A DNA stretch of 62,240 nucleotides, taken from Clostridia bacterium. Its GTDB lineage: Bacteria > Bacillota > Clostridia > Christensenellales > CAG-314. The notes under the pieces are model-generated. The model did no database searches. It saw nothing but the letters and a program-made list of their open reading frames with translations, and was not told where the DNA came from. Each line of letters opens with the position of its first letter. The stretch's first letter is position 1. Positions 1-62,240 of this stretch are shown here, piece by piece. The DNA lies in NCBI GenBank assembly GCA_028698585.1, contig JAQVWG010000002.1, forward strand, positions 214,250 through 276,489, read 5' to 3'. Both the position numbers and the translations under genes were made by a program.

Positions 1-1219
1 GACCGGTGAGAACAATAATGTCAAGAACATAATCACGGCAACACAATATATGTACCTATATGGTATGTCAATCTTTGAGCAGTCAGTTGTGGACTATGTG
101 CTAGAGAGTGGCAACCATGTATTGATGCGTGTAACACCTATATTCGAGGATGATAATTTACTTGCCAGTGGAGTGCTGATGGAGGCTATATCTGTCGAAG
201 ATAACGGCGAGGGTATATCATTCTGCACATACGTGTATAACGTACAACCTGGGATTACTATTGACTACGCAACAGGTGAGAGTCAACTGACTAACCCGAA
301 TCCTGACCCAGACCCTGACCCCGACCCCGACCCTGATCCTGATCCCGACCCAGACCCCGACCCCGACCCAGACCCAGACCCAGACCCCGACCAAGTTGGA
401 AGTACGCTAGAAACAGAGTTAGCCAAAGTGCCTGCCTACTCCAATTCAGGCTACTATGTACTCAATGGCAACGAGCCTTTCTTTACATCAAGCGACTTAA
501 CTACCACATCTTTCGAGCAATACTCTCCGTTAGATTCGCTCGGGCGCTGTGGCCCTGCCTATGCGTGCATCGGTCAAGATATTATGCCTACCGAATCAAG
601 GGGTGATATCAGTTCTGTACATCCAAGTGGTTGGATACAGAGAACATATAGTTGCGTACCGGGTGGTGCTCTGTACAATCGCAGTCACTTAATTGCCTTC
701 TCTTTGGCAGGCGAAAACGCCAATGTGAAGAATCTCATTACAGGCACGACCTATATGAATCAAACTGTCATGCAACCTTTTGAGAATCAGATTCTCAGTT
801 ATGTTAGAGAGACCAACAAGCATGTTCTACTGCGTGTCACACCCATATTCGAGGGCAACAATTTGGTTGCCAGTGGCGTTGTAATGGAGGCTATGTCAGT
901 AGAGGATAAGGGCAAGAGTATCTGCTACTGTGTTTACCTATACAATGTGCAACCCGGCATATATATTAACTATGCAACGGGTGCAAGTTCACTAGCCAGT
1001 TCTGGTGGTTCAACAGGTGGCAGTACTAACACTGGTGGTACGGAAAGTGAGACCGACAGCGACATTACTTATGTGCTTAATACAAGTAGTAAGAAGTTTC
1101 ATTTGCCCACCTGCCCCAATGCCGATGCCATACTAGAGTCCAACAAGCAATTAACAACTATGACGAGGGACGAAGTGATAGCCCAAGGCTATGTCTCGGC
1201 AGGCTGTTGTAATCCATAA
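1..1219 (+). CDS. Secreted tandem DNA/RNA non-specific endonuclease, 5' end outside window
   Basis: The open frame runs in from the window edge without a start, so the gene is cut at its 5' end. Two homologous nuclease domains of the EndA/NucA type are visible. The first has only its C-terminal half (TGENNNVKNIIT onward). The second is nearly whole, with the catalytic-region motif YNRSHLIAFSLAGEN, the family's DRGH-like site written here as NRSH. The shared VLMRVTPIF / VLLRVTPIF blocks show that the domains arose by duplication. They are joined by a long Asp-Pro dipeptide linker encoded at about 297-393. The C-terminus (FHLPTCPNA...GCCNP) is an Ada-like zinc-binding domain with paired cysteines, often found at the end of clostridial nucleases of this family. 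By analogy the protein is extracellular and degrades nucleic acid for nutrients. No signal peptide can be checked because the start is missing. Confidence 0.85.
   Translation, partial: TGENNNVKNIITATQYMYLYGMSIFEQSVVDYVLESGNHVLMRVTPIFEDDNLLASGVLMEAISVEDNGEGISFCTYVYNVQPGITIDYATGESQLTNPNPDPDPDPDPDPDPDPDPDPDPDPDPDPDPDQVGSTLETELAKVPAYSNSGYYVLNGNEPFFTSSDLTTTSFEQYSPLDSLGRCGPAYACIGQDIMPTESRGDISSVHPSGWIQRTYSCVPGGALYNRSHLIAFSLAGENANVKNLITGTTYMNQTVMQPFENQILSYVRETNKHVLLRVTPIFEGNNLVASGVVMEAMSVEDKGKSICYCVYLYNVQPGIYINYATGASSLASSGGSTGGSTNTGGTESETDSDITYVLNTSSKKFHLPTCPNADAILESNKQLTTMTRDEVIAQGYVSAGCCNP
297..393 (+). repeat. Asp-Pro codon repeat (DP linker)
   Basis: About sixteen gac/gat + cca/ccc/cct codon pairs encode a (DP)n linker between the two nuclease domains. 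Synonymous variation among the codons suggests age or selection at protein level rather than a recent DNA slippage product. Confidence 0.9.
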
Positions 1220-1242
1220 CACGAGATTATATACTTGCACTA

Positions 1243-1271
1243 GTTGAGTCATTGACTATTATGACTCCAAC
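1243..1271 (+). terminator. Hairpin just after the nuclease gene, possible terminator
   Basis: GTTGAGTCA and TGACTCCAAC pair with a single mismatch around a 10-nt loop, 24 bases after the nuclease stop codon. There is no clear U-tract behind it, so terminator function is uncertain. Confidence 0.35.
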
Positions 1272-1419
1272 AAGACAATTAACCAATCGACCTACATAAA
1301 TTAACCTTACCCATGAGCTACGCTGTTGAGAAAGGTTTTTTTTGTTCAATCGTGAGAAGAATCACTATACTGTCTTATATGGCAAGCAGGGTGAATCGTC
1401 CTAGATGTGATTACAGTGA

Positions 1420-2258
1420 CTATTTCTTGTACCAGTAGTGGTTGCGATATATGTCGAAGTAATTCTCGTTGGCGTTTGGGTCAGTTACTTCTGTCTGCAT
1501 TCCGCCTATCTTATCCTGCCAATATATAGAAATGATTGTTATGTAGCAAGTGGTAGTATCAGCGAATGTGACAGAGGCCAATGAAGTGCAATCAAGGAAA
1601 TCACTCTTAACTATACTTGTTACTCTGCTAGGGATAGTGATAGAGGCAAGTGAAGTGCAACCCTCGGAAGCATAACTACCAATTCCTGTCACTTACTAGC
1701 GATAGCGATAGAGATATATTTTGTGCAATACTGTAAAGCATAATCTCCTATACTTGTCAACTGGCTGTTAGCCCCAAATATTACTGTAGTAAGTTTGTTG
1801 CAACTACCAAAAGCAGCTCACCTATACTAGTTACACTATCGGGGATAGTAATAGAGGTAAGGGCAGAGCAACGGTTGAAAGCATTCCAGCCTATACTAGT
1901 TACACTGTCGGGGATAGCAATAGAGGTAAGGGCAGAGCAACGGTTGAAAGCATTCCAGCCTATACTAGTTACACTGTCGGGGATAGCAATAGAGGTAATG
2001 GAATAACAGTTGGAGAAGGCACTACTACATATACTAACACATGTATTCTGTATAGTAATCGAAGTTGCATAACTAATCACTACACCCATTGCCCATTTAT
2101 ATGGGGTAGTGTTGCCTAAATACTTGACATTACCAGTCGTATTATAGGTAAGGGAAGAGCATCTTCAAAAGCATGGTTACTGATTCTTGTGACTGGTTTG
2201 TTATTATATGTTCTAGGTATTGGTATGTGGGCATCACTAGCTGAACTGTGACCAGTTA
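1420..2258 (-). pseudogene. BspA-type leucine-rich-repeat surface protein, frameshifted remnant
   Basis: Read on the minus strand, the segment encodes TpLRR/BspA repeats of about 23 residues ([23 protein letters not shown] type) and the [14 protein letters not shown] module common between repeats of clostridial BspA proteins. The frame is broken several times. It breaks near 2150 between an N-terminal repeat ([16 protein letters not shown]) and the NVKYLG block. It breaks near 1817, where SIGE runs on into the wrong frame although the next frame reads [24 protein letters not shown]. It breaks again near 1690, before VTGIGSYASEGCTSL. The 3' end (NENYFDIYRNHYWYKK) is followed by a stop at 1420. 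No intact start, signal peptide or anchor remains, so it is a decayed adhesin gene. The 5' limit is approximate. Confidence 0.8.
1861..1998. repeat. 69-bp tandem repeat inside the LRR remnant (2 near-identical copies)
   Basis: The segment beginning gggcagagcaacggttg at 1861 recurs at 1930 with almost no change, and a diverged copy precedes it. Each unit encodes one 23-residue leucine-rich repeat. The DNA identity is far higher than between the other repeats, which points to recent unit duplication. Confidence 0.85.
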
Positions 2259-2703
2259 CTTAATATAATAATCAATCATTGTTTAATTGACATGTAAGGC
2301 TACCTACTCCGCAAGAAGCGAAGGTCAGGATAGATAACAGCATGGTTGTGAGTAATGAGATACGGAGTACTAATCGTTTGTTTATAATAGACTCAATACT
2401 ATTTAGTATAATGACAATACCGACTACAGTTCTGAAATATTATGACTGTACTGTGGCTATCCAATAAAAGCACGACATAAGGTACTTACCATAGTACAGA
2501 GAGATAACAATCTGCAATTCGAAGCACATGTTATTAGACATTAGTATTGAGCATATAATTTGGTTGATAATTTGATTGTATCATTAAGCTTTTTCCCGTC
2601 ATACTATGCGCGGAAAGTGGCTGTACTGGATATTAAGATATTGTCGCGCATATCTCGGGGTGCCTTGGCAAGTGTTGGGACAGTGCTGATTATTAATTGT
2701 CGA
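2259..2703. other. Intergenic stretch, no gene seen
   Basis: About 445 bases between the LRR remnant and the 3' end of the alpha-glucosidase gene. There are stops in all frames, and I see no convincing hairpin with U-tract, RNA gene or repeat. Confidence 0.6.
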
Positions 2704-4377
2704 TTATATCAGTCTATATACAATTGACTCGTAAGGGCGCAGGACGCAGTCTGTCAGTTGGATAGGGCTGTCTTGATAATTACTGATTAACAGATGGCTG
2801 TTACAGTTGCGTAGGCACTTAGGCACACGCATACTGTACTGCTTATCTGTAAAGTTGGACATAACTAGCAGTCGTTTACCGTTATACTCACGCAAATATG
2901 CGTATAGTTTCCTACCACCGATATTGAGTAGCGTGTACGTGCCGAAAATCATCTCGTCTGTATCTACGCGCAGGGCAATCAGTTGCTTATAATAATTGAG
3001 AATACTGTCGCCATCGTCAAGTTGTGATTCAACATTAACTGTTAAGTAGTTGGGATTAACGGGCAACCAAGTCTGATGATTAATCGAGAATCCCGCCTGT
3101 GGCTCGGCATTCCATTGCATAGGGGTGCGTGCGTTATCTCTATTGAGCACACTCAGTTTGGCAAGGGCTGTTTTCCTGCCAAATATCTTCTTCAACAGTT
3201 GGTACGAGCGAAAATAGTCGGTGTCCTTATGCTGGTCATAACTCATGTTGGGCATACTTGTCATACCTATCTCCTGTCCCTGATAGATATAGGGTGTGCC
3301 GGATAGGAATAACATAACGTTGGCGAGCATTTTGGCACCCTTAACTCGTAGTTGCTCGGTAGCGATACTACAGTATCTGCCGACAATTCTTGCCTGGTCG
3401 TGATTCTCTAAATAGTTAGTGTTCCACGCCTTACCGTATAGTCCGTTCTGCCAACGTTGATTAGCTTTCTTGAGTATATTAAGGTTGAACTTGGCAGGTA
3501 GCTGTCTAATACCACCTACGTTATCTGCATTCATATGGTCGAATGCGAAAATTGTGTCCAGCACCTTGTCCTTCTCATCTATGTATCGTAATGCCTTATC
3601 TACTGTTATAAGAACACTCTCCCCAACAGTGTAGGTATCATACTTATCTAGACAATCACGTTTAAGTCGTGCTAGAATGGATTTCATATCAACGTTATCG
3701 ACATAGTGCTCTTTACCCACTAGCACGAGTTTGCCCTTGCCGTTGGGTAATCCCTTGGTCTTATTGAGTATGGTAATTACGTCACATCTAAACCCGTCTA
3801 CACCCTTATCTAGCCAGTATGTCAATATATCCTCGACTTCCTCAATAACTCTCGGGTTGTCATAGTTAAGGTCGGGCTGATAGTCATCGAATAAGTGTAG
3901 ATACCACTCCTTAGTCAGTTCATCATATTTCCATGCCGAGCCAGTAAAGAACGAGGTCCAGTTATTAGGAGGCAATAAACCATTCTTGCCCCTGCCCTTA
4001 CGCCAGAAGTAATAGTCTCGGTAGGGGTTATCCTTACTCTGCCTGCTCTTGATAAACCACTCGTGCTGACTAGACGTATGGTTAATAACCAAATCCATAA
4101 TGCACTTGAGATTACGCTTATGCATCTGTTCAATAAGCTCGTAAAAATCCTCCATGGTACCATACTCTGGATTAATGTCTCTATAGTTAGATATGTCGTA
4201 GCCATAGTCGGCGTTGGGAGAACAATACAGTGGCGAAAACCATATACCATTAACTCCTAGACTGGCTATATAATCTAGTTTAGAAATAATGCCCTTGATA
4301 TCGCCTATGCCGTCTCCGTTGCTATCACAGTAACTGCGCGGATAAACTTGATAAAAACTCATTCTCTTATAATCCAT
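2704..4377 (-). CDS. malL: Alpha-glucosidase / oligo-1,6-glucosidase, GH13
   Basis: A 557-residue cytoplasmic glycoside hydrolase of the GH13 subfamily that splits isomaltose-, maltose- or sucrose-type oligosaccharides to glucose. It starts MDYKRMSFYQVYPRSYCDSN, the usual oligo-1,6-glucosidase opening. The beta/alpha-barrel motifs are in order: DLVINHT (95-101), GFRCDVI with the nucleophile Asp199, TVGES with acid/base Glu253, and ENHD with the stabilising Asp327. PYIYQGQEIGM and ARTPMQW follow, as in family members of about 550 residues. There is no signal peptide. The start is supported by GAGAGG seven bases upstream on the minus strand. It is divergent from the phosphosugar mutase gene, so both may respond to the same sugars. 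The substrate cannot be fixed from sequence alone. Confidence 0.93.
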   Translation of the reverse strand: MDYKRMSFYQVYPRSYCDSNGDGIGDIKGIISKLDYIASLGVNGIWFSPLYCSPNADYGYDISNYRDINPEYGTMEDFYELIEQMHKRNLKCIMDLVINHTSSQHEWFIKSRQSKDNPYRDYYFWRKGRGKNGLLPPNNWTSFFTGSAWKYDELTKEWYLHLFDDYQPDLNYDNPRVIEEVEDILTYWLDKGVDGFRCDVITILNKTKGLPNGKGKLVLVGKEHYVDNVDMKSILARLKRDCLDKYDTYTVGESVLITVDKALRYIDEKDKVLDTIFAFDHMNADNVGGIRQLPAKFNLNILKKANQRWQNGLYGKAWNTNYLENHDQARIVGRYCSIATEQLRVKGAKMLANVMLFLSGTPYIYQGQEIGMTSMPNMSYDQHKDTDYFRSYQLLKKIFGRKTALAKLSVLNRDNARTPMQWNAEPQAGFSINHQTWLPVNPNYLTVNVESQLDDGDSILNYYKQLIALRVDTDEMIFGTYTLLNIGGRKLYAYLREYNGKRLLVMSNFTDKQYSMRVPKCLRNCNSHLLISNYQDSPIQLTDCVLRPYESIVYRLI

Positions 4378-4434
4378 ATTGCGACCTCTCAGTAGATAAT
4401 AATCTGTGTAGATTTACCCTATAATTTACAGTAA

Positions 4435-4463
4435 ATTGTACCACATTATTTAATATAAAACAA
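4435..4463 (-). promoter_or_regulatory. Promoter of the GH13 gene
   Basis: On the minus strand TTGTTT (4463-4458) and TACAAT (4440-4435) are separated by 17 bp, with the start codon about 58 bases downstream. Confidence 0.55.
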
Positions 4464-4486
4464 CTATAAAATCACTCATAGGTTAC

Positions 4487-4515
4487 TTGCACTGGGTAGT
4501 GAGTTATGGTATAAT
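4487..4515 (+). promoter_or_regulatory. Promoter of the mutase-GH3-pgi operon
   Basis: TTGCAC (4487-4492), 17-bp spacer, TATAAT (4510-4515) with an extended -10 TG at 4507-4508. The start codon follows 24 bases later. Confidence 0.8.
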
Positions 4516-4539
4516 TATACACTGGGAGCGAGTGAAATA

Positions 4540-6195
4540 ATGCTAGATAATTATCAAACATGGTGCGAAAGAGTTACAGACCACGATGTTGCAGAGCAAC
4601 TACTACAGATGAAGAACGACGATGAGCGCAGAACGTATGCTTTTTGTCAACATCTATCCTTTGGTACGGCAGGTATTCGTGGCATTATGGATGCAGGTAT
4701 CAACTGTATGAATATCTACACCGTGGCAAGGGCTACGCAAGGAGTTGCTACGTATGTTAAGGTAGTAGGGGGCAATAGGGCTGTGATATCCTATGATAGC
4801 AGGAATAACAGCACGCTTTTTGCGTCCATTACAGCAACAGTATTCGCTAACAACGGCATAGAAGTATTCATTACTGCCGATGTTCAACCGACAGCATTCG
4901 TATCATTTGCGACAAGGCAACTGAATGCAACCGTTGGAGTTATGATAACTGCTTCGCACAATAGTAAAGAATATAATGGTTATAAGGTATATAACAGTCA
5001 TGGCGTACAGATAGACGTGCCAACAGCAGAGATAATAAGTCAGTACATAAGTGAGCAGGATTTCTTCAGCATCAACCTTAATGGCTATCTCAACTATTGC
5101 GATAATCAAGTTATCAAGTATATTAGTGATGAACTCATAGATAAATATATCGAGTGTATCTACCAACAGAGTCAACAGGATATAGGCGCAATAGATGTCA
5201 TATATACACCACTTAACGGCGCGGGGTACAGAATAGTGCCTAGGGTATTAGGGGAGAGAGGACTTAAGAAACTGACAGTCGTACGTGAACAGTCATTTAT
5301 AAATGGCGACTTTACCACCTGTCCTGTGCCTAATCCAGAGAAAAAACAAGCGTTAGAACTGGGTATAGAGTATATGCTCAAGAATGACGCAGATATATTG
5401 ATTGCTACCGACCCCGATTGCGACAGAGTGGGCGTGGCAGTCAATCAACAGGGACAAGCAATCATTCTAACAGGCAATCAGGTGGGCGTACTATTGTGTG
5501 ACTATCTACTCACCGTGAGAAGGGATAATGGTACGTTGCCTGACAATCCTATAGTTGTAGACAGCATAGTTACCACTAAACTTATCAATAAGATAATCAA
5601 CAGATACAACGGCAGTTGTGTAAGCGTGCTGACAGGATTCAAGTACATCGGCGAATACATCACCTTAATGGAGAGCAAGGGTAAACAGGGAGATATAATA
5701 CTAGGATTCGAGGAGAGTTGCGGTTATCTCGTAGGCAGTTACGTGAGAGATAAGGACGGCGTGGTAGCATGCATGCTGATAGCACAAATGGCAAGTTATC
5801 ATAAATCTAATGGATTAACTCTACTTGATAGACTTAACCAGATATTCGATTATTACGGTAGATACGAGGATAACACCGTAGTGTTGACGTTCTCGGGCGC
5901 TGATGGCGACAACAGGCGCAGACAGTGTATGAGTAAACTACGTAATACAGACTTTGACAGCATTAGTGGTAAACACTTACAGAGCAAGACTGACCTATTG
6001 AGTAGTAATAACCTTCAATTGCCCAGCGCAGATGTACTTATCTATCAGTTCGAGGGCGACAACAGAATAATAGTGCGACCAAGTGGTACGGAGCCTTTGA
6101 TTAAACTATACGTGAGTTGTTGTATGAGTCAAGATGACGCTTACGCATTTTGCATGAATGCCGAACAGTTTTTCAAGAATATATTTATCAGTTGA
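4540..6195 (+). CDS. pgcA: Phosphoglucomutase / phosphomannomutase family phosphosugar mutase
   Basis: A 551-residue alpha-phosphohexomutase that interconverts glucose-1-phosphate and glucose-6-phosphate (or the mannose pair). All four family signatures are present: FGTAGIRG near the N-terminus, the phosphoserine loop TASHNSKEYNGYK with Ser139, the metal loop DPDCDRVG with Asp291/293/295, and the phosphate-binding RPSGTEPLIKLY near the C-terminus. The sugar loop GFEESCGY is also present. The length fits the long PgcA type of Firmicutes rather than the roughly 450-residue GlmM type. It is first in an operon with a beta-glucosidase (48-bp gap) and phosphoglucose isomerase, so it channels sugar phosphates toward glycolysis or glycogen. 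GGGAG lies upstream of the ATG. Confidence 0.92.
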   Translation: MLDNYQTWCERVTDHDVAEQLLQMKNDDERRTYAFCQHLSFGTAGIRGIMDAGINCMNIYTVARATQGVATYVKVVGGNRAVISYDSRNNSTLFASITATVFANNGIEVFITADVQPTAFVSFATRQLNATVGVMITASHNSKEYNGYKVYNSHGVQIDVPTAEIISQYISEQDFFSINLNGYLNYCDNQVIKYISDELIDKYIECIYQQSQQDIGAIDVIYTPLNGAGYRIVPRVLGERGLKKLTVVREQSFINGDFTTCPVPNPEKKQALELGIEYMLKNDADILIATDPDCDRVGVAVNQQGQAIILTGNQVGVLLCDYLLTVRRDNGTLPDNPIVVDSIVTTKLINKIINRYNGSCVSVLTGFKYIGEYITLMESKGKQGDIILGFEESCGYLVGSYVRDKDGVVACMLIAQMASYHKSNGLTLLDRLNQIFDYYGRYEDNTVVLTFSGADGDNRRRQCMSKLRNTDFDSISGKHLQSKTDLLSSNNLQLPSADVLIYQFEGDNRIIVRPSGTEPLIKLYVSCCMSQDDAYAFCMNAEQFFKNIFIS

Positions 6196-6242
6196 GGGTA
6201 TCTATCTAACACTGGGGATGGAGCTCGCCATACAGGAGCAAT

Positions 6243-8666
6243 ATGGTAACAAAAACTAATATTACATCATTAATCAGTCAACTCACACTTAGGCAGAAGG
6301 CGAGATTACTCAACGGTGTGGGTATGTGGCAGACTAAGGGATACACAGAGCCGTATGTGCCCTCGATATTCATGTGCGACGGACCACACGGACTGCGCAA
6401 ACAAGGTCAAGAGCAGGAGGGAAACATCAATTCCAGCGCATACGCTACTTGTTATCCCACTGCATGTGCCAGCGCAAGCAGTTGGAACGTTGATATAGTA
6501 AGGTTGATTGGCGAGAGCATAGGGGAGGAGGCTAAGCACGAACAAGTATCGATAGTATTAGGGCCGGGCGTAAATATCAAGCGCAGTCCTCTATGCGGTC
6601 GAAACTTCGAGTATTACAGCGAGGATCCCTACCTAGCAGGCAGACTTGCCAATGCTTGGGTTAACGGAGTGCAGAGCAGAAAAGTAGGCACTTCGCTTAA
6701 ACACTTTGCAGTCAACGGACAGGAACATAGGCGCATGACCATTGATACCATAGTAGACGAGAGAGCGCTACGGGAAATCTATCTGTCCGCATTCGAGTAC
6801 GTGGTAAAAAACAGTCAGCCGTCAACCATTATGGCTGCATACAACAAGATAAATGGTACCAGTTGTACACAGAACAAGTATTTACTAGATACCATTCTGC
6901 GCAAAGAATGGAAATATAAGGGCGCAGTAGTGTCTGATTGGGGCGCAACATACGATATAGTTCAGTGCATTAAGAACGGTATGGACCTAGAGATGCCATA
7001 CTCATATACATACAACACGCAGGCATTGATAGATGCTGTTAATTGTGGCGAGATTACGGAGAAAGAGTTAGACCACGCAGTATCCAATGTGCTTAAACTG
7101 GCCTGTGAATATAAGAAATACATACTCAGTGATTACGATACTGACTATTCGGCATTACATGCAGTGGCTAAGGAATGTGCTACGGAATGTGGCGTGCTCG
7201 TTAAGAACACTGATAAAGCACTGCCATTAGTAAGCAAGGAAAAGGTGTTATTCTTAGGTGAATTAGCAGAGAAAATGCGTTTTCAGGGGGCAGGTAGTAG
7301 CCACATTAGGACGCAGGCTGTACCTAGTCTTATTGACGCACTCAAGTTTAATAATTGCAAGATGATTTATGCTGAAGGCTATCGTGTAGATACTGACGCT
7401 GTTGATATGCAACTGCGAGAAGAAGCGATAGACCTCGCAAAAACGTGTGATAAGGTAGTAATCTGCTGTGGGCTGACTGATGAGAGCGAAGGTGAAGGAT
7501 ACGACAGGACACATCTGTTATTACCACATAATCAGGTAGATTTAATTGAGGCTGTTGTTGCCCTTAATAAACAAGTAATACTAGTTACATTCGGTGGTTC
7601 GCCATTTATTATACCTTGCGTTGACCAAGTCAAGTCAGTACTGTGTATGTATCTTGCAGGACAGGGAGTGGGCGAGGCAACACAGGAGTTATTGTATGGT
7701 GTCAAGAACCCCAGTGGTAAACTGGCAGAGAGTTGGCCAATGCGCCTAGAAGATACCCCCTGTTATCAGTACTATGCCAATACTAAGAGGGCTGTACAGT
7801 TACGCGAGAGCATTTTCGTAGGGTATCGTTATTACGATACGTTTAACGTTCCTACCCAATTCTGTTTTGGACACGGACTATCCTATACCCAGTTCAAGTA
7901 CAGCGCATTTAACGTCAAGAAGAACAATAAATACAATTATACGGTCAGTCTAACAGTCAAGAATGTGGGCAAGGTGGCAGGAAAAGAAGTAGTACAACTG
8001 TATATTGCCAATCCCGATGAGGCATATATCCATGCCAAGAGGGAACTAAAAGGATTCTGTAAGACGGATTTGCTCAATCCGGGCGAGCAACAGGACATAG
8101 AGTTTAGCCTTGATGAACGTAGTTTCTCCTACTACGACTGCGCAACCAAGTGCTATTGTGTTGCTAAGGGCAGTTATACAATAGAGATAGGCAGTTCGCT
8201 CAACGATATTAGATGTAATAAGACTATATCTGTTGCAGGGCAGACTGTTGTTGATGTTCAAGATAAGTATCCGTCATACTTTAATAAGACGGAGGGTGTG
8301 TTCACAGTTAGCGACCAAGAGTTTACAGACCTAGTCGGCGCTCCGTTGCTGGAGGAGAAGCCATTCAATAAAGGCGAGTTCACTATATTCAACTGTCTAG
8401 ATGACATGAAAGACAGTTTTATCAAAAAAACGATTATTAAGCGTTCAATTAACAACGAGTTGGCGAAGGGCTATAAGGAGAACTCTGCAGTAGTCAAGAT
8501 GACTGTTAAGAGCACCAAGGAAATACCTCTCTGCTCTGTAACTGCTATGTCTAACAATGAGTTTACACGTAATATCGTGGATGCAGTAATCAATATGGCT
8601 AACGGCAAGACCGTTAAAGGGCTGGCTTGCCTTGTAAAAAAGGAGAAAATCAATGACAAATACTGA
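6243..8666 (+). CDS. Beta-glucosidase, glycoside hydrolase family 3
   Basis: An 807-residue GH3 enzyme without signal peptide, probably cytoplasmic, hydrolysing beta-glucosides. The N-terminal barrel carries FMCDGPHGLRKQ, GPGVNIKRSPLCGRNFEYYSEDP and KHFAVNGQEHRR. The nucleophile is Asp232 in VVSDWGA. The second alpha/beta domain and a fibronectin-III-like domain (VVQLYIANPDE...RELKGF) follow. After the FnIII fold there is an extra tail of about 170 residues (from about 640), commonly seen in clostridial BglB-type enzymes. AGGAG ends four bases before the ATG. The stop codon overlaps the start of pgi by 14 bases, so translation of the two is coupled. Confidence 0.93.
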   Translation: MVTKTNITSLISQLTLRQKARLLNGVGMWQTKGYTEPYVPSIFMCDGPHGLRKQGQEQEGNINSSAYATCYPTACASASSWNVDIVRLIGESIGEEAKHEQVSIVLGPGVNIKRSPLCGRNFEYYSEDPYLAGRLANAWVNGVQSRKVGTSLKHFAVNGQEHRRMTIDTIVDERALREIYLSAFEYVVKNSQPSTIMAAYNKINGTSCTQNKYLLDTILRKEWKYKGAVVSDWGATYDIVQCIKNGMDLEMPYSYTYNTQALIDAVNCGEITEKELDHAVSNVLKLACEYKKYILSDYDTDYSALHAVAKECATECGVLVKNTDKALPLVSKEKVLFLGELAEKMRFQGAGSSHIRTQAVPSLIDALKFNNCKMIYAEGYRVDTDAVDMQLREEAIDLAKTCDKVVICCGLTDESEGEGYDRTHLLLPHNQVDLIEAVVALNKQVILVTFGGSPFIIPCVDQVKSVLCMYLAGQGVGEATQELLYGVKNPSGKLAESWPMRLEDTPCYQYYANTKRAVQLRESIFVGYRYYDTFNVPTQFCFGHGLSYTQFKYSAFNVKKNNKYNYTVSLTVKNVGKVAGKEVVQLYIANPDEAYIHAKRELKGFCKTDLLNPGEQQDIEFSLDERSFSYYDCATKCYCVAKGSYTIEIGSSLNDIRCNKTISVAGQTVVDVQDKYPSYFNKTEGVFTVSDQEFTDLVGAPLLEEKPFNKGEFTIFNCLDDMKDSFIKKTIIKRSINNELAKGYKENSAVVKMTVKSTKEIPLCSVTAMSNNEFTRNIVDAVINMANGKTVKGLACLVKKEKINDKY

Positions 8667-10065
8667 TAACAGTAATGGTAGAATAACTGTAGACTACACC
8701 AATATGATAAGAAGCAGTGTAGGCAAGAGGGGTTATACTGTCAAACAACTTGTCGGTATGGAACAAGTGGCTGAACAAGCCTATATGCAAGTGCAGGCTA
8801 ACCGTGGCAAAGGTATGCAAGGGTGGATGGATTTACACAGCAACCAGAGTAAGGTAGTAGAGGATATACTTGCATGCGCTAAGAGTGTGCGCAGTAAGTT
8901 CGACACATTCGTGCTACTAGGTATAGGTGGATCTGCACTGGGACCTATTGCCGTGTTTAATGCACTGTGCCACTTATACCACAACGAGTTGCCAGATAAC
9001 AAGCGCAATGCACCCAGATTCTACTGTGTGGATAACGTAGACCCAGTTAGATTATCACAACTACTAGACATAATAGATGTTAAGACTACTATGTTCAACA
9101 TAGTTACTAAATCGGGTTCGACCAGCGAAACAATGAGTCAATACCTAATAATTGAGTGTATGCTCAAACAGCAACTGGGTGATGAATACAGACATCACAT
9201 AATTGCTACCACCTCAAGAGATAAGGGCAATCTGATTAAACTAGCCAAGAAGAATAAGTACAAGACATTCTTTATTGATGAGGGAGTAGGCGGAAGATTC
9301 TGCGAATTATCACCTGTTGGGTTGCTACCGGCAGCCGTTCTTGGTATAGATATACGCCAACTGTTACAGGGCGCTAAATGTATGGATATGGAGTGTTCAT
9401 CTCCCAAGATGTTCGATAATCCGGCACTTCTCCTTGCAGTATTACAGAAGATGGCAATGGATAATGGCAATAATATTACCGTATGTATGCCCTATGCAGA
9501 TAATCTTAAGTATATAGCAGACTGGTTTGCTCAGTTATGGGCAGAATCACTTGGCAAAGCAGTTGATAGACAGGGCAATACGGTCAATGTGGGGCAGACG
9601 CCAGTTAAGGCACTAGGCGTTACCGACCAACACTCCCAAGTACAACTATATGCTGAGGGACCGTTTGATAAAGTGATAATGTTTTTGGCTGTTGAGCAGT
9701 TCAGTAAGTCGGTAACCATACCGCAGGGCTGTGAAGAATATGAGAATGTCAATTTCCTATGTGGTCACACGCTAGAAGAACTGATGAATACCGAACTGTA
9801 CGCTACTAAATACGCCTTGACTAAATCAGGTAAACTCAACTACACCATAACACTCCCATCCATTACCCCACACAGTATAGGTCAATTACTACAGTTGTTC
9901 ATGATGCAGACGGCATACTGTGGAGAGTTGCTCAATATTGACACATACAATCAACCGGGTGTCGAGGGTGGCAAGAATGCTACCTATGCATTGCTAGGGC
10001 GTAAAGGATATGAACAACTGAGAGAGGAGATAGGTAGCAGCGATAAACAGGACTATATACTGTGA
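8653..10065 (+). CDS. pgi: Glucose-6-phosphate isomerase
   Basis: A 470-residue phosphoglucose isomerase (glucose-6-phosphate to fructose-6-phosphate, second step of glycolysis). The sugar-phosphate motifs are LGIGGSALGP (89-98) and VTKSGSTSET (151-160), followed by GGRFCELSPVGLLPA, the catalytic-region ALGVTDQHSQ and the C-terminal QPGVEGGKNATYALLGRKGY. Size and motifs match the short PGI type of Firmicutes. The ribosome site AGGAG (8641-8645) lies inside the GH3 reading frame and the first 14 bases overlap that gene, so it is the third gene of the operon. Confidence 0.95.
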   Translation: MTNTDNSNGRITVDYTNMIRSSVGKRGYTVKQLVGMEQVAEQAYMQVQANRGKGMQGWMDLHSNQSKVVEDILACAKSVRSKFDTFVLLGIGGSALGPIAVFNALCHLYHNELPDNKRNAPRFYCVDNVDPVRLSQLLDIIDVKTTMFNIVTKSGSTSETMSQYLIIECMLKQQLGDEYRHHIIATTSRDKGNLIKLAKKNKYKTFFIDEGVGGRFCELSPVGLLPAAVLGIDIRQLLQGAKCMDMECSSPKMFDNPALLLAVLQKMAMDNGNNITVCMPYADNLKYIADWFAQLWAESLGKAVDRQGNTVNVGQTPVKALGVTDQHSQVQLYAEGPFDKVIMFLAVEQFSKSVTIPQGCEEYENVNFLCGHTLEELMNTELYATKYALTKSGKLNYTITLPSITPHSIGQLLQLFMMQTAYCGELLNIDTYNQPGVEGGKNATYALLGRKGYEQLREEIGSSDKQDYIL

Positions 10066-10474
10066 GGACAACAGATAAGTCACATGATAGCCAATCACCA
10101 GCGCTTATATAACGAGCAAATAACAGCGCCGATAAACAGAGTTACATCCTATAAGCCACAGCAGATGTATCATACGCATTTGACCTGATTTATTGCACCT
10201 GATATGAGCATACATTGTTAACTATAAATACACAGCGTGCGTACATAGTATCTGAGTGTGCGACATATCTACCATGATTACATCGTTAGTTGCTATAGAA
10301 CAGAGTATAAACGATTATACGCTTGTGTACCCTATGTAACAGACAGCGTTTATGCGGATATAACGTCTAGGTAGACTACAGCATTAGTTACCATAATCTG
10401 GATTACTACTGTTATACGCATGTGCGGTGCATTTACATTAACTACATCAATAATACTATTAAGAGGATACAGAC
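10066..10474. other. Intergenic stretch before hisS; no T-box found
   Basis: 409 bases without an open frame. Firmicute hisS genes often carry a T-box leader, so I looked for the TGGNACCGCG antiterminator signature and a terminator with U-tract. Neither is present. The only clear element is AAGAGG just upstream of the hisS start. Confidence 0.6.
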
Positions 10475-11692
10475 ATGATTAACAAGACACCACCCAAGGG
10501 TATGAGAGATTTTTTGCCTAACGAAGTGCAATTCCGCAGTCAACTACTGGACACCATTAAGTCTGTCTACGAGAGGTACGGATTCTTACAGATAGAGACT
10601 CCGTGCGTTGAGGACCTATCCTTACTACTGAGCAAACAGGGTGGAGATAACGAGAAACTTATCTATAAGATACTCAAGCGCGGGGAAAAACTAGAGAGAG
10701 CTGAGGGAGAGTTGGCCGACTTAGGATTAAGATTCGACTTGACTCTGCCACTAGCTAGATACTACGCCAACAACATTGGTGAGTTACCGCCCGTTGTTAA
10801 GGCTATGCACTTGGGCAACGTATTCCGTGCCGAGCGCAACCAGAGAGGTAGATTTCGCCAACTGTATCAATGCGACATAGACATAATTAATGAGCCTAGC
10901 ATACTGGCAGAGGTGGAGTTACTAAACGCAACTAGAAGTGCGCTGACGGCTGTTGGACTAGGAAACTGTACAATCAAGATAAACGACCGTAGAATACTCA
11001 AATCACTGGTTGACTACTGCGGATTCTTGCCACAATCTCAGGTAAAAGTGTTCATTACGCTAGACAAACTTGACAAAATAGGCATACAGGCGGTTAAGGA
11101 TGAGTTGCTAGTTGATAACAGCATAGACGCTGTTAATAAACTGACGAGTACGCTAGACGTTATCATCAATAGTCAAGACAGTCTGAATCAATGTAAACTA
11201 CTATTACAAGGGATGTGCGATGAGGCATTCGACAGCATACAATCGATAATTGACGCTACTGGCACGGTATTCGATATCACCCTAGTGCGAGGTATGAATT
11301 ATTATACAGGCACTATTTTCGAGGCATATACTGCTGAGGAGTCATTCGCTATAGCTGGCGGTGGCAGATACGACTGCTTGATAGAGAAGATAAGTGGCGT
11401 ACACACATGTGCATGTGGGTTCTCAATAGGATTCGAGAGGATTGCAATGATTCTGCAGGAAAAATCACCCTTGCAACCCGAACAAATGTCTGCAATCATA
11501 GTTGATAGACAAGACCTGGATAATCTAACCAATATAATGCAGTTGGCAAGCGAATGTAGGCGTAGACAACCGTGCAGTATATTTTCCCGCAACAAGAATG
11601 TTGGGTATCAAATACAGAGTCTAAGGAAAGCAGGATATACGACCATATATTTTTATGACAGACAGGGATACTTGCGAGATAGCGAGAAGTAA
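10475..11692 (+). CDS. hisS: Histidyl-tRNA synthetase (HisRS-like), short C-terminal domain
   Basis: A 405-residue class II synthetase core. It shows KGMRDFLP at the start, RFDLTLPLARYYA, motif 2 as FRAERNQRGRFRQLYQCDIDII, the HisRS-specific LVRGMNYYTGTIFEAY and AGGGRYD, and motif 3 as GFSIGFERI. Motif 2 with QCDIDII resembles the archaeal/eukaryal-type HisRS more than E. coli HisS. The C-terminal anticodon-binding domain (from about 335) is shorter than usual, which accounts for the 405 instead of about 420 or more residues. The regulator HisZ is a paralogue of the same fold, but it normally loses the histidine-binding motifs that are intact here, and no hisG is nearby. It leads an operon with a dehydrogenase and a hydrolase. 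Confidence 0.82.
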   Translation: MINKTPPKGMRDFLPNEVQFRSQLLDTIKSVYERYGFLQIETPCVEDLSLLLSKQGGDNEKLIYKILKRGEKLERAEGELADLGLRFDLTLPLARYYANNIGELPPVVKAMHLGNVFRAERNQRGRFRQLYQCDIDIINEPSILAEVELLNATRSALTAVGLGNCTIKINDRRILKSLVDYCGFLPQSQVKVFITLDKLDKIGIQAVKDELLVDNSIDAVNKLTSTLDVIINSQDSLNQCKLLLQGMCDEAFDSIQSIIDATGTVFDITLVRGMNYYTGTIFEAYTAEESFAIAGGGRYDCLIEKISGVHTCACGFSIGFERIAMILQEKSPLQPEQMSAIIVDRQDLDNLTNIMQLASECRRRQPCSIFSRNKNVGYQIQSLRKAGYTTIYFYDRQGYLRDSEK

Positions 11693-11766
11693 ACGCATAA
11701 GTATACATGTCAATACGGGTAGCAGTTATAAACACCAACTTGATTAATTATGAGAGGGCTAACAAA

Positions 11767-12498
11767 GTGTCCAGTAAGACAGTATTGATTACAGGTGGAG
11801 CAACAGGCATAGGTAGGGCAATTGCACAGCGATTCGCCGACAATGGTTATTCCGTTGCATTAACATATCATACTAGTCAACTACATGCGCAAAAGTTGGT
11901 TGAGCAGTTACGGAATAAAGGTGTAGATGCCTGCTGTTATCAACTGGACGTGAGCGATTACCTAAATACCGTCAAGGTGACAACTGAGGTTATTAACAGA
12001 TTCAAACACATAGATTGTCTTATCTGCAACAGTGGTATTGCCTGCGTCAATATGCTGTCTAGTACAACTATGAGTCAATACGACAGTGTAATGGATGTCA
12101 ATATGAGGGGAGTATATAACTGCTGTAAGGCAGTCACGCCATATATGGTCGACAGGGGTAGTGGCAGTATAGTCAATATTTCGTCGGTACTGGGGCTAGA
12201 CGGATGTAGTTGTGAGAGTGTGTACTCTGCTAGTAAGGGTGCTGTGATTGCTTTTTCGCTCTCACTTGCTAAGGAGTTAGGCGCAAGCAATATCAGGGTA
12301 AACTGTGTTTGCCCAGGCGTAATAGACACTGCAATGAACGGTAATCTGACCGTTCAAGAGAGAGACGATTTATCAAAGTGCACATTGCTAGGTAGATTCG
12401 GTACCGTTAATGAGGTCGCAGACACTGTGTTGTTTACGGCAGAGGCAAGTTATGTAACGGGAACTACTATATCGGTTGACGGTGGATTGTCTATATAG
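11767..12498 (+). CDS. Short-chain dehydrogenase/reductase (FabG-like)
   Basis: A classical SDR with Rossmann motif TGGATGIG (residues 9-16), NSGIA, the active-site Ser in ISSVLG, YSASK (Tyr-x-x-x-Lys) and the C-terminal TGTTISVDGG typical of 3-oxoacyl-ACP reductases. I place the start at GTG 11767 (MSSKTVLITGG), preceded by GAGAGG. An upstream in-frame ATG at 11707 would add 20 residues before the first beta strand that family members lack. It lies 74 bases after hisS. It could reduce 3-oxoacyl-ACP or another ketone or sugar, and no other fatty-acid genes are close. Confidence 0.85.
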   Translation: MSSKTVLITGGATGIGRAIAQRFADNGYSVALTYHTSQLHAQKLVEQLRNKGVDACCYQLDVSDYLNTVKVTTEVINRFKHIDCLICNSGIACVNMLSSTTMSQYDSVMDVNMRGVYNCCKAVTPYMVDRGSGSIVNISSVLGLDGCSCESVYSASKGAVIAFSLSLAKELGASNIRVNCVCPGVIDTAMNGNLTVQERDDLSKCTLLGRFGTVNEVADTVLFTAEASYVTGTTISVDGGLSI

Positions 12499-12532
12499 GA
12501 CTGTAATACTAAGGAGAAATAATAGATACATA

Positions 12533-13660
12533 ATGATACAATGGTTAGCTGATAACTGGTATTATATAGTGATAGGTGTTGCCGTTGTCGTGGCGGTGAT
12601 TGTGGTTGTGGAGTACTTAATCGCACGCAGACTAACGTCTAGACTTCTCAAACCACGCAAGATTACTAAAGAGCAAGCAATTATGCGCCTACAGAATGAT
12701 TTCGGCGTGGATTACTCAGCATATAACGATTACACTAAAGAGATGTTTACATATATCAGCGACGGCGTGGCTATTAAGGGGGAGTTTATATATAATGACG
12801 TGCCCACTAAACGCTGGGTTATACTGTCGCATGGCTACACATCGTGCAGATTAGAGTTAATTAGATACGTTTATTTATACTACAACCTAGGTTATAACTG
12901 TATGATATATGACCAGAGATATTTTGGCCATAGTCAAGGGGAGTTCTGCACGTTAGGTTACTTTGAGTGTAAAGATTTACTCAATCTCATTAACTATCTA
13001 TACCAAAGACAAGGTCAAGATATAACTGTCGGCCTGCACGGAGAGTCCATGGGTGCAGCATGCGTGCTATCAGCATTGGAGTATACTGACAGGGTTCAGT
13101 TCGCAGTTGCTGACTGTGCGTTCTCTGACACCAACAGGCTGTATAAGCAATTATTGCGCAAGATATTGCACGTGCCAGTTGGCTTAATATCTATGTTCTG
13201 CCAAATTATCACTAAGTCTATATGTGGATACACTTTTGACAAAGTCAGCCCTATAAGAGCAGTTGCCAAGAGCAATGTGCCTATACTGTTCTTCCACGGT
13301 ACTCAAGATAGATTAATAGACTGTTCGCACAGCGTACAGATGTTCGATATATGCAATAATCCAATCTCTCGAATAGTGTTAGTGCCAGAGGCTGACCACG
13401 CATGTAGTCTGCATGTTGACCCTTACGGATACAATAAGGCATTGACCATGTTTCTAGACTCTGTTGTAGAGCAAGAGAATGAATGTCTTGTCAAGGCCGA
13501 ACAGGGCGACAGTCAAGCGTTAATAGATGATAACTGTATGATTGACCAGCAAGCACGGGAACAGGAGGAAATGCTACGCAGTGTAAAGGCGCAGATACAA
13601 CGGCAGATGAACAGCGTAAAAGCATCAACGGATGACCAGTATCAAGATGACGAAAAGTAA
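12533..13660 (+). CDS. Membrane-anchored alpha/beta hydrolase
   Basis: A 375-residue serine hydrolase with one N-terminal membrane segment (about residues 11-28, rich in Val/Ile/Ala) and a catalytic domain facing out of or along the membrane. Motifs are VILSHGYTS (oxyanion hole), HGESMGA (GxSxG nucleophile), FFHGTQDRLID (acid) and EADHACS (His). This arrangement resembles the YqkD-type hydrolases of Firmicutes. The tail from about residue 320 is hydrophilic, rich in Gln/Glu and probably coiled coil. The start ATG 12533 follows AAGGAG at 12511-12516, a longer spacing than normal. It is the last gene before a strong terminator. The substrate is unknown. Confidence 0.82.
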   Translation: MIQWLADNWYYIVIGVAVVVAVIVVVEYLIARRLTSRLLKPRKITKEQAIMRLQNDFGVDYSAYNDYTKEMFTYISDGVAIKGEFIYNDVPTKRWVILSHGYTSCRLELIRYVYLYYNLGYNCMIYDQRYFGHSQGEFCTLGYFECKDLLNLINYLYQRQGQDITVGLHGESMGAACVLSALEYTDRVQFAVADCAFSDTNRLYKQLLRKILHVPVGLISMFCQIITKSICGYTFDKVSPIRAVAKSNVPILFFHGTQDRLIDCSHSVQMFDICNNPISRIVLVPEADHACSLHVDPYGYNKALTMFLDSVVEQENECLVKAEQGDSQALIDDNCMIDQQAREQEEMLRSVKAQIQRQMNSVKASTDDQYQDDEK

Positions 13661-13681
13661 CTGATAAGTGAAATATAGTTT

Positions 13682-13712
13682 ACGGGAAAGTATAATACTT
13701 TCCCGTTTTTTT
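13682..13712 (+). terminator. Rho-independent terminator after the hisS operon
   Basis: A perfect 11-bp stem (ACGGGAAAGTA / TACTTTCCCGT) with a TAA loop, followed by a run of T residues. Confidence 0.95.
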
Positions 13713-14187
13713 GTACTTAATAGTTGACAATCTAGAATAACTGGGTGCGTTCATCATCACATAACTAAATAGTTAATCATTAGTAATCAACGTTACATTA
13801 ATTCAGTTGCGACACTATGCTTGCGCAGTTGATAGAAATAATTATACACACTATCAATCACAATAATGGTGCAGTCTACTATGCAGTTTAGTCGCAATAG
13901 TTCATAATATATCTATTAAACAATTATTTGTGCTGTCAAGATTCGCAGTAACATAAGCAACGGCTAGGTTTTAACATTAAATACAAGGGTTTAATGCAAC
14001 TGCATTTGGCAATTTAATATAGTTTATTCTAGAGTGCTTATCACCGCAGTTGATAGTTATGCAGTAACATAAGCAACGGTCTGATATGAGCAGTATGCAC
14101 AACTAGAACTAGCGATAATAATGACAACCTAGTATAGCTAGGTAATACTCCTAGCCAGTGCTGTCATTGAGTGTAAATACTGTGTTG
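13713..14187. repeat. Gene-free stretch with dispersed direct repeats
   Basis: No open frame. GCAGTAACATAAGCAACGG occurs perfectly at 13945-13963 and 14061-14079, and CGCAGTTGATAG at 13824-13835 and 14045-14056. The order of the two short repeats differs between the pairs, so this is not a simple tandem unit. Confidence 0.7.
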
Positions 14188-14403
14188 CCTGTAGCTGTGC
14201 TTATTTACTCGGTGTATCAGGTATCGGTATTGCCTCCATCTCATAGTGATCCTAGCTAATGCAGACATTGTGAGTGTATTTATTTATTGCCTATAACTGT
14301 GCCTATTTACTCTGCGCATTTGGTGTCTGTACTGCCCCACCTCATAGTGATCCTAGCTAATGCAGTCATTGTGAGTGTATTTATTTATTGCCTGTAACTG
14401 TGC
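14188..14403 (-). repeat. Two extra tandem copies of the GH36 gene tail (~101-bp unit)
   Basis: Units start at about 14188 and 14290, and the gene itself supplies the third at 14391. Each copy restates the last coding bases of the alpha-galactosidase, including the sense of EAIPIPDTPSK-stop. The farthest copy (14188) is nearly identical to the gene over about 60 bp, while the middle one is more diverged. The part outside the gene (tagctaatgcag, cattgtgagtg) is shared by the two extra copies. Confidence 0.85.
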
Positions 14404-16731
14404 TTATTTACTCGGTGTATCAGGTATCGGTATTGCCTCCACCTCATATAGTCGTGATCCGTAATCCATCATAATGCGTACCTGTTCATTCCAACCTGTG
14501 CTCGCAAACTGCTGGTACAGTTTAATACCTGCATTACACAATAAATCTCCGTATGCCGTGTACACTTCCCTCTCGGTATCTATAGAGTAGCCATTCTCAA
14601 TAATTTTACTAAATATCAACGTTTTGGCCAGATGAGGCATAGCAACCTCTATTAAATCGCCGAACTGTTTAGCAGGAAAAGCCTGTTCTCTAGTGCTAAC
14701 ACGATACAGTGTGTCGTAATTTAGTGCCCTGAACTGTAAAATGTCGGTGGGTGGGGAAGTGGGGGCTTGTCCGTTATACAGTCCGACAATAGCATTCTGC
14801 CGATTCTTATCAACGATTATCCAACTACACTGATTGTCATAGAAAATACTCTTCTGTTGATAATACGTGCCGTATTGTATGGTGTTACGCCATTTCTTAT
14901 AGAACTCCACCTGCTTACCAATACTCTTGAGTTCGTTATTATTGAGTTTATCTAGGTCCAACTCATATCCCAGTACACCCACGCATGCAGTGTTGAATCT
15001 GTTATCAATTGTACTTGAGCGCAACGTCTGGTGGTTAGGGCTAGCGGACACGTGTGCACCTATACTACTACTGGGGTAGCATGTTAGCGTGCCCTCCTGA
15101 ATCTTAACTCTGTCGCAACTGTCGGTGTTGTCCGAGCACCAGAACTGTGGAAAATAGCATAGCATGCCCATATCTACACGACATCCGCCACTGGCGCAAC
15201 TCTCGAACAATATGTGGGGGAATTGCTTGGTTAGTTTATTTAATATCTCGTATAACCCTAAATAATATCTATGAAAAAACTCTCCTTGTTCTGCTAGATT
15301 GGGTGCATAGAAGTCACTAAATGGTCTATTAAAGTCCCACTTAATATACTTAATGTTGGCACTAGACAGTATGTCGGTCAATCTGTCTAGTAGATATTGT
15401 CGTACTTCAGGATTGGTTAGATTGAGTAGTAATTGATTGCGACTCAATGAGTAGTCATAGTCAGGGTGTCTAATTGCCCACTCAGGATGTGCTCTATATA
15501 GGTCGCTGTCTGGATTGACCATCTCCGGCTCCACCCACAGGCCGAAATCCAGTCCTATATCATTGATTTTGTTACACAGTCCGTCCAGTCCTTGAGGCAA
15601 CTTGGACTTATTGACATACCAATCGCCCAGTCCCCTTGTGTCCTGAGTGCGTTTGCCGAACCAGCCGTCGTCAAGCACGAATAGTTCTATGCCCAGCGAC
15701 TTGGCTTTTTTGGCTAGATTGAGCAGTTTAGTCTGATTAAAATTGAAATACGTTGCCTCCCAGTTATTAATGAGAATAGGGCGTGGTTTATTAGCCCACA
15801 GTCCTCTCACAATGTGGTTGTTAATAAATGAGTGATATTGCCTAGTTAGTCCGTTAGTCCCCTCGTTACTATAGCAGATGGTGGTCTCAGGTGAATAGAA
15901 CGTCTGCCCACAGTCCAGTTGCCAGCAGAAATTGAATGGGTTAATCCCTTGAATAACTCTAGTTTTGCCGTGGACTGTAACCTCAGCTGTTAGGCAGTGG
16001 TTACCAGAATATATTATATTCATACCGTAACACTCGCCGTTATCCATTGAACAGTTAGGGCGCTTAAGTACTACATAGGGATTATGGGTTGCCGAAGAAG
16101 AATTACACTTACTGTCTATGGTAGTGATACCGACACTCAGTTGCCTGTTGTTAATATATCTTTCTCTTGCCCAAGCGCCGTCAAGCGATTGCATAGTAAA
16201 ATCAGCATAAGGCAAGTCCAGTTGATTGCTGGCTAGTTTGAGTATAGATACCGACTGATTGCCGTTATTGCATAGGCTAGTTGACTTGACTATAATGTCG
16301 CTGTTAATATATGTCGTGTAGTAAAGAGTCAGCACCAGTCCGCTAGGCTTGTCTATTAAGTCTATGGCTAGGGTAGAAGATTTACCATGGCTGTATGGTA
16401 ATCCCTCGGGTGCAAAATCATCTATATATCTGTGCGATTGATAGATAAAGTCGCAGACTATACCGTTGCTTTTCTTAACAACTATGGAAGGTTCGTGATA
16501 ATCCCCTTTACCTGAATAAGAGTATTCTGTGCAGATATTATCCAGTATTAGTGTGCTGTAAGTTGGGGAGTACGCTAGGCTGTGTCCATAGCCTGTACCT
16601 AGTTTTTCCTTTAATGGCTCAGTGTTAGGTAAATTGGCTATCTTGCGCCCATAATACAAGTGTTCAAGGTGCCCACTTGCCATAACTTCGAATATATAGG
16701 ATGTGTTGACGGTGTCTAACTTAAAAATCAT
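14404..16731 (-). CDS. Alpha-galactosidase, glycoside hydrolase family 36
   Basis: A 775-residue cytoplasmic enzyme that removes alpha-1,6-galactose from melibiose, raffinose or stachyose. The N-terminal beta-supersandwich is followed by the barrel with NNWEATYFNF (323-332), FVLDDGWFG, FGLWVEPEM, the nucleophile Asp466 in IKWDFNR and the WCSDNTD loop (531-537) that supplies the acid/base, then CASGGCRVD. Size and motifs match the Gram-positive group of GH36. The start is backed by AGGAGG seven bases upstream. It is the last gene of a minus-strand cluster with galactokinase and a mutarotase-like protein, fitting uptake, hydrolysis and Leloir entry of galactose. Its 3' end is repeated twice downstream. 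Confidence 0.95.
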   Translation of the reverse strand: MIFKLDTVNTSYIFEVMASGHLEHLYYGRKIANLPNTEPLKEKLGTGYGHSLAYSPTYSTLILDNICTEYSYSGKGDYHEPSIVVKKSNGIVCDFIYQSHRYIDDFAPEGLPYSHGKSSTLAIDLIDKPSGLVLTLYYTTYINSDIIVKSTSLCNNGNQSVSILKLASNQLDLPYADFTMQSLDGAWARERYINNRQLSVGITTIDSKCNSSSATHNPYVVLKRPNCSMDNGECYGMNIIYSGNHCLTAEVTVHGKTRVIQGINPFNFCWQLDCGQTFYSPETTICYSNEGTNGLTRQYHSFINNHIVRGLWANKPRPILINNWEATYFNFNQTKLLNLAKKAKSLGIELFVLDDGWFGKRTQDTRGLGDWYVNKSKLPQGLDGLCNKINDIGLDFGLWVEPEMVNPDSDLYRAHPEWAIRHPDYDYSLSRNQLLLNLTNPEVRQYLLDRLTDILSSANIKYIKWDFNRPFSDFYAPNLAEQGEFFHRYYLGLYEILNKLTKQFPHILFESCASGGCRVDMGMLCYFPQFWCSDNTDSCDRVKIQEGTLTCYPSSSIGAHVSASPNHQTLRSSTIDNRFNTACVGVLGYELDLDKLNNNELKSIGKQVEFYKKWRNTIQYGTYYQQKSIFYDNQCSWIIVDKNRQNAIVGLYNGQAPTSPPTDILQFRALNYDTLYRVSTREQAFPAKQFGDLIEVAMPHLAKTLIFSKIIENGYSIDTEREVYTAYGDLLCNAGIKLYQQFASTGWNEQVRIMMDYGSRLYEVEAIPIPDTPSK

Positions 16732-16817
16732 TTAACTACCTCCTCATGTCTTGTCGAATGCACCGTGTATAACCTAATTAGCATTGCGACAACTTAGATA
16801 GTGTTAATTGTTCATAT

Positions 16818-16860
16818 AGTCTTGATTTAATGTCTGTTGTATGCTGTATCAGTCTTGATT
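16818..16860 (+). promoter_or_regulatory. Direct repeat AGTCTTGATT upstream of GH36, possible operator
   Basis: The 10-mer occurs at 16818-16827 and 16851-16860, 33 bp apart (about three helical turns), some 90-130 bases upstream of the GH36 start. No strong -35/-10 pair was recognised nearby. Confidence 0.3.
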
Positions 16861-17000
16861 GACTGTATATTGTGAGTTGTATATTGTCATAATTGACAGT
16901 CCGTTGTATGGCAGATAAGGCTGTATAAGATAATATGTCTACTGATTGCTTTCGGCAGGCAATCGATTCATCTGTTTAATGCAAATAACGCTATTGCCTC

Positions 17001-17131
17001 TATCAAGCGAACAGTTTATCAATATCTACAACAGTAGTTCCCCGTTGCCTAAACTGGATGTCTATTATATTATCTTGCCCGTATATAGGTGCAAAGTGCT
17101 GTTTAATTCTCTCAGTATTATCGCAGAACAT
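17001..17131 (-). repeat. Extra copy of the galactokinase gene tail (~131 bp)
   Basis: Bases 17001-17131 repeat 17144-17274, the last roughly 43 codons of galK plus its stop, with only about four mismatches. The copy has no start and cannot encode a protein by itself. It lies between galK and the GH36 gene. Confidence 0.92.
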
Positions 17132-17145
17132 ATAACTGCTCTGTA

Positions 17146-18360
17146 TCAACCGAACAGTTTATCAATATCTACAACAGTAGTTCCCCGTTGCCTAAACTGG
17201 ATGTCTATTATATTATCTTGCCCGTATATAGGTGCAAAGTGCTGTTTAATTCTCTCAGGATTGTCGCTGAACACTAGTACGCCTCCTCTGAACCCGCCAC
17301 CGTGCACCCTTATGGCACACTTACTGTCAACGCTAAGAACACTATCAATGATGTCGCATATAGGTGAGTTGGTTTCGTTAGGTAAACTGCAGTTACCGAG
17401 TAAATATCTACTGCTCTCGCCACTACTATTGATTGCGCTGTAAAACGAGTCATAATCACCGTGACTGAGCGCATAGAATCCTTCGTCTACTCTGTCGTTC
17501 TCGGTATAGAAGTGTTGCGCTCTGTCTAGTGCCTGCGTGTGGATATGGGTAGCATAATATTGTTGGAACAGTATCCTGTCTGCATTGATTAATATGTCTG
17601 CGCCAAACATACTTGCCACACTTCGCATGTCATGACCTATCTGTGCGTATAGATTAGTTAGATTGGAGTGGTCATCTCTAGTTCTAATTATGAGTGCGCT
17701 CCTGTTGGGTAAAGTTTGACAGGCAGTTGCTTTGATATTATGACTGTTAGCAAAGTCCACGTAGGTTATACCACCGCAGGCTATGCCGAATTGGTCTAAC
17801 AGTCCACAAGGTTTATTAAAGTGTACGTTCTCTGCATACTGTGACATTACAGCACAGTCACTTGCTCTAATAGTGTTGCCATTATATAGGTAGTTAAGTA
17901 TAGTACATACAAGCAGTTCGAATGCTGCCGAACTAGACAGTCCACTTCCATAGGGAATGTTGCTGGATGTGGTAGCGTTAAACCCACCTATTCTGTATCC
18001 GTTAAGCGTTAATGCGTGGCATACACCTCGCACCAGTGATGTGGTAGTGCCATACTCTGTCCTGTCAACGGATAGATTAGTTAGGTCTATTTCCACAATA
18101 CCTAAGTCGGTGTGCATGCATATTATGTTGTCCTGTCTTATATTAGCACATGCTATAATGTCTAGGTTAATTGTACCGACAAGTACCCTTCCACCGTTAT
18201 GGTCGGTGTGATTGCCCAATAGTTCGCACCTGCCACTTGAGGAAAAATACGCTGTATTGTCCACGCCGAAATTATCACTGTGGCTACTGCGTAGTGCTTG
18301 ATAGCGTGAATAAGTCTGCGTTATATTAAGGTTAGCATATAGTGAGTTATAGTAATTCAT
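17146..18360 (-). CDS. galK: Galactokinase
   Basis: A 404-residue GHMP kinase that phosphorylates galactose at C1, the entry to the Leloir pathway. The signatures are GRCELLGNHTDHNGG (43-57, with the clostridial Asn-His in place of Glu-His), the ATP loop IPYGSGLSSSAAFE and the C-terminal VHGGGFRGGVLVF. The start ATG is one base after the stop of the upstream mutarotase-like gene, so translation is coupled and no separate ribosome site is obvious. No galT or galE is in the window. The last part of the gene is duplicated downstream. Confidence 0.95.
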   Translation of the reverse strand: MNYYNSLYANLNITQTYSRYQALRSSHSDNFGVDNTAYFSSSGRCELLGNHTDHNGGRVLVGTINLDIIACANIRQDNIICMHTDLGIVEIDLTNLSVDRTEYGTTTSLVRGVCHALTLNGYRIGGFNATTSSNIPYGSGLSSSAAFELLVCTILNYLYNGNTIRASDCAVMSQYAENVHFNKPCGLLDQFGIACGGITYVDFANSHNIKATACQTLPNRSALIIRTRDDHSNLTNLYAQIGHDMRSVASMFGADILINADRILFQQYYATHIHTQALDRAQHFYTENDRVDEGFYALSHGDYDSFYSAINSSGESSRYLLGNCSLPNETNSPICDIIDSVLSVDSKCAIRVHGGGFRGGVLVFSDNPERIKQHFAPIYGQDNIIDIQFRQRGTTVVDIDKLFG

Positions 18361-18361
18361 A

Positions 18362-19186
18362 TTATTTACGTGTAAATGTCCAATGCTCTATGTAAGACTT
18401 CTGTTCGAATGGATACAGTGTATATAGTGGTGACACGCTCTCTATTTCCATAACATTCTCATCTGTATAACACTCGATGTTACATTGCATATCAGGATAC
18501 TCGCCCTGCTCCACCTTAAATGATTTTTTCATAATAACATCATAGTTTTCGTACGCGATATAACCTGCGCTTGTAAACGTGCCTATCTTGAGTGGTTTGG
18601 CCTTATTAGCCTTAACTGCTATGCCGTCTAGTCGCATACTTATCCGATTATCTAGTATATTGCTGTAAGGCCAATAAACGATATTCCTGTTGGGCAGTAG
18701 CCCTTGTGTTGTGGTATCAAGAGGCAACACAACAGTGCCCGTAGACTTGAGTGCCGTTATCGCCCATAGAGCCAGTCTAACGTCGCTGTCGCTACAGTTG
18801 GTTATGGTGTGAGTCAACTTAACAGTGTTATGACCGGTAAACTCAATACGTATTGAGTAAACCATACTATCGGAACGATGATTATTGGTTACCACTAATT
18901 TCCTGTTGTCATAATGACATTCGCAAGGGTTGTTGTCGTCAACGTAGCAGGAATTATCCTCAGGACTCTTCCACAGCCTGTGACCACCCAGATTGAACCA
19001 CTTATTGCCATCATCTAGTGGTTTATAGTTGGCCATAACATCATCACAATAACAGATGTTATCACTACCGAATGCCGATATGTAGCTGATGCGCATACCG
19101 TACTGTGTGGTTATGCCTAGAGTAACGTCATTTTGACTGATGTATATCATATTGCCAAAACTACTGCTCTTAGTATCTATTTTCAT
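18362..19186 (-). CDS. Galactose-mutarotase-like protein (DUF4380 type)
   Basis: A protein of about 274 residues with the beta-rich aldose-1-epimerase-like fold. The recognisable motif is WFNLGGHRLWKSPE, characteristic of the DUF4380 group, with ITNCSDSDVRLALWAITALKSTG further on. It is most likely a sugar-binding or mutarotase-like enzyme acting on galactose for the kinase encoded one base downstream. ATG 19186 (MKIDTKSS) is preferred because GAGG lies ten bases upstream. ATG 19195 is in frame but touches that site. The assignment rests on the GGHRLW motif and on context, and the catalytic activity is not established. Confidence 0.7.
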   Translation of the reverse strand: MKIDTKSSSFGNMIYISQNDVTLGITTQYGMRISYISAFGSDNICYCDDVMANYKPLDDGNKWFNLGGHRLWKSPEDNSCYVDDNNPCECHYDNRKLVVTNNHRSDSMVYSIRIEFTGHNTVKLTHTITNCSDSDVRLALWAITALKSTGTVVLPLDTTTQGLLPNRNIVYWPYSNILDNRISMRLDGIAVKANKAKPLKIGTFTSAGYIAYENYDVIMKKSFKVEQGEYPDMQCNIECYTDENVMEIESVSPLYTLYPFEQKSYIEHWTFTRK

Positions 19187-19220
19187 TGACACCATTCCTC
19201 GCTAAAGTCAATATGTACAT

Positions 19221-19249
19221 ATTATAGCACAGCGTATACCTATTATCAA
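19221..19249 (-). promoter_or_regulatory. Promoter of the galactoside operon
   Basis: On the minus strand TTGATA (19249-19244), 17 bp, TATAAT (19226-19221) with an extended TG before the -10. The start codon lies 35 bases downstream. Confidence 0.8.
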
Positions 19250-19278
19250 CATTTTTTGACTTACATTGAATGCTGTAC

Positions 19279-19307
19279 TTGTTTTATGGTCAACATTGTG
19301 TTATCAT
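19279..19307 (+). promoter_or_regulatory. Probable promoter of the phosphodiesterase gene
   Basis: TTGTTT (19279-19284), 17 bp, TATCAT (19302-19307). The start codon at 19327 follows AAGG. Confidence 0.5.
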
Positions 19308-19326
19308 AATAGCTAAGGTATAAGGA

Positions 19327-20046
19327 ATGAAAAAGATAGGCGTATTCAGCGACACACACGGCAACTATTTAGCATTGACAGCCATCATGGGATTGTTTAG
19401 ACAACAAGGTTGCACAGAGGTAATACACTGTGGTGATATGATAACTATGGGAGGGCAGTCAATGGAGTGTCTTGATTACTTCTTCCATTCCAACATAATT
19501 CTCATCAAAGGCAATCACGATAGGGGATACGTACTCAATATCGTCAATCAAGCTAAACAATCGTATGTAACTCAAGAACATAAGGAGTTCATATATGCAA
19601 GCCTCGGTGGTAAATATCAACAGGAGATAACCAAGTTACCTCTAGTTGTGCATAAGCAGTATGGCAAGACTAGATTTGCATTCTGCCACTATGCGCTGAG
19701 CAAAGACGCACATTTCGTATGGACGCCCATTTATGATAATCCTACAGCAGAGATATTCGATCAGATATATGATCCTATAGACGCTGACGTCATAATATTC
19801 GGCCATAAGCATGAGCCGACCGAGATTGTTGGTCGAAAATCATATATAGATGTGGGTAGCGTTGGTTGCCATAAACAAGCATTAGCAAAGGGCATAATAA
19901 TCACCATTGATGACAATGGCGATTATAGTATAGATAGGGTTAGTACTCCATACGATAGACCAGCAGTGTATCGAATAATGAAAGAGAGGGGAGTGCCAGA
20001 CTGTGAACGCATATTCTCTCATTATTTCGACTTCTGCCCCGATTAA
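19327..20046 (+). CDS. Metallophosphoesterase, YfcE/MJ0936 family
   Basis: A 239-residue calcineurin-like phosphoesterase with the complete metal-binding series: FSDTHGN, HCGDM, KGNHDRG, FCHY and FGHKHEP. Members are small cytoplasmic phosphodiesterases, usually manganese dependent, whose natural substrate is unclear. The protein is about 60 residues longer than E. coli YfcE because of an insertion around residues 75-120. It stands alone, divergent from the galactoside operon and 117 bases before the glycogen synthase gene. Confidence 0.88.
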   Translation: MKKIGVFSDTHGNYLALTAIMGLFRQQGCTEVIHCGDMITMGGQSMECLDYFFHSNIILIKGNHDRGYVLNIVNQAKQSYVTQEHKEFIYASLGGKYQQEITKLPLVVHKQYGKTRFAFCHYALSKDAHFVWTPIYDNPTAEIFDQIYDPIDADVIIFGHKHEPTEIVGRKSYIDVGSVGCHKQALAKGIIITIDDNGDYSIDRVSTPYDRPAVYRIMKERGVPDCERIFSHYFDFCPD

Positions 20047-20163
20047 TAGTAATATAATGGGGTTACTTCAAAATTAATATTCACAACCGTTTATAACTAA
20101 TATATCTACTGCAGTTACCAGCATAATCTACTACTATCAATCAACAATAATAAGGAGTCAAAA

Positions 20164-21540
20164 ATGAACAAAAAAGTGCTATTTGCCTTGTCTGAATGTC
20201 GACCCTTTATTGCCTCTGGTGGCCTTGCAGATGTAGGTGGCAGTCTGCCACAAGCATTGACAAGACAAGGCGTTCATGTCGGCGTGGTCATGCCCTTATA
20301 TAGGAAAATTAAACAGACCTACGGCGACAGACTGACGCTTGTGAGCGCACAGGTTGTTAAACTAGATTGGCGCAACCAGCAGATTCAACTCTATACGCTG
20401 AATCAAGACAGTATAGATTACTATTTTGTAGACTGTGATAGATACTATGATAGAGATAATCTGTATGGCTATGATGATGACATAGAGAGATTCGCATTCT
20501 TTTGCAACGCAGTATGTGAGTTATTGGCAGAGCAATATGATATAGTTCACTGCCACGACTGGCAAACGGCATGCATACCTTCCCTGCTTAAATATAAGGC
20601 AATAAACAGACCAACCATATTGACTATCCATAATATTGAGTATCAAGGCACATTCGACAGAACGCACTTACAGGACTTGACCGGACTGCCGAATATATAC
20701 AACGGCGTATTCGAGTGGAACTGGCAATGCAATTTATTAAAGGGTGGCATAGTGCACTGCGATAAACTTACCACGGTATCGCACGGATATGCCATGCAGA
20801 TACTGACTGCAGAGTATGGCGCAGGGCTAGAGAAGATAATACAAGCTAATAAGTATAAGTTGTCCGGCATACTTAACGGCATTGACACCACTCTGTATAA
20901 TGCTAGCACGGATAATCAGATTATAGCCAATTTCGATAGCACTAGCCTAGCCAACAAGCAGTTATGTAAGGCCGAATTACAACGCATGATGGGGCTTGAA
21001 CAGTGTGATAAACCATTATTCGCTATGGTTACTAGACTGGCTCATCACAAGGGACTGGATTTAGTGGAGCAAGTGCTACCTGATTTTTTGCACAACAATG
21101 TGCAGTTCGTACTGCTGGGCACAGGAGATAATCACTATGAGGACTTCTTCTCCCGTCTTAGCGCTAGCAGAGAAAACTTGAGTGTCAAAATTGCTTTTGA
21201 TAACGGTATTGCCAAGAGTATATATGCTGGTGCAGACTTCTTCGTTATGCCCAGCAAGAGTGAACCGTGTGGTCTGGCGCAAATGATAAGTTGCGCATAC
21301 GCTACGCTACCTATTGTGCGCAACGTCGGGGGGCTGGGCGATAGCATAGACAACAGTTATGGTATCGTGTTCGATAATTATGACAAGCAAGGGCTAGAAT
21401 GGGCGCTTTATCAAGCCTTGATGTTGTATAGCCAAAAATCCCGATTAGCTCTAATGCGCTCACGTGCCATTAAGCATGATTTCTCTTGGGAGGGCAGTGC
21501 TAAGCAATATATTGACCTGTATAACAGTCTGAATTGCTGA
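20164..21540 (+). CDS. glgA: Glycogen/starch synthase, GT5
   Basis: A 458-residue GT-B glucosyltransferase that extends alpha-1,4-glucan from a nucleotide glucose. It starts MNKKVLFALSECRPFIASGG, followed by LADVGGSLPQAL. HDWQTACIPSLLKY, TIHNIEYQGTFD, VTRLAHHKGLDLV and FVMPSKSEPCGLAQM mark both Rossmann domains and the conserved glutamate loop. The lysine of the usual K-T/S-G-G-L motif is replaced by Ala17. AAGGAG precedes the ATG. No glgC, glgB or glgP is in this window, but the phosphoglucomutase at 4.5 kb would supply glucose-1-phosphate. Confidence 0.92.
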   Translation: MNKKVLFALSECRPFIASGGLADVGGSLPQALTRQGVHVGVVMPLYRKIKQTYGDRLTLVSAQVVKLDWRNQQIQLYTLNQDSIDYYFVDCDRYYDRDNLYGYDDDIERFAFFCNAVCELLAEQYDIVHCHDWQTACIPSLLKYKAINRPTILTIHNIEYQGTFDRTHLQDLTGLPNIYNGVFEWNWQCNLLKGGIVHCDKLTTVSHGYAMQILTAEYGAGLEKIIQANKYKLSGILNGIDTTLYNASTDNQIIANFDSTSLANKQLCKAELQRMMGLEQCDKPLFAMVTRLAHHKGLDLVEQVLPDFLHNNVQFVLLGTGDNHYEDFFSRLSASRENLSVKIAFDNGIAKSIYAGADFFVMPSKSEPCGLAQMISCAYATLPIVRNVGGLGDSIDNSYGIVFDNYDKQGLEWALYQALMLYSQKSRLALMRSRAIKHDFSWEGSAKQYIDLYNSLNC

Positions 21541-21881
21541 TGTGACTTAATTAGGTTATAGCACCGATAGTGAGAACATAATATAGGACTCCTAACACGA
21601 TAATGTGTCAACTACAGCATTACTTACGTAGTGCTGTTATTATTTGTACTGGTCTACTAACAGACAGATAGATTATGTGTTGACAATCTAATGACTCAAT
21701 AAGATTGACTTATTGTAGTTAACAGTCAACCGTGTCTACCTTATATGCCAATCTACTCATTTATCGACAGGCTGTCAATAGGATACTGGTGTTAACTCAA
21801 GGGGCAGTACAGCTATAAGCTACTTTTGTTAAGGTTACTGCACTACACCTTAATTCTTATTCGGGCTACAGTGACTGAACC
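21541..21881. other. Intergenic stretch between convergent glgA and ddl
   Basis: 341 bases without a gene. Apart from the hairpin at 21614-21637, nothing is recognised. Confidence 0.6.
21614..21645 (+). terminator. Hairpin downstream of glgA, probable terminator
   Basis: ACAGCATTAC and GTAGTGCTGT form a 10-bp stem (one G-T pair) around TTAC, followed by a T-rich stretch. Confidence 0.6.
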
Positions 21882-23000
21882 TTATTTTTTGCTTAGGTTT
21901 ATGTTACCGTTCAGTACGATTGAGTTGTAGGTGTGAACCAATGCATTCCTGCTCTTATGGTAACGCAGAGCGTCTTCCATTAAACTGTCAATGAACTGTT
22001 GTTTAGTCATCTTGTCAGCGAACAGATGATAGGCAAGACTGCCCGGTATGGTGTTGATTTCGTTGACATATATTGTGGAATCAACCACCAGATAGTCCAC
22101 CCTTGCCACTCCACCGATGTTTAGGTCCTTAGCTATCTTGGCCGTAATCTGTTTAACTTTTGCGGCAGTTTTCTTGTCGACAGACTGCGTTGGAAATGCG
22201 TTGAACTTGGTGTCCTTAAGATACTTATCGCCAAACGTATAAATGTCGCCTACTTTTAAGGGTTTTTCCGTCGCCGATATAACGTAAGCATTTCCACTAC
22301 GCATAACTGCACAGTTGATTTCCTCGTAATTACTCAATGCTCTCTCTACTACTATGTTGTTATCGTATGCAAGCGCCAAACTGACAGCAGATGAGAGTGC
22401 AGTTGGCTGATTGACTAACGTAATGCCGATAGAACTACCCAGACTAGCGGGCTTAATAACTACGGGATAGCCGAACTCGGCGACTTTAACCTGTATTTCC
22501 TCCATGCTGTCATTGTGGTCCAGCGTGATATAGTCCACTATATTGTATCCATGCGAGGATAACAGTTTTTTCGTTGTGATTTTACACATCAACGCACTGC
22601 TCGCCAGCACGTTACTGCCAGTATAAGGAATATTGGCTAGTGTCAATAACCCTTGAATTGCTCCATCCTCACCGTTGTTGCCGTGAAAACACAACAGCGC
22701 ACATTCAATACTAAATAATGGGTATAGTCTATTGCGTTTAATAGCATACAGTATATTACTATTGGGTAATACCGTACAAGCGATAAACATCCTCTTATCT
22801 ACATTAGCAAACTGTGCAGGAGTTAGAATATGGTCGGTGGCGTACCAACGGTTATGTTTATCTATATATATTGCTATCATTTCAGCAGTGCGCATTAAAC
22901 AAGCAGTGATTATAGATATATCATGTTCACACGAGTTAAGGCCGAACATTATCACTTTTTTTGGTAAAACGCTTTTTAACTTTCTAATAGACAAATGCAT
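21882..23000 (-). CDS. ddl: D-alanine--D-alanine ligase
   Basis: A 372-residue ATP-grasp ligase that makes the D-Ala-D-Ala dipeptide for peptidoglycan. Family landmarks are EHDISI (the His binding substrate), LCFHGNNGEDGAIQGLL, IPYTGSNVLASSALMCKITTK, VIKPASLGSSIG and the metal/phosphate region ARVDYLVV...YVNEINTIPGSLAYHLF. It lies 22 bases after the MurF-like gene that would use its product. The start is supported by AAGGAG five bases before the ATG. I see no marker of the D-Ala-D-Lac subtype, but specificity is not proven by sequence. Confidence 0.93.
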   Translation of the reverse strand: MHLSIRKLKSVLPKKVIMFGLNSCEHDISIITACLMRTAEMIAIYIDKHNRWYATDHILTPAQFANVDKRMFIACTVLPNSNILYAIKRNRLYPLFSIECALLCFHGNNGEDGAIQGLLTLANIPYTGSNVLASSALMCKITTKKLLSSHGYNIVDYITLDHNDSMEEIQVKVAEFGYPVVIKPASLGSSIGITLVNQPTALSSAVSLALAYDNNIVVERALSNYEEINCAVMRSGNAYVISATEKPLKVGDIYTFGDKYLKDTKFNAFPTQSVDKKTAAKVKQITAKIAKDLNIGGVARVDYLVVDSTIYVNEINTIPGSLAYHLFADKMTKQQFIDSLMEDALRYHKSRNALVHTYNSIVLNGNINLSKK

Positions 23001-23021
23001 ATAATCTCCTTGATATTGTGA

Positions 23022-24560
23022 CTATAAGTTATCTGGTAAATCATTCTGGAACACTAGCAGATTACCCATAAGTTGGTTGCTCAACAACTGGACTGCGTGC
23101 TCTAGGCTGTTGGCAACATAGATGTTGTTAATGTCAAAGTGCTTATTGAGTAGTCCTTGGGTGATGTACGTGCTGTTGCTTCCTACTACGCATACTATAT
23201 CGGCACAACTAGACAGCAACTGTCCTACCAGCACATTCTGCTCTTGTTGATGTTTACCTTGCTCGACTATGCCCTGAGTAATGATTAAACGCTTACATGT
23301 AAACATACCTAGCACACTGCACAGTGCTCTTACGCCGTCGATATTAGCATTATAACTGTCATCCAGTATGGTAAAACCATTCTGCTTAATGAGGCATAGC
23401 CTGTGAGGTATGGGTTGCAATGTGGCTATCGACTGGGCTATGCTATCCAACTCTACGCCCAGATATAACGCCATTGCACACGCAAGCTCAATGTTATGTA
23501 TATTATGCTCGCCCACGAGTATTGTGTTACACTCAACCTGCTTGCCGTTGTAATGCAGGGTAAAACTACTCCCCATACTACTACACTTAATATTGTCTAT
23601 GGTAGGGCAGTTCTTACATGCACTACTAGATTGAGACAAAGGGACAAACAGTCTCTTGCACTTGCCAACCTGTGCGAAAGTGGTAGTTCGAAGATTATCA
23701 GGCATAACGCACAGTCCACTGTCGGGCAGATTGAGTAGCAATTCCTGCTTGGTATTGATTAGATTGGTCATATTGCCGAATGTCTGTATGTGGCAGGGTG
23801 CAATGCCTGTGATGATACCGTATGTCGGCTTATACAGTCGGCATAACTTGTCTATGTCCCACCTATGTTTCGCGCCCATTTCCACAATTACGTATGTAGT
23901 ATTAATGTCTGTTTGATTAATGAACTTGGCGATACCTAAAGGTGTGTTGTAACTATGGGGGGTGGCTATACAGTCGCCCAGTAGCGTTGACAGAATATTT
24001 TTGACAGAAGTCTTGCCGTAACTACCAGTTATGCCTATAACAGTGCAAGCACTGTTTATTAGTTTATGGCTTGCTTTATTAAGGTAATAATAATTGATTG
24101 CTAATTCAAGAGGTGTAAGTATAATGTTGGATAGGGGCAGTAGCAAGGGTAAGAATAAGCACAATAAGGGCAATATAATGGATGAGTTGAGTAACTGAGC
24201 GAAGTAACACCCTACGCCTAGCGTTACGTATTGCAATGCGCACAGACGCAACAATCGTCTAGTAATGTGCAACTGCGTTTTGGACTTACTGAGTAATACG
24301 TATAGTCCTGTCGGTAATAACAGTGACAGTAGTAAGGCATAACAGAATGCAGTGGATAGCGAAAAAAATGGTAGCATTACAAGCGCAAGGTGAGTAATAA
24401 TGCCTAGACATAATAGCATACAGCCATATTTAGATTTATACAGACACAAATAGTTGATGTTACATCTATAGGAACACAGTTGATAATAGTGTAAACACTT
24501 GCGACTCACAATAGATAACAGTGTAGCATATATAACAGCTAACAATATCCTTACTATCAA
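23022..24560 (-). CDS. murF: MurF-like Mur ligase with N-terminal membrane domain
   Basis: A 512-residue protein. Residues 1 to about 150 are very hydrophobic, with about five membrane segments. From about 165 there is a Mur-ligase catalytic and C-terminal domain pair: P-loop GITGSYGKTSVKN, VIVEMGAKHRWDI, GEHNIHNIELA and HRLCLIKQNGFTILDDSYNAN. It adds D-Ala-D-Ala to the UDP-MurNAc-tripeptide in the normal family. The usual soluble N-terminal UDP-substrate domain is missing and replaced by membrane helices. The next gene is ddl, which supports a cell-wall role. The start overlaps the stop of the hydrolase gene (ATGA). A separate, conventional murF may exist elsewhere. Confidence 0.85.
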   Translation of the reverse strand: MIVRILLAVIYATLLSIVSRKCLHYYQLCSYRCNINYLCLYKSKYGCMLLCLGIITHLALVMLPFFSLSTAFCYALLLSLLLPTGLYVLLSKSKTQLHITRRLLRLCALQYVTLGVGCYFAQLLNSSIILPLLCLFLPLLLPLSNIILTPLELAINYYYLNKASHKLINSACTVIGITGSYGKTSVKNILSTLLGDCIATPHSYNTPLGIAKFINQTDINTTYVIVEMGAKHRWDIDKLCRLYKPTYGIITGIAPCHIQTFGNMTNLINTKQELLLNLPDSGLCVMPDNLRTTTFAQVGKCKRLFVPLSQSSSACKNCPTIDNIKCSSMGSSFTLHYNGKQVECNTILVGEHNIHNIELACAMALYLGVELDSIAQSIATLQPIPHRLCLIKQNGFTILDDSYNANIDGVRALCSVLGMFTCKRLIITQGIVEQGKHQQEQNVLVGQLLSSCADIVCVVGSNSTYITQGLLNKHFDINNIYVANSLEHAVQLLSNQLMGNLLVFQNDLPDNL

Positions 24561-25318
24561 GTGGCAACCTCGCCACCTGATAGTGCGCTGATGTAATTAC
24601 CTAGTATGGCATTGTACAGTGCGGGTCGTGAAAGGAACGGGAAATGCCCCTCGCCACACATAACCACGCAACTATTGGCAATAAGTCGGTTGAGCTTATG
24701 AGCTATCCATAACGGTGTTTGGTCATCTGCGTTGCCCCATATAAGCAGGGTAGGGCAATCTATTTGCCGAGCTGTTCGAGAACTCGAATATTTAGTCGCC
24801 TTGACAAGAATCGCCGTCATAATGCCACAAGAAGCCTTATAATCGCTACTCCCATATCGCGTGAGCCTCTTTCCATTAAATAGACCTATTCTGCATAACA
24901 GTTTGCGCAGTTTATAGATTAGCACTTTACAATGTCTTATAACACTAAATCTGCGCAGTCCTGCGCTGGCAGTTAGCACAAGGCCACGCACCATTGACGG
25001 TCTTAATATAGACAACTCCATGGCGATTCTTCCACCGAAGCTGTGCCCTATAACTACTACACTTGTTATGCTCAAGTGGTCAAGCAGTTCTAGTATCCTG
25101 TCTGCGTAATCCCGTACGGAGTATGGTCTGTCAGGTATTGAACTGTCGCCGAACCCACACAAGTCTATGGCTATACAAGAGTATTGGGTGCCAAAATATG
25201 CTAACTGAATATTCCAGATAGCACTATCGCATCCCCACCCGTGCAAAAAAAGAAGGTGCTGTCCGCTACCTTCCTTCGTATAATGAATATCCTTATAAAA
25301 TAACTTGTCTATCTTAAT
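24557..25318 (-). CDS. Alpha/beta hydrolase, probable ATT start
   Basis: A typical small alpha/beta hydrolase with LLFLHGWG (oxyanion loop), VIGHSFGG (nucleophile Ser), a LIWGNADDQTP acid loop and GEGHFPF (His). The first NTG codon, TTG at 25246, would remove the beta strands before HGWG. In-frame coding clearly continues upstream (IKIDKLFYKDIHYTKEGSGQ), back to an ATT codon at 25318-25316, two codons after the stop of rimI. I therefore give the longer form with a rare ATT start, or initiation by coupling to rimI termination. It overlaps the MurF-like gene by 4 bases. The function in this t6A/cell-wall cluster is unknown. Confidence 0.75.
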   Translation of the reverse strand: MKIDKLFYKDIHYTKEGSGQHLLFLHGWGCDSAIWNIQLAYFGTQYSCIAIDLCGFGDSSIPDRPYSVRDYADRILELLDHLSITSVVVIGHSFGGRIAMELSILRPSMVRGLVLTASAGLRRFSVIRHCKVLIYKLRKLLCRIGLFNGKRLTRYGSSDYKASCGIMTAILVKATKYSSSRTARQIDCPTLLIWGNADDQTPLWIAHKLNRLIANSCVVMCGEGHFPFLSRPALYNAILGNYISALSGGEVAT

Positions 25319-25321
25319 TAC

Positions 25322-25771
25322 TCACAACTTCTTTAACATACTATATGCGTCATTGCTCTGGAAAAGTGTGTGAGCATAGAAGTTTTTGCGCAGCGCTATT
25401 ATTTTGAAACCATGTTTCTCGTACAGTCTAATGGCCCTTTCGTTAAGCGTATTGACCTCCAGTAGTATATGATCGACCTTAAGTTTAATGCTCTTGTCTA
25501 TCATATACTGCATCATTTCACTACCTATTCCCCTGTTAGTGTATTGCTTATCTACAACGATGTTGGCAATGTCGCAGAATTCTCCACAGTTAACCAGCAC
25601 GCAGTAGCCAACGATAGTCTGTTCAATATAGTATGCATATGGCATACACCACTTGTTGCTGAACATATCCAGTAGCATCTGTTTATTCCATGCCTCTTGC
25701 CCGAAATTAAGACTCTCTAATTGAACTAGTCTATCAAGCACGCTGTCTATTGGTCTAACTTTTCTTATCAT
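25322..25771 (-). CDS. rimI: Ribosomal protein alanine N-acetyltransferase RimI-like
   Basis: A 149-residue GNAT acetyltransferase with the acetyl-CoA loop QYTNRGIGSEM (the R/Q-x-x-G-x-G/A motif) and the closing LYEKHGFKIIALRKNFY typical of RimI. It overlaps tsaB by 17 bases. The order tsaE-tsaB-rimI is a standard bacterial arrangement, which supports the name over a generic GNAT. Confidence 0.88.
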   Translation of the reverse strand: MIRKVRPIDSVLDRLVQLESLNFGQEAWNKQMLLDMFSNKWCMPYAYYIEQTIVGYCVLVNCGEFCDIANIVVDKQYTNRGIGSEMMQYMIDKSIKLKVDHILLEVNTLNERAIRLYEKHGFKIIALRKNFYAHTLFQSNDAYSMLKKL

Positions 25772-26390
25772 CGTTCTTACCTATATACTGTAATGATAGC
25801 AATTTATTACTGTCCAGTTCTTCTACTGCCTGAGGTTGCCTGAGGTATAGAGGGTGAATAGCGTGTGAGTATTGATTATTGGCTATTTTGTCAGCCACCA
25901 GTTGACAAATATAGGGTGAGTAATCTATGGTGTTATCGAATAGGACACAGTCCTCTTGTGGTATTGCCTGTGTTTGCTCAGCGGTAATTACTTGAGGTGC
26001 AGTTATCTGTACTAGGCGATTATACACAGCATGATAATACAGTTGTCTGCCGGCGTCCATAAGGCAGTGAACTGGCTTGTTGACGGTATAGGATAGAACA
26101 TGTAGACTGTCATAACAGATAAGTTTGGCGTCAGAATATACAGTAGTATAACCTTTGACTGCGCCTATGCCTATGCGTATGCCGGTAAAACTGCCGGTGC
26201 CCACACATACAGCGTAGGTATCTATATCTGTTAATGTAAGATTGTTGCGTGCTAGTAGGTCGGCAATGCTCTGATTGAGCAATGCTGAGTGTTGATTGCC
26301 TACCTTGGTCTGTTGGTCTAGCAGTACAGTATCTCGCATTAATATGCAGTAAAGTGTTGATGACGTCGTGTCGATAATGAGAGTATTCAT
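25755..26390 (-). CDS. tsaB: tRNA t6A biosynthesis protein TsaB
   Basis: A 211-residue ASKHA-fold partner of TsaD in N6-threonylcarbamoyladenosine synthesis at tRNA position 37. It shows the MNTLIIDTTSS opening, QHSALLNQSI, and VGTGSFTGIRIGIGAVKGY, the diagnostic TsaB motif. It has no full kinase or peptidase site, as expected. It lies between tsaE (212-bp gap filled by a duplicated tsaE tail) and rimI (overlap). Confidence 0.93.
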   Translation of the reverse strand: MNTLIIDTTSSTLYCILMRDTVLLDQQTKVGNQHSALLNQSIADLLARNNLTLTDIDTYAVCVGTGSFTGIRIGIGAVKGYTTVYSDAKLICYDSLHVLSYTVNKPVHCLMDAGRQLYYHAVYNRLVQITAPQVITAEQTQAIPQEDCVLFDNTIDYSPYICQLVADKIANNQYSHAIHPLYLRQPQAVEELDSNKLLSLQYIGKNDDKKS

Positions 26391-26423
26391 ATAATCCTTT
26401 TTTTCTAGTTAAGCTAGTAGAAT

Positions 26424-26527
26424 AGTAGATTGACTACGCATAATTCACTGTGATATGTCGTGAAGTATCGCCTGTTAGGGTAATATCTACAGTAATGTGC
26501 CGACCGGGAATAAGGCTAGGACATTAT
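26424..26527 (-). repeat. Extra copy of the tsaE gene tail (~104 bp) between tsaE and tsaB
   Basis: Bases 26424-26527 repeat 26593-26697, the last roughly 31 codons of tsaE with its stop, with about three differences including one deleted base. A short piece of the tsaB start (gtattcat...atcctt, 26393 and 26553) is also repeated, so the duplicated unit spans the tsaE/tsaB junction (about 160-170 bp). Confidence 0.9.
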
Positions 26528-26602
26528 ACAGTTCAATCAAATAATAATAAATGTATTCATATCATCCTTATTGACAGTTTGGATAGCAGAAAAGTAGATT
26601 GA

Positions 26603-27016
26603 CTACACATAATTCACTGTGATATGTCGTGAAGTATCGCCTGTTATGGTAATATCTACAGTAATGTGCCGACCGGGAATAAGGCTAGGTACATTATCAG
26701 CCCACTCTATCAGTGTGATAGAACTACTATCGCCGATAAACTCCTCGAACCCTAGATATTCGCCCTCTCGCTCTGTTAAACGGTAGAAGTCGAAGTGGTG
26801 TAGCGTGAGCCTACCATAGTAGATGTTGTGTATGGCGAATGTGGGGGATGTTACCGTGTCGGTTATACCTAATGCCAGTGCCACGCCCTTAGCAAAATGA
26901 GTTTTGCCTGCGCCTAGTTGCCCACGCAAAACAACAACATCACCACCCTTTAACTGTCTAGCGAATTGTTGAGCGAACTTGATTGTCTGTTGCTGACTTG
27001 AGCTATTATATATCAT
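26603..27016 (-). CDS. tsaE: tRNA t6A biosynthesis ATPase TsaE
   Basis: A 137-residue P-loop ATPase with VVVLRGQLGAGKTHFAKG (Walker A), VTSPTF, HHFDFYRL and LIEWADN, all standard TsaE motifs. It drives the TsaB-TsaD complex in t6A synthesis. I take ATG 27016 (MIYNSSSQ) as the start. A TTG six codons earlier lies upstream of, or within, the -10 box. The promoter's -10 ends only six bases before this ATG, so the message would be leaderless or nearly so. It is the first gene of the minus-strand cluster. Confidence 0.92.
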   Translation of the reverse strand: MIYNSSSQQQTIKFAQQFARQLKGGDVVVLRGQLGAGKTHFAKGVALALGITDTVTSPTFAIHNIYYGRLTLHHFDFYRLTEREGEYLGFEEFIGDSSSITLIEWADNVPSLIPGRHITVDITITGDTSRHITVNYV

Positions 27017-27022
27017 ACAGTT

Positions 27023-27051
27023 ATTATATCTCAATGCTGAGTAATTGACAA
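27023..27051 (-). promoter_or_regulatory. Promoter of tsaE, apparently leaderless
   Basis: Minus strand TTGTCA (27051-27046), 17 bp, TATAAT (27028-27023). The ATG begins at 27016, about where transcription should start. No ribosome site can fit upstream. Confidence 0.7.
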
Positions 27052-27231
27052 GCGCAACAAACAGTGAATAAATAATTAATTAACCTTTTTGATTGCAAGT
27101 GTTGACAATTAGAGTATAATTGTCTATCATTCTAGTTACAGTAAATATTGCATAAACAATATTGTAATTACTTGATTAACTCGTCTGCATTACTTGGTAG
27201 TGTAGGTTATGGTATATGATGAGGTAAACAG

Positions 27232-27672
27232 GTGGCTAGACGCAATCTACCTAACATCGACAATATTATTATGGAGCGCACCATACAACTCTGCTTACAG
27301 CATGGGCTGAGTGTATCTACTAAACAGATTGCTCTAGACTGCGACATTACAGATGCACCCGTTTTTACATACTTCTCCACCAAGAGCAATCTACTCTGTC
27401 AATGCCAATTACACATAATTAACCTATTAGAAGTATGTCTTAATCGGGGCAGATATGAAGGCTTACATGAGTATGACTTACGGAAGTCTCTCATTGAGAA
27501 TATTCTCGACCATTCCACATACGCTAAATATTATCAGCTGTACACTATGCCTAAGGGCAATGCAGAGTTATATTGTAATCAATTGAGAATAGACCATAAT
27601 AAGTTGAACTTATCCACCGTTATAAGCGTTACACCCAACGCACGCAGGGGTAATATCAACTGCATTACGTAA
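27232..27672 (+). CDS. TetR/AcrR-type regulator, C-terminus broken
   Basis: A 146-residue protein starting at GTG 27232 behind GAGG. The N-terminal helix-turn-helix is recognisable (TKQIALDCDITDAPVFTYFSTKSNLL). After the stop at 27672, a typical TetR C-terminal helix (ANMLLDGLIENSEDTYRILYQLIST-stop, about 27687-27770) continues in another frame. The gene has therefore probably suffered a frameshift, and the present protein is about 30 residues short. It is divergent from tsaE. The regulated gene is not evident. Confidence 0.65.
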   Translation: MARRNLPNIDNIIMERTIQLCLQHGLSVSTKQIALDCDITDAPVFTYFSTKSNLLCQCQLHIINLLEVCLNRGRYEGLHEYDLRKSLIENILDHSTYAKYYQLYTMPKGNAELYCNQLRIDHNKLNLSTVISVTPNARRGNINCIT

Positions 27673-27888
27673 CTTGAGCAACAATCAGACTAGCCAACAT
27701 GTTGCTTGATGGCTTAATTGAGAACAGTGAGGATACCTATCGCATACTGTATCAACTGATTAGCACATAACAAGACACATATACTATATATGATAGATAA
27801 GCCATACAAAAAGCAACACGACACAATCATTTACTAGTTGATTGATAGTAATTGACGGTAGTCAACACCAACGCTAAGGAGAAAATAT

Positions 27889-29934
27889 ATGAATAAGTAC
27901 ATTAACAAATCTATATCCATTATTATGGTCATCATTCTGGTGCTGTCTATGTGCGCAGTAACGCTGAATGTAATAGATAATAGAATTAGTGCACACGCTG
28001 ACCCAGCACCCTATGCAGTCAATTATAGTTTTGATGGGGGAGACGGAAGCGAGGACAATCCTTTCTTGATTGCCAATGTCGACCAACTGAGGTTATTGTC
28101 TAATATACTTCAGGGCAACTGCGGAAAGAGTGAGATTATGTTTCCCAACCAATCATTTACCACCTATAATTATGTTGTTAGTGCACACTTCAAGTTGATA
28201 AATGATATTAGTATTAACGAAGGTTTAATCGACTTCATTACTATCAATGACATAGGCGATATTGATATTACCAAGAGTCCAACAGTATGGACGCCTATCG
28301 GCAACGAGGGAACTAGTCCATTCAAGGGCAGTTTTGACGGCAACGGCAAGACAATCAATGGAGTATTCGTTAATTTAGAGGCGAACTATGTGCGCAACGC
28401 AGGACTGTTCGGCAAGATTGAGAATGCTCATATCTATGATTTGACAATAGAGGACAGCTATTGCAGTTCTAAGGATTATACCGGTATTCTAGTTGGTTAT
28501 GCTGTTAACAGTAATATTGATAACTGTTACGTAAATGGATATGCCGTGGGCAAAAGGAGAGATGGAAGCAGTGAAAACTATGTAGGCTCTATAGTGGGTA
28601 AACTAGAGTGTGGCACCATAACTGATTGCTGTGCTGATACCATGCTGTGTTGTTTTTCGCCTAGGACGGATGCTGGCGGTGTAGTCGGTCAGTTGAATGG
28701 GAGTGTTATCAACTGCTATTTTAATGGCAGAGTAGTTATAAGTAACTTCAGCACCGTTGGCGGTATAGCGGGACAACTAGCTGACGGTAGCACCGTGGCT
28801 AATAGTTATGCTAATTACACCCTCGTTCACCGAAACGAGTTATATACAACTGCTGACAACTATCTTGTGGGCGGTCTTGCAGGTGTTCTTGTCAATACCG
28901 ATAGCGCTACACTGACACATAGTTACTATAATGTGGTTACAGTAGATGAAAATCAAGAAGTGTATGATTGCGCCTCGTATCAACGCATTAACACCACAGA
29001 CGATGTTCAACCTTCTCAACGGAATACAAGTATAGGTACGCTCTGTGACAGTTATAGTGCAAGTGACGCCAGTGTAAATGATGACGATAATGATACTACT
29101 GAGCAAGTTACCTTATTACAGGCACTTAATCATTATGTATCAGCCAATTCGAGCGATAATCTATTGCCTTGGACATCTGACAGTGCCGACATAAATGACG
29201 GTTATCCTGTCAAACAATACACCTATACATTCAATCAGAACGGACACGGTGCGCAGACAGCGCCACTTGGCGTAGCTAGAGGACAGAGTTTTGCACGGCC
29301 GGCTTTGATTCAAGTTAGTGGGTGGTCATTTGATGGATGGTATCTGTATGACACCGAGATAAACAACGGTCACATGACATATAAGAATGTTACTCTGACT
29401 GCACACTGGACACAGAGAGCAGAACAACTGATAGACGGCAATTATAATTTTGTTTTTGATAATGAGTTGGGATTCGATTCTAACTGGACAACAGACGTAC
29501 TGCGACTAGAGAGTAGCAGAATCGATACGTTTAACACTATATATTTTCCTGCGCAGATTGGCAGTAATGCAACAGTATTCGAGGCTTACCATATAGGCAT
29601 ACTTGATAATACTATTAACGTTCATGATATAGGGAGAATTACAATTACTATCCCCCTTACTGATATAACTCGTGCTATTGACTCATCTAGGTTAGGAGTA
29701 GTGCTAATTGATAATTATAATAAGGCAACGTTAGCTAATGTACAGCTAGTAGACGACCACATTGTACTGACAACTGATACGCAGTCTATGCCCATTGTTA
29801 TAGGCATAGTGGAACTTAAACCGATATCGCTATGGTGGATATGGGTAATTGTCGGTGTAGTTGTCCTTGCAGTTGCAGGTGTCATCGTACTGGTTGTACT
29901 TAAAAAGAAAAACTCAATAATAAATGAGCATTAA
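27889..29934 (+). CDS. Surface protein with GLUG repeats and an InlB-type repeat
   Basis: A 681-residue cell-surface protein. It has a signal peptide (residues 1 to about 36, MNKYINKSISIIMVIILVLS, ending near HADP). A beta-helical region with GLUG-like repeats follows (AGLFGKIENA, GILVGYAVNS, GSIVGKLECG, GGVVGQLNGS, GGIAGQLADG, GGLAGVLVNT, about 165-340). Then comes a Listeria/Bacteroides (InlB B-repeat) domain with GWSFDGWYLY...VTLTAHW (about 445-505). At the C-terminus is one membrane helix (WWIWVIVGVVVLAVAG) and a short basic tail, so it is anchored by the membrane rather than LPXTG. AAGGAG precedes the ATG. It is probably an adhesin or environmental sensor; no enzymatic motif is seen. Confidence 0.85.
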   Translation: MNKYINKSISIIMVIILVLSMCAVTLNVIDNRISAHADPAPYAVNYSFDGGDGSEDNPFLIANVDQLRLLSNILQGNCGKSEIMFPNQSFTTYNYVVSAHFKLINDISINEGLIDFITINDIGDIDITKSPTVWTPIGNEGTSPFKGSFDGNGKTINGVFVNLEANYVRNAGLFGKIENAHIYDLTIEDSYCSSKDYTGILVGYAVNSNIDNCYVNGYAVGKRRDGSSENYVGSIVGKLECGTITDCCADTMLCCFSPRTDAGGVVGQLNGSVINCYFNGRVVISNFSTVGGIAGQLADGSTVANSYANYTLVHRNELYTTADNYLVGGLAGVLVNTDSATLTHSYYNVVTVDENQEVYDCASYQRINTTDDVQPSQRNTSIGTLCDSYSASDASVNDDDNDTTEQVTLLQALNHYVSANSSDNLLPWTSDSADINDGYPVKQYTYTFNQNGHGAQTAPLGVARGQSFARPALIQVSGWSFDGWYLYDTEINNGHMTYKNVTLTAHWTQRAEQLIDGNYNFVFDNELGFDSNWTTDVLRLESSRIDTFNTIYFPAQIGSNATVFEAYHIGILDNTINVHDIGRITITIPLTDITRAIDSSRLGVVLIDNYNKATLANVQLVDDHIVLTTDTQSMPIVIGIVELKPISLWWIWVIVGVVVLAVAGVIVLVVLKKKNSIINEH

Positions 29935-30040
29935 GTAGCATAGATTATTGTTGAGCAAGCAGATATGGAACAGGCAAAACGCATATTGCGGTTAGCTGTT
30001 ATGTGGTAAGTCCGTCGTTTGTTACCTCCTTTTTTTTGGG

Positions 30041-30071
30041 CTAAGGCTAGACAATGTAAGTCTAGCCTTAG
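30041..30071. other. Strong hairpin between convergent genes
   Basis: A perfect 12-bp stem CTAAGGCTAGAC / GTCTAGCCTTAG with a 7-nt loop. The T-run (30030-30037) lies before, not after, the stem on the plus strand, so it is not a standard terminator in either direction, although the position between convergent genes suggests that role. Confidence 0.6.
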
Positions 30072-30138
30072 TTATATCGCAATTATTCAGTTACGCAATG
30101 ATATCTCGTGCTTATTACAATTAACGGCTGTATGACTT

Positions 30139-30282
30139 ATGGTCGCTGTTAACAACGCCACAATGCACCATAAGTGCTACAGTACTACCCGCAGTGGTTT
30201 ATAGGTAAATATGGTCGCTGTTAACAACGCCACAATGCACCATAAGTGTTACAGTACTACTCGCAGTGGTTTATAGGTAAAT
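30139..30282 (-). repeat. 72-bp tandem duplication covering the 3' end of the ECF gene
   Basis: Unit 30139-30210 is repeated at 30211-30282 with two base differences. The second unit contains the last eleven codons and stop of the permease gene; the first is the extra copy downstream. Each unit also holds CTTATGGT...ACCATAAG, which can form a hairpin. Confidence 0.93.
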
Positions 30283-30941
30283 GTAGTAATAACAGATACG
30301 ACAATCAAGCGAAGTAGGTTGAAGGGTAGGCATGCAAGCCAGATATAGTAGTTATAGAACGTGGTTACGGTTATATTAGGATATAGAGCTCTCACCATAT
30401 TGAGTAGTGGTGCCCAATTGCCGTTAAACATTACTTGAACGTAGAATGGTATTATGAATAGTCTGTTGGATAACATAGCCACAATGGTGGACGCTATTGT
30501 GCCGACAACCATGCCAATAATAGCACCTTTTTTGGTCCTAAGACGGCGATAAATGAATCCCGCAGGTACAACTAAGGACAGCCCTATTAATATGTCAACT
30601 AACTCACCTACGCAAGCAGAGGATGTGAAAGGCATCTTGAGCAGGCACTTGACGATGACTATAATTGCGCCGGCGTACGGATTGATTGCAAAACTCCCAA
30701 GTAGTGCAGGTATATCGCTGAACTGTATATCTAGCCAACTGGGAAACATAAATGGCAAACTGAACTTAACAAACATATACAGTACGTATGAAAGTGCAGA
30801 CAGTATGCCTATCCTTGCCATATTTTTGGCAGTAAACAGTTGCGTAAAATCCTGAATAAACGTTTTTTTACTCGTTATTGTGGTTGGTATTTGATTCTTT
30901 ATCTCAACGGTCGTTGTCTGTTGCTCTGTATTTATGCCCAT
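30249..30941 (-). CDS. ribU: ECF transporter S component, RibU-like (riboflavin)
   Basis: A 230-residue integral membrane substrate-binding subunit with about six helices after a soluble N-terminal stretch of about 38 residues. The segment MARIGILSALSYVLYMFVKF, SWLDIQFSDIPALLGSFAI and the Lys-containing helix that follows match RibU-type S components, which bind riboflavin and dock on a shared EcfA/A'/T module. That module is not in the window. A near-consensus promoter lies upstream. The leader of about 50 nt is too short for an FMN riboswitch, so control is not by that RNA. Other vitamin S components share the fold. Confidence 0.82.
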   Translation of the reverse strand: MGINTEQQTTTVEIKNQIPTTITSKKTFIQDFTQLFTAKNMARIGILSALSYVLYMFVKFSLPFMFPSWLDIQFSDIPALLGSFAINPYAGAIIVIVKCLLKMPFTSSACVGELVDILIGLSLVVPAGFIYRRLRTKKGAIIGMVVGTIASTIVAMLSNRLFIIPFYVQVMFNGNWAPLLNMVRALYPNITVTTFYNYYIWLACLPFNLLRLIVVSVITTFTYKPLRVVL

Positions 30942-30999
30942 AATAGATTACCTTAATTTATCCCATATCAGTTGTCGCACATGCGCTTTATCTTAATCG

Positions 31000-31028
31000 A
31001 TTATAGTTTGTCAGCCAAAAAATGTCAA
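31000..31028 (-). promoter_or_regulatory. Promoter of the ECF S-component gene
   Basis: Minus strand TTGACA (31028-31023), 17 bp, TATAAT (31005-31000): a full consensus. Confidence 0.88.
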
Positions 31029-31104
31029 CCTAGTTAAGCCATAATATTGACAAAATTACTCATATAATGTAACATTCAATCTATAAATAACTGGGAGAAT
31101 GACA

Positions 31105-33771
31105 ATGAAAAAATCACTAATTAAACTTATCGTGCTACTACTGATTATTGCTCTAATTATGAGCATGTCAGGTTGTTTTATACTGGATTTATTCATTGGT
31201 GATGATGATACGACAGGCACAGTATCTAGTATATCTGTTAAGAACGGTACGCTGGATAGTGAGTACACAGTCGGCGACAGTATAGACTTATCTACTGCTA
31301 AACTGGTTGTTGTTATGAGTGATACTGACACTACAACAGAGGTGAATATCACTATCGATATGGTATCTAATTTTGACACAACAACTGTTGGCAGTAAAAA
31401 TATGACCATAACCTATGGTGGATGTAGTTGTATTTATGCATATACTGTTAAGGCGCCTCTTCAAGTGACTAGCATTACTATCAAGAGTGGTACATTAAGC
31501 AATACATATGCTATTGATGGCACCCTCGATTTAGCCAACACCATTATTGCAGTAGAGATGAGTGACGGTTCGACTTACGAAATAGGCGCCACGGACAGCG
31601 AAGTTAACTGCAGTGGATTTGATAGCAGTGTGGAAAATAACGGTACGTTAACTTTTACCTATCATAATATTATCTGCACTTTTGATTATACCGTTACCAG
31701 TGGTTATACAGAGCCAGAGCTATTAGGCATTAAAGTAAGAGAGAACACGTTGAGTAACTACTATACCAAGAACGCTCAATTAGATTTAATAGGCGCTCAA
31801 TTAACATTGATTATGAGCGATAATTATTATACCTATGTTAGTTTAACTGCTGATATGATTGATGAGATATCACCATTCGATAGCAGTACGTCTGGGCTCA
31901 AAAGTCTAACCATTAACTATGATGACCAAACTTGTACATTCGAGTACTATGTATCGGGAGATATCAATCTGCTTGACGGCAACTCTACGTACGGCAGGGG
32001 CATGCTGACAGTAGATACACAGACTAGCAGTGTAGGTAGTGCAATGCAATCATTCTATGATAGTATCTATGTTCAGGCACAATCATTCCAGTTTATGTAC
32101 ACTGATGTGGTCAAGTCTAACGACAAGTATGAAGTGTTCAGGATAGATTATTCTCAATGGGGACTGGATACCGATAAAGCGATGAATACTATCGGCACAT
32201 TCTTTAATGACAATCCGCTATTCTATTGGATGTCCAAGTCTATATCGATTGTTAACAATGAGATTGTCTGCTTCTATTGTGTGGATGACTACGTATTGGG
32301 TGCAACCAGACAAGAGGTTGACCGCGATATAGAGATAATGATAGCAGATTGTATGTTACTGTTGGCAGATGATACAGATGTGCTCGACAAGAGTCTGCAA
32401 TTACACGATTATATTGCACAACGCATAGACTATGCATACCTACCTGACGGTGTAACGCCCCAGACAGCCGACTGGGCCAATAACATTGTCGGCGTGGTGC
32501 AACAGTTGGGTGGTGTGTGCGAGGCATACGCAAAAACATATGATTATCTGTTAGAATACTTTGATATAGGCAGTGTCTATTGTGTTGGAGTTACCGATAC
32601 GGGAGAAAATCATGCATGGAACCTGGTCGAGATTGACGAAGGTCATTGGTATTGGGTAGATGTAACGTGGGATGATCAGGATACTGTTATATATGACAAC
32701 TTCGGCATGGCAGATACTAATTTTGGCCTTAAGCATATTGTAACAACGGACAGCACAGCACTCAATTATCTGTATGGGTTACCCACTGTTGCTACCGATG
32801 AGTTACAACTAGTTGATTTATACCTAGGCACGACTCTACTGGGATTATACCCTAATGTGGCAAGCGCAGTGGCAGATATTAACACATCTGGGGATTATAT
32901 AGTCAAGTTTGCATATAATTATAACTCTCGCATGTGTATGTTAATTGACACACAGCTGCCTACTGCCGCTACCAGCGTCAAGTTGGAGGGTGTGTACACT
33001 GCTGTTGGAGAGAGTTCGTACATAATGACAAGAGTTGGCATACTCGGCCAAATGACTGTTGGGTGCGACTTGATAGTAGATAATGTTAAACTGGAGCAAT
33101 TATTGGCAGGTGATAAGGTGGGCAGTATTTCTCTAGGTGCTAATGTGTCCATGGTTATATCTGGCAATCGAGGTAATCTACTCGTGCCTATTAATGGTGC
33201 TAGCAATAGTGTGATTACTGTTGATACGAGTACGGTAATACTTGGCGACGTAGTAGTTGACATATTGGAGTGTAATGCATTGACCCAAATAAACGGTACG
33301 TTGTATGACATAGGTACGCTCAATATAAGCACGGGCGGACAGATACAACTACTCAATACCACCACCGTAATCACGCTGAATGTGGAAACGCTTAACTGCG
33401 CTACTCAATCTCTTATTGTAGTGGTTGCCACTTGTCCTCATATAGTTAATATCTCTGCTTTGCATGTTAATGATGGGCAGTCTGGCTATATGTGTATAAT
33501 GGTTTTTTGGCAGACATACGACGTATTCCCTCAACTATATGTTGGGACGGTCAACTTTAATGATATGTGTGTTATAGATATTTATGGCACAGTAACTCAG
33601 GGTGAGCAGACAATCATCGGCGACCATTACGTAGGAAACGTTGTGAAAACTGATGAAACAGTCATTACTGGTCGATACATAGTACGGGGTGGTGACGACT
33701 CTCGTTCATACGCAAATGACATTACTGATAGATGTAGTAAAGTAGGGGATTACATAGTAGCAGGCGAATAG
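31105..33771 (+). CDS. Lipoprotein with Ig-like domains and a transglutaminase-like protease domain
   Basis: An 888-residue surface lipoprotein. I choose ATG 31105 because GGGAG lies seven bases before it, while ATG 31099 touches that site. The signal peptide ends in the lipobox MSGC (Cys about 24). Three bacterial Ig-like repeats follow, each beginning like V(K/R)xGTLSxxY (about 40-110, 118-195, 205-285). A transglutaminase-like domain follows with the full Cys-His-Asp triad: GGVCEAYAK (Cys about 470), GENHAWN (His about 503) and VDVTWDD (Asp about 521). The region after 580 is beta-rich with many short repeats, perhaps a beta-helix. Such proteins act as peptidases or crosslinkers in the cell wall. 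Confidence 0.85.
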   Translation: MKKSLIKLIVLLLIIALIMSMSGCFILDLFIGDDDTTGTVSSISVKNGTLDSEYTVGDSIDLSTAKLVVVMSDTDTTTEVNITIDMVSNFDTTTVGSKNMTITYGGCSCIYAYTVKAPLQVTSITIKSGTLSNTYAIDGTLDLANTIIAVEMSDGSTYEIGATDSEVNCSGFDSSVENNGTLTFTYHNIICTFDYTVTSGYTEPELLGIKVRENTLSNYYTKNAQLDLIGAQLTLIMSDNYYTYVSLTADMIDEISPFDSSTSGLKSLTINYDDQTCTFEYYVSGDINLLDGNSTYGRGMLTVDTQTSSVGSAMQSFYDSIYVQAQSFQFMYTDVVKSNDKYEVFRIDYSQWGLDTDKAMNTIGTFFNDNPLFYWMSKSISIVNNEIVCFYCVDDYVLGATRQEVDRDIEIMIADCMLLLADDTDVLDKSLQLHDYIAQRIDYAYLPDGVTPQTADWANNIVGVVQQLGGVCEAYAKTYDYLLEYFDIGSVYCVGVTDTGENHAWNLVEIDEGHWYWVDVTWDDQDTVIYDNFGMADTNFGLKHIVTTDSTALNYLYGLPTVATDELQLVDLYLGTTLLGLYPNVASAVADINTSGDYIVKFAYNYNSRMCMLIDTQLPTAATSVKLEGVYTAVGESSYIMTRVGILGQMTVGCDLIVDNVKLEQLLAGDKVGSISLGANVSMVISGNRGNLLVPINGASNSVITVDTSTVILGDVVVDILECNALTQINGTLYDIGTLNISTGGQIQLLNTTTVITLNVETLNCATQSLIVVVATCPHIVNISALHVNDGQSGYMCIMVFWQTYDVFPQLYVGTVNFNDMCVIDIYGTVTQGEQTIIGDHYVGNVVKTDETVITGRYIVRGGDDSRSYANDITDRCSKVGDYIVAGE

Positions 33772-34090
33772 CCTAGTGCAACAATGTTAATTTGTTACAC
33801 CCTTGACTATACATGTATATGACCTAATCAGCCTACGCACGGCATTAAGAGTAGGTTACAATACACGGCATATCTGCACTAGATGTAGCATAATTGTGCT
33901 AGACTATAGCAGTATGATACAGTTATGCAATATTATAGAACTCTATATAACTAATGACAGTGCAACGAGTCACATAATCTGTATAACTAGTAGTAGCGCT
34001 TAGCATTCATAAGATTACCAATAGTCATTTATCACGTGTTATGTACGCATGTCACAAGCGAAAAACTTTTGCTAAACCCCAGAAAAATAC
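33772..34090. other. Intergenic stretch before tRNA-Asn
   Basis: About 320 bases with no supported gene. A 66-codon open frame at 33803-34003 has no ribosome site and no recognisable protein character. Confidence 0.55.
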
Positions 34091-34119
34091 TTGACTATCA
34101 ACACTTATAGTGATAATAT
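34091..34119 (+). promoter_or_regulatory. Promoter of tRNA-Asn
   Basis: TTGACT (34091-34096), 17 bp, TAATAT (34114-34119), 38 bases before the mature tRNA. Confidence 0.7.
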
Positions 34120-34157
34120 TGCTATGCTAATTGATGAGCATATTAGCAAAACTATAT

Positions 34158-34233
34158 TCCTCCTTAGCTCAGCCGGTAGAGCATGCGGCTGTTAACCGCA
34201 GGGTCGTTGGTTCGAGTCCAACAGGGGGAGCCA
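34158..34233 (+). tRNA. trnN: tRNA-Asn (anticodon GTT), CCA encoded
   Basis: A cloverleaf of 76 nt with acceptor stem TCCTCCT / AGGGGGA, discriminator G and encoded CCA. The D-loop is AGCTCAGCCGGTAGAGC, the anticodon stem TGCGG / CCGCA with loop CTGTTAA (anticodon GTT at 34191-34193), and the T-arm GTTGGTTCGAGTCCAAC. Its 3' end abuts the AT-rich mobile element. Confidence 0.98.
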
Positions 34234-34377
34234 AATCAGTATAATAAGAACCAACAAACAAACTTCTATTATTTTAAAGGTGGATTTGCGGTTACATTTA
34301 TACTAAAAGATGATGAATTGTCCAATGATGGACGCTCAGAAAGAGCAAAAAGATATTGGAGCAACAATTCAAAAAAT

Positions 34378-34408
34378 AAGCGATGGCAATAGTCCACCGC
34401 TTTTTTTT
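34378..34408. terminator. Bidirectional terminator inside the element
   Basis: AAGCG-a-TGG / CCA-c-CGCTT around CAATAGT, followed by eight T residues on the plus strand and preceded by an A-run that gives U residues on the minus strand. Confidence 0.75.
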
Positions 34409-34448
34409 ATATTTCACACACAAAAAGTATTTTTATTTAATTGTTAGT

Positions 34449-34567
34449 CCTCGTCGCCTACTTTAAAATAAAGCACAAGCCATAGAGGTTCAGTCAAGGT
34501 GGAGATTGCGTAAGCAATACAGCCTTGACGGGTTCTCGGCTTGTGCTACTAATACAAAGGCGACAGG
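34449..34567 (+). ncRNA. Predicted structured RNA: four nested helices capped by a GUAA tetraloop
   Basis: Complementary segments nest from outside in. CCTCGTCGCCT (34449-34459) pairs with AGGCGACAGG (34558-34567), one bulge. AGCACAAGCC (34472-34481) pairs with GGCTTGTGCT (34538-34547). GAG (34485-34487) pairs with CTC (34535-34537). GTCAAGG (34493-34499) pairs with CCTTGAC (34523-34529). ATTGC (34505-34509) pairs with GCAAT (34514-34518) and closes a GTAA loop of GNRA type. The GNRA cap favours a folded RNA over a protein-binding DNA palindrome, though a single-strand or transfer origin is possible. Strand and ends are inferred. It is not an obvious member of an RNA class I know. Confidence 0.55.
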
Positions 34568-34609
34568 AATGGCATTAAATACTTGACAACCACATACTCA
34601 AAATGATAG

Positions 34610-34660
34610 TCCTTTGAGCTTCGGGGGTTTGGGGCAGAGCCACCATAAAATAATTAAATA
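34610..34660. other. G-rich motif common in Firmicute mobile elements
   Basis: Around 34618-34645 the sequence reads gagcttcgggggtttggggcagagcc. From memory, similar ggggtttggggcagagccc sequences recur near conjugative or mobilisable elements of gut Firmicutes. The function is not established, and I could not search for it here. Confidence 0.3.
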
Positions 34661-34768
34661 AATACCTTTAACTATGGGGGTGGGGTTAAAAATTCGTTTA
34701 AAAAAGGTTATACCTATATACTATATATAAACAAAAGTTTGTTCGTTTTAGTAAGTTATAAGAAAAAT

Positions 34769-37036
34769 TTATACTAATATAAACTTATCTATTTGGAATT
34801 TGTTAAAATCATCTTGGGCTGCAAAGTAGTTTTTAAAATCTTCGTTACCACAAGCCATATTGTTTTCATTGAAATATATATTGCCAATTTGATTTTCTTT
34901 TTTTAATTTGGTTAGTAAATTAGGAGAAAAACCTTGTTTCATCAATTTTATTTCATCTGCCACACTCGTTCCATATAATAACATATCATACTCTTCCTCT
35001 GTGATTACATCAGTTTCTAGTGCAAGTTCAACAAATTTGCTATATTTAAAAGATATAAAATCTTCTTCCATTTTAAGTTTTACAATTGCGATATTTACTA
35101 ATTGAGAATCAGTTTTGTCTTTTAAAGAAAGGTAAACATTTTCTTTATAATTTTCTGAAACTTCACCATTTCTCTTAACTTCACCATATGAATTGCCTAT
35201 GTAGGTAAAATAATCCTCATTTTGAATTTTATTTTTAAAATTTTTTATTTCTCCTATTATGTTTCTTTTTAAAGAATTAACTTTTGAATACTTAATAAAA
35301 TTAATATAATATTTTTGAGCACTTTCTTCTTTAAGTCTGCGGATTTCATAGTCTATAACATCATAATTTTCATTTATAAACACTTTTGATATTCTAGTTA
35401 CTGGATTTCCTTCATATTTTGATTTCGCCTCAAGTATTTTGCTTGATAATTCAGTCAATAATGGCTGTGTAATTTTATATATTTCATCCATACCCAAAGA
35501 TATTAATTTTTGATGAAGTCTATCTAAATCTGATGAAGGTTCACTAAAATATATTTTTTCATTTGATTTAATTTTTTGTGCTGTTTTTTGTTTTGCTTCG
35601 TTATTAGAATCTAAATAATTACTTAAAAGGGGATTGTTTATTTCATCTAATACACTAGTATCACGAAGCCTTTCAAGATAATTATTCATATTATTGTTAT
35701 TATAATTGCTATGTACAAAATGTATTTGTGGGAATAATAACTTTAGACTACCATTATCAGAAAATATTTCACTTAGTCTATTTACACGCCCAATTAAATT
35801 AGTCAATCTTTTATATGTAAGAGAATAGGAATCAAGAATAAACAAAGAAGTAATGGGTAAGTTTACGCCCTCTAAAAGAACACTATTGGCAACTAAAAAC
35901 CTTATTTGTTCAATCGTTTTAAACTTATACTCTAAATAGTCTTTAATATAATCTGGAATTTTTCCATGTAAGTACATTACCCCTTTTGATAGATAATCTA
36001 TCATATTAAAATCTTTATGAACATATTTGCTTAGAATTTTTAAACTATCTTTTAGTTCTTTTGACAAACGTATTTTTGGCACTTTTGCTACAAATTGCTC
36101 AACGAAATCCTCAATTTTTTTAGGTCTATTAAAATATATTAAATTCTTATCTGAAGATTTACTTACAATATAATTTAAATAGCTTTTTTCAAAACCTATG
36201 GGATAATGTGAATTAAAGTATTTATTATATTTATTAATATAACATTTTTCATCATAGAGATAATATTCTGGTAGTTTTATGTTCTGGCTAATTTTATACT
36301 CTTTTATATTTTGATTTTGAAATATTTTTAAGTTGTCACTGTCTGATACAAGAGGAGATAAATAAATTATTCTGCAATTAGGATTTTTTATTTTATTTAA
36401 CTTTATCAATCTTGTTAACAATATGCTCCTACTATTATCGTTTAATAAATTGTGTGCTTCATCTATATATAAAAAATCATAACCCCAGTCTACACTTTCT
36501 AATAGTCTCAAAGCCCTCTCTTGCGTAAATATCCCAATAAATGATTTATTATCTTCGAACATTTCATCATGTATTAATATTTTTTCATTTAATTTTTCAT
36601 TTCGGATGTTTCTAAATGTTTGTAATAGCAAAGATTTAGTAGGTAAAATAATTGCGTGCTTAACATTTTCTGCTTTATTAATTTTTATTAAATCAATTAT
36701 TATACTACTTTTACCAAACGAGGTTGGAGCTATAAAACTTACTTCATTCCAATCATTTTTATTAATAGCCAATCTTTTTTGATTTTGTTGAAAAGTTTCA
36801 ATAATATCTTTATATTTAAAATTGTCTAATTCAACAGCATTTATAATATCAGCAATAGATTTATCATTAATCAACTCATGATGATTAATAAAATTTAATG
36901 TAGCAATAAATTTATATAATTCATGATGGCGGTTGCCTTCAATAATACCACTTACACTTTTTGTTTTAAAGTGATTATCATTTTGTTTTTGGGCTATAGG
37001 AATAGTTAAGATACTGTTAACATTTATAGTTTTCAT
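34769..37036 (-). CDS. Superfamily 2 DEAH helicase of the element
   Basis: A helicase of about 755 residues with motif I APTSFGKSS (Lys about 109), motif II IDEAHN (about 192-196), motif III YLSPL, and a second RecA domain with FLVANSVLLEGVNLP and LTNLIGRVNR (motifs V and VI). The LLEGVNLP/GRVNR wording resembles Ski2/MER3-like helicases, including those of the Hachiman defence family, but no HamA-like partner is seen. I take ATG 37036, which has AAAGGCGG upstream; it overlaps the primase-like gene. Base composition is AT-rich like the rest of the element. It could serve element replication or defence; the sequence does not decide. Confidence 0.75.
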   Translation of the reverse strand: MKTINVNSILTIPIAQKQNDNHFKTKSVSGIIEGNRHHELYKFIATLNFINHHELINDKSIADIINAVELDNFKYKDIIETFQQNQKRLAINKNDWNEVSFIAPTSFGKSSIIIDLIKINKAENVKHAIILPTKSLLLQTFRNIRNEKLNEKILIHDEMFEDNKSFIGIFTQERALRLLESVDWGYDFLYIDEAHNLLNDNSRSILLTRLIKLNKIKNPNCRIIYLSPLVSDSDNLKIFQNQNIKEYKISQNIKLPEYYLYDEKCYINKYNKYFNSHYPIGFEKSYLNYIVSKSSDKNLIYFNRPKKIEDFVEQFVAKVPKIRLSKELKDSLKILSKYVHKDFNMIDYLSKGVMYLHGKIPDYIKDYLEYKFKTIEQIRFLVANSVLLEGVNLPITSLFILDSYSLTYKRLTNLIGRVNRLSEIFSDNGSLKLLFPQIHFVHSNYNNNNMNNYLERLRDTSVLDEINNPLLSNYLDSNNEAKQKTAQKIKSNEKIYFSEPSSDLDRLHQKLISLGMDEIYKITQPLLTELSSKILEAKSKYEGNPVTRISKVFINENYDVIDYEIRRLKEESAQKYYINFIKYSKVNSLKRNIIGEIKNFKNKIQNEDYFTYIGNSYGEVKRNGEVSENYKENVYLSLKDKTDSQLVNIAIVKLKMEEDFISFKYSKFVELALETDVITEEEYDMLLYGTSVADEIKLMKQGFSPNLLTKLKKENQIGNIYFNENNMACGNEDFKNYFAAQDDFNKFQIDKFILV

Positions 37037-37526
37037 AACATAACCGCCTTTTATTTGTTCCAAAAAATATACGTGCAGCGTCTTTACATCCCATGTCGAC
37101 TTGTGGAATAAGAAATTGCAATATTTCTTGTAAACTATCTCTTTTATTTTTGTCTGTAATCGGTTCTCCTGTTACAAAAGCAATTCTATATTTAGGGTGG
37201 GTGTCTGTATTAGAAAAAGTCGGATACCAAAAAGTAGGTGTTATACAATGTTCCAAATAATGTTCAATGGCTTTTTGTGGTGGAAACATTATCTCTGTTT
37301 GGTCATTATCAACATCAACAAGAAATAATTGCTGTTCTACAAAGTCCGTTGAACGTGAGCCATTTAAAATAGCGGGACAAATCGTTTTTCCGCTTTCTAT
37401 TGCTTCAATAATCTTTTCAATTGTCAACTCTACTATTTTTAAGCGGTTTCTAATAAGGCGAATATCTTCACCTTTTGGCTTTTCTTTAAATTCTTTTGGG
37501 TCAATTTGTAATTTTATTTTTTTCAT
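37017..37526 (-). CDS. Primase/polymerase-like protein (AEP-type N-terminal domain), short
   Basis: A 169-residue protein with QQLFLVDVDND (a DxD metal site preceded by a hydrophobic strand), THPKYRIAFVTGEPITD and DMGCKDAARIFFGTNKR. This set and order resemble the archaeo-eukaryotic-type primase domains of phage and plasmid replication proteins, which are normally followed by a helicase domain in the same chain. Here the chain stops after the primase-like part and a separate SF2 helicase begins inside its last codons. The split may be natural or a truncation. The assignment is by motif pattern only. Confidence 0.5.
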   Translation of the reverse strand: MKKIKLQIDPKEFKEKPKGEDIRLIRNRLKIVELTIEKIIEAIESGKTICPAILNGSRSTDFVEQQLFLVDVDNDQTEIMFPPQKAIEHYLEHCITPTFWYPTFSNTDTHPKYRIAFVTGEPITDKNKRDSLQEILQFLIPQVDMGCKDAARIFFGTNKRRLCYENYKC

Positions 37527-37614
37527 AAAATAATCTCCTTATATTTAATTTGATTGGCTTCAACTTTCAATTTAAGCCATTTGTACAATTGGCGAAATAG
37601 AGAAAATTTTATTA

Positions 37615-37791
37615 TTATTTTTTTGTTTGAGTTAGTCTTTCCAACTCTTGTCGTGCATTCTCGCTTATGTGCAGTCTATCACTCAGAAATATAATATACT
37701 CCTGCTCATATACTTGGCAAAATTGTGGTATCTGCTCATATATGCGTATAGCAAATGCTTTGGCTTGTTCTTTACTTATTTTCGGTATCAT
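37615..37791 (-). CDS. Small element-encoded protein, 58 residues
   Basis: The minus-strand frame MIPKISKEQAKAFAIRIYEQ... ends ...LERLTQTKK and reads as a charged, mostly helical protein. Its start overlaps the end of the 53-residue gene upstream by 20 bases, which suggests translational coupling. The function is unknown. Confidence 0.55.
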   Translation of the reverse strand: MIPKISKEQAKAFAIRIYEQIPQFCQVYEQEYIIFLSDRLHISENARQELERLTQTKK

Positions 37792-37933
37792 CTACCACTT
37801 GGGATTGTAGAGCTTTTTTATTCCAAAAGTTAAGGTTGTGTTGTTTTACCTTATCCTTATTTTTGGCTCTCCAATCTTTGTAGTAGGCTTTGCGAACCGC
37901 ACTAATAAGATTGCTTTCTGCATTTCTTTGCAT
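37772..37933 (-). CDS. Small basic element-encoded protein, 53 residues
   Basis: MQRNAESNLISAVRKAYYKD continues as WRAKNKDKVKQHNLNFW. The Y-Y-K-x-W-R-A-K-N-K-D-K-V-K pattern is familiar from small proteins of Firmicute phages and integrative elements. AGGAGG lies eight bases before the ATG. It is first in the minus-strand operon with the 58-residue protein, the primase-like protein and the helicase. The function is unknown. Confidence 0.6.
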   Translation of the reverse strand: MQRNAESNLISAVRKAYYKDWRAKNKDKVKQHNLNFWNKKALQSQVVDDTENK

Positions 37934-37964
37934 TTCAAATTACCTCCTTTTTTAATTAACAAGT

Positions 37965-38031
37965 GCGAAAATTTATCATTATTTTCGCTTGACAATGTTA
38001 TGTTTGCTTGCTATAATAATAATATAGCAAG
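37965..38031 (+). promoter_or_regulatory. Promoter and two operator palindromes of the XRE regulator
   Basis: TTGACA (37989-37994), 17 bp, TATAAT (38012-38017) is a perfect promoter. GCGAAAAT-8-ATTTTCGC (37965-37988) ends at the -35, and CTTGCTAT-9-ATAGCAAG (38007-38031) covers the -10. This arrangement suits repression by the product of the gene just downstream. Confidence 0.8.
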
Positions 38032-38103
38032 TGATATAAAAAAGCAAGTGAAAGTTATAATAAATAAAAAGTGCAACTATTTATAACATTAAAGGAGTAA
38101 ATA

Positions 38104-38793
38104 ATGAAAAAAGCAACTCAACAAAACTTTTCAGGATACAGCAGTATATTTGCAATAAGATTAAGCGAACTAATGAAAGAATATAAGAAAACTCAACAAG
38201 ACATAGCTGAACTTGTTGGAACTTCAAGGCAAGCAGTAGCACAATACACAGATGGTAGCACTCAACCCACTATTGAAAGGTTGTACAAAATTGCTAATTA
38301 TTTTCAAGTAAGTGCGGATTATTTACTTGGTATTTCTGATATAAAAAGTATTGATTTGCAAGATAAAGAAATTAGCAGAATTCTTGGACTTAGTGAAGAA
38401 GCTATAGAAAAATTAAAGACTATTCAATTAAAAATAGAAAAAGCCATTAAGCTTAATAATGATAAAAACAATACAGAAGAATTTCATAATCTATATGATG
38501 AATTGTATTTTTTAGAAGGAACTATATATGCTATAAACACTTTACTATCGGATAGTGCTTCTATTGGTACACGTGCTATTGATTCTATTATTGAGTATTT
38601 ATTGTTTAATGAGAATGAATTTTACAACATAAGTTTAAATAATACAACCTATACAGCAAGTGGCGAAAAAGTTAGTTACTTTCTTATTGATGAACTACAC
38701 AATAAGTTAAAAGCATTAAAACTGATTAATTATAAAGGTACAAGTAATGAACATAGTAATTTATGCAAGATATTCAAGCGACAAGCAAACTGA
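38104..38793 (+). CDS. XRE-family repressor of the element
   Basis: A 229-residue regulator with an N-terminal helix-turn-helix (RLSELMKEYKKTQQDIAELV, then GTSRQAVAQYTDGSTQPTIE, residues about 20-75) and a long helical C-terminal part. AAGGAG lies seven bases before the ATG. The last 47 bases overlap the recombinase start, so repressor and recombinase share one transcript. Its probable operators overlap its own promoter. Such genes keep integrative elements quiescent. Confidence 0.88.
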   Translation: MKKATQQNFSGYSSIFAIRLSELMKEYKKTQQDIAELVGTSRQAVAQYTDGSTQPTIERLYKIANYFQVSADYLLGISDIKSIDLQDKEISRILGLSEEAIEKLKTIQLKIEKAIKLNNDKNNTEEFHNLYDELYFLEGTIYAINTLLSDSASIGTRAIDSIIEYLLFNENEFYNISLNNTTYTASGEKVSYFLIDELHNKLKALKLINYKGTSNEHSNLCKIFKRQAN

Positions 38794-40254
38794 AAACAGC
38801 ATTGAGGGACAATTAAAAGTTTGTCATGAGTTTGCAGAAAGAAATGGCTATATAGTTGTTGGAGAGTATATTGATAGAGCTATGACAGGCAGAAACGATG
38901 ACAGACCAGCATTTCAAAAAATGCTTGAAGATAGTAAGAAGAAAACTTTTGAGGCTGTTTTGGTTTATCAGTTGGATAGATTTGCCCGTAACCGTGAAGA
39001 CAGTGCAATTAATAAATTAAAACTAAAAAAGAATGGTGTTAAACTTTTGTCTGCTCGTGAGAATACAAACTCAGAAGATGCAAGTAGTATTTTGTTAGAA
39101 TCAGTTTTAGAGGGTATGGCAGAATATTTTAGCAAGGAACTTGCACAAAAAGTTAAAAGAGGTATGAGACTTAATGCAGAAAAAGGTTTTACACTGGTAG
39201 TCAAGTTGCATTAGGTTATAAAATTGTTGATAAAAAATATGAAATTGACGAAAAAAATGCTGTTGTAATTAGAGAAATATTTGAACAATATGCATAAGGT
39301 AAAACAGTTGTAGAAATAATTGATAATCTTAACTCTAAACAATTTAAAACTGGATATGGAAAACCTTTTACTAAAAATTCGCTTTATAATATTTTGCAAA
39401 ACAAAAAGTATATTGGTATTTATTTTTATGATGATATAGAAATTGAAGATGGCATACCTAGAATAATATCAGACAAACTATTTAATGAGGTTCAAGCAAT
39501 TTTAGAAAAGAATAAAAAGGCAAGAGCTAGAACCAAAGCAAATGAAGAGTATTTATTAACGACAAAATTATTTTGTGGACATTGTAAAAGCATGATGGTT
39601 GGGTACTGCGGAACTTCACGAACAGGAAAGAAACATTACTATTACAATTGTAAAAATAACATAAAAAAATTATGTAACAAAAAACAAGCCCCTAAACAAT
39701 GGCTTGAAGATTTGGTTATTAAAAAGTGTTATAGCATTTTAACTGATAAAAATATTGAGATTATTGCAAAAGAAGCTGTTAAAGCTTCAGAAAACATTGA
39801 TAATAATTCAATTCTTGAGTTACTTGTTAAACAATTGAAATCATATGAAAAAGAACAATCAAACCTATTACAAGCGGTGGCGGAGTGTCCAATTGACACA
39901 GTGCGTCAAGGTTTATATGAAAAACTAGGGCAAGTAATTGCAGATAAAAAAGAACTTGAAACACAACTTGCAATTGAAGAAAACAAAGCAAGTGCAAAAC
40001 TAAATGAAGAGCAAATTATTTTCTTTTTAAGAAAATTAAAAAACGGAGACCCAAACGATTTACATAACCGAAAAGCTTTAATTGCTGTGTTTGTAACTGC
40101 TATATACTTATATGATGAGCCAGAGAAGAATAAAAGAATAACATTTGTATTAAATGTTGACGGCAAGCCAACTGAAACAACTGAAGCTATATTTTCAGAT
40201 ATAGAAAACAATACAAATAGCGGTTCTTATATTAAAACAACTGGGGAGCCATAG
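38747..40254 (+). pseudogene. Large serine recombinase, disrupted
   Basis: The N-terminal catalytic domain (IYARYSSDKQTENSIEGQL, DRAMTGRNDDRPAFQKML, YQLDRFARN) is followed by a recombinase and zinc-ribbon domain (FCGHCKSMMVGYCG...KKLCNKKQAP) and a coiled coil. Two lesions interrupt it. One T is missing near 39190, so the frame runs to a stop at 39214. A TAA at 39295-39297 stands where AAA would give YAKGKTVVEI. Beyond it the frame is open to the normal end at 40254. Catalytic Ser10 is intact. It would have integrated or excised the element. Confidence 0.9.
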
Positions 40255-40256
40255 TA

Positions 40257-40289
40257 AGCCCGAGAATGACCAGATTCTCGGGCTTTTTC
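40257..40289 (+). terminator. Terminator after the recombinase
   Basis: AGCCCGAGAAT / ATTCTCGGGCT stem with a 6-nt loop, followed by TTTTT. Confidence 0.93.
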
Positions 40290-40337
40290 TTTGTTCTCTT
40301 ATTTTTCAATTCAACTTTTTTTCCCTGCGGTAAACTC

Positions 40338-40452
40338 TCAAATACCCACAAGTTTATGTGCCTCTTTTTGTTCGTAATCTTGCAACACTTTTACATAGTA
40401 TTTGCTTGTAGTTTTGGTTGTTGTGTGCCAGAACAGCATTATCGGTGCTTAA
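40338..40452 (-). pseudogene. Remnant of a tyrosine-integrase C-terminus (possible)
   Basis: The minus strand encodes IMLFWHTTTKTTSKYYVKVL then QDYEQKEAHKLVGI and a stop. H-T-T-T-x-T-T-x-K-Y-Y resembles the motif around the catalytic tyrosine of phage integrases. The frame has no start and upstream coding is lost. If right, an older tyrosine-integrase element once sat at the same place. Confidence 0.4.
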
Positions 40453-40891
40453 TACATTGATTCGATTGCGATTAAGATTAAGATAAAGTGATAAGGCAAT
40501 TAATGTCCCTGGATTACTAGCTATAGTAAACGAGAATCAATATAACTAGTGTAACTGGTGAAACATATGGACTCTGAATCGTACTTGTTGTTATAGTTAC
40601 TTATGCCCTAACTTCATTATTGGAGCCTTATTAATTTGTTTGCTCGGAGTTATGGTAAAAATAGATTAGGTTATCACGAATAATGTCTGGGAATAAATTG
40701 CGCTTAGAGTAATTGCTGTGTCCTAGGTTACTAACAGAAGGTGTTACATAGCAATATAATCTCCCGACTGGGGGGAGTTATTACGTAATGGATATTTATA
40801 TCGCACAGAGTGTGGTGGGTGGGGACACGGGGAATTATTGACAGTACATTCGTAGTGTTCTGTTATACAGCGCAGAGACAATGGATTATTG
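40453..40891. other. Gene-free stretch right of the mobile element
   Basis: About 440 bases with base composition back to that of the chromosome. Short open frames here have no ribosome sites. No repeat or RNA was recognised. Confidence 0.5.
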
Positions 40892-41206
40892 TTAATCGTC
40901 AACTGATAGAAGATAGGTCCGTGTGTGGAATGCGCCTCGAATGGAAGCTTTTGACTTACGCATATGCTCAAATTGCTGGTAGGAGATACCCTTATAATCT
41001 ATAATGGCTCTCAACACTTCTTCGAGGTCTACTAATTCCTCTATGTCGCCACTATCTAGATACTCGGCCATTTCTTCCTGCAGTTTACTGCGCAACGCAT
41101 CTAAATATTCTTGGTCATCAAGCACTCTAGTCGAACAGGTTGCCTTGCCCTGCTCAATTATTGACGGGATATTATCTCTAACTAATTTATTGTAGACTCT
41201 GTTCAT
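40892..41206 (-). CDS. MazG-like nucleoside triphosphate pyrophosphohydrolase
   Basis: A 104-residue all-helical protein beginning MNRVYNKLVRDNIPSIIEQ, with RVLDDQEYLDALRSKLQEEM and EELVDLEEVLRAI: the acidic E-E-x-x-E...E-x-x-D metal pattern of the MazG/phosphoribosyl-ATP pyrophosphohydrolase superfamily (COG4997 type). It probably hydrolyses non-canonical NTPs. GAGGAG is properly spaced before the ATG. It stands alone between the element and a repeat-rich gap. Confidence 0.82.
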   Translation of the reverse strand: MNRVYNKLVRDNIPSIIEQGKATCSTRVLDDQEYLDALRSKLQEEMAEYLDSGDIEELVDLEEVLRAIIDYKGISYQQFEHMRKSKASIRGAFHTRTYLLSVDD

Positions 41207-41668
41207 ACTTATATCTCCTCATTCTTCTATAGGCCAGTGGTTGTTCTCATTCTGTATAGGTTAGGGTGGTTGATTGCTCTCTATGTAAGTTGTTAAGGTG
41301 GTGTATTCCATGGCAACTGCTAAGTACCTTCGCTGTGCGCGAGCAGTTATTACATCAATGTGCCTGTCTAGATATACCTGAGTATAAATAGGCTGAGTGC
41401 TGTACTAACTATCTATTCCTACTTTTGACATTATCTTACCTACTCTGCGTGGGCAAGGTTAAGTACTCTACTCTGAGTGGGCAAGGTTGAGTACTTCATT
41501 CTGTGTAGGTTAGAGATTGCGACCCCATTCTGCGCGGGCTAGGGTGGCCGATTGCTCTCTACATAAGTTGTTAAGGTGGTGTGTTCCATTCTGCGCACGT
41601 TTATGCGTGTTGTTCTGTCAATGGTTGATGCAACATCTACCTACCAACAGTTGCAGTGGTTGACGGCA
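41207..41668. repeat. Repeat-rich gap: 62-bp direct repeat and a ~26-bp tandem set
   Basis: 41251-41312 and 41527-41589 are about 85% alike (core agttgttaaggtggtgt). Between them, TCTGNGTGGGCAAGGTTNAGTAC occurs twice in tandem from about 41456 and once more in degenerate form at about 41501. No coding capacity is seen. Confidence 0.75.
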
Positions 41669-43195
41669 TTAGTGTATAGCACTCTTTAATTGTTGTATCT
41701 CTTGTTCTAGGCGCTGGATTGTTTGTTCACGAGTGGTTAAGCCAGACTTAATTCTTACTATGTGGCGCAAATATTCGTTGATATTGGTTGCCAAACAATA
41801 CTCTGCCACCTCGAATATGGTATTAGACTCGGTCTCTTTAATAACCACTGCGTGGTTGTCGCCCTTAGCGTATAGAGTAAGATTATCATATATAGAGGTA
41901 TCCATAATCACTACGTTATAGAGTGGATATGTAATCAAGCAATGTATAATGTTTTCTAGGTGTGAACAGTATTCATCAGCAGTATAGTATTGACAATCGG
42001 CTACGCTTGTGTTGGTTGGTGGCAATATCTCTTTGCCACGCAGAATGCTGTCTAGTGTAGGTAAACACATAATATCTGTTACCGGATAATTTTCCATAGT
42101 TGTGCGCCAGTAGGGTACATTACGTAGATAGCTGCTGCATGTTTTTCTCGTTCGTGATGTTCCTCGTTGCATTATACTCTCTAGTAGCCGTGTAGGCATG
42201 GTGTGAATAGACAAGCGATTAGACTTGTTAATGCTGACATCACATATCTGCACAATGCTCTCTAGTCGTTCGAGTGGAATATGGGAGTTATCTAACGTAT
42301 ATATGCCTGTCATGGGACGACATTGTTTAATAATATTACTGTAGTAATCATCTACGTACTGTACCATTGTCTTGTTGGTAGACAGTATGGTAACGGGTGC
42401 GTTGGCCTGTCCATAAGTAGAGTTGGCGAATAATGCAATATGTCCGGGCACCACTATCAAAGTGCGTCGGTGCAGATTATCTCTTGTGTGTGGGTAATAG
42501 TATAGTCTTAGTGCGCCATTAACGTATGCAGGCAACCAGCGTTCTATGGAGCGAAAAGCACTGTCTATACTCTGCTCTGGTGGCCTAATGCGCTGAATCT
42601 TGCAAGCACTGTTGACAATGCGTTCTATGTACCCTGCTAGTATGGTGTCAAAAGTGCTATCCTCTGTTAACCAGTCCTGACACTCATCTGTAAATATACG
42701 TATGGTACACGCTTGATTAAGAGCCAGAATGTGTGTGGCCAGATTGCATACTGCCTGTCTTCGCCCCTCCTTGTCAAAGTAGGATAATAAACTATTATCC
42801 TTAATCACCGATATTATATCTCCTCTGCTAGGGTTAATCAGTTCGTTAAGTGTGTTGGATTGCGTAATATATCTGTCATTGGCACCCATTACCGTGGTAT
42901 CAGGTGATATGAGCCAGTCATATATGACCACAGACAGCGTCGTTTCGTTAGCCATAGACAGTATTCTTCTATCGCTTGTCAACTCATATAATGCAGACAG
43001 TCGATATTCACTGCCGAAGCACCCAGCAAAAAACTTGGCCATATCTTGGACTAAATAATTGTTAACAGGCTTCTGTCGTTTACCCGACCTGTACCTGCTT
43101 ATCTGCGCTGTATCTATATGTATCGCATGTGCGAGGGTGACATTCTTGGTCGCTGTCAGGGATAATAGTGCCGATAATTTATATGCAAAATCCAT
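41669..43195 (-). CDS. Large HTH (XRE-like) regulator of unknown target
   Basis: A 508-residue protein. The N-terminus holds a Cro/XRE-like helix-turn-helix (LAHAIHIDTAQISRYRSGKR, about residues 21-40). A long middle region has no recognised domain, and the last 30 residues form a coiled coil (LTTREQTIQRLEQEIQQLKS). It is divergent from the c-di-GMP genes and its upstream region holds three TGTCAA/TTGACA half-sites. I do not recognise a ligand or enzyme domain. It may control the neighbouring c-di-GMP pair or itself. Confidence 0.6.
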   Translation of the reverse strand: MDFAYKLSALLSLTATKNVTLAHAIHIDTAQISRYRSGKRQKPVNNYLVQDMAKFFAGCFGSEYRLSALYELTSDRRILSMANETTLSVVIYDWLISPDTTVMGANDRYITQSNTLNELINPSRGDIISVIKDNSLLSYFDKEGRRQAVCNLATHILALNQACTIRIFTDECQDWLTEDSTFDTILAGYIERIVNSACKIQRIRPPEQSIDSAFRSIERWLPAYVNGALRLYYYPHTRDNLHRRTLIVVPGHIALFANSTYGQANAPVTILSTNKTMVQYVDDYYSNIIKQCRPMTGIYTLDNSHIPLERLESIVQICDVSINKSNRLSIHTMPTRLLESIMQRGTSRTRKTCSSYLRNVPYWRTTMENYPVTDIMCLPTLDSILRGKEILPPTNTSVADCQYYTADEYCSHLENIIHCLITYPLYNVVIMDTSIYDNLTLYAKGDNHAVVIKETESNTIFEVAEYCLATNINEYLRHIVRIKSGLTTREQTIQRLEQEIQQLKSAIH

Positions 43196-43251
43196 ATCCT
43201 GTTCTCCTTTACGTCATTATATCACGCATATAATGCAATTACAAGAGTAAA

Positions 43252-43277
43252 TGTCAATAAAATTGACAAAATGTCAA
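43252..43277. promoter_or_regulatory. Three alternating TGTCAA/TTGACA half-sites, likely operator
   Basis: TGTCAA (43252-43257), TTGACA (43263-43268) and TGTCAA (43272-43277) give two overlapping palindromes 57-82 bases upstream of the HTH gene. On the minus strand the sites double as -35-like hexamers. TTGTAA-17-TATAAT just downstream, with its -10 near 43217, could be the actual promoter. Confidence 0.55.
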
Positions 43278-43321
43278 GAGTAGCTTGATGTAGATACTTA
43301 TCATTACTTAACCCTATATGC

Positions 43322-43327
43322 TATAAT
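43322..43327 (+). promoter_or_regulatory. Possible -10 box of the c-di-GMP cyclase gene
   Basis: TATAAT, about 210 bases before the start codon, with no good -35 at 17 bp. The leader would be long. Nothing else stands out in the 43196-43536 gap. Confidence 0.3.
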
Positions 43328-43536
43328 AAACTGTTATATCGTATTGCATTGGGACAATTAGCATGATTTATGCGTGATTCAATATCTTGTCAATTATATT
43401 GCCAGAAGTAATGTTGTGAGTCAATTCGAATATCAATTATTGGCTGTTTGACACGCAAGCGATATAGAGAATACAGTACACGCCCAATAATGGGCAATAT
43501 ACACTATTAGCCGAACCAAGGAGTAACTTATATTAC

Positions 43537-45255
43537 ATGCGCAACACAATTCTAGTTGTAGATGATAATGAGATTGCACGTCAATTACTACGAGGCATAC
43601 TCGAAGATGAATATAACGTAGTTGACGCCGTAAATGGCGAATTGGCACTAGACATATTGAATAGTGGCAAAGTACACGTTGATGTACTGATAATTGATAT
43701 TATGATATTAACTATGGATAATTATCAGCTGTTATCCACTATCCGATGCAGTAAGCCTTATTCCATGACGCCAATAATTGTATCCACAGAGAAAGCAGAA
43801 GATGAGTCGGAATTGACAGCACTGAATCTAGGCGCCAACGACTTCATACATAAACCATTCCATGCCTTGATTATTAGACATCGTATCAATAATCTTGTCA
43901 ATTTATCGCTAGCAAACAGTTATATTGAACAATTACAAGAGGAAAAGGAAATCCTGCGTATCAGTGAGGAACAATATCGTATTGCCTCCTCTGCCGGTGG
44001 ACGCATGACAGCGTGCTACGACATACTTACCAACACTTACTACACTAGTAATAAACCATTGACCAATTACCAATTCGGCAAAGAAATACACAATATGCCT
44101 CAGTCTATTATTGATAAGGGTATTATCGCTAACGAGTGTATTGATGACTACATGTCATTTTATGAACGTATGTGTAGTGGACAATCCCCTGTCAGCGTAG
44201 ATATCTATTTACAGATTGAACCGAACGTATATCGTTGGGAGCGATGTGATGCCTCAATCTTATTTAGCGATGATGGACAGCCGTCAAAGGCTATCATAGT
44301 TTATACCGATATTACCGAGCAGAGAGAAAAAGAGGCGATATATATTAAGTGGCACCAAGCATTATTGTCTAAACCACTCAATTCATACACGTTGTACAGG
44401 TGCAACCTAAGTCAGGATATGACTCACAAGTCGTTAGAGGGACTGTTGCTGAATAAGGAGCTGTTTAGCGATGATTTAACGTTCAACCAACAGGTTATGG
44501 AGTATGCAACGCAGTTCGTTCATCCTAACGATAGAGAAACATACATCTCAGTGGTCAATTCCGACTCCCTACTAGCCAACTACCATCGTAATAAACGTAT
44601 GGAAATTATCGAGTATCGCGAGTTGACTGCCAAGACGAGATGGATTCGCCTTACAATCGAGCTTGTAGAGTTCCCTAACTCAACAGATATCGAGGCATAC
44701 CTTATGTTCGAGGACATTGACCAAGTCAAGAATGAAGAAATTAGGTCTAAGGAGTTGGCTGAGCAAGACCCATTGACTGGACTGCTCAACAGGACTGCAT
44801 TCGCGCATAAAGTTAATCAAATTATCCAACAGAATGGTTGTTCTGAACACGCATTCCTGATGTTAGATATCGATGGATTCAAGCCTCTCAATGATGCATT
44901 CGGTCATGCCGCTGGCGATCAAACACTTATCAACGTAGCAGGTATACTGCGCTCGTTGATACGTAGTGAAGATATAGTGGGCAGGCTAGGCGGAGATGAG
45001 TTCATGATTTTCCTTACTGATGCCACCTATAAAGCAGCAATAGAGAAGAAGGCTCGTGAGATATGTAATATGACACGCCGTGCATTCAATACGGGCGTAT
45101 TCATCTCCTCAAGTATCGGTATTGCTACCTATCCACAGGACGGCCAGAACTTCGAGATGTTATACCATAACGCTGACAATGCGCTATATCGTGTAAAGGC
45201 TTCTGGCAAGGACAGTTTCGCATTCTTCAGCAGACAAGAGAGTAGTCATTACTAA
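43537..45255 (+). CDS. Response regulator diguanylate cyclase (REC-PAS-GGDEF)
   Basis: A 572-residue soluble protein making c-di-GMP from GTP. The receiver domain (1-125) has Asp9/Asp10, phospho-acceptor Asp54 in LIIDIMIL and the HKPF lysine. PAS-like sensing regions lie at about 145-400. The GGDEF domain begins DPLTGLLNRTAF with RLGGDEF intact. The inhibitory I-site RSED sits exactly five residues before GGDEF, so product inhibition is expected. AAGGAG is 13 bases before ATG, a long spacing. No histidine kinase is adjacent. The next gene encodes the matching EAL protein. Confidence 0.92.
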   Translation: MRNTILVVDDNEIARQLLRGILEDEYNVVDAVNGELALDILNSGKVHVDVLIIDIMILTMDNYQLLSTIRCSKPYSMTPIIVSTEKAEDESELTALNLGANDFIHKPFHALIIRHRINNLVNLSLANSYIEQLQEEKEILRISEEQYRIASSAGGRMTACYDILTNTYYTSNKPLTNYQFGKEIHNMPQSIIDKGIIANECIDDYMSFYERMCSGQSPVSVDIYLQIEPNVYRWERCDASILFSDDGQPSKAIIVYTDITEQREKEAIYIKWHQALLSKPLNSYTLYRCNLSQDMTHKSLEGLLLNKELFSDDLTFNQQVMEYATQFVHPNDRETYISVVNSDSLLANYHRNKRMEIIEYRELTAKTRWIRLTIELVEFPNSTDIEAYLMFEDIDQVKNEEIRSKELAEQDPLTGLLNRTAFAHKVNQIIQQNGCSEHAFLMLDIDGFKPLNDAFGHAAGDQTLINVAGILRSLIRSEDIVGRLGGDEFMIFLTDATYKAAIEKKAREICNMTRRAFNTGVFISSSIGIATYPQDGQNFEMLYHNADNALYRVKASGKDSFAFFSRQESSHY

Positions 45256-45287
45256 ACGACTACACTGATAATGATTCTATTAAACCA

Positions 45288-48200
45288 ATGGTAAGACCAC
45301 ACATGCTCATTGTAGACAGTGACCAGTCAAGACGCACAAAACTAGAAGAGTTGTTTAAGAGCAAGCTCATAATCGATACTGCCAGTGATGGAGTGGTGGC
45401 ATTGTCTCAACTGCGTAGAAACGGCGCTAACACGGCTGTAGTGCTGTTAGAACTAGATATGCCCGGTCTAGATGGATTCGCAGTTCTGAGCAAAATGAGT
45501 GAAAGTGCCGAAACTAAGGCTATCCCTGTGATAGTTATGATTGAGCAGGGACAAACAGACGATTATTTGCGCGCAATTCAAGCAGGTGCAGTTGACTACG
45601 TTCTGCGACCAATAGATACCGACTTATTACTGTTGCGTGTGGAATTAGCGCTGGCGAGAATAGATTCTGAGCGCAGACGTGCACAGAGTTATTATTCGCT
45701 CTTACAGAGTAATGAGGAGGCTAAATATCGCTCAGTATTACACTCCACATGCACAGTAGTCATTGAGTTGGACTGGGAAGCAGGAATATTCACTTATGAT
45801 GATGATATTGCATTGCACATGGCAGGCATATACGATAGTCGCCCTCTATGGCAAATACTTACCGCTGACTGTGTGGCGACACCTGCAGATATTCAAGCAA
45901 TGCGTCGTCTAGTCAACGAGATAGCTTGTGATGATACACGAGATAGTGGAGATTTGAATACGAAACTATTGACCCAGCAAGGCGATAAGCAATGGTTCTC
46001 TATGCATGTGTTCAAGCGCAAAGATAAATCCCAGTTATCGGTGAGGTTAATTATCACTTTCGTCAATATTAACGAAGAAGTAGTGGCAGAGGAAAAACTG
46101 CATTATCAGGCAGAGAAAGACGCACTGACAGGTCTATGGAATCGCTGTGCATTCTTTCAGAAGGCATACGATATGATACACTCCAAGAAACCCGGCTCTT
46201 ATGCTATGGTATGCTTTGATTTAGACAACTTCAAGGTTATAAATGACCAGTATGGCAGTAAGAAAGGAGATGAAGTACTACGATTTATTGCAGACGTATT
46301 CAGTCAGACATTCGGTGGTGTGGGTGGTATTGTCAGTAGAATAGACGGCGATAACTTCGCAGTGATATGTCCTACCAGATATATCAAATCAACCAAACTC
46401 AATACTGCGCTGGACAGAATCAGCACATTCGACGGTTCTAATCCACCTATATCATTCAGTATCGGTTTGTATGCAGTAGATGACTTATCTCTGCCTATAA
46501 GTAGTATGTAAGACAGGGCAACACTGGCGCAATCCACAGTTAAAGGCAGATTCGACGTCCATGTGGCTTTGTACGAGGAGTCAATGCGTGAACGCCTATT
46601 GTACGAACAAGAGATTATCAACGAAATGAATACAGCCCTCGAAAAAGAACAGTTCGAAGTGTGGTTTCAACCTATATATAACCATAGTTCTGGCGCACGC
46701 GTAGGGGCAGAGGCGTTAGTACGCTGGAGACATCCGATACACGGACTGATACCACCTAATGAGTTAATACCCACATTCGAGCGCAACGGATTCGTATACG
46801 AACTGGATAAGTATGTGTGGGAAAGCGTATGTAAGTATCTACGCACTTGGCTTGACGAAGGCATTGATTCGTTGCTTGTGTCCGTCAATATATCTAGGTA
46901 TGATTTGTTGAAGGATGACTTGTATGACGTGATAGTTGGATTAGTGAATAAGTATAATTTACCTATCTCTATGTTGCGCATAGAAATAACGGAGTCTGCA
47001 TTTGCTAAGGATAATCGGCGAGTATTAGATGTTGTCAAGTTGTTCGTATACTATGGGTTTACCGTCGAGATAGATGACTTCGGTGTCGGTTACTCTTCGC
47101 TTAACACCCTCAAGGACGTGCCTGCGCAAGTACTCAAAATAGATATGAGTTTCCTTTCAACCCATTATGATGGCGCAAGTCAATCGGGTGAGCAACGTAT
47201 CTCTCGAGGTGGCACGATACTGGAATCTGTTGTGCGTATGGCTAAATGGCTAGGAATGGCTGTTATTGCCGAGGGAGTTGAGACTGTCGAACAAGCCAAC
47301 TACCTCAAGTCAATAGGTTGCGATTATGTACAAGGTTACCTATACGCAAGACCTATGCCCGCACACGAGTACATACAGCACATTGTTGGGGTGCGTAAGG
47401 AGGAAAAACTCCTTACTGTGGAATTAGTGGAGAACTATGACAATAATAAGTTCTGGGATCCAACATCTTTAGATACACTCGTGTTCAATACCTATGTGGG
47501 TGGCGCATGTATAATCGAGTTACATAACGACCACATAGAGATACTGCGTGCCAACGACAAGTTTGCCAAAATGGTGGGTGGAGAGAATTGCACTATTAAG
47601 GATATACTCAGTCTTAATTTGGAGGACCATATATGCGATCATTCACGTGAAACGTTTTTTGACAGTGTGCATGAGACGTTACGCACTTGTGAGGATGTGG
47701 TCTGCGAACTGCAATTTCTAGATTTGTACGAAAAAGGCAGAGAGACGTATCTGCATACGACTATGCGTGTTATTGCCAGAACAACTACTCGCAGTTTATT
47801 CTATATGGCTTGCTTTAATATCACACAACATAAACTGGCTGAAAGGCATAAGTTATTAGTACGACAGCAGTTACAAGCCATTATGTCTAATGTAGTGGGC
47901 GGTATCTCTGCTACTATAATTGACAACGACGGAAAAATCAATTTTATATTTGCTAACGACTACTTCTATTCAATGTTAGGATACACCGAGCAACAGTACC
48001 ATAAGGAAGTTGATAATCCACTCGTTTTGGTTGTACCCGAAGACTTAGGGCGAGTTAAGAAAATAATATCCAGTCTTACATGAGCGGGTGATAAAGTTAC
48101 ATTCGAGTACAGAGCCATTAATCGCAACGGCAATATTGTTTACTTATATTCCAATGCAAGCCTTATAAGCATGGTTAATATCGATAAACCAGTGATGGTG

Positions 48201-48614
48201 TCCGTAGAAATGGATATTACAACAGAAAAACTAGCCGAGAATCACATTATACAACTGAACAAGAATCTTCAGACTATGATGGATGATATGCCAGGTGGAT
48301 TCACACTGCTAAGGTTACTTAATGACGGCAATATAGGCGTAGAATATGTCAATGATAGTTTCTGTAATATGCGCGGTATGACTAGAGAGGAGATTATGTC
48401 GACTGAGCAAGACACAGCCATGAACGTTGTACATCCTGACGACCGAGAATTGGTACGCAGTGGTATCCATGAATTGATTGCCAGTGGTGAGACCAGAATG
48501 ATAACGTATCGCCTGAGGCATGCAAACGGCAGTTATATACCGTTCAAGGCGCTAGTGCGCATTACCAAGAACGAATCAGGCGATATACTTCTTAATGTAT
48601 ATCATACAATATAA
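45288..48614 (+). pseudogene. Response regulator REC-GGDEF*-EAL-PAS-PAS phosphodiesterase with two in-frame stops
   Basis: One reading frame of 1109 codons with just two interruptions: TAA at 46509-46511 and TGA at 48081-48083. Before the first stop are a receiver (phospho-acceptor in LLELDMPG), a PAS-like linker and a GGDEF-type domain whose signature is SRIDGDNF, so it is not a cyclase. Next is a complete EAL domain (EALVRWRHP, NISRYDL, EITES, DDFGVGYSSLN, KIDMSF, AEGVETVEQA, YLYARPMP) and part of a PAS domain. After the second stop the PAS domain continues and another follows. The frame is kept across both stops (SSM-stop-DRATLA, SLT-stop-AGDKV). Either the gene has recently died or there is readthrough. 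It would hydrolyse c-di-GMP. Confidence 0.85.
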
Positions 48615-48705
48615 GTTAATACATAATTGTATTACAGGTGTGAAATGGAAGTGTTACAGAATATATACACAATTACCACCTGACTACTAATAAATATCGT
48701 CAATA

Positions 48706-48746
48706 ACACCCTCTTGTTTCGTTAAATATACATAATAAGAGGGTGT
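48706..48746. terminator. Hairpin after the c-di-GMP genes
   Basis: ACACCCTCTT / AAGAGGGTGT, a perfect 10-bp stem with a 21-nt loop, no clear U-run. It is the only feature seen in the 48615-48936 gap besides the downstream ribosome site. Confidence 0.55.
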
Positions 48747-48936
48747 CATAATATATATGCGACTAATATACACGCGGTTAGTTTCATAAGTGCGCTATCA
48801 CATTATGTATTGATAATGACTGCGCTTTACAAAAATTATCTTAAGTGTTAGAATGAACGCATAGAGGTTAATTAATTATCAAGTCTATAGGACATAGTCC
48901 CCTTTATTGGCTATTGTCTATGCGAAGGAGTATTAT

Positions 48937-49545
48937 ATGACAGAACTAGAAAAAATGGAAAAAGGTCTTATATACGACTGTACTGATAGTGAGGTCCTTA
49001 ATCTACAGACTCAATGCGTCAGTAATATGTCGGAGTATAACACTCTAGGACTGAATCAACAGGAGCGCATGGCGCAGTTACTAAGTGAGATGTTCGCTCG
49101 CGTGGGCAAGGACACCTGCATACTGCCACCCTTCTATGCTAACTGGGGAGGTGCGCATGTACACCTAGGCGAGAGAGTATTTGCCAATTATAACTTAACA
49201 CTGGTAGATGACGGAAATATCTACATAGGTGACTATACTATGATAGGTCCTAATGTTACTATAGCAACAGCAAGTCATCCAATACTGCCAAATGCAAGAA
49301 TGAAAGGATTACAATATAACGTAGATGTACATATAGGCAATAACGTATGGATTGGTTCTAATGCAGTGATACTGCCCGGAGTTCACATTGGGGATAATAC
49401 CGTAATAGGTGCTGGATCAGTGGTAACACGTGATATCCCCAGTAATGTCATAGCAGTGGGTAATCCGTGCAAGGTGCTACGCATAATAGATACTGAGGGC
49501 ATAGACTACGATAATTATATGGCGCATACACAGCAAGAGAAGTGA
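48937..49545 (+). CDS. maa: Maltose/galactoside O-acetyltransferase (hexapeptide repeat)
   Basis: A 202-residue acetyl-CoA-dependent sugar acetyltransferase. The N-terminal Mac domain (MTELEKMEKGLIYD...L) and the left-handed beta-helix with YIGDYTMIGPNVTIATASHP (the catalytic His of the family is in ATASHP), NNVWIGSNAVILPGV and NTVIGAGSVVTRDIP are typical. ATG 48937 is chosen because AAGGAG is six bases upstream; a TTG at 48907 would add ten atypical residues. It is followed after 34 bases by a DUF3737 gene. Confidence 0.92.
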   Translation: MTELEKMEKGLIYDCTDSEVLNLQTQCVSNMSEYNTLGLNQQERMAQLLSEMFARVGKDTCILPPFYANWGGAHVHLGERVFANYNLTLVDDGNIYIGDYTMIGPNVTIATASHPILPNARMKGLQYNVDVHIGNNVWIGSNAVILPGVHIGDNTVIGAGSVVTRDIPSNVIAVGNPCKVLRIIDTEGIDYDNYMAHTQQEK

Positions 49546-49579
49546 CATGATAATCGTATAGGTGAATGGGAGCATAACA

Positions 49580-50446
49580 ATGAAGCAAAAACCGAGGACA
49601 ATCATAAGTAATCAACAATTTGACCAAGAAAGGGCGCTGTATAACCTAATGTACGCAGATATTAAGTCTTGTACATTCGCAGGGCCAGCTGATGGTGAGT
49701 CTGCGCTTAAGGAAGCAAGACATTTTTACATGCAGGACTGCCAGTTTTCCCTAAGGTACCCGTTGTGGCACGTAAAGGATTTTTCTGTTACTGACTGCCA
49801 CATGGACGCACTAACGAGGGCTGCGCTGTGGTATGCAGATAATGGCGAGATAACACACAGCACATTAGGTGGCATTAAGGCATTAAGAGAGTGCAACAAT
49901 ATCAATTTATATAACTGTGAGATTAATTCTGCCGAGTTCGGCTGGAAAAGTCATCATATAACTGTTAAGGACTGTTCAATCACTGCCGAATACCTGTTTC
50001 TTGACTGTTCAAACGTGCGCCTTGAGAATGTACAGATGAAGGGTAAATATTCCTTCCAGTATATCAAGAATCTAGAGATAGTTGATAGCGTTCTGGATAC
50101 TAAGGACGCTTTTTGGCACAGTAATAACGTAACTGTTCGCAACAGCACTATTAAAGGTGAATATCTCGCGTGGTTTTCTAGAGGTTTGACCTTGATAGAT
50201 TGCAAAATAATAGGGACACAACCGTTGTGTTATTGTGATAACCTCACCTTAATCAACTGCACTATGGAAAAGTGCGACCTTGCTTTCGAGTATTCTAGCG
50301 TCAAGGCAGATATTATTGGCCACATAGATTCTGTTAAGAATGCTAGGTCTGGAATTGTGACTGCTGATAGTATCGGTGAGATTATTTGCGACCATACAGT
50401 GATGAAGTGTAATGCCAAGGTGTTAGTGCGCGGAAGCAACCGTTGA
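49580..50446 (+). CDS. DUF3737 family protein, right-handed beta-helix
   Basis: A 288-residue protein made of short beta-helix turns (DCxF/V, LxDCxI, LENVQM, VRNSTIKGE, LTLINCTM). The opening with QQFDQERALYNL and CTFAGPADGESALKE is that of DUF3737. The biochemical function is unknown; pentapeptide-like folds may bind sugar polymers or proteins. ATG 49580 has GGGAG seven bases upstream and replaces a GTG 18 bases earlier. It is probably co-transcribed with the acetyltransferase. Confidence 0.85.
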   Translation: MKQKPRTIISNQQFDQERALYNLMYADIKSCTFAGPADGESALKEARHFYMQDCQFSLRYPLWHVKDFSVTDCHMDALTRAALWYADNGEITHSTLGGIKALRECNNINLYNCEINSAEFGWKSHHITVKDCSITAEYLFLDCSNVRLENVQMKGKYSFQYIKNLEIVDSVLDTKDAFWHSNNVTVRNSTIKGEYLAWFSRGLTLIDCKIIGTQPLCYCDNLTLINCTMEKCDLAFEYSSVKADIIGHIDSVKNARSGIVTADSIGEIICDHTVMKCNAKVLVRGSNR

Positions 50447-50560
50447 TTATGCCGATATGCTAGTTAACTGTGAATATGCGCAAGTGTGGTGCGTCTTTGC
50501 GAGTAATAACTCCATACGATGAACTAAGTTAATTATAGATACTAAATAATGGTAACAACA

Positions 50561-50590
50561 AGCGCTATTTTCATAGAATAGCGCTCGTTT
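50561..50590. terminator. Bidirectional hairpin between convergent genes
   Basis: AGCGCTATT / AATAGCGCT with a 7-nt loop lies between the DUF3737 gene and msrC, flanked by short T- and A-rich stretches. Confidence 0.65.
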
Positions 50591-50651
50591 AATGCTAATA
50601 TGTAGATGTCAATAGGGGGTAAATTACTATTGTGGCGTATGCTTATTACTG

Positions 50652-51173
50652 CTAGTGAAGTAAATCGGTATCAATAAGCGTGTTATCTGCCCAGTCACAA
50701 CTATGTGTGATTATTTGGGCAATCTGCTCTAGATAGTCTTTATCAACAGAATCGAATCTATGTGTGTACGGACTGTCAAGGTCGAGTACTCCCACTACGT
50801 TCTGTCCTACTCTGAGTGGTATCACTATCTCTGCCTGTGAGTCAGTGTCGCAAGAGATATGACCTACGAACTGTTTAACATCATCAACAACTATGGTCTG
50901 GTTAGTTGCAACAGCCTTACCGCATACGCCCTTGCCTATATCTATATGTGAGCAGGCAACTTCGCCGATAAAGGGTGCAAGAGTTAGCTTATTGTCCTTA
51001 ATCAAGTAGAATCCCGTCCAGTTGGTCTGTGGCAGACTATAATAAAGCAATGAACTAGCGTTGGCTAGATTACACAACGTATTCTTACTGCCCTCGAACA
51101 GCGAATTGAGTTGTCCGATTACGTACTCATACAGCGCTCTTTTGGCTTGAGGTAATTCTCTCTTATTCCTCAT
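50652..51173 (-). CDS. msrC: Free methionine-(R)-sulfoxide reductase, GAF type
   Basis: A 173-residue GAF-domain protein. NWTGFYLI, the cysteines in VACSHI, GKGVCGKAVA and GHISCDTDSQAEIVIPL (the three Cys of the fRMsr family), and GVLDLDSPYTHRFD identify it. It reduces free methionine sulfoxide as part of oxidative-stress repair. A GAGGAG-type ribosome site precedes it. It is a single gene after the pyridoxal kinase gene on the same strand (67-base gap). Confidence 0.9.
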   Translation of the reverse strand: MRNKRELPQAKRALYEYVIGQLNSLFEGSKNTLCNLANASSLLYYSLPQTNWTGFYLIKDNKLTLAPFIGEVACSHIDIGKGVCGKAVATNQTIVVDDVKQFVGHISCDTDSQAEIVIPLRVGQNVVGVLDLDSPYTHRFDSVDKDYLEQIAQIITHSCDWADNTLIDTDLLH

Positions 51174-51240
51174 ATATCAATATCTCCTCTGTAAATTACT
51201 GCGTGACCGTTATGCACGCTGGTATTATTCTATGCAACGG

Positions 51241-52086
51241 TTACCCATCCAGTCCAATCCTTTTGATAAGGTAGGGGATAGCTTGCTCGAACTTGACTCC
51301 ATACCAATGCGATTTGTCGCCCATGGTACGCTTGATGCACTCGACAGTATAATCGACTGCTACCTGTCCTGCCTCCATAAGGCTAAGACCCGAGAGTAAT
51401 GCACCGGTAAAACTGCTTGCCCATACGTCGCCCGTGCCGTGCATCTCAACATCAATTCTGTCCTGGAAGTAATAAGATATATTGTCCCGTTGCCTGTCGT
51501 ATACGGCTATGCCCAGTTTGCCCTGCTCGAAACTAACTCCTGTAAGTACCACATCTGCAGTGGTCAATCTGTCGAAACTGCGTAGTAATCTCTCGATATA
51601 TGCCTTATCATAGCCACTCTCTACATAGTCTACCCCCAGTAGGAAACTGGCTTCGGTCATGTTGGGTACAACTACGTCTGCTTGGGAGATAAGTTGACTC
51701 ATAGCGCGAGCAAACTCCATGGTAAACCCTTTATAGAGTTGACCCTTATCTGCCATAACGGGGTCTATAACTACCTTAATACCCTCGTGCCAAAAATCCT
51801 TGATGATGTTGCTGATGTGCGCTATCTGATCAAAACTACCTATGTAACCAGTATAAATGGCGTCAAAACCTATCTTCTCCTTCTTCCAGTGTGCGCTAAT
51901 TCTGGGAATCTCGTCAGTTAAATCCATAAATGTGTAATTGGTAAATCCTGCAGTGTGGGTAGATAATACTGCTGTGGGCAGTACACAACACTCTATGCCC
52001 ATGGCTGAGATTATGGGAAGTGCCACCGTTAGTGAACATTGTCCCACGCAGGAAATGTCTTGTATAGTAACAAGTCGTTTATTCAT
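51241..52086 (-). CDS. pdxY: Pyridoxal/pyridoxamine kinase
   Basis: A 281-residue ribokinase-fold kinase that phosphorylates vitamin B6 forms. It shows the opening IQDISCVGQCSLTVALPIIS, PTAVLSTHT, IYTGYIGS, VIDPVMADKGQLY, VVPNMTEASFLLG and the catalytic GTGDVWASSFTGALL (Asp of GTGD). The Gln-Asp-Ile-Ser-Cys-Val-Gly opening is that of the clostridial PdxY-like group. It is divergent from an AEC transporter gene with a palindrome over its promoter. Confidence 0.9.
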   Translation of the reverse strand: MNKRLVTIQDISCVGQCSLTVALPIISAMGIECCVLPTAVLSTHTAGFTNYTFMDLTDEIPRISAHWKKEKIGFDAIYTGYIGSFDQIAHISNIIKDFWHEGIKVVIDPVMADKGQLYKGFTMEFARAMSQLISQADVVVPNMTEASFLLGVDYVESGYDKAYIERLLRSFDRLTTADVVLTGVSFEQGKLGIAVYDRQRDNISYYFQDRIDVEMHGTGDVWASSFTGALLSGLSLMEAGQVAVDYTVECIKRTMGDKSHWYGVKFEQAIPYLIKRIGLDG

Positions 52087-52113
52087 GTGTAATTACTCCT
52101 TACTGATGTTGTT

Positions 52114-52146
52114 AAACATTATAAATGTTTATATAATGTTTGTCAA
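52114..52146 (-). promoter_or_regulatory. Consensus promoter of pdxY with an overlapping palindrome
   Basis: Minus strand TTGACA (52146-52141), 17 bp, TATAAT (52123-52118). AAACATTATA-8-TATAATGTTT (52114-52141) fills the space from just past the -10 to the edge of the -35, where a repressor would block polymerase. Confidence 0.8.
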
Positions 52147-52164
52147 CACTGTTATTGTTTATTA

Positions 52165-52193
52165 TTGCTTTTGACCGTCATTCGTGTTATAAT
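52165..52193 (+). promoter_or_regulatory. Promoter of the AEC transporter gene
   Basis: TTGCTT (52165-52170), 17 bp, TATAAT (52188-52193). Confidence 0.7.
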
Positions 52194-52282
52194 GCATTGG
52201 TGCCAAGTGGTCCTATCTGAACGCATACTGGTATAAACTGACAGGACACTTGCGCTAAATCTATGTAAACGAGGCATACAAT

Positions 52283-53266
52283 ATGCACTCATTCCTACTG
52301 GCAGTCAATGGGGTACTGCCAATTATTATTCTAATAGCATTAGGATACTTTCTTAAGAGATACAATGTTGTCAATGATAATTTTGCGTCAGTTGCCAGCA
52401 AGGTATGTTTCAAGGTGTTATTGCCCTGCACATTATTCGTCAATATATATAGTGTGGAGCGATTGTCCAATATCAACTGGGTATACATATTATTCTGCGT
52501 CGTTGCTGTGCTCGCGCTGTTTTGTATAGGGCTACTTATCTCCAAGTATGTCGCTCAACACAATAACCAAAGGGGCGTGTTGACAATGTCGGCATTTCGC
52601 TCTAACTCGGTTATTATAGGACTCAATCTGGTCATTTTCTTATACGGAACGGAAGGTGGAGCATATATGTCCGCCTCTCTCGCATTCATTATACCATTAT
52701 TCATTGCGTTATCCGTTACCTCTCTGTCTATGTTTAGTGAACAAGGGGAAAGGGTAACAGTGGGTTCCGTTATTAAGCGCATTATCAAGAATCCTCTAAT
52801 TATCGCTATCGCTCTAGCATTCGTTGCTCTTGGTGTAAGAAGCATGTTGATTCGCTGGGGCGGTACGTTCAGACTGTCCAACATAGATTTTATCTATGAT
52901 AGTATTAGCACGCTCGGTTCTGTTACTACCCCCCTTGCATTGATAGTGCTGGGTGCGCAATTCAAGTTCGAGAGTGCTCGTCACTTGATTAAGCAAATAA
53001 GCGTGGGCGCATTACTGAGGCTGGTCGTTTCGCCCTTAATGGTATTCTGTGTTGCGCTAATATTCTTTCCCTCATTTGGCAAGATAGAGTATGCATGCCT
53101 ATTATGTCTATTCGCCTCGCCTAATGCAGTTACTAATGTGATATTGACAAGTGAACTAGGTGGCGATGAACAGTTGGCAGGACAACTGGTCGTGTGGACA
53201 ACTGTCTGCTCTTTTGTTACGCTGTTCGTCTACATATTCACATTTAGCCAATTAGGCATCATATAG
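52283..53266 (+). CDS. AEC-family transporter (auxin efflux carrier-like)
   Basis: A 327-residue membrane protein with about ten helices in two halves. PIIILIALGYFLKRYNVV near the start, PCTLFVNIYS, RSNSVIIGLNLV and the C-terminal ASPNAVTNVILTSELGGDEQLAGQ are typical of AEC/Mem_trans proteins, which move organic acids or amino acids. The substrate is unknown. The divergent pdxY promoter lies 100-150 bases upstream. Confidence 0.88.
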   Translation: MHSFLLAVNGVLPIIILIALGYFLKRYNVVNDNFASVASKVCFKVLLPCTLFVNIYSVERLSNINWVYILFCVVAVLALFCIGLLISKYVAQHNNQRGVLTMSAFRSNSVIIGLNLVIFLYGTEGGAYMSASLAFIIPLFIALSVTSLSMFSEQGERVTVGSVIKRIIKNPLIIAIALAFVALGVRSMLIRWGGTFRLSNIDFIYDSISTLGSVTTPLALIVLGAQFKFESARHLIKQISVGALLRLVVSPLMVFCVALIFFPSFGKIEYACLLCLFASPNAVTNVILTSELGGDEQLAGQLVVWTTVCSFVTLFVYIFTFSQLGII

Positions 53267-53400
53267 GATAGGTTTATTTACATTTTGAAGGTGTCTAATG
53301 TTAATAATCGCGACAGAATATAAATGAGTAACCTGCTAACGTAAACGCAACGCAAGAAAACAATGCATTATATATCGTAAATTATGTTATAGTATACATA

Positions 53401-53526
53401 GACTCAAGCAAATCAAATAAATTGTATAAGAATACCCGAAGCATTATACAGCGTTAGTTAGAATAACCCAATTAACTACACAATGAGTATTCTGTTACGC
53501 TATTAAGCAGACTCAAGCAAATCAAT
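53401..53526. repeat. Direct repeat GACTCAAGCAAATCAA
   Basis: The 16-mer occurs at about 53401 and 53511, 110 bp apart, in the 288-bp gap before the ART-like gene. It could be an operator pair or a local duplication edge. Confidence 0.5.
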
Positions 53527-53554
53527 ACAACCATACACATCACATAACATAAGT

Positions 53555-54154
53555 ATGAATAATATCTATCAACCACAACAATTATATCATGGCAGTAACA
53601 TAGGTGGACTCCAAGTGCTAGTACCCTCAATCTCTACTCACGGCTCACCCTATGTGTACTTGACCACCAACTATGAGGTAGCATTAATATATACAGTGAG
53701 GACTGTGGAACAGTTTTATAGTAAACTAAGGATACCTAAGCCCACTGACTGCTACACATTCTATCCTTATGGATTCAACAAGAATGGTAAACTTGTCATT
53801 CATGAGTATTATCCTGACGCTTTTGATGACATATATGGTAAACAGAGTGGGTACGTATATACCTGCACTACACCTAGCGACTGCCATAACCCCACTAATA
53901 TAGGGTGTGCTCTAGTCAGCAGTCAATCTGTTAGCGTGTTGGACTGTGTGTACGTGGCAGATGTAGGCGAAACCTTACTGAGGGCAGAAAGAGAGGGAAA
54001 ACTTATCATAATGAGATATGACCAGACGCCTCAATCAACTAGACAGGTGCTAGATGATATGATTAGACAGGACATTAAGAGCGCTCAAGAGAGTAATAGC
54101 GACAATTTGATATACTTCAGGAGCAAGTTTCCACACCTTTTCGAGATAGTATGA
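53555..54154 (+). CDS. Putative ADP-ribosyltransferase-like protein
   Basis: A 199-residue soluble protein starting with LYHGSNIGGLQVLVPSISTH, then GSPYVYLTTNYEVALIY. An L-Y-H-G-S followed by G-x-x-V-Y-L-T resembles the first two NAD-site motifs of the ART/PARP fold (H-G-T/S and the Tyr strand). The third catalytic residue is not obvious, so NAD transfer is uncertain. The stop overlaps the start of the rRNA methyltransferase (ATGA), so the two are translated together. I do not recognise a named family. Confidence 0.45.
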   Translation: MNNIYQPQQLYHGSNIGGLQVLVPSISTHGSPYVYLTTNYEVALIYTVRTVEQFYSKLRIPKPTDCYTFYPYGFNKNGKLVIHEYYPDAFDDIYGKQSGYVYTCTTPSDCHNPTNIGCALVSSQSVSVLDCVYVADVGETLLRAEREGKLIIMRYDQTPQSTRQVLDDMIRQDIKSAQESNSDNLIYFRSKFPHLFEIV

Positions 54155-55863
54155 ATCAAGATATATTAGTAGACATAATCAATATAGGAGCTAACGGCGA
54201 GGGAGTGGCCAAGTATGACGGACGGACGGTATTCATTCCGTATACCTGTGTGGGGGAGAAGGTCAGCGCCAAAGTTACTCACGCCAATAAGAACGTGGCT
54301 TTTGCTACGCTTACGAAGTTAATTACGCCTAGTGATGACAGAGTATTACCAGAGTGTAAACTGTTCGGCAAATGCGGTGGCTGTCAACTTCAACACATCA
54401 ACTATAATCAACAGCTGATAATTAAGGCCAACAGTGTAGTCAACACTTTTAGAAAAGTAGGCAACATTGATATAGATATGCCCACAGTGGTACCCTCTCC
54501 ATGTCAGTACCACTATCGCAATAAACTGGTGCTCCCCATTGTACAAGGCGACAACGGGATAGAAATGGGGTTCTTTGCTCAGGGCACGCATAAGGTTATT
54601 CCGTTAAGTAGTTGTCCTCTGCACGGACAGTGGGCGACTGATGTAATAGATGTGGTCAGGCAGTTTGCTAATCAATATGGTATAAGTGGGTATGATGAAT
54701 GCAGTGGCAAAGGGGTACTAAGACACCTAGTTGTACGCAAGACTAATAACATCAGCGTTACACTAGTTATCAATTCCGACCAACTACCACACAGTCAACA
54801 GTTACTGGCTATGTTGACTGAGAGGGTAGGCGAGTGCAACTTGTACTTGTCAATCAACACTAAGCGCAACAACGTGGTGCTGGGCGAAAAGTGCATTATG
54901 GTAGGGGGGACGCCCAGTACTGTAGATATATTGGGTTATAATTTTAATGTGTCTCCTTATAGTTTTTTGCAAGTTAATGACGCTGTCAGGGACTATATGT
55001 ACAGTACTGTACGGCAGTTAAGTGAAGGTAGTGCAATTACCCTGATTGATGCTTACAGTGGTGTAGGGGCCACATCCTGCCTTCTAGCGAGTGGTTACTC
55101 ACATGTGTATGGTATTGAGATAGTCAAGCAGGCTACTATAGACGCTGATTGTCTGGCTAGTAAATATGGATTATCTCACAAGATAACCAATCTTAACGGC
55201 GACTGCAGAATGCTCTTGCCACAGTTACTTGAGCGACTAGTTGGTAGCGATGATGTCAGTAGGCCAACAGCACAACCTAATGCGACAATAATTGACTCCA
55301 TAGATAGTATGAACAGTTGCAACTCACAGGATAATGTCGCACAGTCTATTGATTGTATTGTTGCCCGCGGAAGTTCAGTAACGGGCAATACTACCTGCAT
55401 TAACAATGACGACCTTATTAAGCACAGTGCGTTAGATAGACCGAATACCATTGAGCATAGTGTCAACACTGATAGTAGCGGTTCGTCACATACTCAAGCC
55501 AATTCATGCATAGTGGTCAATACTCACGAGCAACTTGGTGACCAAGGTAGTACGGAAGACGGACAATGCCAATGTAACCTGTTGTCGGCAGACAGTAATA
55601 ACACTATCAGCAGTGGTAGGGCAGACCATATTACTGTGTTACTTGATCCACCACGCAAGGGCTGTGATAAAGAGATAATAGACAGTCTATGTCGCTATAA
55701 GCCCTCTCGCATAATTTATATTTCGTGCAATCCCTCTACACTAGCAAGGGACATAGCACCATTACTGAATGACTACACCATATCCACCCTGCAACTATTC
55801 GACCTCTTTCCCCAGACCAGCCACGTCGAGACGGTAGTATTGATGTCAAGGGCAAAAGATTGA
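54151..55863 (+). CDS. rlmD: 23S rRNA (uracil-5-)-methyltransferase RlmD/RlmCD type, with internal insertion
   Basis: A 570-residue enzyme of the TrmA/RumA family that uses SAM to make 5-methyluridine. The N-terminal TRAM domain (VDIINIGANGEGVAKYDGRT) is followed by the iron-sulphur ligands CKLFGKCGGC, YHYRNKL, the SAM site DAYSGVGATSCLL, the catalytic VLLDPPRKGC and ISCNPSTLARD with the nucleophile Cys, and SHVETVVLM at the end. Family members are about 450 residues. The excess is an Asn/Ser/Thr/Cys-rich insertion (about residues 365-490) between the SAM site and DPPRKG. The start overlaps the upstream gene by 4 bases. Confidence 0.9.
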   Translation: MNQDILVDIINIGANGEGVAKYDGRTVFIPYTCVGEKVSAKVTHANKNVAFATLTKLITPSDDRVLPECKLFGKCGGCQLQHINYNQQLIIKANSVVNTFRKVGNIDIDMPTVVPSPCQYHYRNKLVLPIVQGDNGIEMGFFAQGTHKVIPLSSCPLHGQWATDVIDVVRQFANQYGISGYDECSGKGVLRHLVVRKTNNISVTLVINSDQLPHSQQLLAMLTERVGECNLYLSINTKRNNVVLGEKCIMVGGTPSTVDILGYNFNVSPYSFLQVNDAVRDYMYSTVRQLSEGSAITLIDAYSGVGATSCLLASGYSHVYGIEIVKQATIDADCLASKYGLSHKITNLNGDCRMLLPQLLERLVGSDDVSRPTAQPNATIIDSIDSMNSCNSQDNVAQSIDCIVARGSSVTGNTTCINNDDLIKHSALDRPNTIEHSVNTDSSGSSHTQANSCIVVNTHEQLGDQGSTEDGQCQCNLLSADSNNTISSGRADHITVLLDPPRKGCDKEIIDSLCRYKPSRIIYISCNPSTLARDIAPLLNDYTISTLQLFDLFPQTSHVETVVLMSRAKD

Positions 55864-56160
55864 ATGTACAAAAAGCCCAGTAAATAAGCCATTTCTATGG
55901 CTTTGCGATTTTCAAAATGTACACTCAAAACGTGATTTTGCTTGTTCATGGGAATAAGTCTATCCGGTCGGATTCTGTTCGTGAGAGGACAGGATTGATA
56001 ACGGGCTTTCACGACAGGACAGAATAGATGTTTTGCGTTTTTGGGGCTTGGTGAGAGTACAGGATAGATGTTTTTTGAGTTTTGGCGTATGCGTGGGAAC
56101 AGGTCTATATTGGGCTTTATTTTATATTGAAGAGTAAAAACGAAAGGAGCGAATGGCTAA
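55864..56160. other. Gap with degenerate direct repeats (acaggatagatgtttt type)
   Basis: GAGAGGACAGGATTGAT, GACAGGACAGAATAGATGTTTT and GAGAGTACAGGATAGATGTTTT are three related phrases about 40 bases apart between 55980 and 56072. No gene is seen. Confidence 0.5.
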
Positions 56161-56583
56161 ATGGAGTTATGGATTGCATTAATAGGAACGTGCACAGCTG
56201 TTATTACTATAGCTTTGACCAATTACTATGCTAAAAGGAATCAACTCAAATTTGAAGAGCGAAAGTTAAAGGAACAATATTATACTACCTTTATTGAAGC
56301 GGTAAGCAATAGTGTAATTTCTAACCATGCCGAGCAGACACGAGATGCTTTAGCTGATGCACAAAACAAATTATTACTTGTTGGAAGTCCAGAAGTTGTA
56401 AAGGATTTAATGGTTTTTCATGATTATGTTAAGCCTTCTGCCACCAATTTTACAGTTGAGAAACATGATGAACTACTCACTGCATTGTTAAAATCGATGA
56501 GAAAAGACTTATTTAGTAATAAAGATTCAAACAAAAATTATCCAACGATTCACTTAACAGGTAAATCAAATTCTCGAAAATAG
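56161..56583 (+). CDS. Small membrane-anchored hypothetical protein
   Basis: 140 residues: one N-terminal membrane helix (IALIGTCTAVITIALTNYYA) followed by a charged helical cytoplasmic part (KRNQLKFEERKLKEQYYTTF). AAAGGAG is present but 12 bases from the ATG. Base composition is more AT-rich than the neighbours, which suggests foreign origin. No family recognised. It lies just left of an IS3 element. Confidence 0.6.
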   Translation: MELWIALIGTCTAVITIALTNYYAKRNQLKFEERKLKEQYYTTFIEAVSNSVISNHAEQTRDALADAQNKLLLVGSPEVVKDLMVFHDYVKPSATNFTVEKHDELLTALLKSMRKDLFSNKDSNKNYPTIHLTGKSNSRK

Positions 56584-56620
56584 AAAATACATATTTCATT
56601 GTTAAGGAGGGAATTTATAA

Positions 56621-56688
56621 TGAGTATAGCCGATGATTTTATAGCTGACGAGTATTCTCTACAAAGTGGAGTGATATCCTGTAAGTAG
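56621..56688 (+). pseudogene. Start of a gene cut off by the IS3 element
   Basis: AAGGAGG, nine bases, then ATG opens the frame MSIADDFIADEYSLQSGVIS, which ends in a stop formed at the IS left end. The ribosome site is strong, so a real gene probably continued here before the insertion. Confidence 0.5.
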
Positions 56689-56745
56689 AGTCGACAGACA
56701 CCCAAAAAACTGATAGAATAAAAGTCAGAAGAAAGGTGTCAGAAG

Positions 56746-57021
56746 ATGAATAAGTACAGCAAAGAATTTAAAGAAGAGGCCTTGAATTTGTCCGATGAAA
56801 TCGGCGTAAAGAAGGCGGCAAGTCAGCTTGGCTTGCAATATTACACCCTTGCCGAGTGGCGAAAGAACCGTAAAGCTGTCACAAAGCTGCCGGATCCGGC
56901 AACCAATGCCGAACAAAGAGCACGTATTCGTGAGCTTGAACGGGAAAACAACGAACTGCGCCAGGCAAACGAGATATTAAAAGATGCACTCGGTTTTTTC
57001 GCAAAAGACCGGAAGAAGTAA
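56746..57021 (+). CDS. IS3 transposase OrfA (HTH)
   Basis: 91 residues with a helix-turn-helix (YSKEFKEEALNLSDEIGVKK, then AASQLGLQYYTLAEWRK) and a leucine-zipper region (RIRELERENNELRQANEILK), as in IS3-family OrfA. It ends GFFAKDRKK. T6 and A4 runs near the end are plausible slippage sites into the -1 frame of orfB. Confidence 0.93.
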   Translation: MNKYSKEFKEEALNLSDEIGVKKAASQLGLQYYTLAEWRKNRKAVTKLPDPATNAEQRARIRELERENNELRQANEILKDALGFFAKDRKK

Positions 57022-57023
57022 AA

Positions 57024-57917
57024 ACGAGTGAGCGGCATCTGTTCATTGCTGCGTTCCGAAACCGTTACCCGGTAAGCCTGATGTGCCGTGTTCTGAAAGT
57101 CAGTGAATCCGGTTATTACAGATGGCTGCGCAACCGTGAAAAGCAGAATGGACGGAGTCTTCTCCTGGTCAAAATCAAAGAAATTCTCTCAGAGCATCCG
57201 GATAACGACAACTACGGTGTCAGAAGAATGCAAACGGCATTAAAGCAAAATGGAATAGATATCAGTCTGAGGACTGTTTACCATACAATGCAGGAAAGCA
57301 GCCTCATTCATCATCAAAGACGACCGCACGGCATTACGAAAGCGACAACCGAAATACAGGAGCAAGAGAACCTGATCAGGCGTGATTTCAGTGCCGATAC
57401 GCCGTATATAAAGCTTCTGACGGACATTACCGAAGTACCGTGTTCAGATGGTAAATTGTATGTATCTCCGATTATGGACTGCTTTTCAGGAGAAATATTG
57501 ACTCTTGAAATGCGCGACAATATGAAGAAAGAGCTTTGCATCGACACGGTGAAAAGTCTTTGTCGACGGCATAAATTGTCAGATGGAGTCATTCTCCACA
57601 GCGACAGAGGAAGCCAATATACAAGTGAGGCATTCCGGAACGAGCTGTTGAAAAACGGCATCACGCAGAGCCTCAGCGGTACCGGGCATTGCTTCGACAA
57701 TGCCAGAATGGAAAGTTTTTTTGCTACCTTGAAAAAGGAAAAGCTATACCGGATGCCTACATACCATATGACACGGGAGCAAGTCAAGACAATCATTTTC
57801 CGATATGTATTTGTCTATTACAACAATGTCAGAGTATATACGAGGAATCCGCTCGGATTGCCGCCGGCTAAATACCGGGAATGGATCACACAGACGGCTG
57901 GCCATCCGGCGGCATGA
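57024..57917 (+). CDS. IS3 transposase OrfB (DDE integrase), -1 frame to OrfA
   Basis: The frame is open from just past the orfA stop (VKTSERHLFIAAFRNRYP), and the first ATG is at 57081. The catalytic core has TDITEV, LHSDRGSQYTSEAF and GHCFDNARMESFFATLKKE, giving Asp, Asp and Glu of the DDE triad. It is expected to be made as an OrfAB fusion by -1 frameshifting. It appears intact, so the element could still be active. Confidence 0.92.
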   Translation, partial: TSERHLFIAAFRNRYPVSLMCRVLKVSESGYYRWLRNREKQNGRSLLLVKIKEILSEHPDNDNYGVRRMQTALKQNGIDISLRTVYHTMQESSLIHHQRRPHGITKATTEIQEQENLIRRDFSADTPYIKLLTDITEVPCSDGKLYVSPIMDCFSGEILTLEMRDNMKKELCIDTVKSLCRRHKLSDGVILHSDRGSQYTSEAFRNELLKNGITQSLSGTGHCFDNARMESFFATLKKEKLYRMPTYHMTREQVKTIIFRYVFVYYNNVRVYTRNPLGLPPAKYREWITQTAGHPAA

Positions 57918-57940
57918 CTACCGTGTGGTATACACCGCGC

Positions 57941-57991
57941 GAACCCGTTTTTCCTTCGTTCCGCTACGCTCCACTTCATAAAAACGGGTTC
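57941..57991. other. Hairpin inside the IS right part
   Basis: GAACCCGTTTTT and AAAAACGGGTTC form a perfect 12-bp stem 24 bases after the OrfB stop. The stem itself ends in T/A runs, so it may terminate transcription in both directions. Confidence 0.6.
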
Positions 57992-58065
57992 AGCCTGCGA
58001 GCATTTCTGCAATATCAGATTTTGGGTCTACTTTCGACTGCACATTTCTTGACATTTCCATTATA

Positions 58066-59405
58066 CTAATCCAGTATTGAGTTGAGGTTGCTTAATCCAC
58101 GTGATGTTGTTACAACAAGTACCCTGTCACCTTGTTGTAGATAATCATCGCCTGAGGGGATTATTGTAACCTTATTGCGTATAATTGCCGCGAGTAATAG
58201 GTTGGGGATAGTTTTGATATTTTTGAGTGGGATATTAAGTGCGCCAAAATCGTTTTCGACAGTAAACTCGACTGCCTCGGCCTTATCACCAATGATACTA
58301 GATAACTTATTGATGCCTGAGCGACCGTGTTTATCCCTTACATAGCGCACTATCTGGTCTGCGGTGTATCGTTTAGTCGATACCACACTGTCTACCTCTG
58401 TATTCTGTAACATTTTGTAGTAGTCTGCTTTATCAACGTTAGCGACTACTCGCTTGACATTAAGGCTGTGTGCGTACATGGCTAAAATAATGTTCTGTTC
58501 ATCCAACCCGCACTGGCACACAACAGCGTCCATACTATCTATATCTTCCTCCAATAACAACTCTTGATTGGTACCATCGCCCAGAATAATGTTGGGCTTA
58601 TGCAACAATTGACTTAATCGCCTGCATTTATCTGGATTTATCTCAATAATCTTGACATCTACTGACGATTTCTCGAGCTCTTGCGCTAGGTAGTATGCCA
58701 CCCTGTTGCCACCTATTATCATTAATCTCCTGCACCATCTATCCTCTGTAAGTTTGGCTAGTAGTGGCGACATATCATTTTTTGATGCAGTTAGATATAT
58801 TCTATCTCCCTGTATAAGCGTTAAATTACCGTCCGGTATAATTGTCTGTTCCTTGCGAAGCACTATGCACACCAAGAACTTCTGTATAAATTGAGCCTGT
58901 AAGTCCTTGAGCATTATGCCATCCAGTCCGGACTCTGGCGACACCTTGATTTCTGCCAACTCGACTTGGCCGTCAGCAAATGGTTCGATAGATATTACTG
59001 CGCTATGGCGAAGTAATCTGGCTATGCCCAGAGCAGTCTCATACTCTGGATTCACGAGCATACTGAGTCCTAGTTCTTTGCCTTGGAATAGAGTAAAGTA
59101 TTCGGGGGTACGCACCCTTGCTATGCTGTCTTTGGCTCCGAGCTTTTTGGCTACCATACAGCACAGTATGTTAAGCTCGTCCATGGGAGTATAGGCTATC
59201 AGTAGATCTGCACTGTCAACTCCTGCCTCTGTCAATACCTCATGTGCTGCACCGTTGCCGAGAATACACATTACGTCATACTTGTTCAACATATACTCTA
59301 ATTGTTTAGGGTCATTATCTACTACTATCAGGTCGTGACCTTCGCCAACTAGTTGAACAACTAATTCTCTGCCACGTTACCTGCGCCTACAATAATAATT
59401 CTCAT
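58066..59405 (-). pseudogene. trkA: Trk potassium transport regulator TrkA, frameshifted
   Basis: Two RCK units: an N-terminal NAD-binding and TrkA-C part and a second pair (MIIGGNRVAYYLAQELEKSS, VVCQCGLDEQNIILAMYAH). The true start is at 59405 (MRIIIVGAGNV). Near 59372 one base is missing, so the frame would end after 14 codons, while the shifted frame gives RELVVQLVGEGHDLIVVDND and continues. The remaining open frame from 59292 lacks the first Rossmann strand GxGxxG. trkH/trkG is not in the window. It is probably inactive unless the deletion is a sequencing error. The IS lies 21 bases beyond its 3' end. Confidence 0.85.
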
Positions 59406-59828
59406 GTTTTTACCTTATTTAGTCATCTTATCATCTTTGGCACCGATAGGCAACTTCTTTGTCATAAATTGTGTGCGTACATAATTCTGACAGATAATTG
59501 TATTACGATAGATTATAATTCATTTATCAATTATTCCTTTGCATATCGATAATAGACTCAATGTAAATACCCCTTGTCAGTCATTGATTAATTGAGCACA
59601 CAGTGTCTACGGATATACACATATTATTAGCATGTATAAAAAAATGTTGAATATTGGTTCCAGAATTAACCATGCAATTATTCATAGCTGGCACTAGATT
59701 ATATCTTGTCATTGACTGACCGATGGAAGATACCGTTACACTGCATGACTAAATACACGTAACATGACTATATACGCATAATTTGTATATATTATAAATA
59801 GTTGCTCGGAGATAGCATGAACAGCATT
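59406..59828. other. Intergenic stretch upstream of trkA
   Basis: About 420 bases with no gene. Near its right edge, GGAG followed by a nine-codon frame (MNSIIDNNY) ends inside the first 92-bp repeat. I give this little weight. Confidence 0.45.
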
Positions 59829-60012
59829 ATTGATAATAATTATTAAGAGGATGAATGATTATAGACTATAAGTTAGGCATAATCAGTCATGAGTAATGTT
59901 GTACGCTAAAAAAACCCTTTATTGATAATAATTATTAAGAGGATGAATGATTATAGACTATAAGTTAGGCATAATCAGTCATGAGTAATGTTGTACGCTA
60001 AAAAAACCCTTT
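59829..60012. repeat. Perfect 92-bp tandem duplication carrying Fur-box-like sites
   Basis: 59829-59920 and 59921-60012 are identical. Each copy starts with TGATAATAATTATTA (59831-59845, 59923-59937), a 7-1-7 palindrome with one mismatch that equals the Fur-gene site except for the central base. The unit ends in CTAAAAAAACCCTTT, 45 bases past the AraC stop. Confidence 0.93.
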
Positions 60013-60057
60013 CGCACAGTTGTGCCATATTAGTGATTATGTCATACAACATTCCCT

Positions 60058-60813
60058 TTAACTGTCGGTGTTAAGATTCTTATTGGCATATTCGCTGGGG
60101 GAGAGTCCTAATCTCCTCTTGAACATGCGAGAAAAATACAGTGGGTCATCATAGCCACACATCTCGGCAATCTCACTGACGTTATGACCATTAATACCCT
60201 TTGCGCGCAGTAGATTGCACGCTGATTTCATACGTGTATCTATGAGAAACTCTAGTGGAGTAACACCTATCTCCTGCTTGAACATCTTGCGCAAGTAGTC
60301 ATAACTAATGGGTAATCTGTTAAGCGTGTCGTCTAGTCTAAAGGAGCAATCTGCGAAGTTCATGATAATCTCCTTCTTTATGACGTCCACCTCTGGCGTA
60401 TATGGAGTAAAGTTATGTAAATTGACAATGTACGCCACGAGCAGATCGCCAAGTGCCGATAAGAGAATATTCTTATGTATAAGGTCGCTGTTAGCGTAGA
60501 GGTACATTTCGTTACACACGTTGAGTATTCTGCGGTCATCGTCATCGTGTACTAGGATACTGTTATTAAATGGGAATGATATGCTGTCAATGGCAAAGAA
60601 TATGTTGGCGAATCCGCTATCGCTAGTATTATAATGTCTGCAGAACGGTGGTATAACAACTATGTCGTTCTTATTATATCTTATCTCCTCGCCGTCTTCG
60701 AATACGAAACGTCCGTTACCACTTGTGCAGTATACGAACTCCCATGTATTGTGTTGGTGCATAAGGACGGTGTACGCACGGCAGTGTTTACCTGCAAGTA
60801 ATATCTCGCTCAT
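60058..60813 (-). CDS. AraC-family transcriptional regulator
   Basis: A regulator of 251 residues with an N-terminal cupin sensing domain (HQHNTWEFVYCTSGNGRFVF, VVIPPFCRHYNTSDS) and a C-terminal double helix-turn-helix (LPISYDYLRKMFKQEIGVTP, VSEIAEMCGYDDPLYFSRMF, then KRRLGLSPSEYA). This layout is typical of clostridial regulators of sugar utilisation. I place the start at ATG 60813 (MSEILLAG), with a G-rich site upstream; the longer frame from 60885 adds 24 atypical residues. The target genes are not in view. A 96-bp repeat array lies upstream and a 92-bp duplication downstream. Confidence 0.88.
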   Translation of the reverse strand: MSEILLAGKHCRAYTVLMHQHNTWEFVYCTSGNGRFVFEDGEEIRYNKNDIVVIPPFCRHYNTSDSGFANIFFAIDSISFPFNNSILVHDDDDRRILNVCNEMYLYANSDLIHKNILLSALGDLLVAYIVNLHNFTPYTPEVDVIKKEIIMNFADCSFRLDDTLNRLPISYDYLRKMFKQEIGVTPLEFLIDTRMKSACNLLRAKGINGHNVSEIAEMCGYDDPLYFSRMFKRRLGLSPSEYANKNLNTDS

Positions 60814-60904
60814 GTTATCGCCCCCGATAGTATTATTATTGCAGTGTACCATAACTAATATGTTTTGTCCATAATCACACTGCATATTCTGTCATAACAG
60901 CGCA

Positions 60905-61420
60905 CTCATTGGCACATTAATACTATGGAAGGTAATGAGTAATAGATTAATTGGATAGGCTCGTATTAATGCGCAACTTACGGACATTCTATAAACTATT
61001 CCTCGTTGTTACATTAATACTATGGCAAAAAATAAGGATTTTTTGGATAGGCATGGGCAAATCTGCTAACTTACTCATATTTGTCATAACAGCGCCCTCG
61101 TTAGTACATTGATACTATGGCAGGTAATATGTATGTATATTAATCGGATAGGCTCGTATTAATGCGCAACTTACTAACGTTAAGTAATTGTTCCTCGTTG
61201 TTACATTAATACTATGGCGAAAAAACATGGATTTTTTGGATAGGCATGGGCAAATCTGCTAACTTACTCATATTTGTCATAACAGCGCCCTCGTTAGTAC
61301 ATTAATACTATGGCAGGTAATATGTATGTATATTAATCGGATAGGCTCGTATTAATGCGCAACTTACGGACATTCAGTAATAATGCCCTCATTATAATGG
61401 TAATGCTATGACAGGTAATA
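60905..61420. repeat. Higher-order tandem array, ~96-bp period, alternating A and B units
   Basis: ACATTAATACTATGG (or close variants) starts at 60914, 61011, 61106, 61203, 61299 and, degenerate, near 61394, a period of 95-97 bp. Odd units (A) continue gcaggtaatatgtatg...ggataggctcgtattaatgcg; even units (B) continue aaaaa...ttttttggataggcatggg. A+B forms a 192-bp higher-order repeat, nearly identical from 61011 to 61377. Within A, CATTAATAC and GTATTAATG are perfect inverted arms. Confidence 0.9.
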
Positions 61421-61498
61421 TGTATATAGGATAGTCGGTAGGTATAGATTACTGTGCTAACTCATGCAATATTAATATGATTATTTGCTCAAAAACTG

Positions 61499-61553
61499 TT
61501 GACATGGACAATGTAATATAGTATATTATTAATAATGATAATCATTATTAATA
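61499..61553 (+). promoter_or_regulatory. Promoter and Fur-type box of the Fur-family gene
   Basis: TTGACA (61499-61504), 17 bp, TATATT (61522-61527). A perfect 27-bp palindrome centred at 61540 (61527-61553), with core AATAATGATAATCATTATT, starts at the -10 and covers the start of transcription. This is typical of autoregulated Fur/PerR/Zur genes. Confidence 0.9.
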
Positions 61554-61573
61554 TTATCAACGAGAGGTAATCA

Positions 61574-61960
61574 GTGATTAAGTCTTCACACCAACGCGAT
61601 ATCATACTCCATGTCATCACTGACAGTTGTGATCACCCCAATGCAGAGATGGTACTTGAACGAGCCAAGGACATACTCCCCTCAATCAATCTAGCGACAG
61701 TCTATCGCAATCTTGATTTGTTATCAAAAAAAAGGGATATCCTGCGCATAAGCATGGGCAACGGTGACAGATTCGATCACACTGTTATTCCTCACGCACA
61801 TTTTCATTGCCTTACCTGTAACCGAGTGTTCGATATAGACTCGGTTAACATTGATAATTTGATTGAGGACACGCAAGTGCACCATAACTGTGTAGTCGAT
61901 GGGGTAGATATAGTGCTTAATGGCTACTGCTCTGCCTGTACTGCCAAGAAGAACAACTAG
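61574..61960 (+). CDS. Fur-family metalloregulator (Fur/PerR-like)
   Basis: 128 residues starting at GTG 61574 with GAGAGG upstream. The winged helix has HPNAEMVLERAKDILPSINLATVYRNLDLLSKK. The metal region is HAHFHCLTCNRVFDID, with CxxC, and a second CxxC (GYCSACTAKKNN) closes the structural zinc site. The protein binds a palindrome like the one in its own promoter and represses it when metal-loaded. HAHFHC resembles PerR/Fur; iron, peroxide or zinc sensing cannot be separated by eye. The last 26 codons are found again at 62114. Confidence 0.92.
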   Translation: MIKSSHQRDIILHVITDSCDHPNAEMVLERAKDILPSINLATVYRNLDLLSKKRDILRISMGNGDRFDHTVIPHAHFHCLTCNRVFDIDSVNIDNLIEDTQVHHNCVVDGVDIVLNGYCSACTAKKNN

Positions 61961-62010
61961 CGAGCACACACACAGCCTATGAACGGAGAATTACACGTGA
62001 TAATGTGGAT
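61884..62010 (+). repeat. Exact 127-bp repeat, copy 1 (3' end of the Fur-family gene and downstream)
   Basis: Identical over all 127 bases to 62114-62240; the preceding base differs (c against g). Confidence 0.98.
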
Positions 62011-62113
62011 AACTGACCTTAATTAGAGATAATATCGATAACGGATAGAAGATACTATATGGCTAATAGATATGAATTTACGTACGTGATATTACCACTC
62101 TTAACAACAGATG

Positions 62114-62240
62114 ATAACTGTGTAGTCGATGGGGTAGATATAGTGCTTAATGGCTACTGCTCTGCCTGTACTGCCAAGAAGAACAACTAGCGAGCACACA
62201 CACAGCCTATGAACGGAGAATTACACGTGATAATGTGGAT
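62114..62240 (+). repeat. Exact 127-bp repeat, copy 2, ending at the window edge
   Basis: Repeats 61884-62010 at an offset of 230 bases and stops exactly at the end of the sequence. It encodes a Fur C-terminal fragment with the same stop codon but no start. Confidence 0.98.

Follow-up and report, generated by a model that had tools for sequence, protein, structure and literature searches.

The closest described counterparts of the hairpin analysed here are signals that act as folded single-stranded DNA. Frpo of the F plasmid is a single-stranded promoter, with the 3' arm of its hairpin serving as the non-template strand and the −10 region pre-melted. The single-strand origins (sso) of rolling-circle plasmids are orientation-specific folds of single-stranded DNA used for priming by a host polymerase, and the attC sites of integrons are folded single strands with a stem, an internal loop and a variable tip, alike within a genome and differing between genomes.

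Our window, a stretch of 62,240 nucleotides from a Clostridia bacterium (contig JAQVWG010000002.1), contains a nested hairpin of about 120 bases (121 nt) near one end of a 6-kb tRNA-Asn element, confirming the fold proposed by an original prediction made from the letters alone (Table 1). We rate it as a kind of single-stranded DNA hairpin signal of mobile DNA, with a function that is predicted only. Our leading reading, to which we give roughly one chance in three, is that it acts as folded single-stranded DNA and would serve the element as a single-strand initiation site. With RNA parameters, 159 nt of the + strand around the hairpin fold to −65.6 kcal/mol, against −33.7 ± 3.7 kcal/mol for 200 dinucleotide shuffles, none of which is as good (z = −8.7); the − strand folds more weakly (−55.7 kcal/mol, z = −7.4). 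The GC-rich arms stand out as had been claimed, the hairpin having 48% G+C where the element has 28%, and a small internal loop (GGAG/ACA) lies close to the tip. An Rfam search of the window, as proposed with the original prediction, left the hairpin without any match even at E up to 10, so that no known RNA family fits it.

Table 1. Features of the tRNA-Asn element and its hairpin, in window coordinates.
Feature	Position	Strand	Basis or remark
tRNA-Asn(GTT), last bases = left att core	34158-34233	+	ARAGORN; Rfam RF00005
Left att core GGGGAGCCA	34225-34233		At tRNA 3' end
Serine recombinase tail, in frame only in joined (circular) form	34234-34392	+	Frame across joined ends
Terminator-like hairpin with T run, between recombinase tail and long hairpin	34378-34408	+	Sequence
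Whole hairpin	34448-34568	+	Strand with family motif and better fold
Outer stem P1, 5' arm (TCCT, GTCGCCT)	34448-34459	+	Pairs with 34558-34568; kept in G037 and G197
P1 helices	34448-34451/34565-34568; 34453-34459/34558-34564	+	Window fold
Large internal loop, 5' side	34460-34471	+	Window fold
Middle stem P2, 5' arm	34472-34491	+	Pairs with 34531-34547
Helices of middle part	34472-34481/34538-34547; 34485-34488/34534-34537; 34490-34491/34531-34532	+	Window fold
Conserved core, 5' half: GTCAAGGTGGAG (stem P3 GTCAAGGT and unpaired GGAG)	34493-34504	+	
P3 helix	34493-34500/34522-34529	+	Window fold
Tip hairpin P4, C-GTAA-G cap	34505-34518	+	Window fold; family cap rule
P4 helix; GTAA cap	34505-34509/34514-34518; 34510-34513	+	Window fold
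Conserved core, 3' half (G)CCTTGAC	34522-34529	+	Window fold
Large internal loop, 3' side (ACTAATACAA)	34548-34557	+	Window fold
Outer stem P1, 3' arm	34558-34568	+	Helix pairing
HamB-like DEAD-box helicase, 764 aa, 3' end toward hairpin	34769-37063	-	Pfam DEAD, Helicase_C; PADLOC HamB (Hachiman) E = 7e-45
169-aa fragment like N-termini of phage replication proteins	37017-37526	-	phrog_25531 E = 3e-26; phrog_1883 (helicase) E = 3e-7
HTH repressor	38104-38793	+	HTH_3 E = 7e-14
Large serine recombinase	38747-40254	+	Resolvase, Zn_ribbon_recom; phrog_95 integrase in both pieces
Right att core GGGGAGCCA	40243-40251		Within last codons of serine recombinase

The element spans from the 3' end of the tRNA-Asn gene to about 40251. 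Across its joined ends the recombinase frame reads into the ORF behind the tRNA (...TTGEP / NQYNK...KNKRWQ, stop), and because of this continuity integration appears to exchange the C-terminus of the enzyme, a tail of 50-odd residues, for a stop. The tail, DGR(S/T)ERA(K/R)(R/K)YWSN..KNKRWQ, is common to the window element and to two genomes from other families of the order (G037 and G197), where it also adjoins the tRNA but the frame around the core differs. A frame change together with an in-frame stop disrupts the recombinase of the window, leaving the element probably fixed in place. To the right of the element stands a terminator hairpin like the one that comes straight after tRNA-Asn in relatives; in a search of relatives for the empty site, none matched across the joined flanks. 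The long hairpin follows the terminator of the recombinase tail and has the converging 3' end of the helicase gene on its other side. What had been described as a helicase/primase-like operon does contain a helicase, of the HamB-like DEAD-box type, and the rest is a fragment matching the N-termini of phage families. The helicase has no recognisable HamA partner, the phage-type fragment lying upstream instead. Peptide patterns found no homologue of the helicase in genomes or viral contigs, and no reverse transcriptase occurs among the proteins of the window element that were searched.

G037 and G197 share with the window an end module consisting of the tRNA 3' end, recombinase tail, terminator and hairpin, with other genes adjoining. 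Behind the hairpin, at 34610-34650, a further short stretch that is G-rich and palindromic (GGGTTTGGGGCAGAGCC) is also kept in all three. In G037 the module is adjoined by a tandem repeat of ~190 bp that includes a tRNA 3' end (positions 1-290 of locus L004).

Pairing in the hairpin is maintained, with compensatory changes. Two alignments were used, both small and each with a structure derived from one of its own sequences: in the window trio (three close homologues) double-sided changes fall at 3 of 40 pairs and 95.8% of cells are still paired, counts that 26 of 500 shuffles reach, and in five Saccharibacteria-type members they fall at 9 of 43 pairs with 93.8% of cells still paired, none of 500 shuffles reaching the double-change counts. 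One P2 pair, for instance, is G-C in the window and T-A in G037. Some G.T pairs, which would be G.U on the + strand, are invariant in both alignments. These changes bear out the earlier claim that the pairing is selected; arms conserved without compensation, the pattern that the original prediction had set against itself, are not what the homologues display. Compensation alone does not prove RNA.

A further homologue (G068) retains only the inner part of the hairpin, which led to a wider pattern scan. The family signature lies at the tip, GTCAAGGTGGAG-(short hairpin)-nnnnCCTTGAC, and the pattern GTCAAGGTGGAG-N6-34-CTACCTTGAC matched 72 stretches in 84,980 species genomes; it has 22 fixed bases, for which our own estimate of chance matches in random sequence of that size is ~0.9. 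The 12 bases of the 5' half of the core are identical in these 72 stretches and in G197, G037 and G068. A relaxed pattern added 12 stretches from IMG/VR; matches to a first IMG/VR pattern (GCACAA...GTCAAGGTGGAG) fold unlike the family and look like chance. Hosts of the pattern include Clostridia, Verrucomicrobia, Patescibacteria (Saccharibacteria, Moranbacteria), Planctomycetes, Actinobacteria, Nocardiopsis, Bacteroidota and others, and the carriers are integrative elements, plasmids, viral contigs, an insertion sequence and dispersed chromosomal repeats. Arm sequences are entirely different between members, forming 53 sequence clusters, and usually still pair: of 51 clusters that could be tested, 30 have arms that pair better than every one of 60 shuffled versions of themselves. 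Own arms were better than all 20 swaps between members in only 18 of 51, but swapping is a poor control because G+C differs between members, and shuffling within a member is the better test. The insertion-sequence lineage and some others combine a good tip with poor arms, and long arms are therefore not universal; a few listed members may be chance or degraded. The hairpin is rare, occurring in three of 396 genomes of the order; a 398-genome sample of the phylum gave, besides the window, one dubious match. BLAST of phages and plasmids with the hairpin found no homologue, Rfam found only tRNAs on 20 member loci, and neither the hairpins of these loci nor that of the window reach the gathering score of any Rfam 15 family. 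None of the open-access bacterial papers searched has the tip GTCAAGGTGGAG or its complement in its main text, and the family is apparently undescribed so far, with an earlier description possible.

Members occur in varied surroundings. Their neighbours include tyrosine integrases, Replic_Relax, REP_ORF2-G2P, ArdC, SSB, DUF2958 and DUF7249. A Verrucomicrobia plasmid (L189, Termitidicoccus) has two degenerate copies on the same strand; the region also holds an N-6 methylase and a DUF932 gene, and DUF932 is found in the F leading region too. A clostridial member is enclosed in an insertion sequence, represented by L048 and L082, that has inverted ends of ~25 bp and is flanked by direct repeats of ~25-27 bp, which are unusually long for target duplications. 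In other genomes the hairpin lies between housekeeping genes. Where one stretch holds two copies, these mostly have the same orientation. Near-identical copies within one genome (L075, L088 and L095) differ in their outermost bases and yet pair there, as if one arm had served as the template for lengthening its partner.

The main rival to an initiation site, possible although in our view doubtful, is a palindrome like REP/REPIN or MITE sequences: a non-autonomous selfish unit, intergenic in chromosomes and mobile elements and without function for the element, which some transposase would move as a single-stranded hairpin. What recurs in differing contexts within one genome is indeed the hairpin unit, spanning about −57 to +74 relative to the start of the core, as in the ~10 copies with different flanks dispersed over the chromosome of Nocardiopsis metallicus and the three intergenic copies of another genome (G803), and GGAG, with GTAG on the other strand, lies at the base of the tip hairpin in a way reminiscent of the GTAG tag that REP sequences carry. 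In N. metallicus (L147) two inverted copies lie ~860 bp apart with further shared palindromes upstream, and the repeat looks mosaic-like. Against this reading, members measure 100-150 nt, not the 20-50 nt of REP; copies usually number one to four per genome (1-11 matches across 20 carriers), too few for REP, and the window's own genome has one; and the same tip sequence is found from phylum to phylum, unlike REP sequences, which by description are specific to a family or species. No clean insertion junction was seen, including at the Lacunisphaera loci (L042/L104) searched for an empty site. In a search of assemblies that are mostly incomplete MAGs, the Y1 transposase domain PF01797, which is wider than RAYT, was detected in 14 of 20 carriers as well as in G197; the other six carriers, the window's own genome, G037 and G068 gave no match. 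A RAYT as common mover seems doubtful, the domain not being found in several of these carriers. By the REP description of a 20-50 nt palindrome with a GTAG (or CGTC) end tag, the window hairpin does not belong: it is 121 nt long, with GGAG on one strand and no GTAG.

A structured non-coding RNA transcribed from the + strand, regulatory or defence-related, was the default of the original prediction and now seems unlikely. The strong fold, the compensatory changes, the invariant G.T pairs and the window's C-GTAA-G cap, compatible with GNRA, all agree with it; if the DNA reading is right, a strong fold, compensatory changes and a tetraloop-like cap can stem from DNA instead. Isolated mismatches inside the arm helices of the family are G.T in 10 cases and A.C in 7, a count not calibrated on known RNAs, in which the G.T excess expected of RNA is barely visible. 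Of 33 independent tip hairpins whose stems have 4 bp or more, 24 have GNA or GNNA loops, where chance would give G...A in 1 in 16, and C-G closes 21 of these 24. The cap had been taken as a GNRA hallmark of RNA, but three-base GNA loops dominate (15 of 21 three-base loops) and the third-base purine of the GNRA rule is present in only four of the nine four-base GNNA caps. C-GNA-G is the rule of extraordinarily stable DNA minihairpins. The CGCGAAGCG minihairpin melts at a Tm of 88.5 C (PMC10527192). The strand carrying GTCAAGGTGGAG gives the more stable fold in 55 of 66 members, and the cap rule holds for this same strand. Because the arms have no excess of G.T over A.C and the caps follow C-GN(N)A-G, the sequence evidence, which is indirect, favours folded single-stranded DNA over RNA. 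The absence of an Rfam family and of a constant partner gene, and the position of a TATAAT-like box within the 3' arm and not ahead of the hairpin, also speak against RNA. A resemblance to Y RNA (GUC..AAGGU and CUUGAC are reminiscent of the Ro stem) was dropped, Rfam giving it no support.

It is improbable that the hairpin is a transcription insulator or bidirectional terminator at element ends, blocking read-through between converging genes. Its place in the window, with the recombinase tail on one side and the helicase converging from the other, would suit such a role, as would that of the clostridial insertion-sequence member behind the 3' end of an rve-type (DDE-type) transposase gene, but no T run follows the hairpin, the neighbours of family members are not mainly convergent, a terminator needs no tip conserved across phyla and a separate terminator already precedes the hairpin. 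It is very improbable that the large serine recombinase of the element uses the hairpin as its attachment site or as an accessory site: serine recombinase genes lie within 3.5 kb of the hairpin in nine related loci and the window hairpin is near att, but the att core is ~215 bp away, a serine recombinase is lacking in the vicinity of most members and tyrosine-integrase elements also carry the hairpin.

Returning to the single-strand initiation site, to which the original prediction's option of a single-strand origin comes close, we find that the 3' arm often holds TATAAT, TACAAT or TAAAAT, a better match to the box than shuffled sequence gives (p = 6e-7) and also better than on the opposite arm (p = 4e-4). 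The box tends to the internal loop (unpaired 0.67 vs 0.30 in flanks, p = 3e-5), an unpairedness partly expected of an A+T-rich hexamer from composition alone. Its geometry is that expected of a single-stranded promoter. In the window the matching side of the large internal loop, where many members hold the unpaired box, has a weak version, and G037 and G197 also have weak matches only. TTGAC is not an ordinary −35 box because its distance to TATAAT varies, from about 6 to 21 nt across members. The gene orientation predicted by a promoter model was found in 21 vs 8 raw cases and, after clustering, in 18 vs 8 (within 300 nt, p = 0.08), which is not a significant bias. We therefore hold the initiation-site reading with modest confidence, since the spacing varies, the boxes of the window group are weak and gene orientation is not significant.

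On this reading, the mobile element would pass through a single-stranded stage, reached in transfer, in rolling-circle replication or when the lagging strand is exposed. The + strand would then fold into the long hairpin, with its very stable GN(N)A cap, conserved tip and internal bubble, and host RNA polymerase or primase might recognise it and start an RNA, which could prime the complementary strand in the manner of single-strand origins and of the Frpo hairpins on the F plasmid. Least certain is the promoter step, because the window's TATAAT-like box is weak. Some members adjoin genes typical of elements that go through a single-stranded stage, namely Replic_Relax, REP_ORF2-G2P, ArdC and SSB; other carriers, namely the DDE-type insertion sequence, viral contigs and dispersed chromosomal copies, have no known single-stranded stage. 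We tentatively propose that the family may be a class of hairpin signal in single-stranded DNA that had escaped recognition, keeping the same tip across many phyla, read by a shared host factor and carried on integrative elements, plasmids, phages and insertion sequences. If so, a single DNA hairpin module is common to unrelated mobile elements across phyla. This would suggest that a universal host machine acts on these elements when they are single-stranded, and GTCAAGGTGGAG-hairpin-CTACCTTGAC would provide a sequence handle on the mobile DNA of uncultured bacteria such as Patescibacteria.

Among the known systems, attC sites resemble the hairpin as folded single-stranded DNA with a stem and an internal loop, but here the conserved part is the tip, and positions 34440-34580 contain no GTTRRRY or RYYYAAC boxes. 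REP/REPIN sequences with RAYT are likewise intergenic, dispersed single-stranded DNA palindromes with a tetranucleotide tag near the hairpin; the present family is three to five times longer, of low copy number and conserved at its tip across phyla. The sso is similar by description, not by sequence, as an orientation-specific fold of single-stranded DNA for priming, priming by the hairpin being predicted, although the family is not limited to rolling-circle plasmids. From the Frpo/ssi sites of conjugative plasmids it differs in showing no sequence similarity, in length (the F Frpo hairpin is ~250 nt), in its unfixed −35/−10 spacing and non-significant gene orientation, and in its occurrence on insertion sequences and chromosomes as well; with boxes that do not keep promoter spacing and a weak box in the window, we do not assign it to that group. 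It nevertheless resembles Frpo/ssi as a long hairpin of mobile elements that would act in single-stranded form, in having a −10-like box within its 3' arm and, in some members, in its position before ArdC, SSB or DUF7249 genes.
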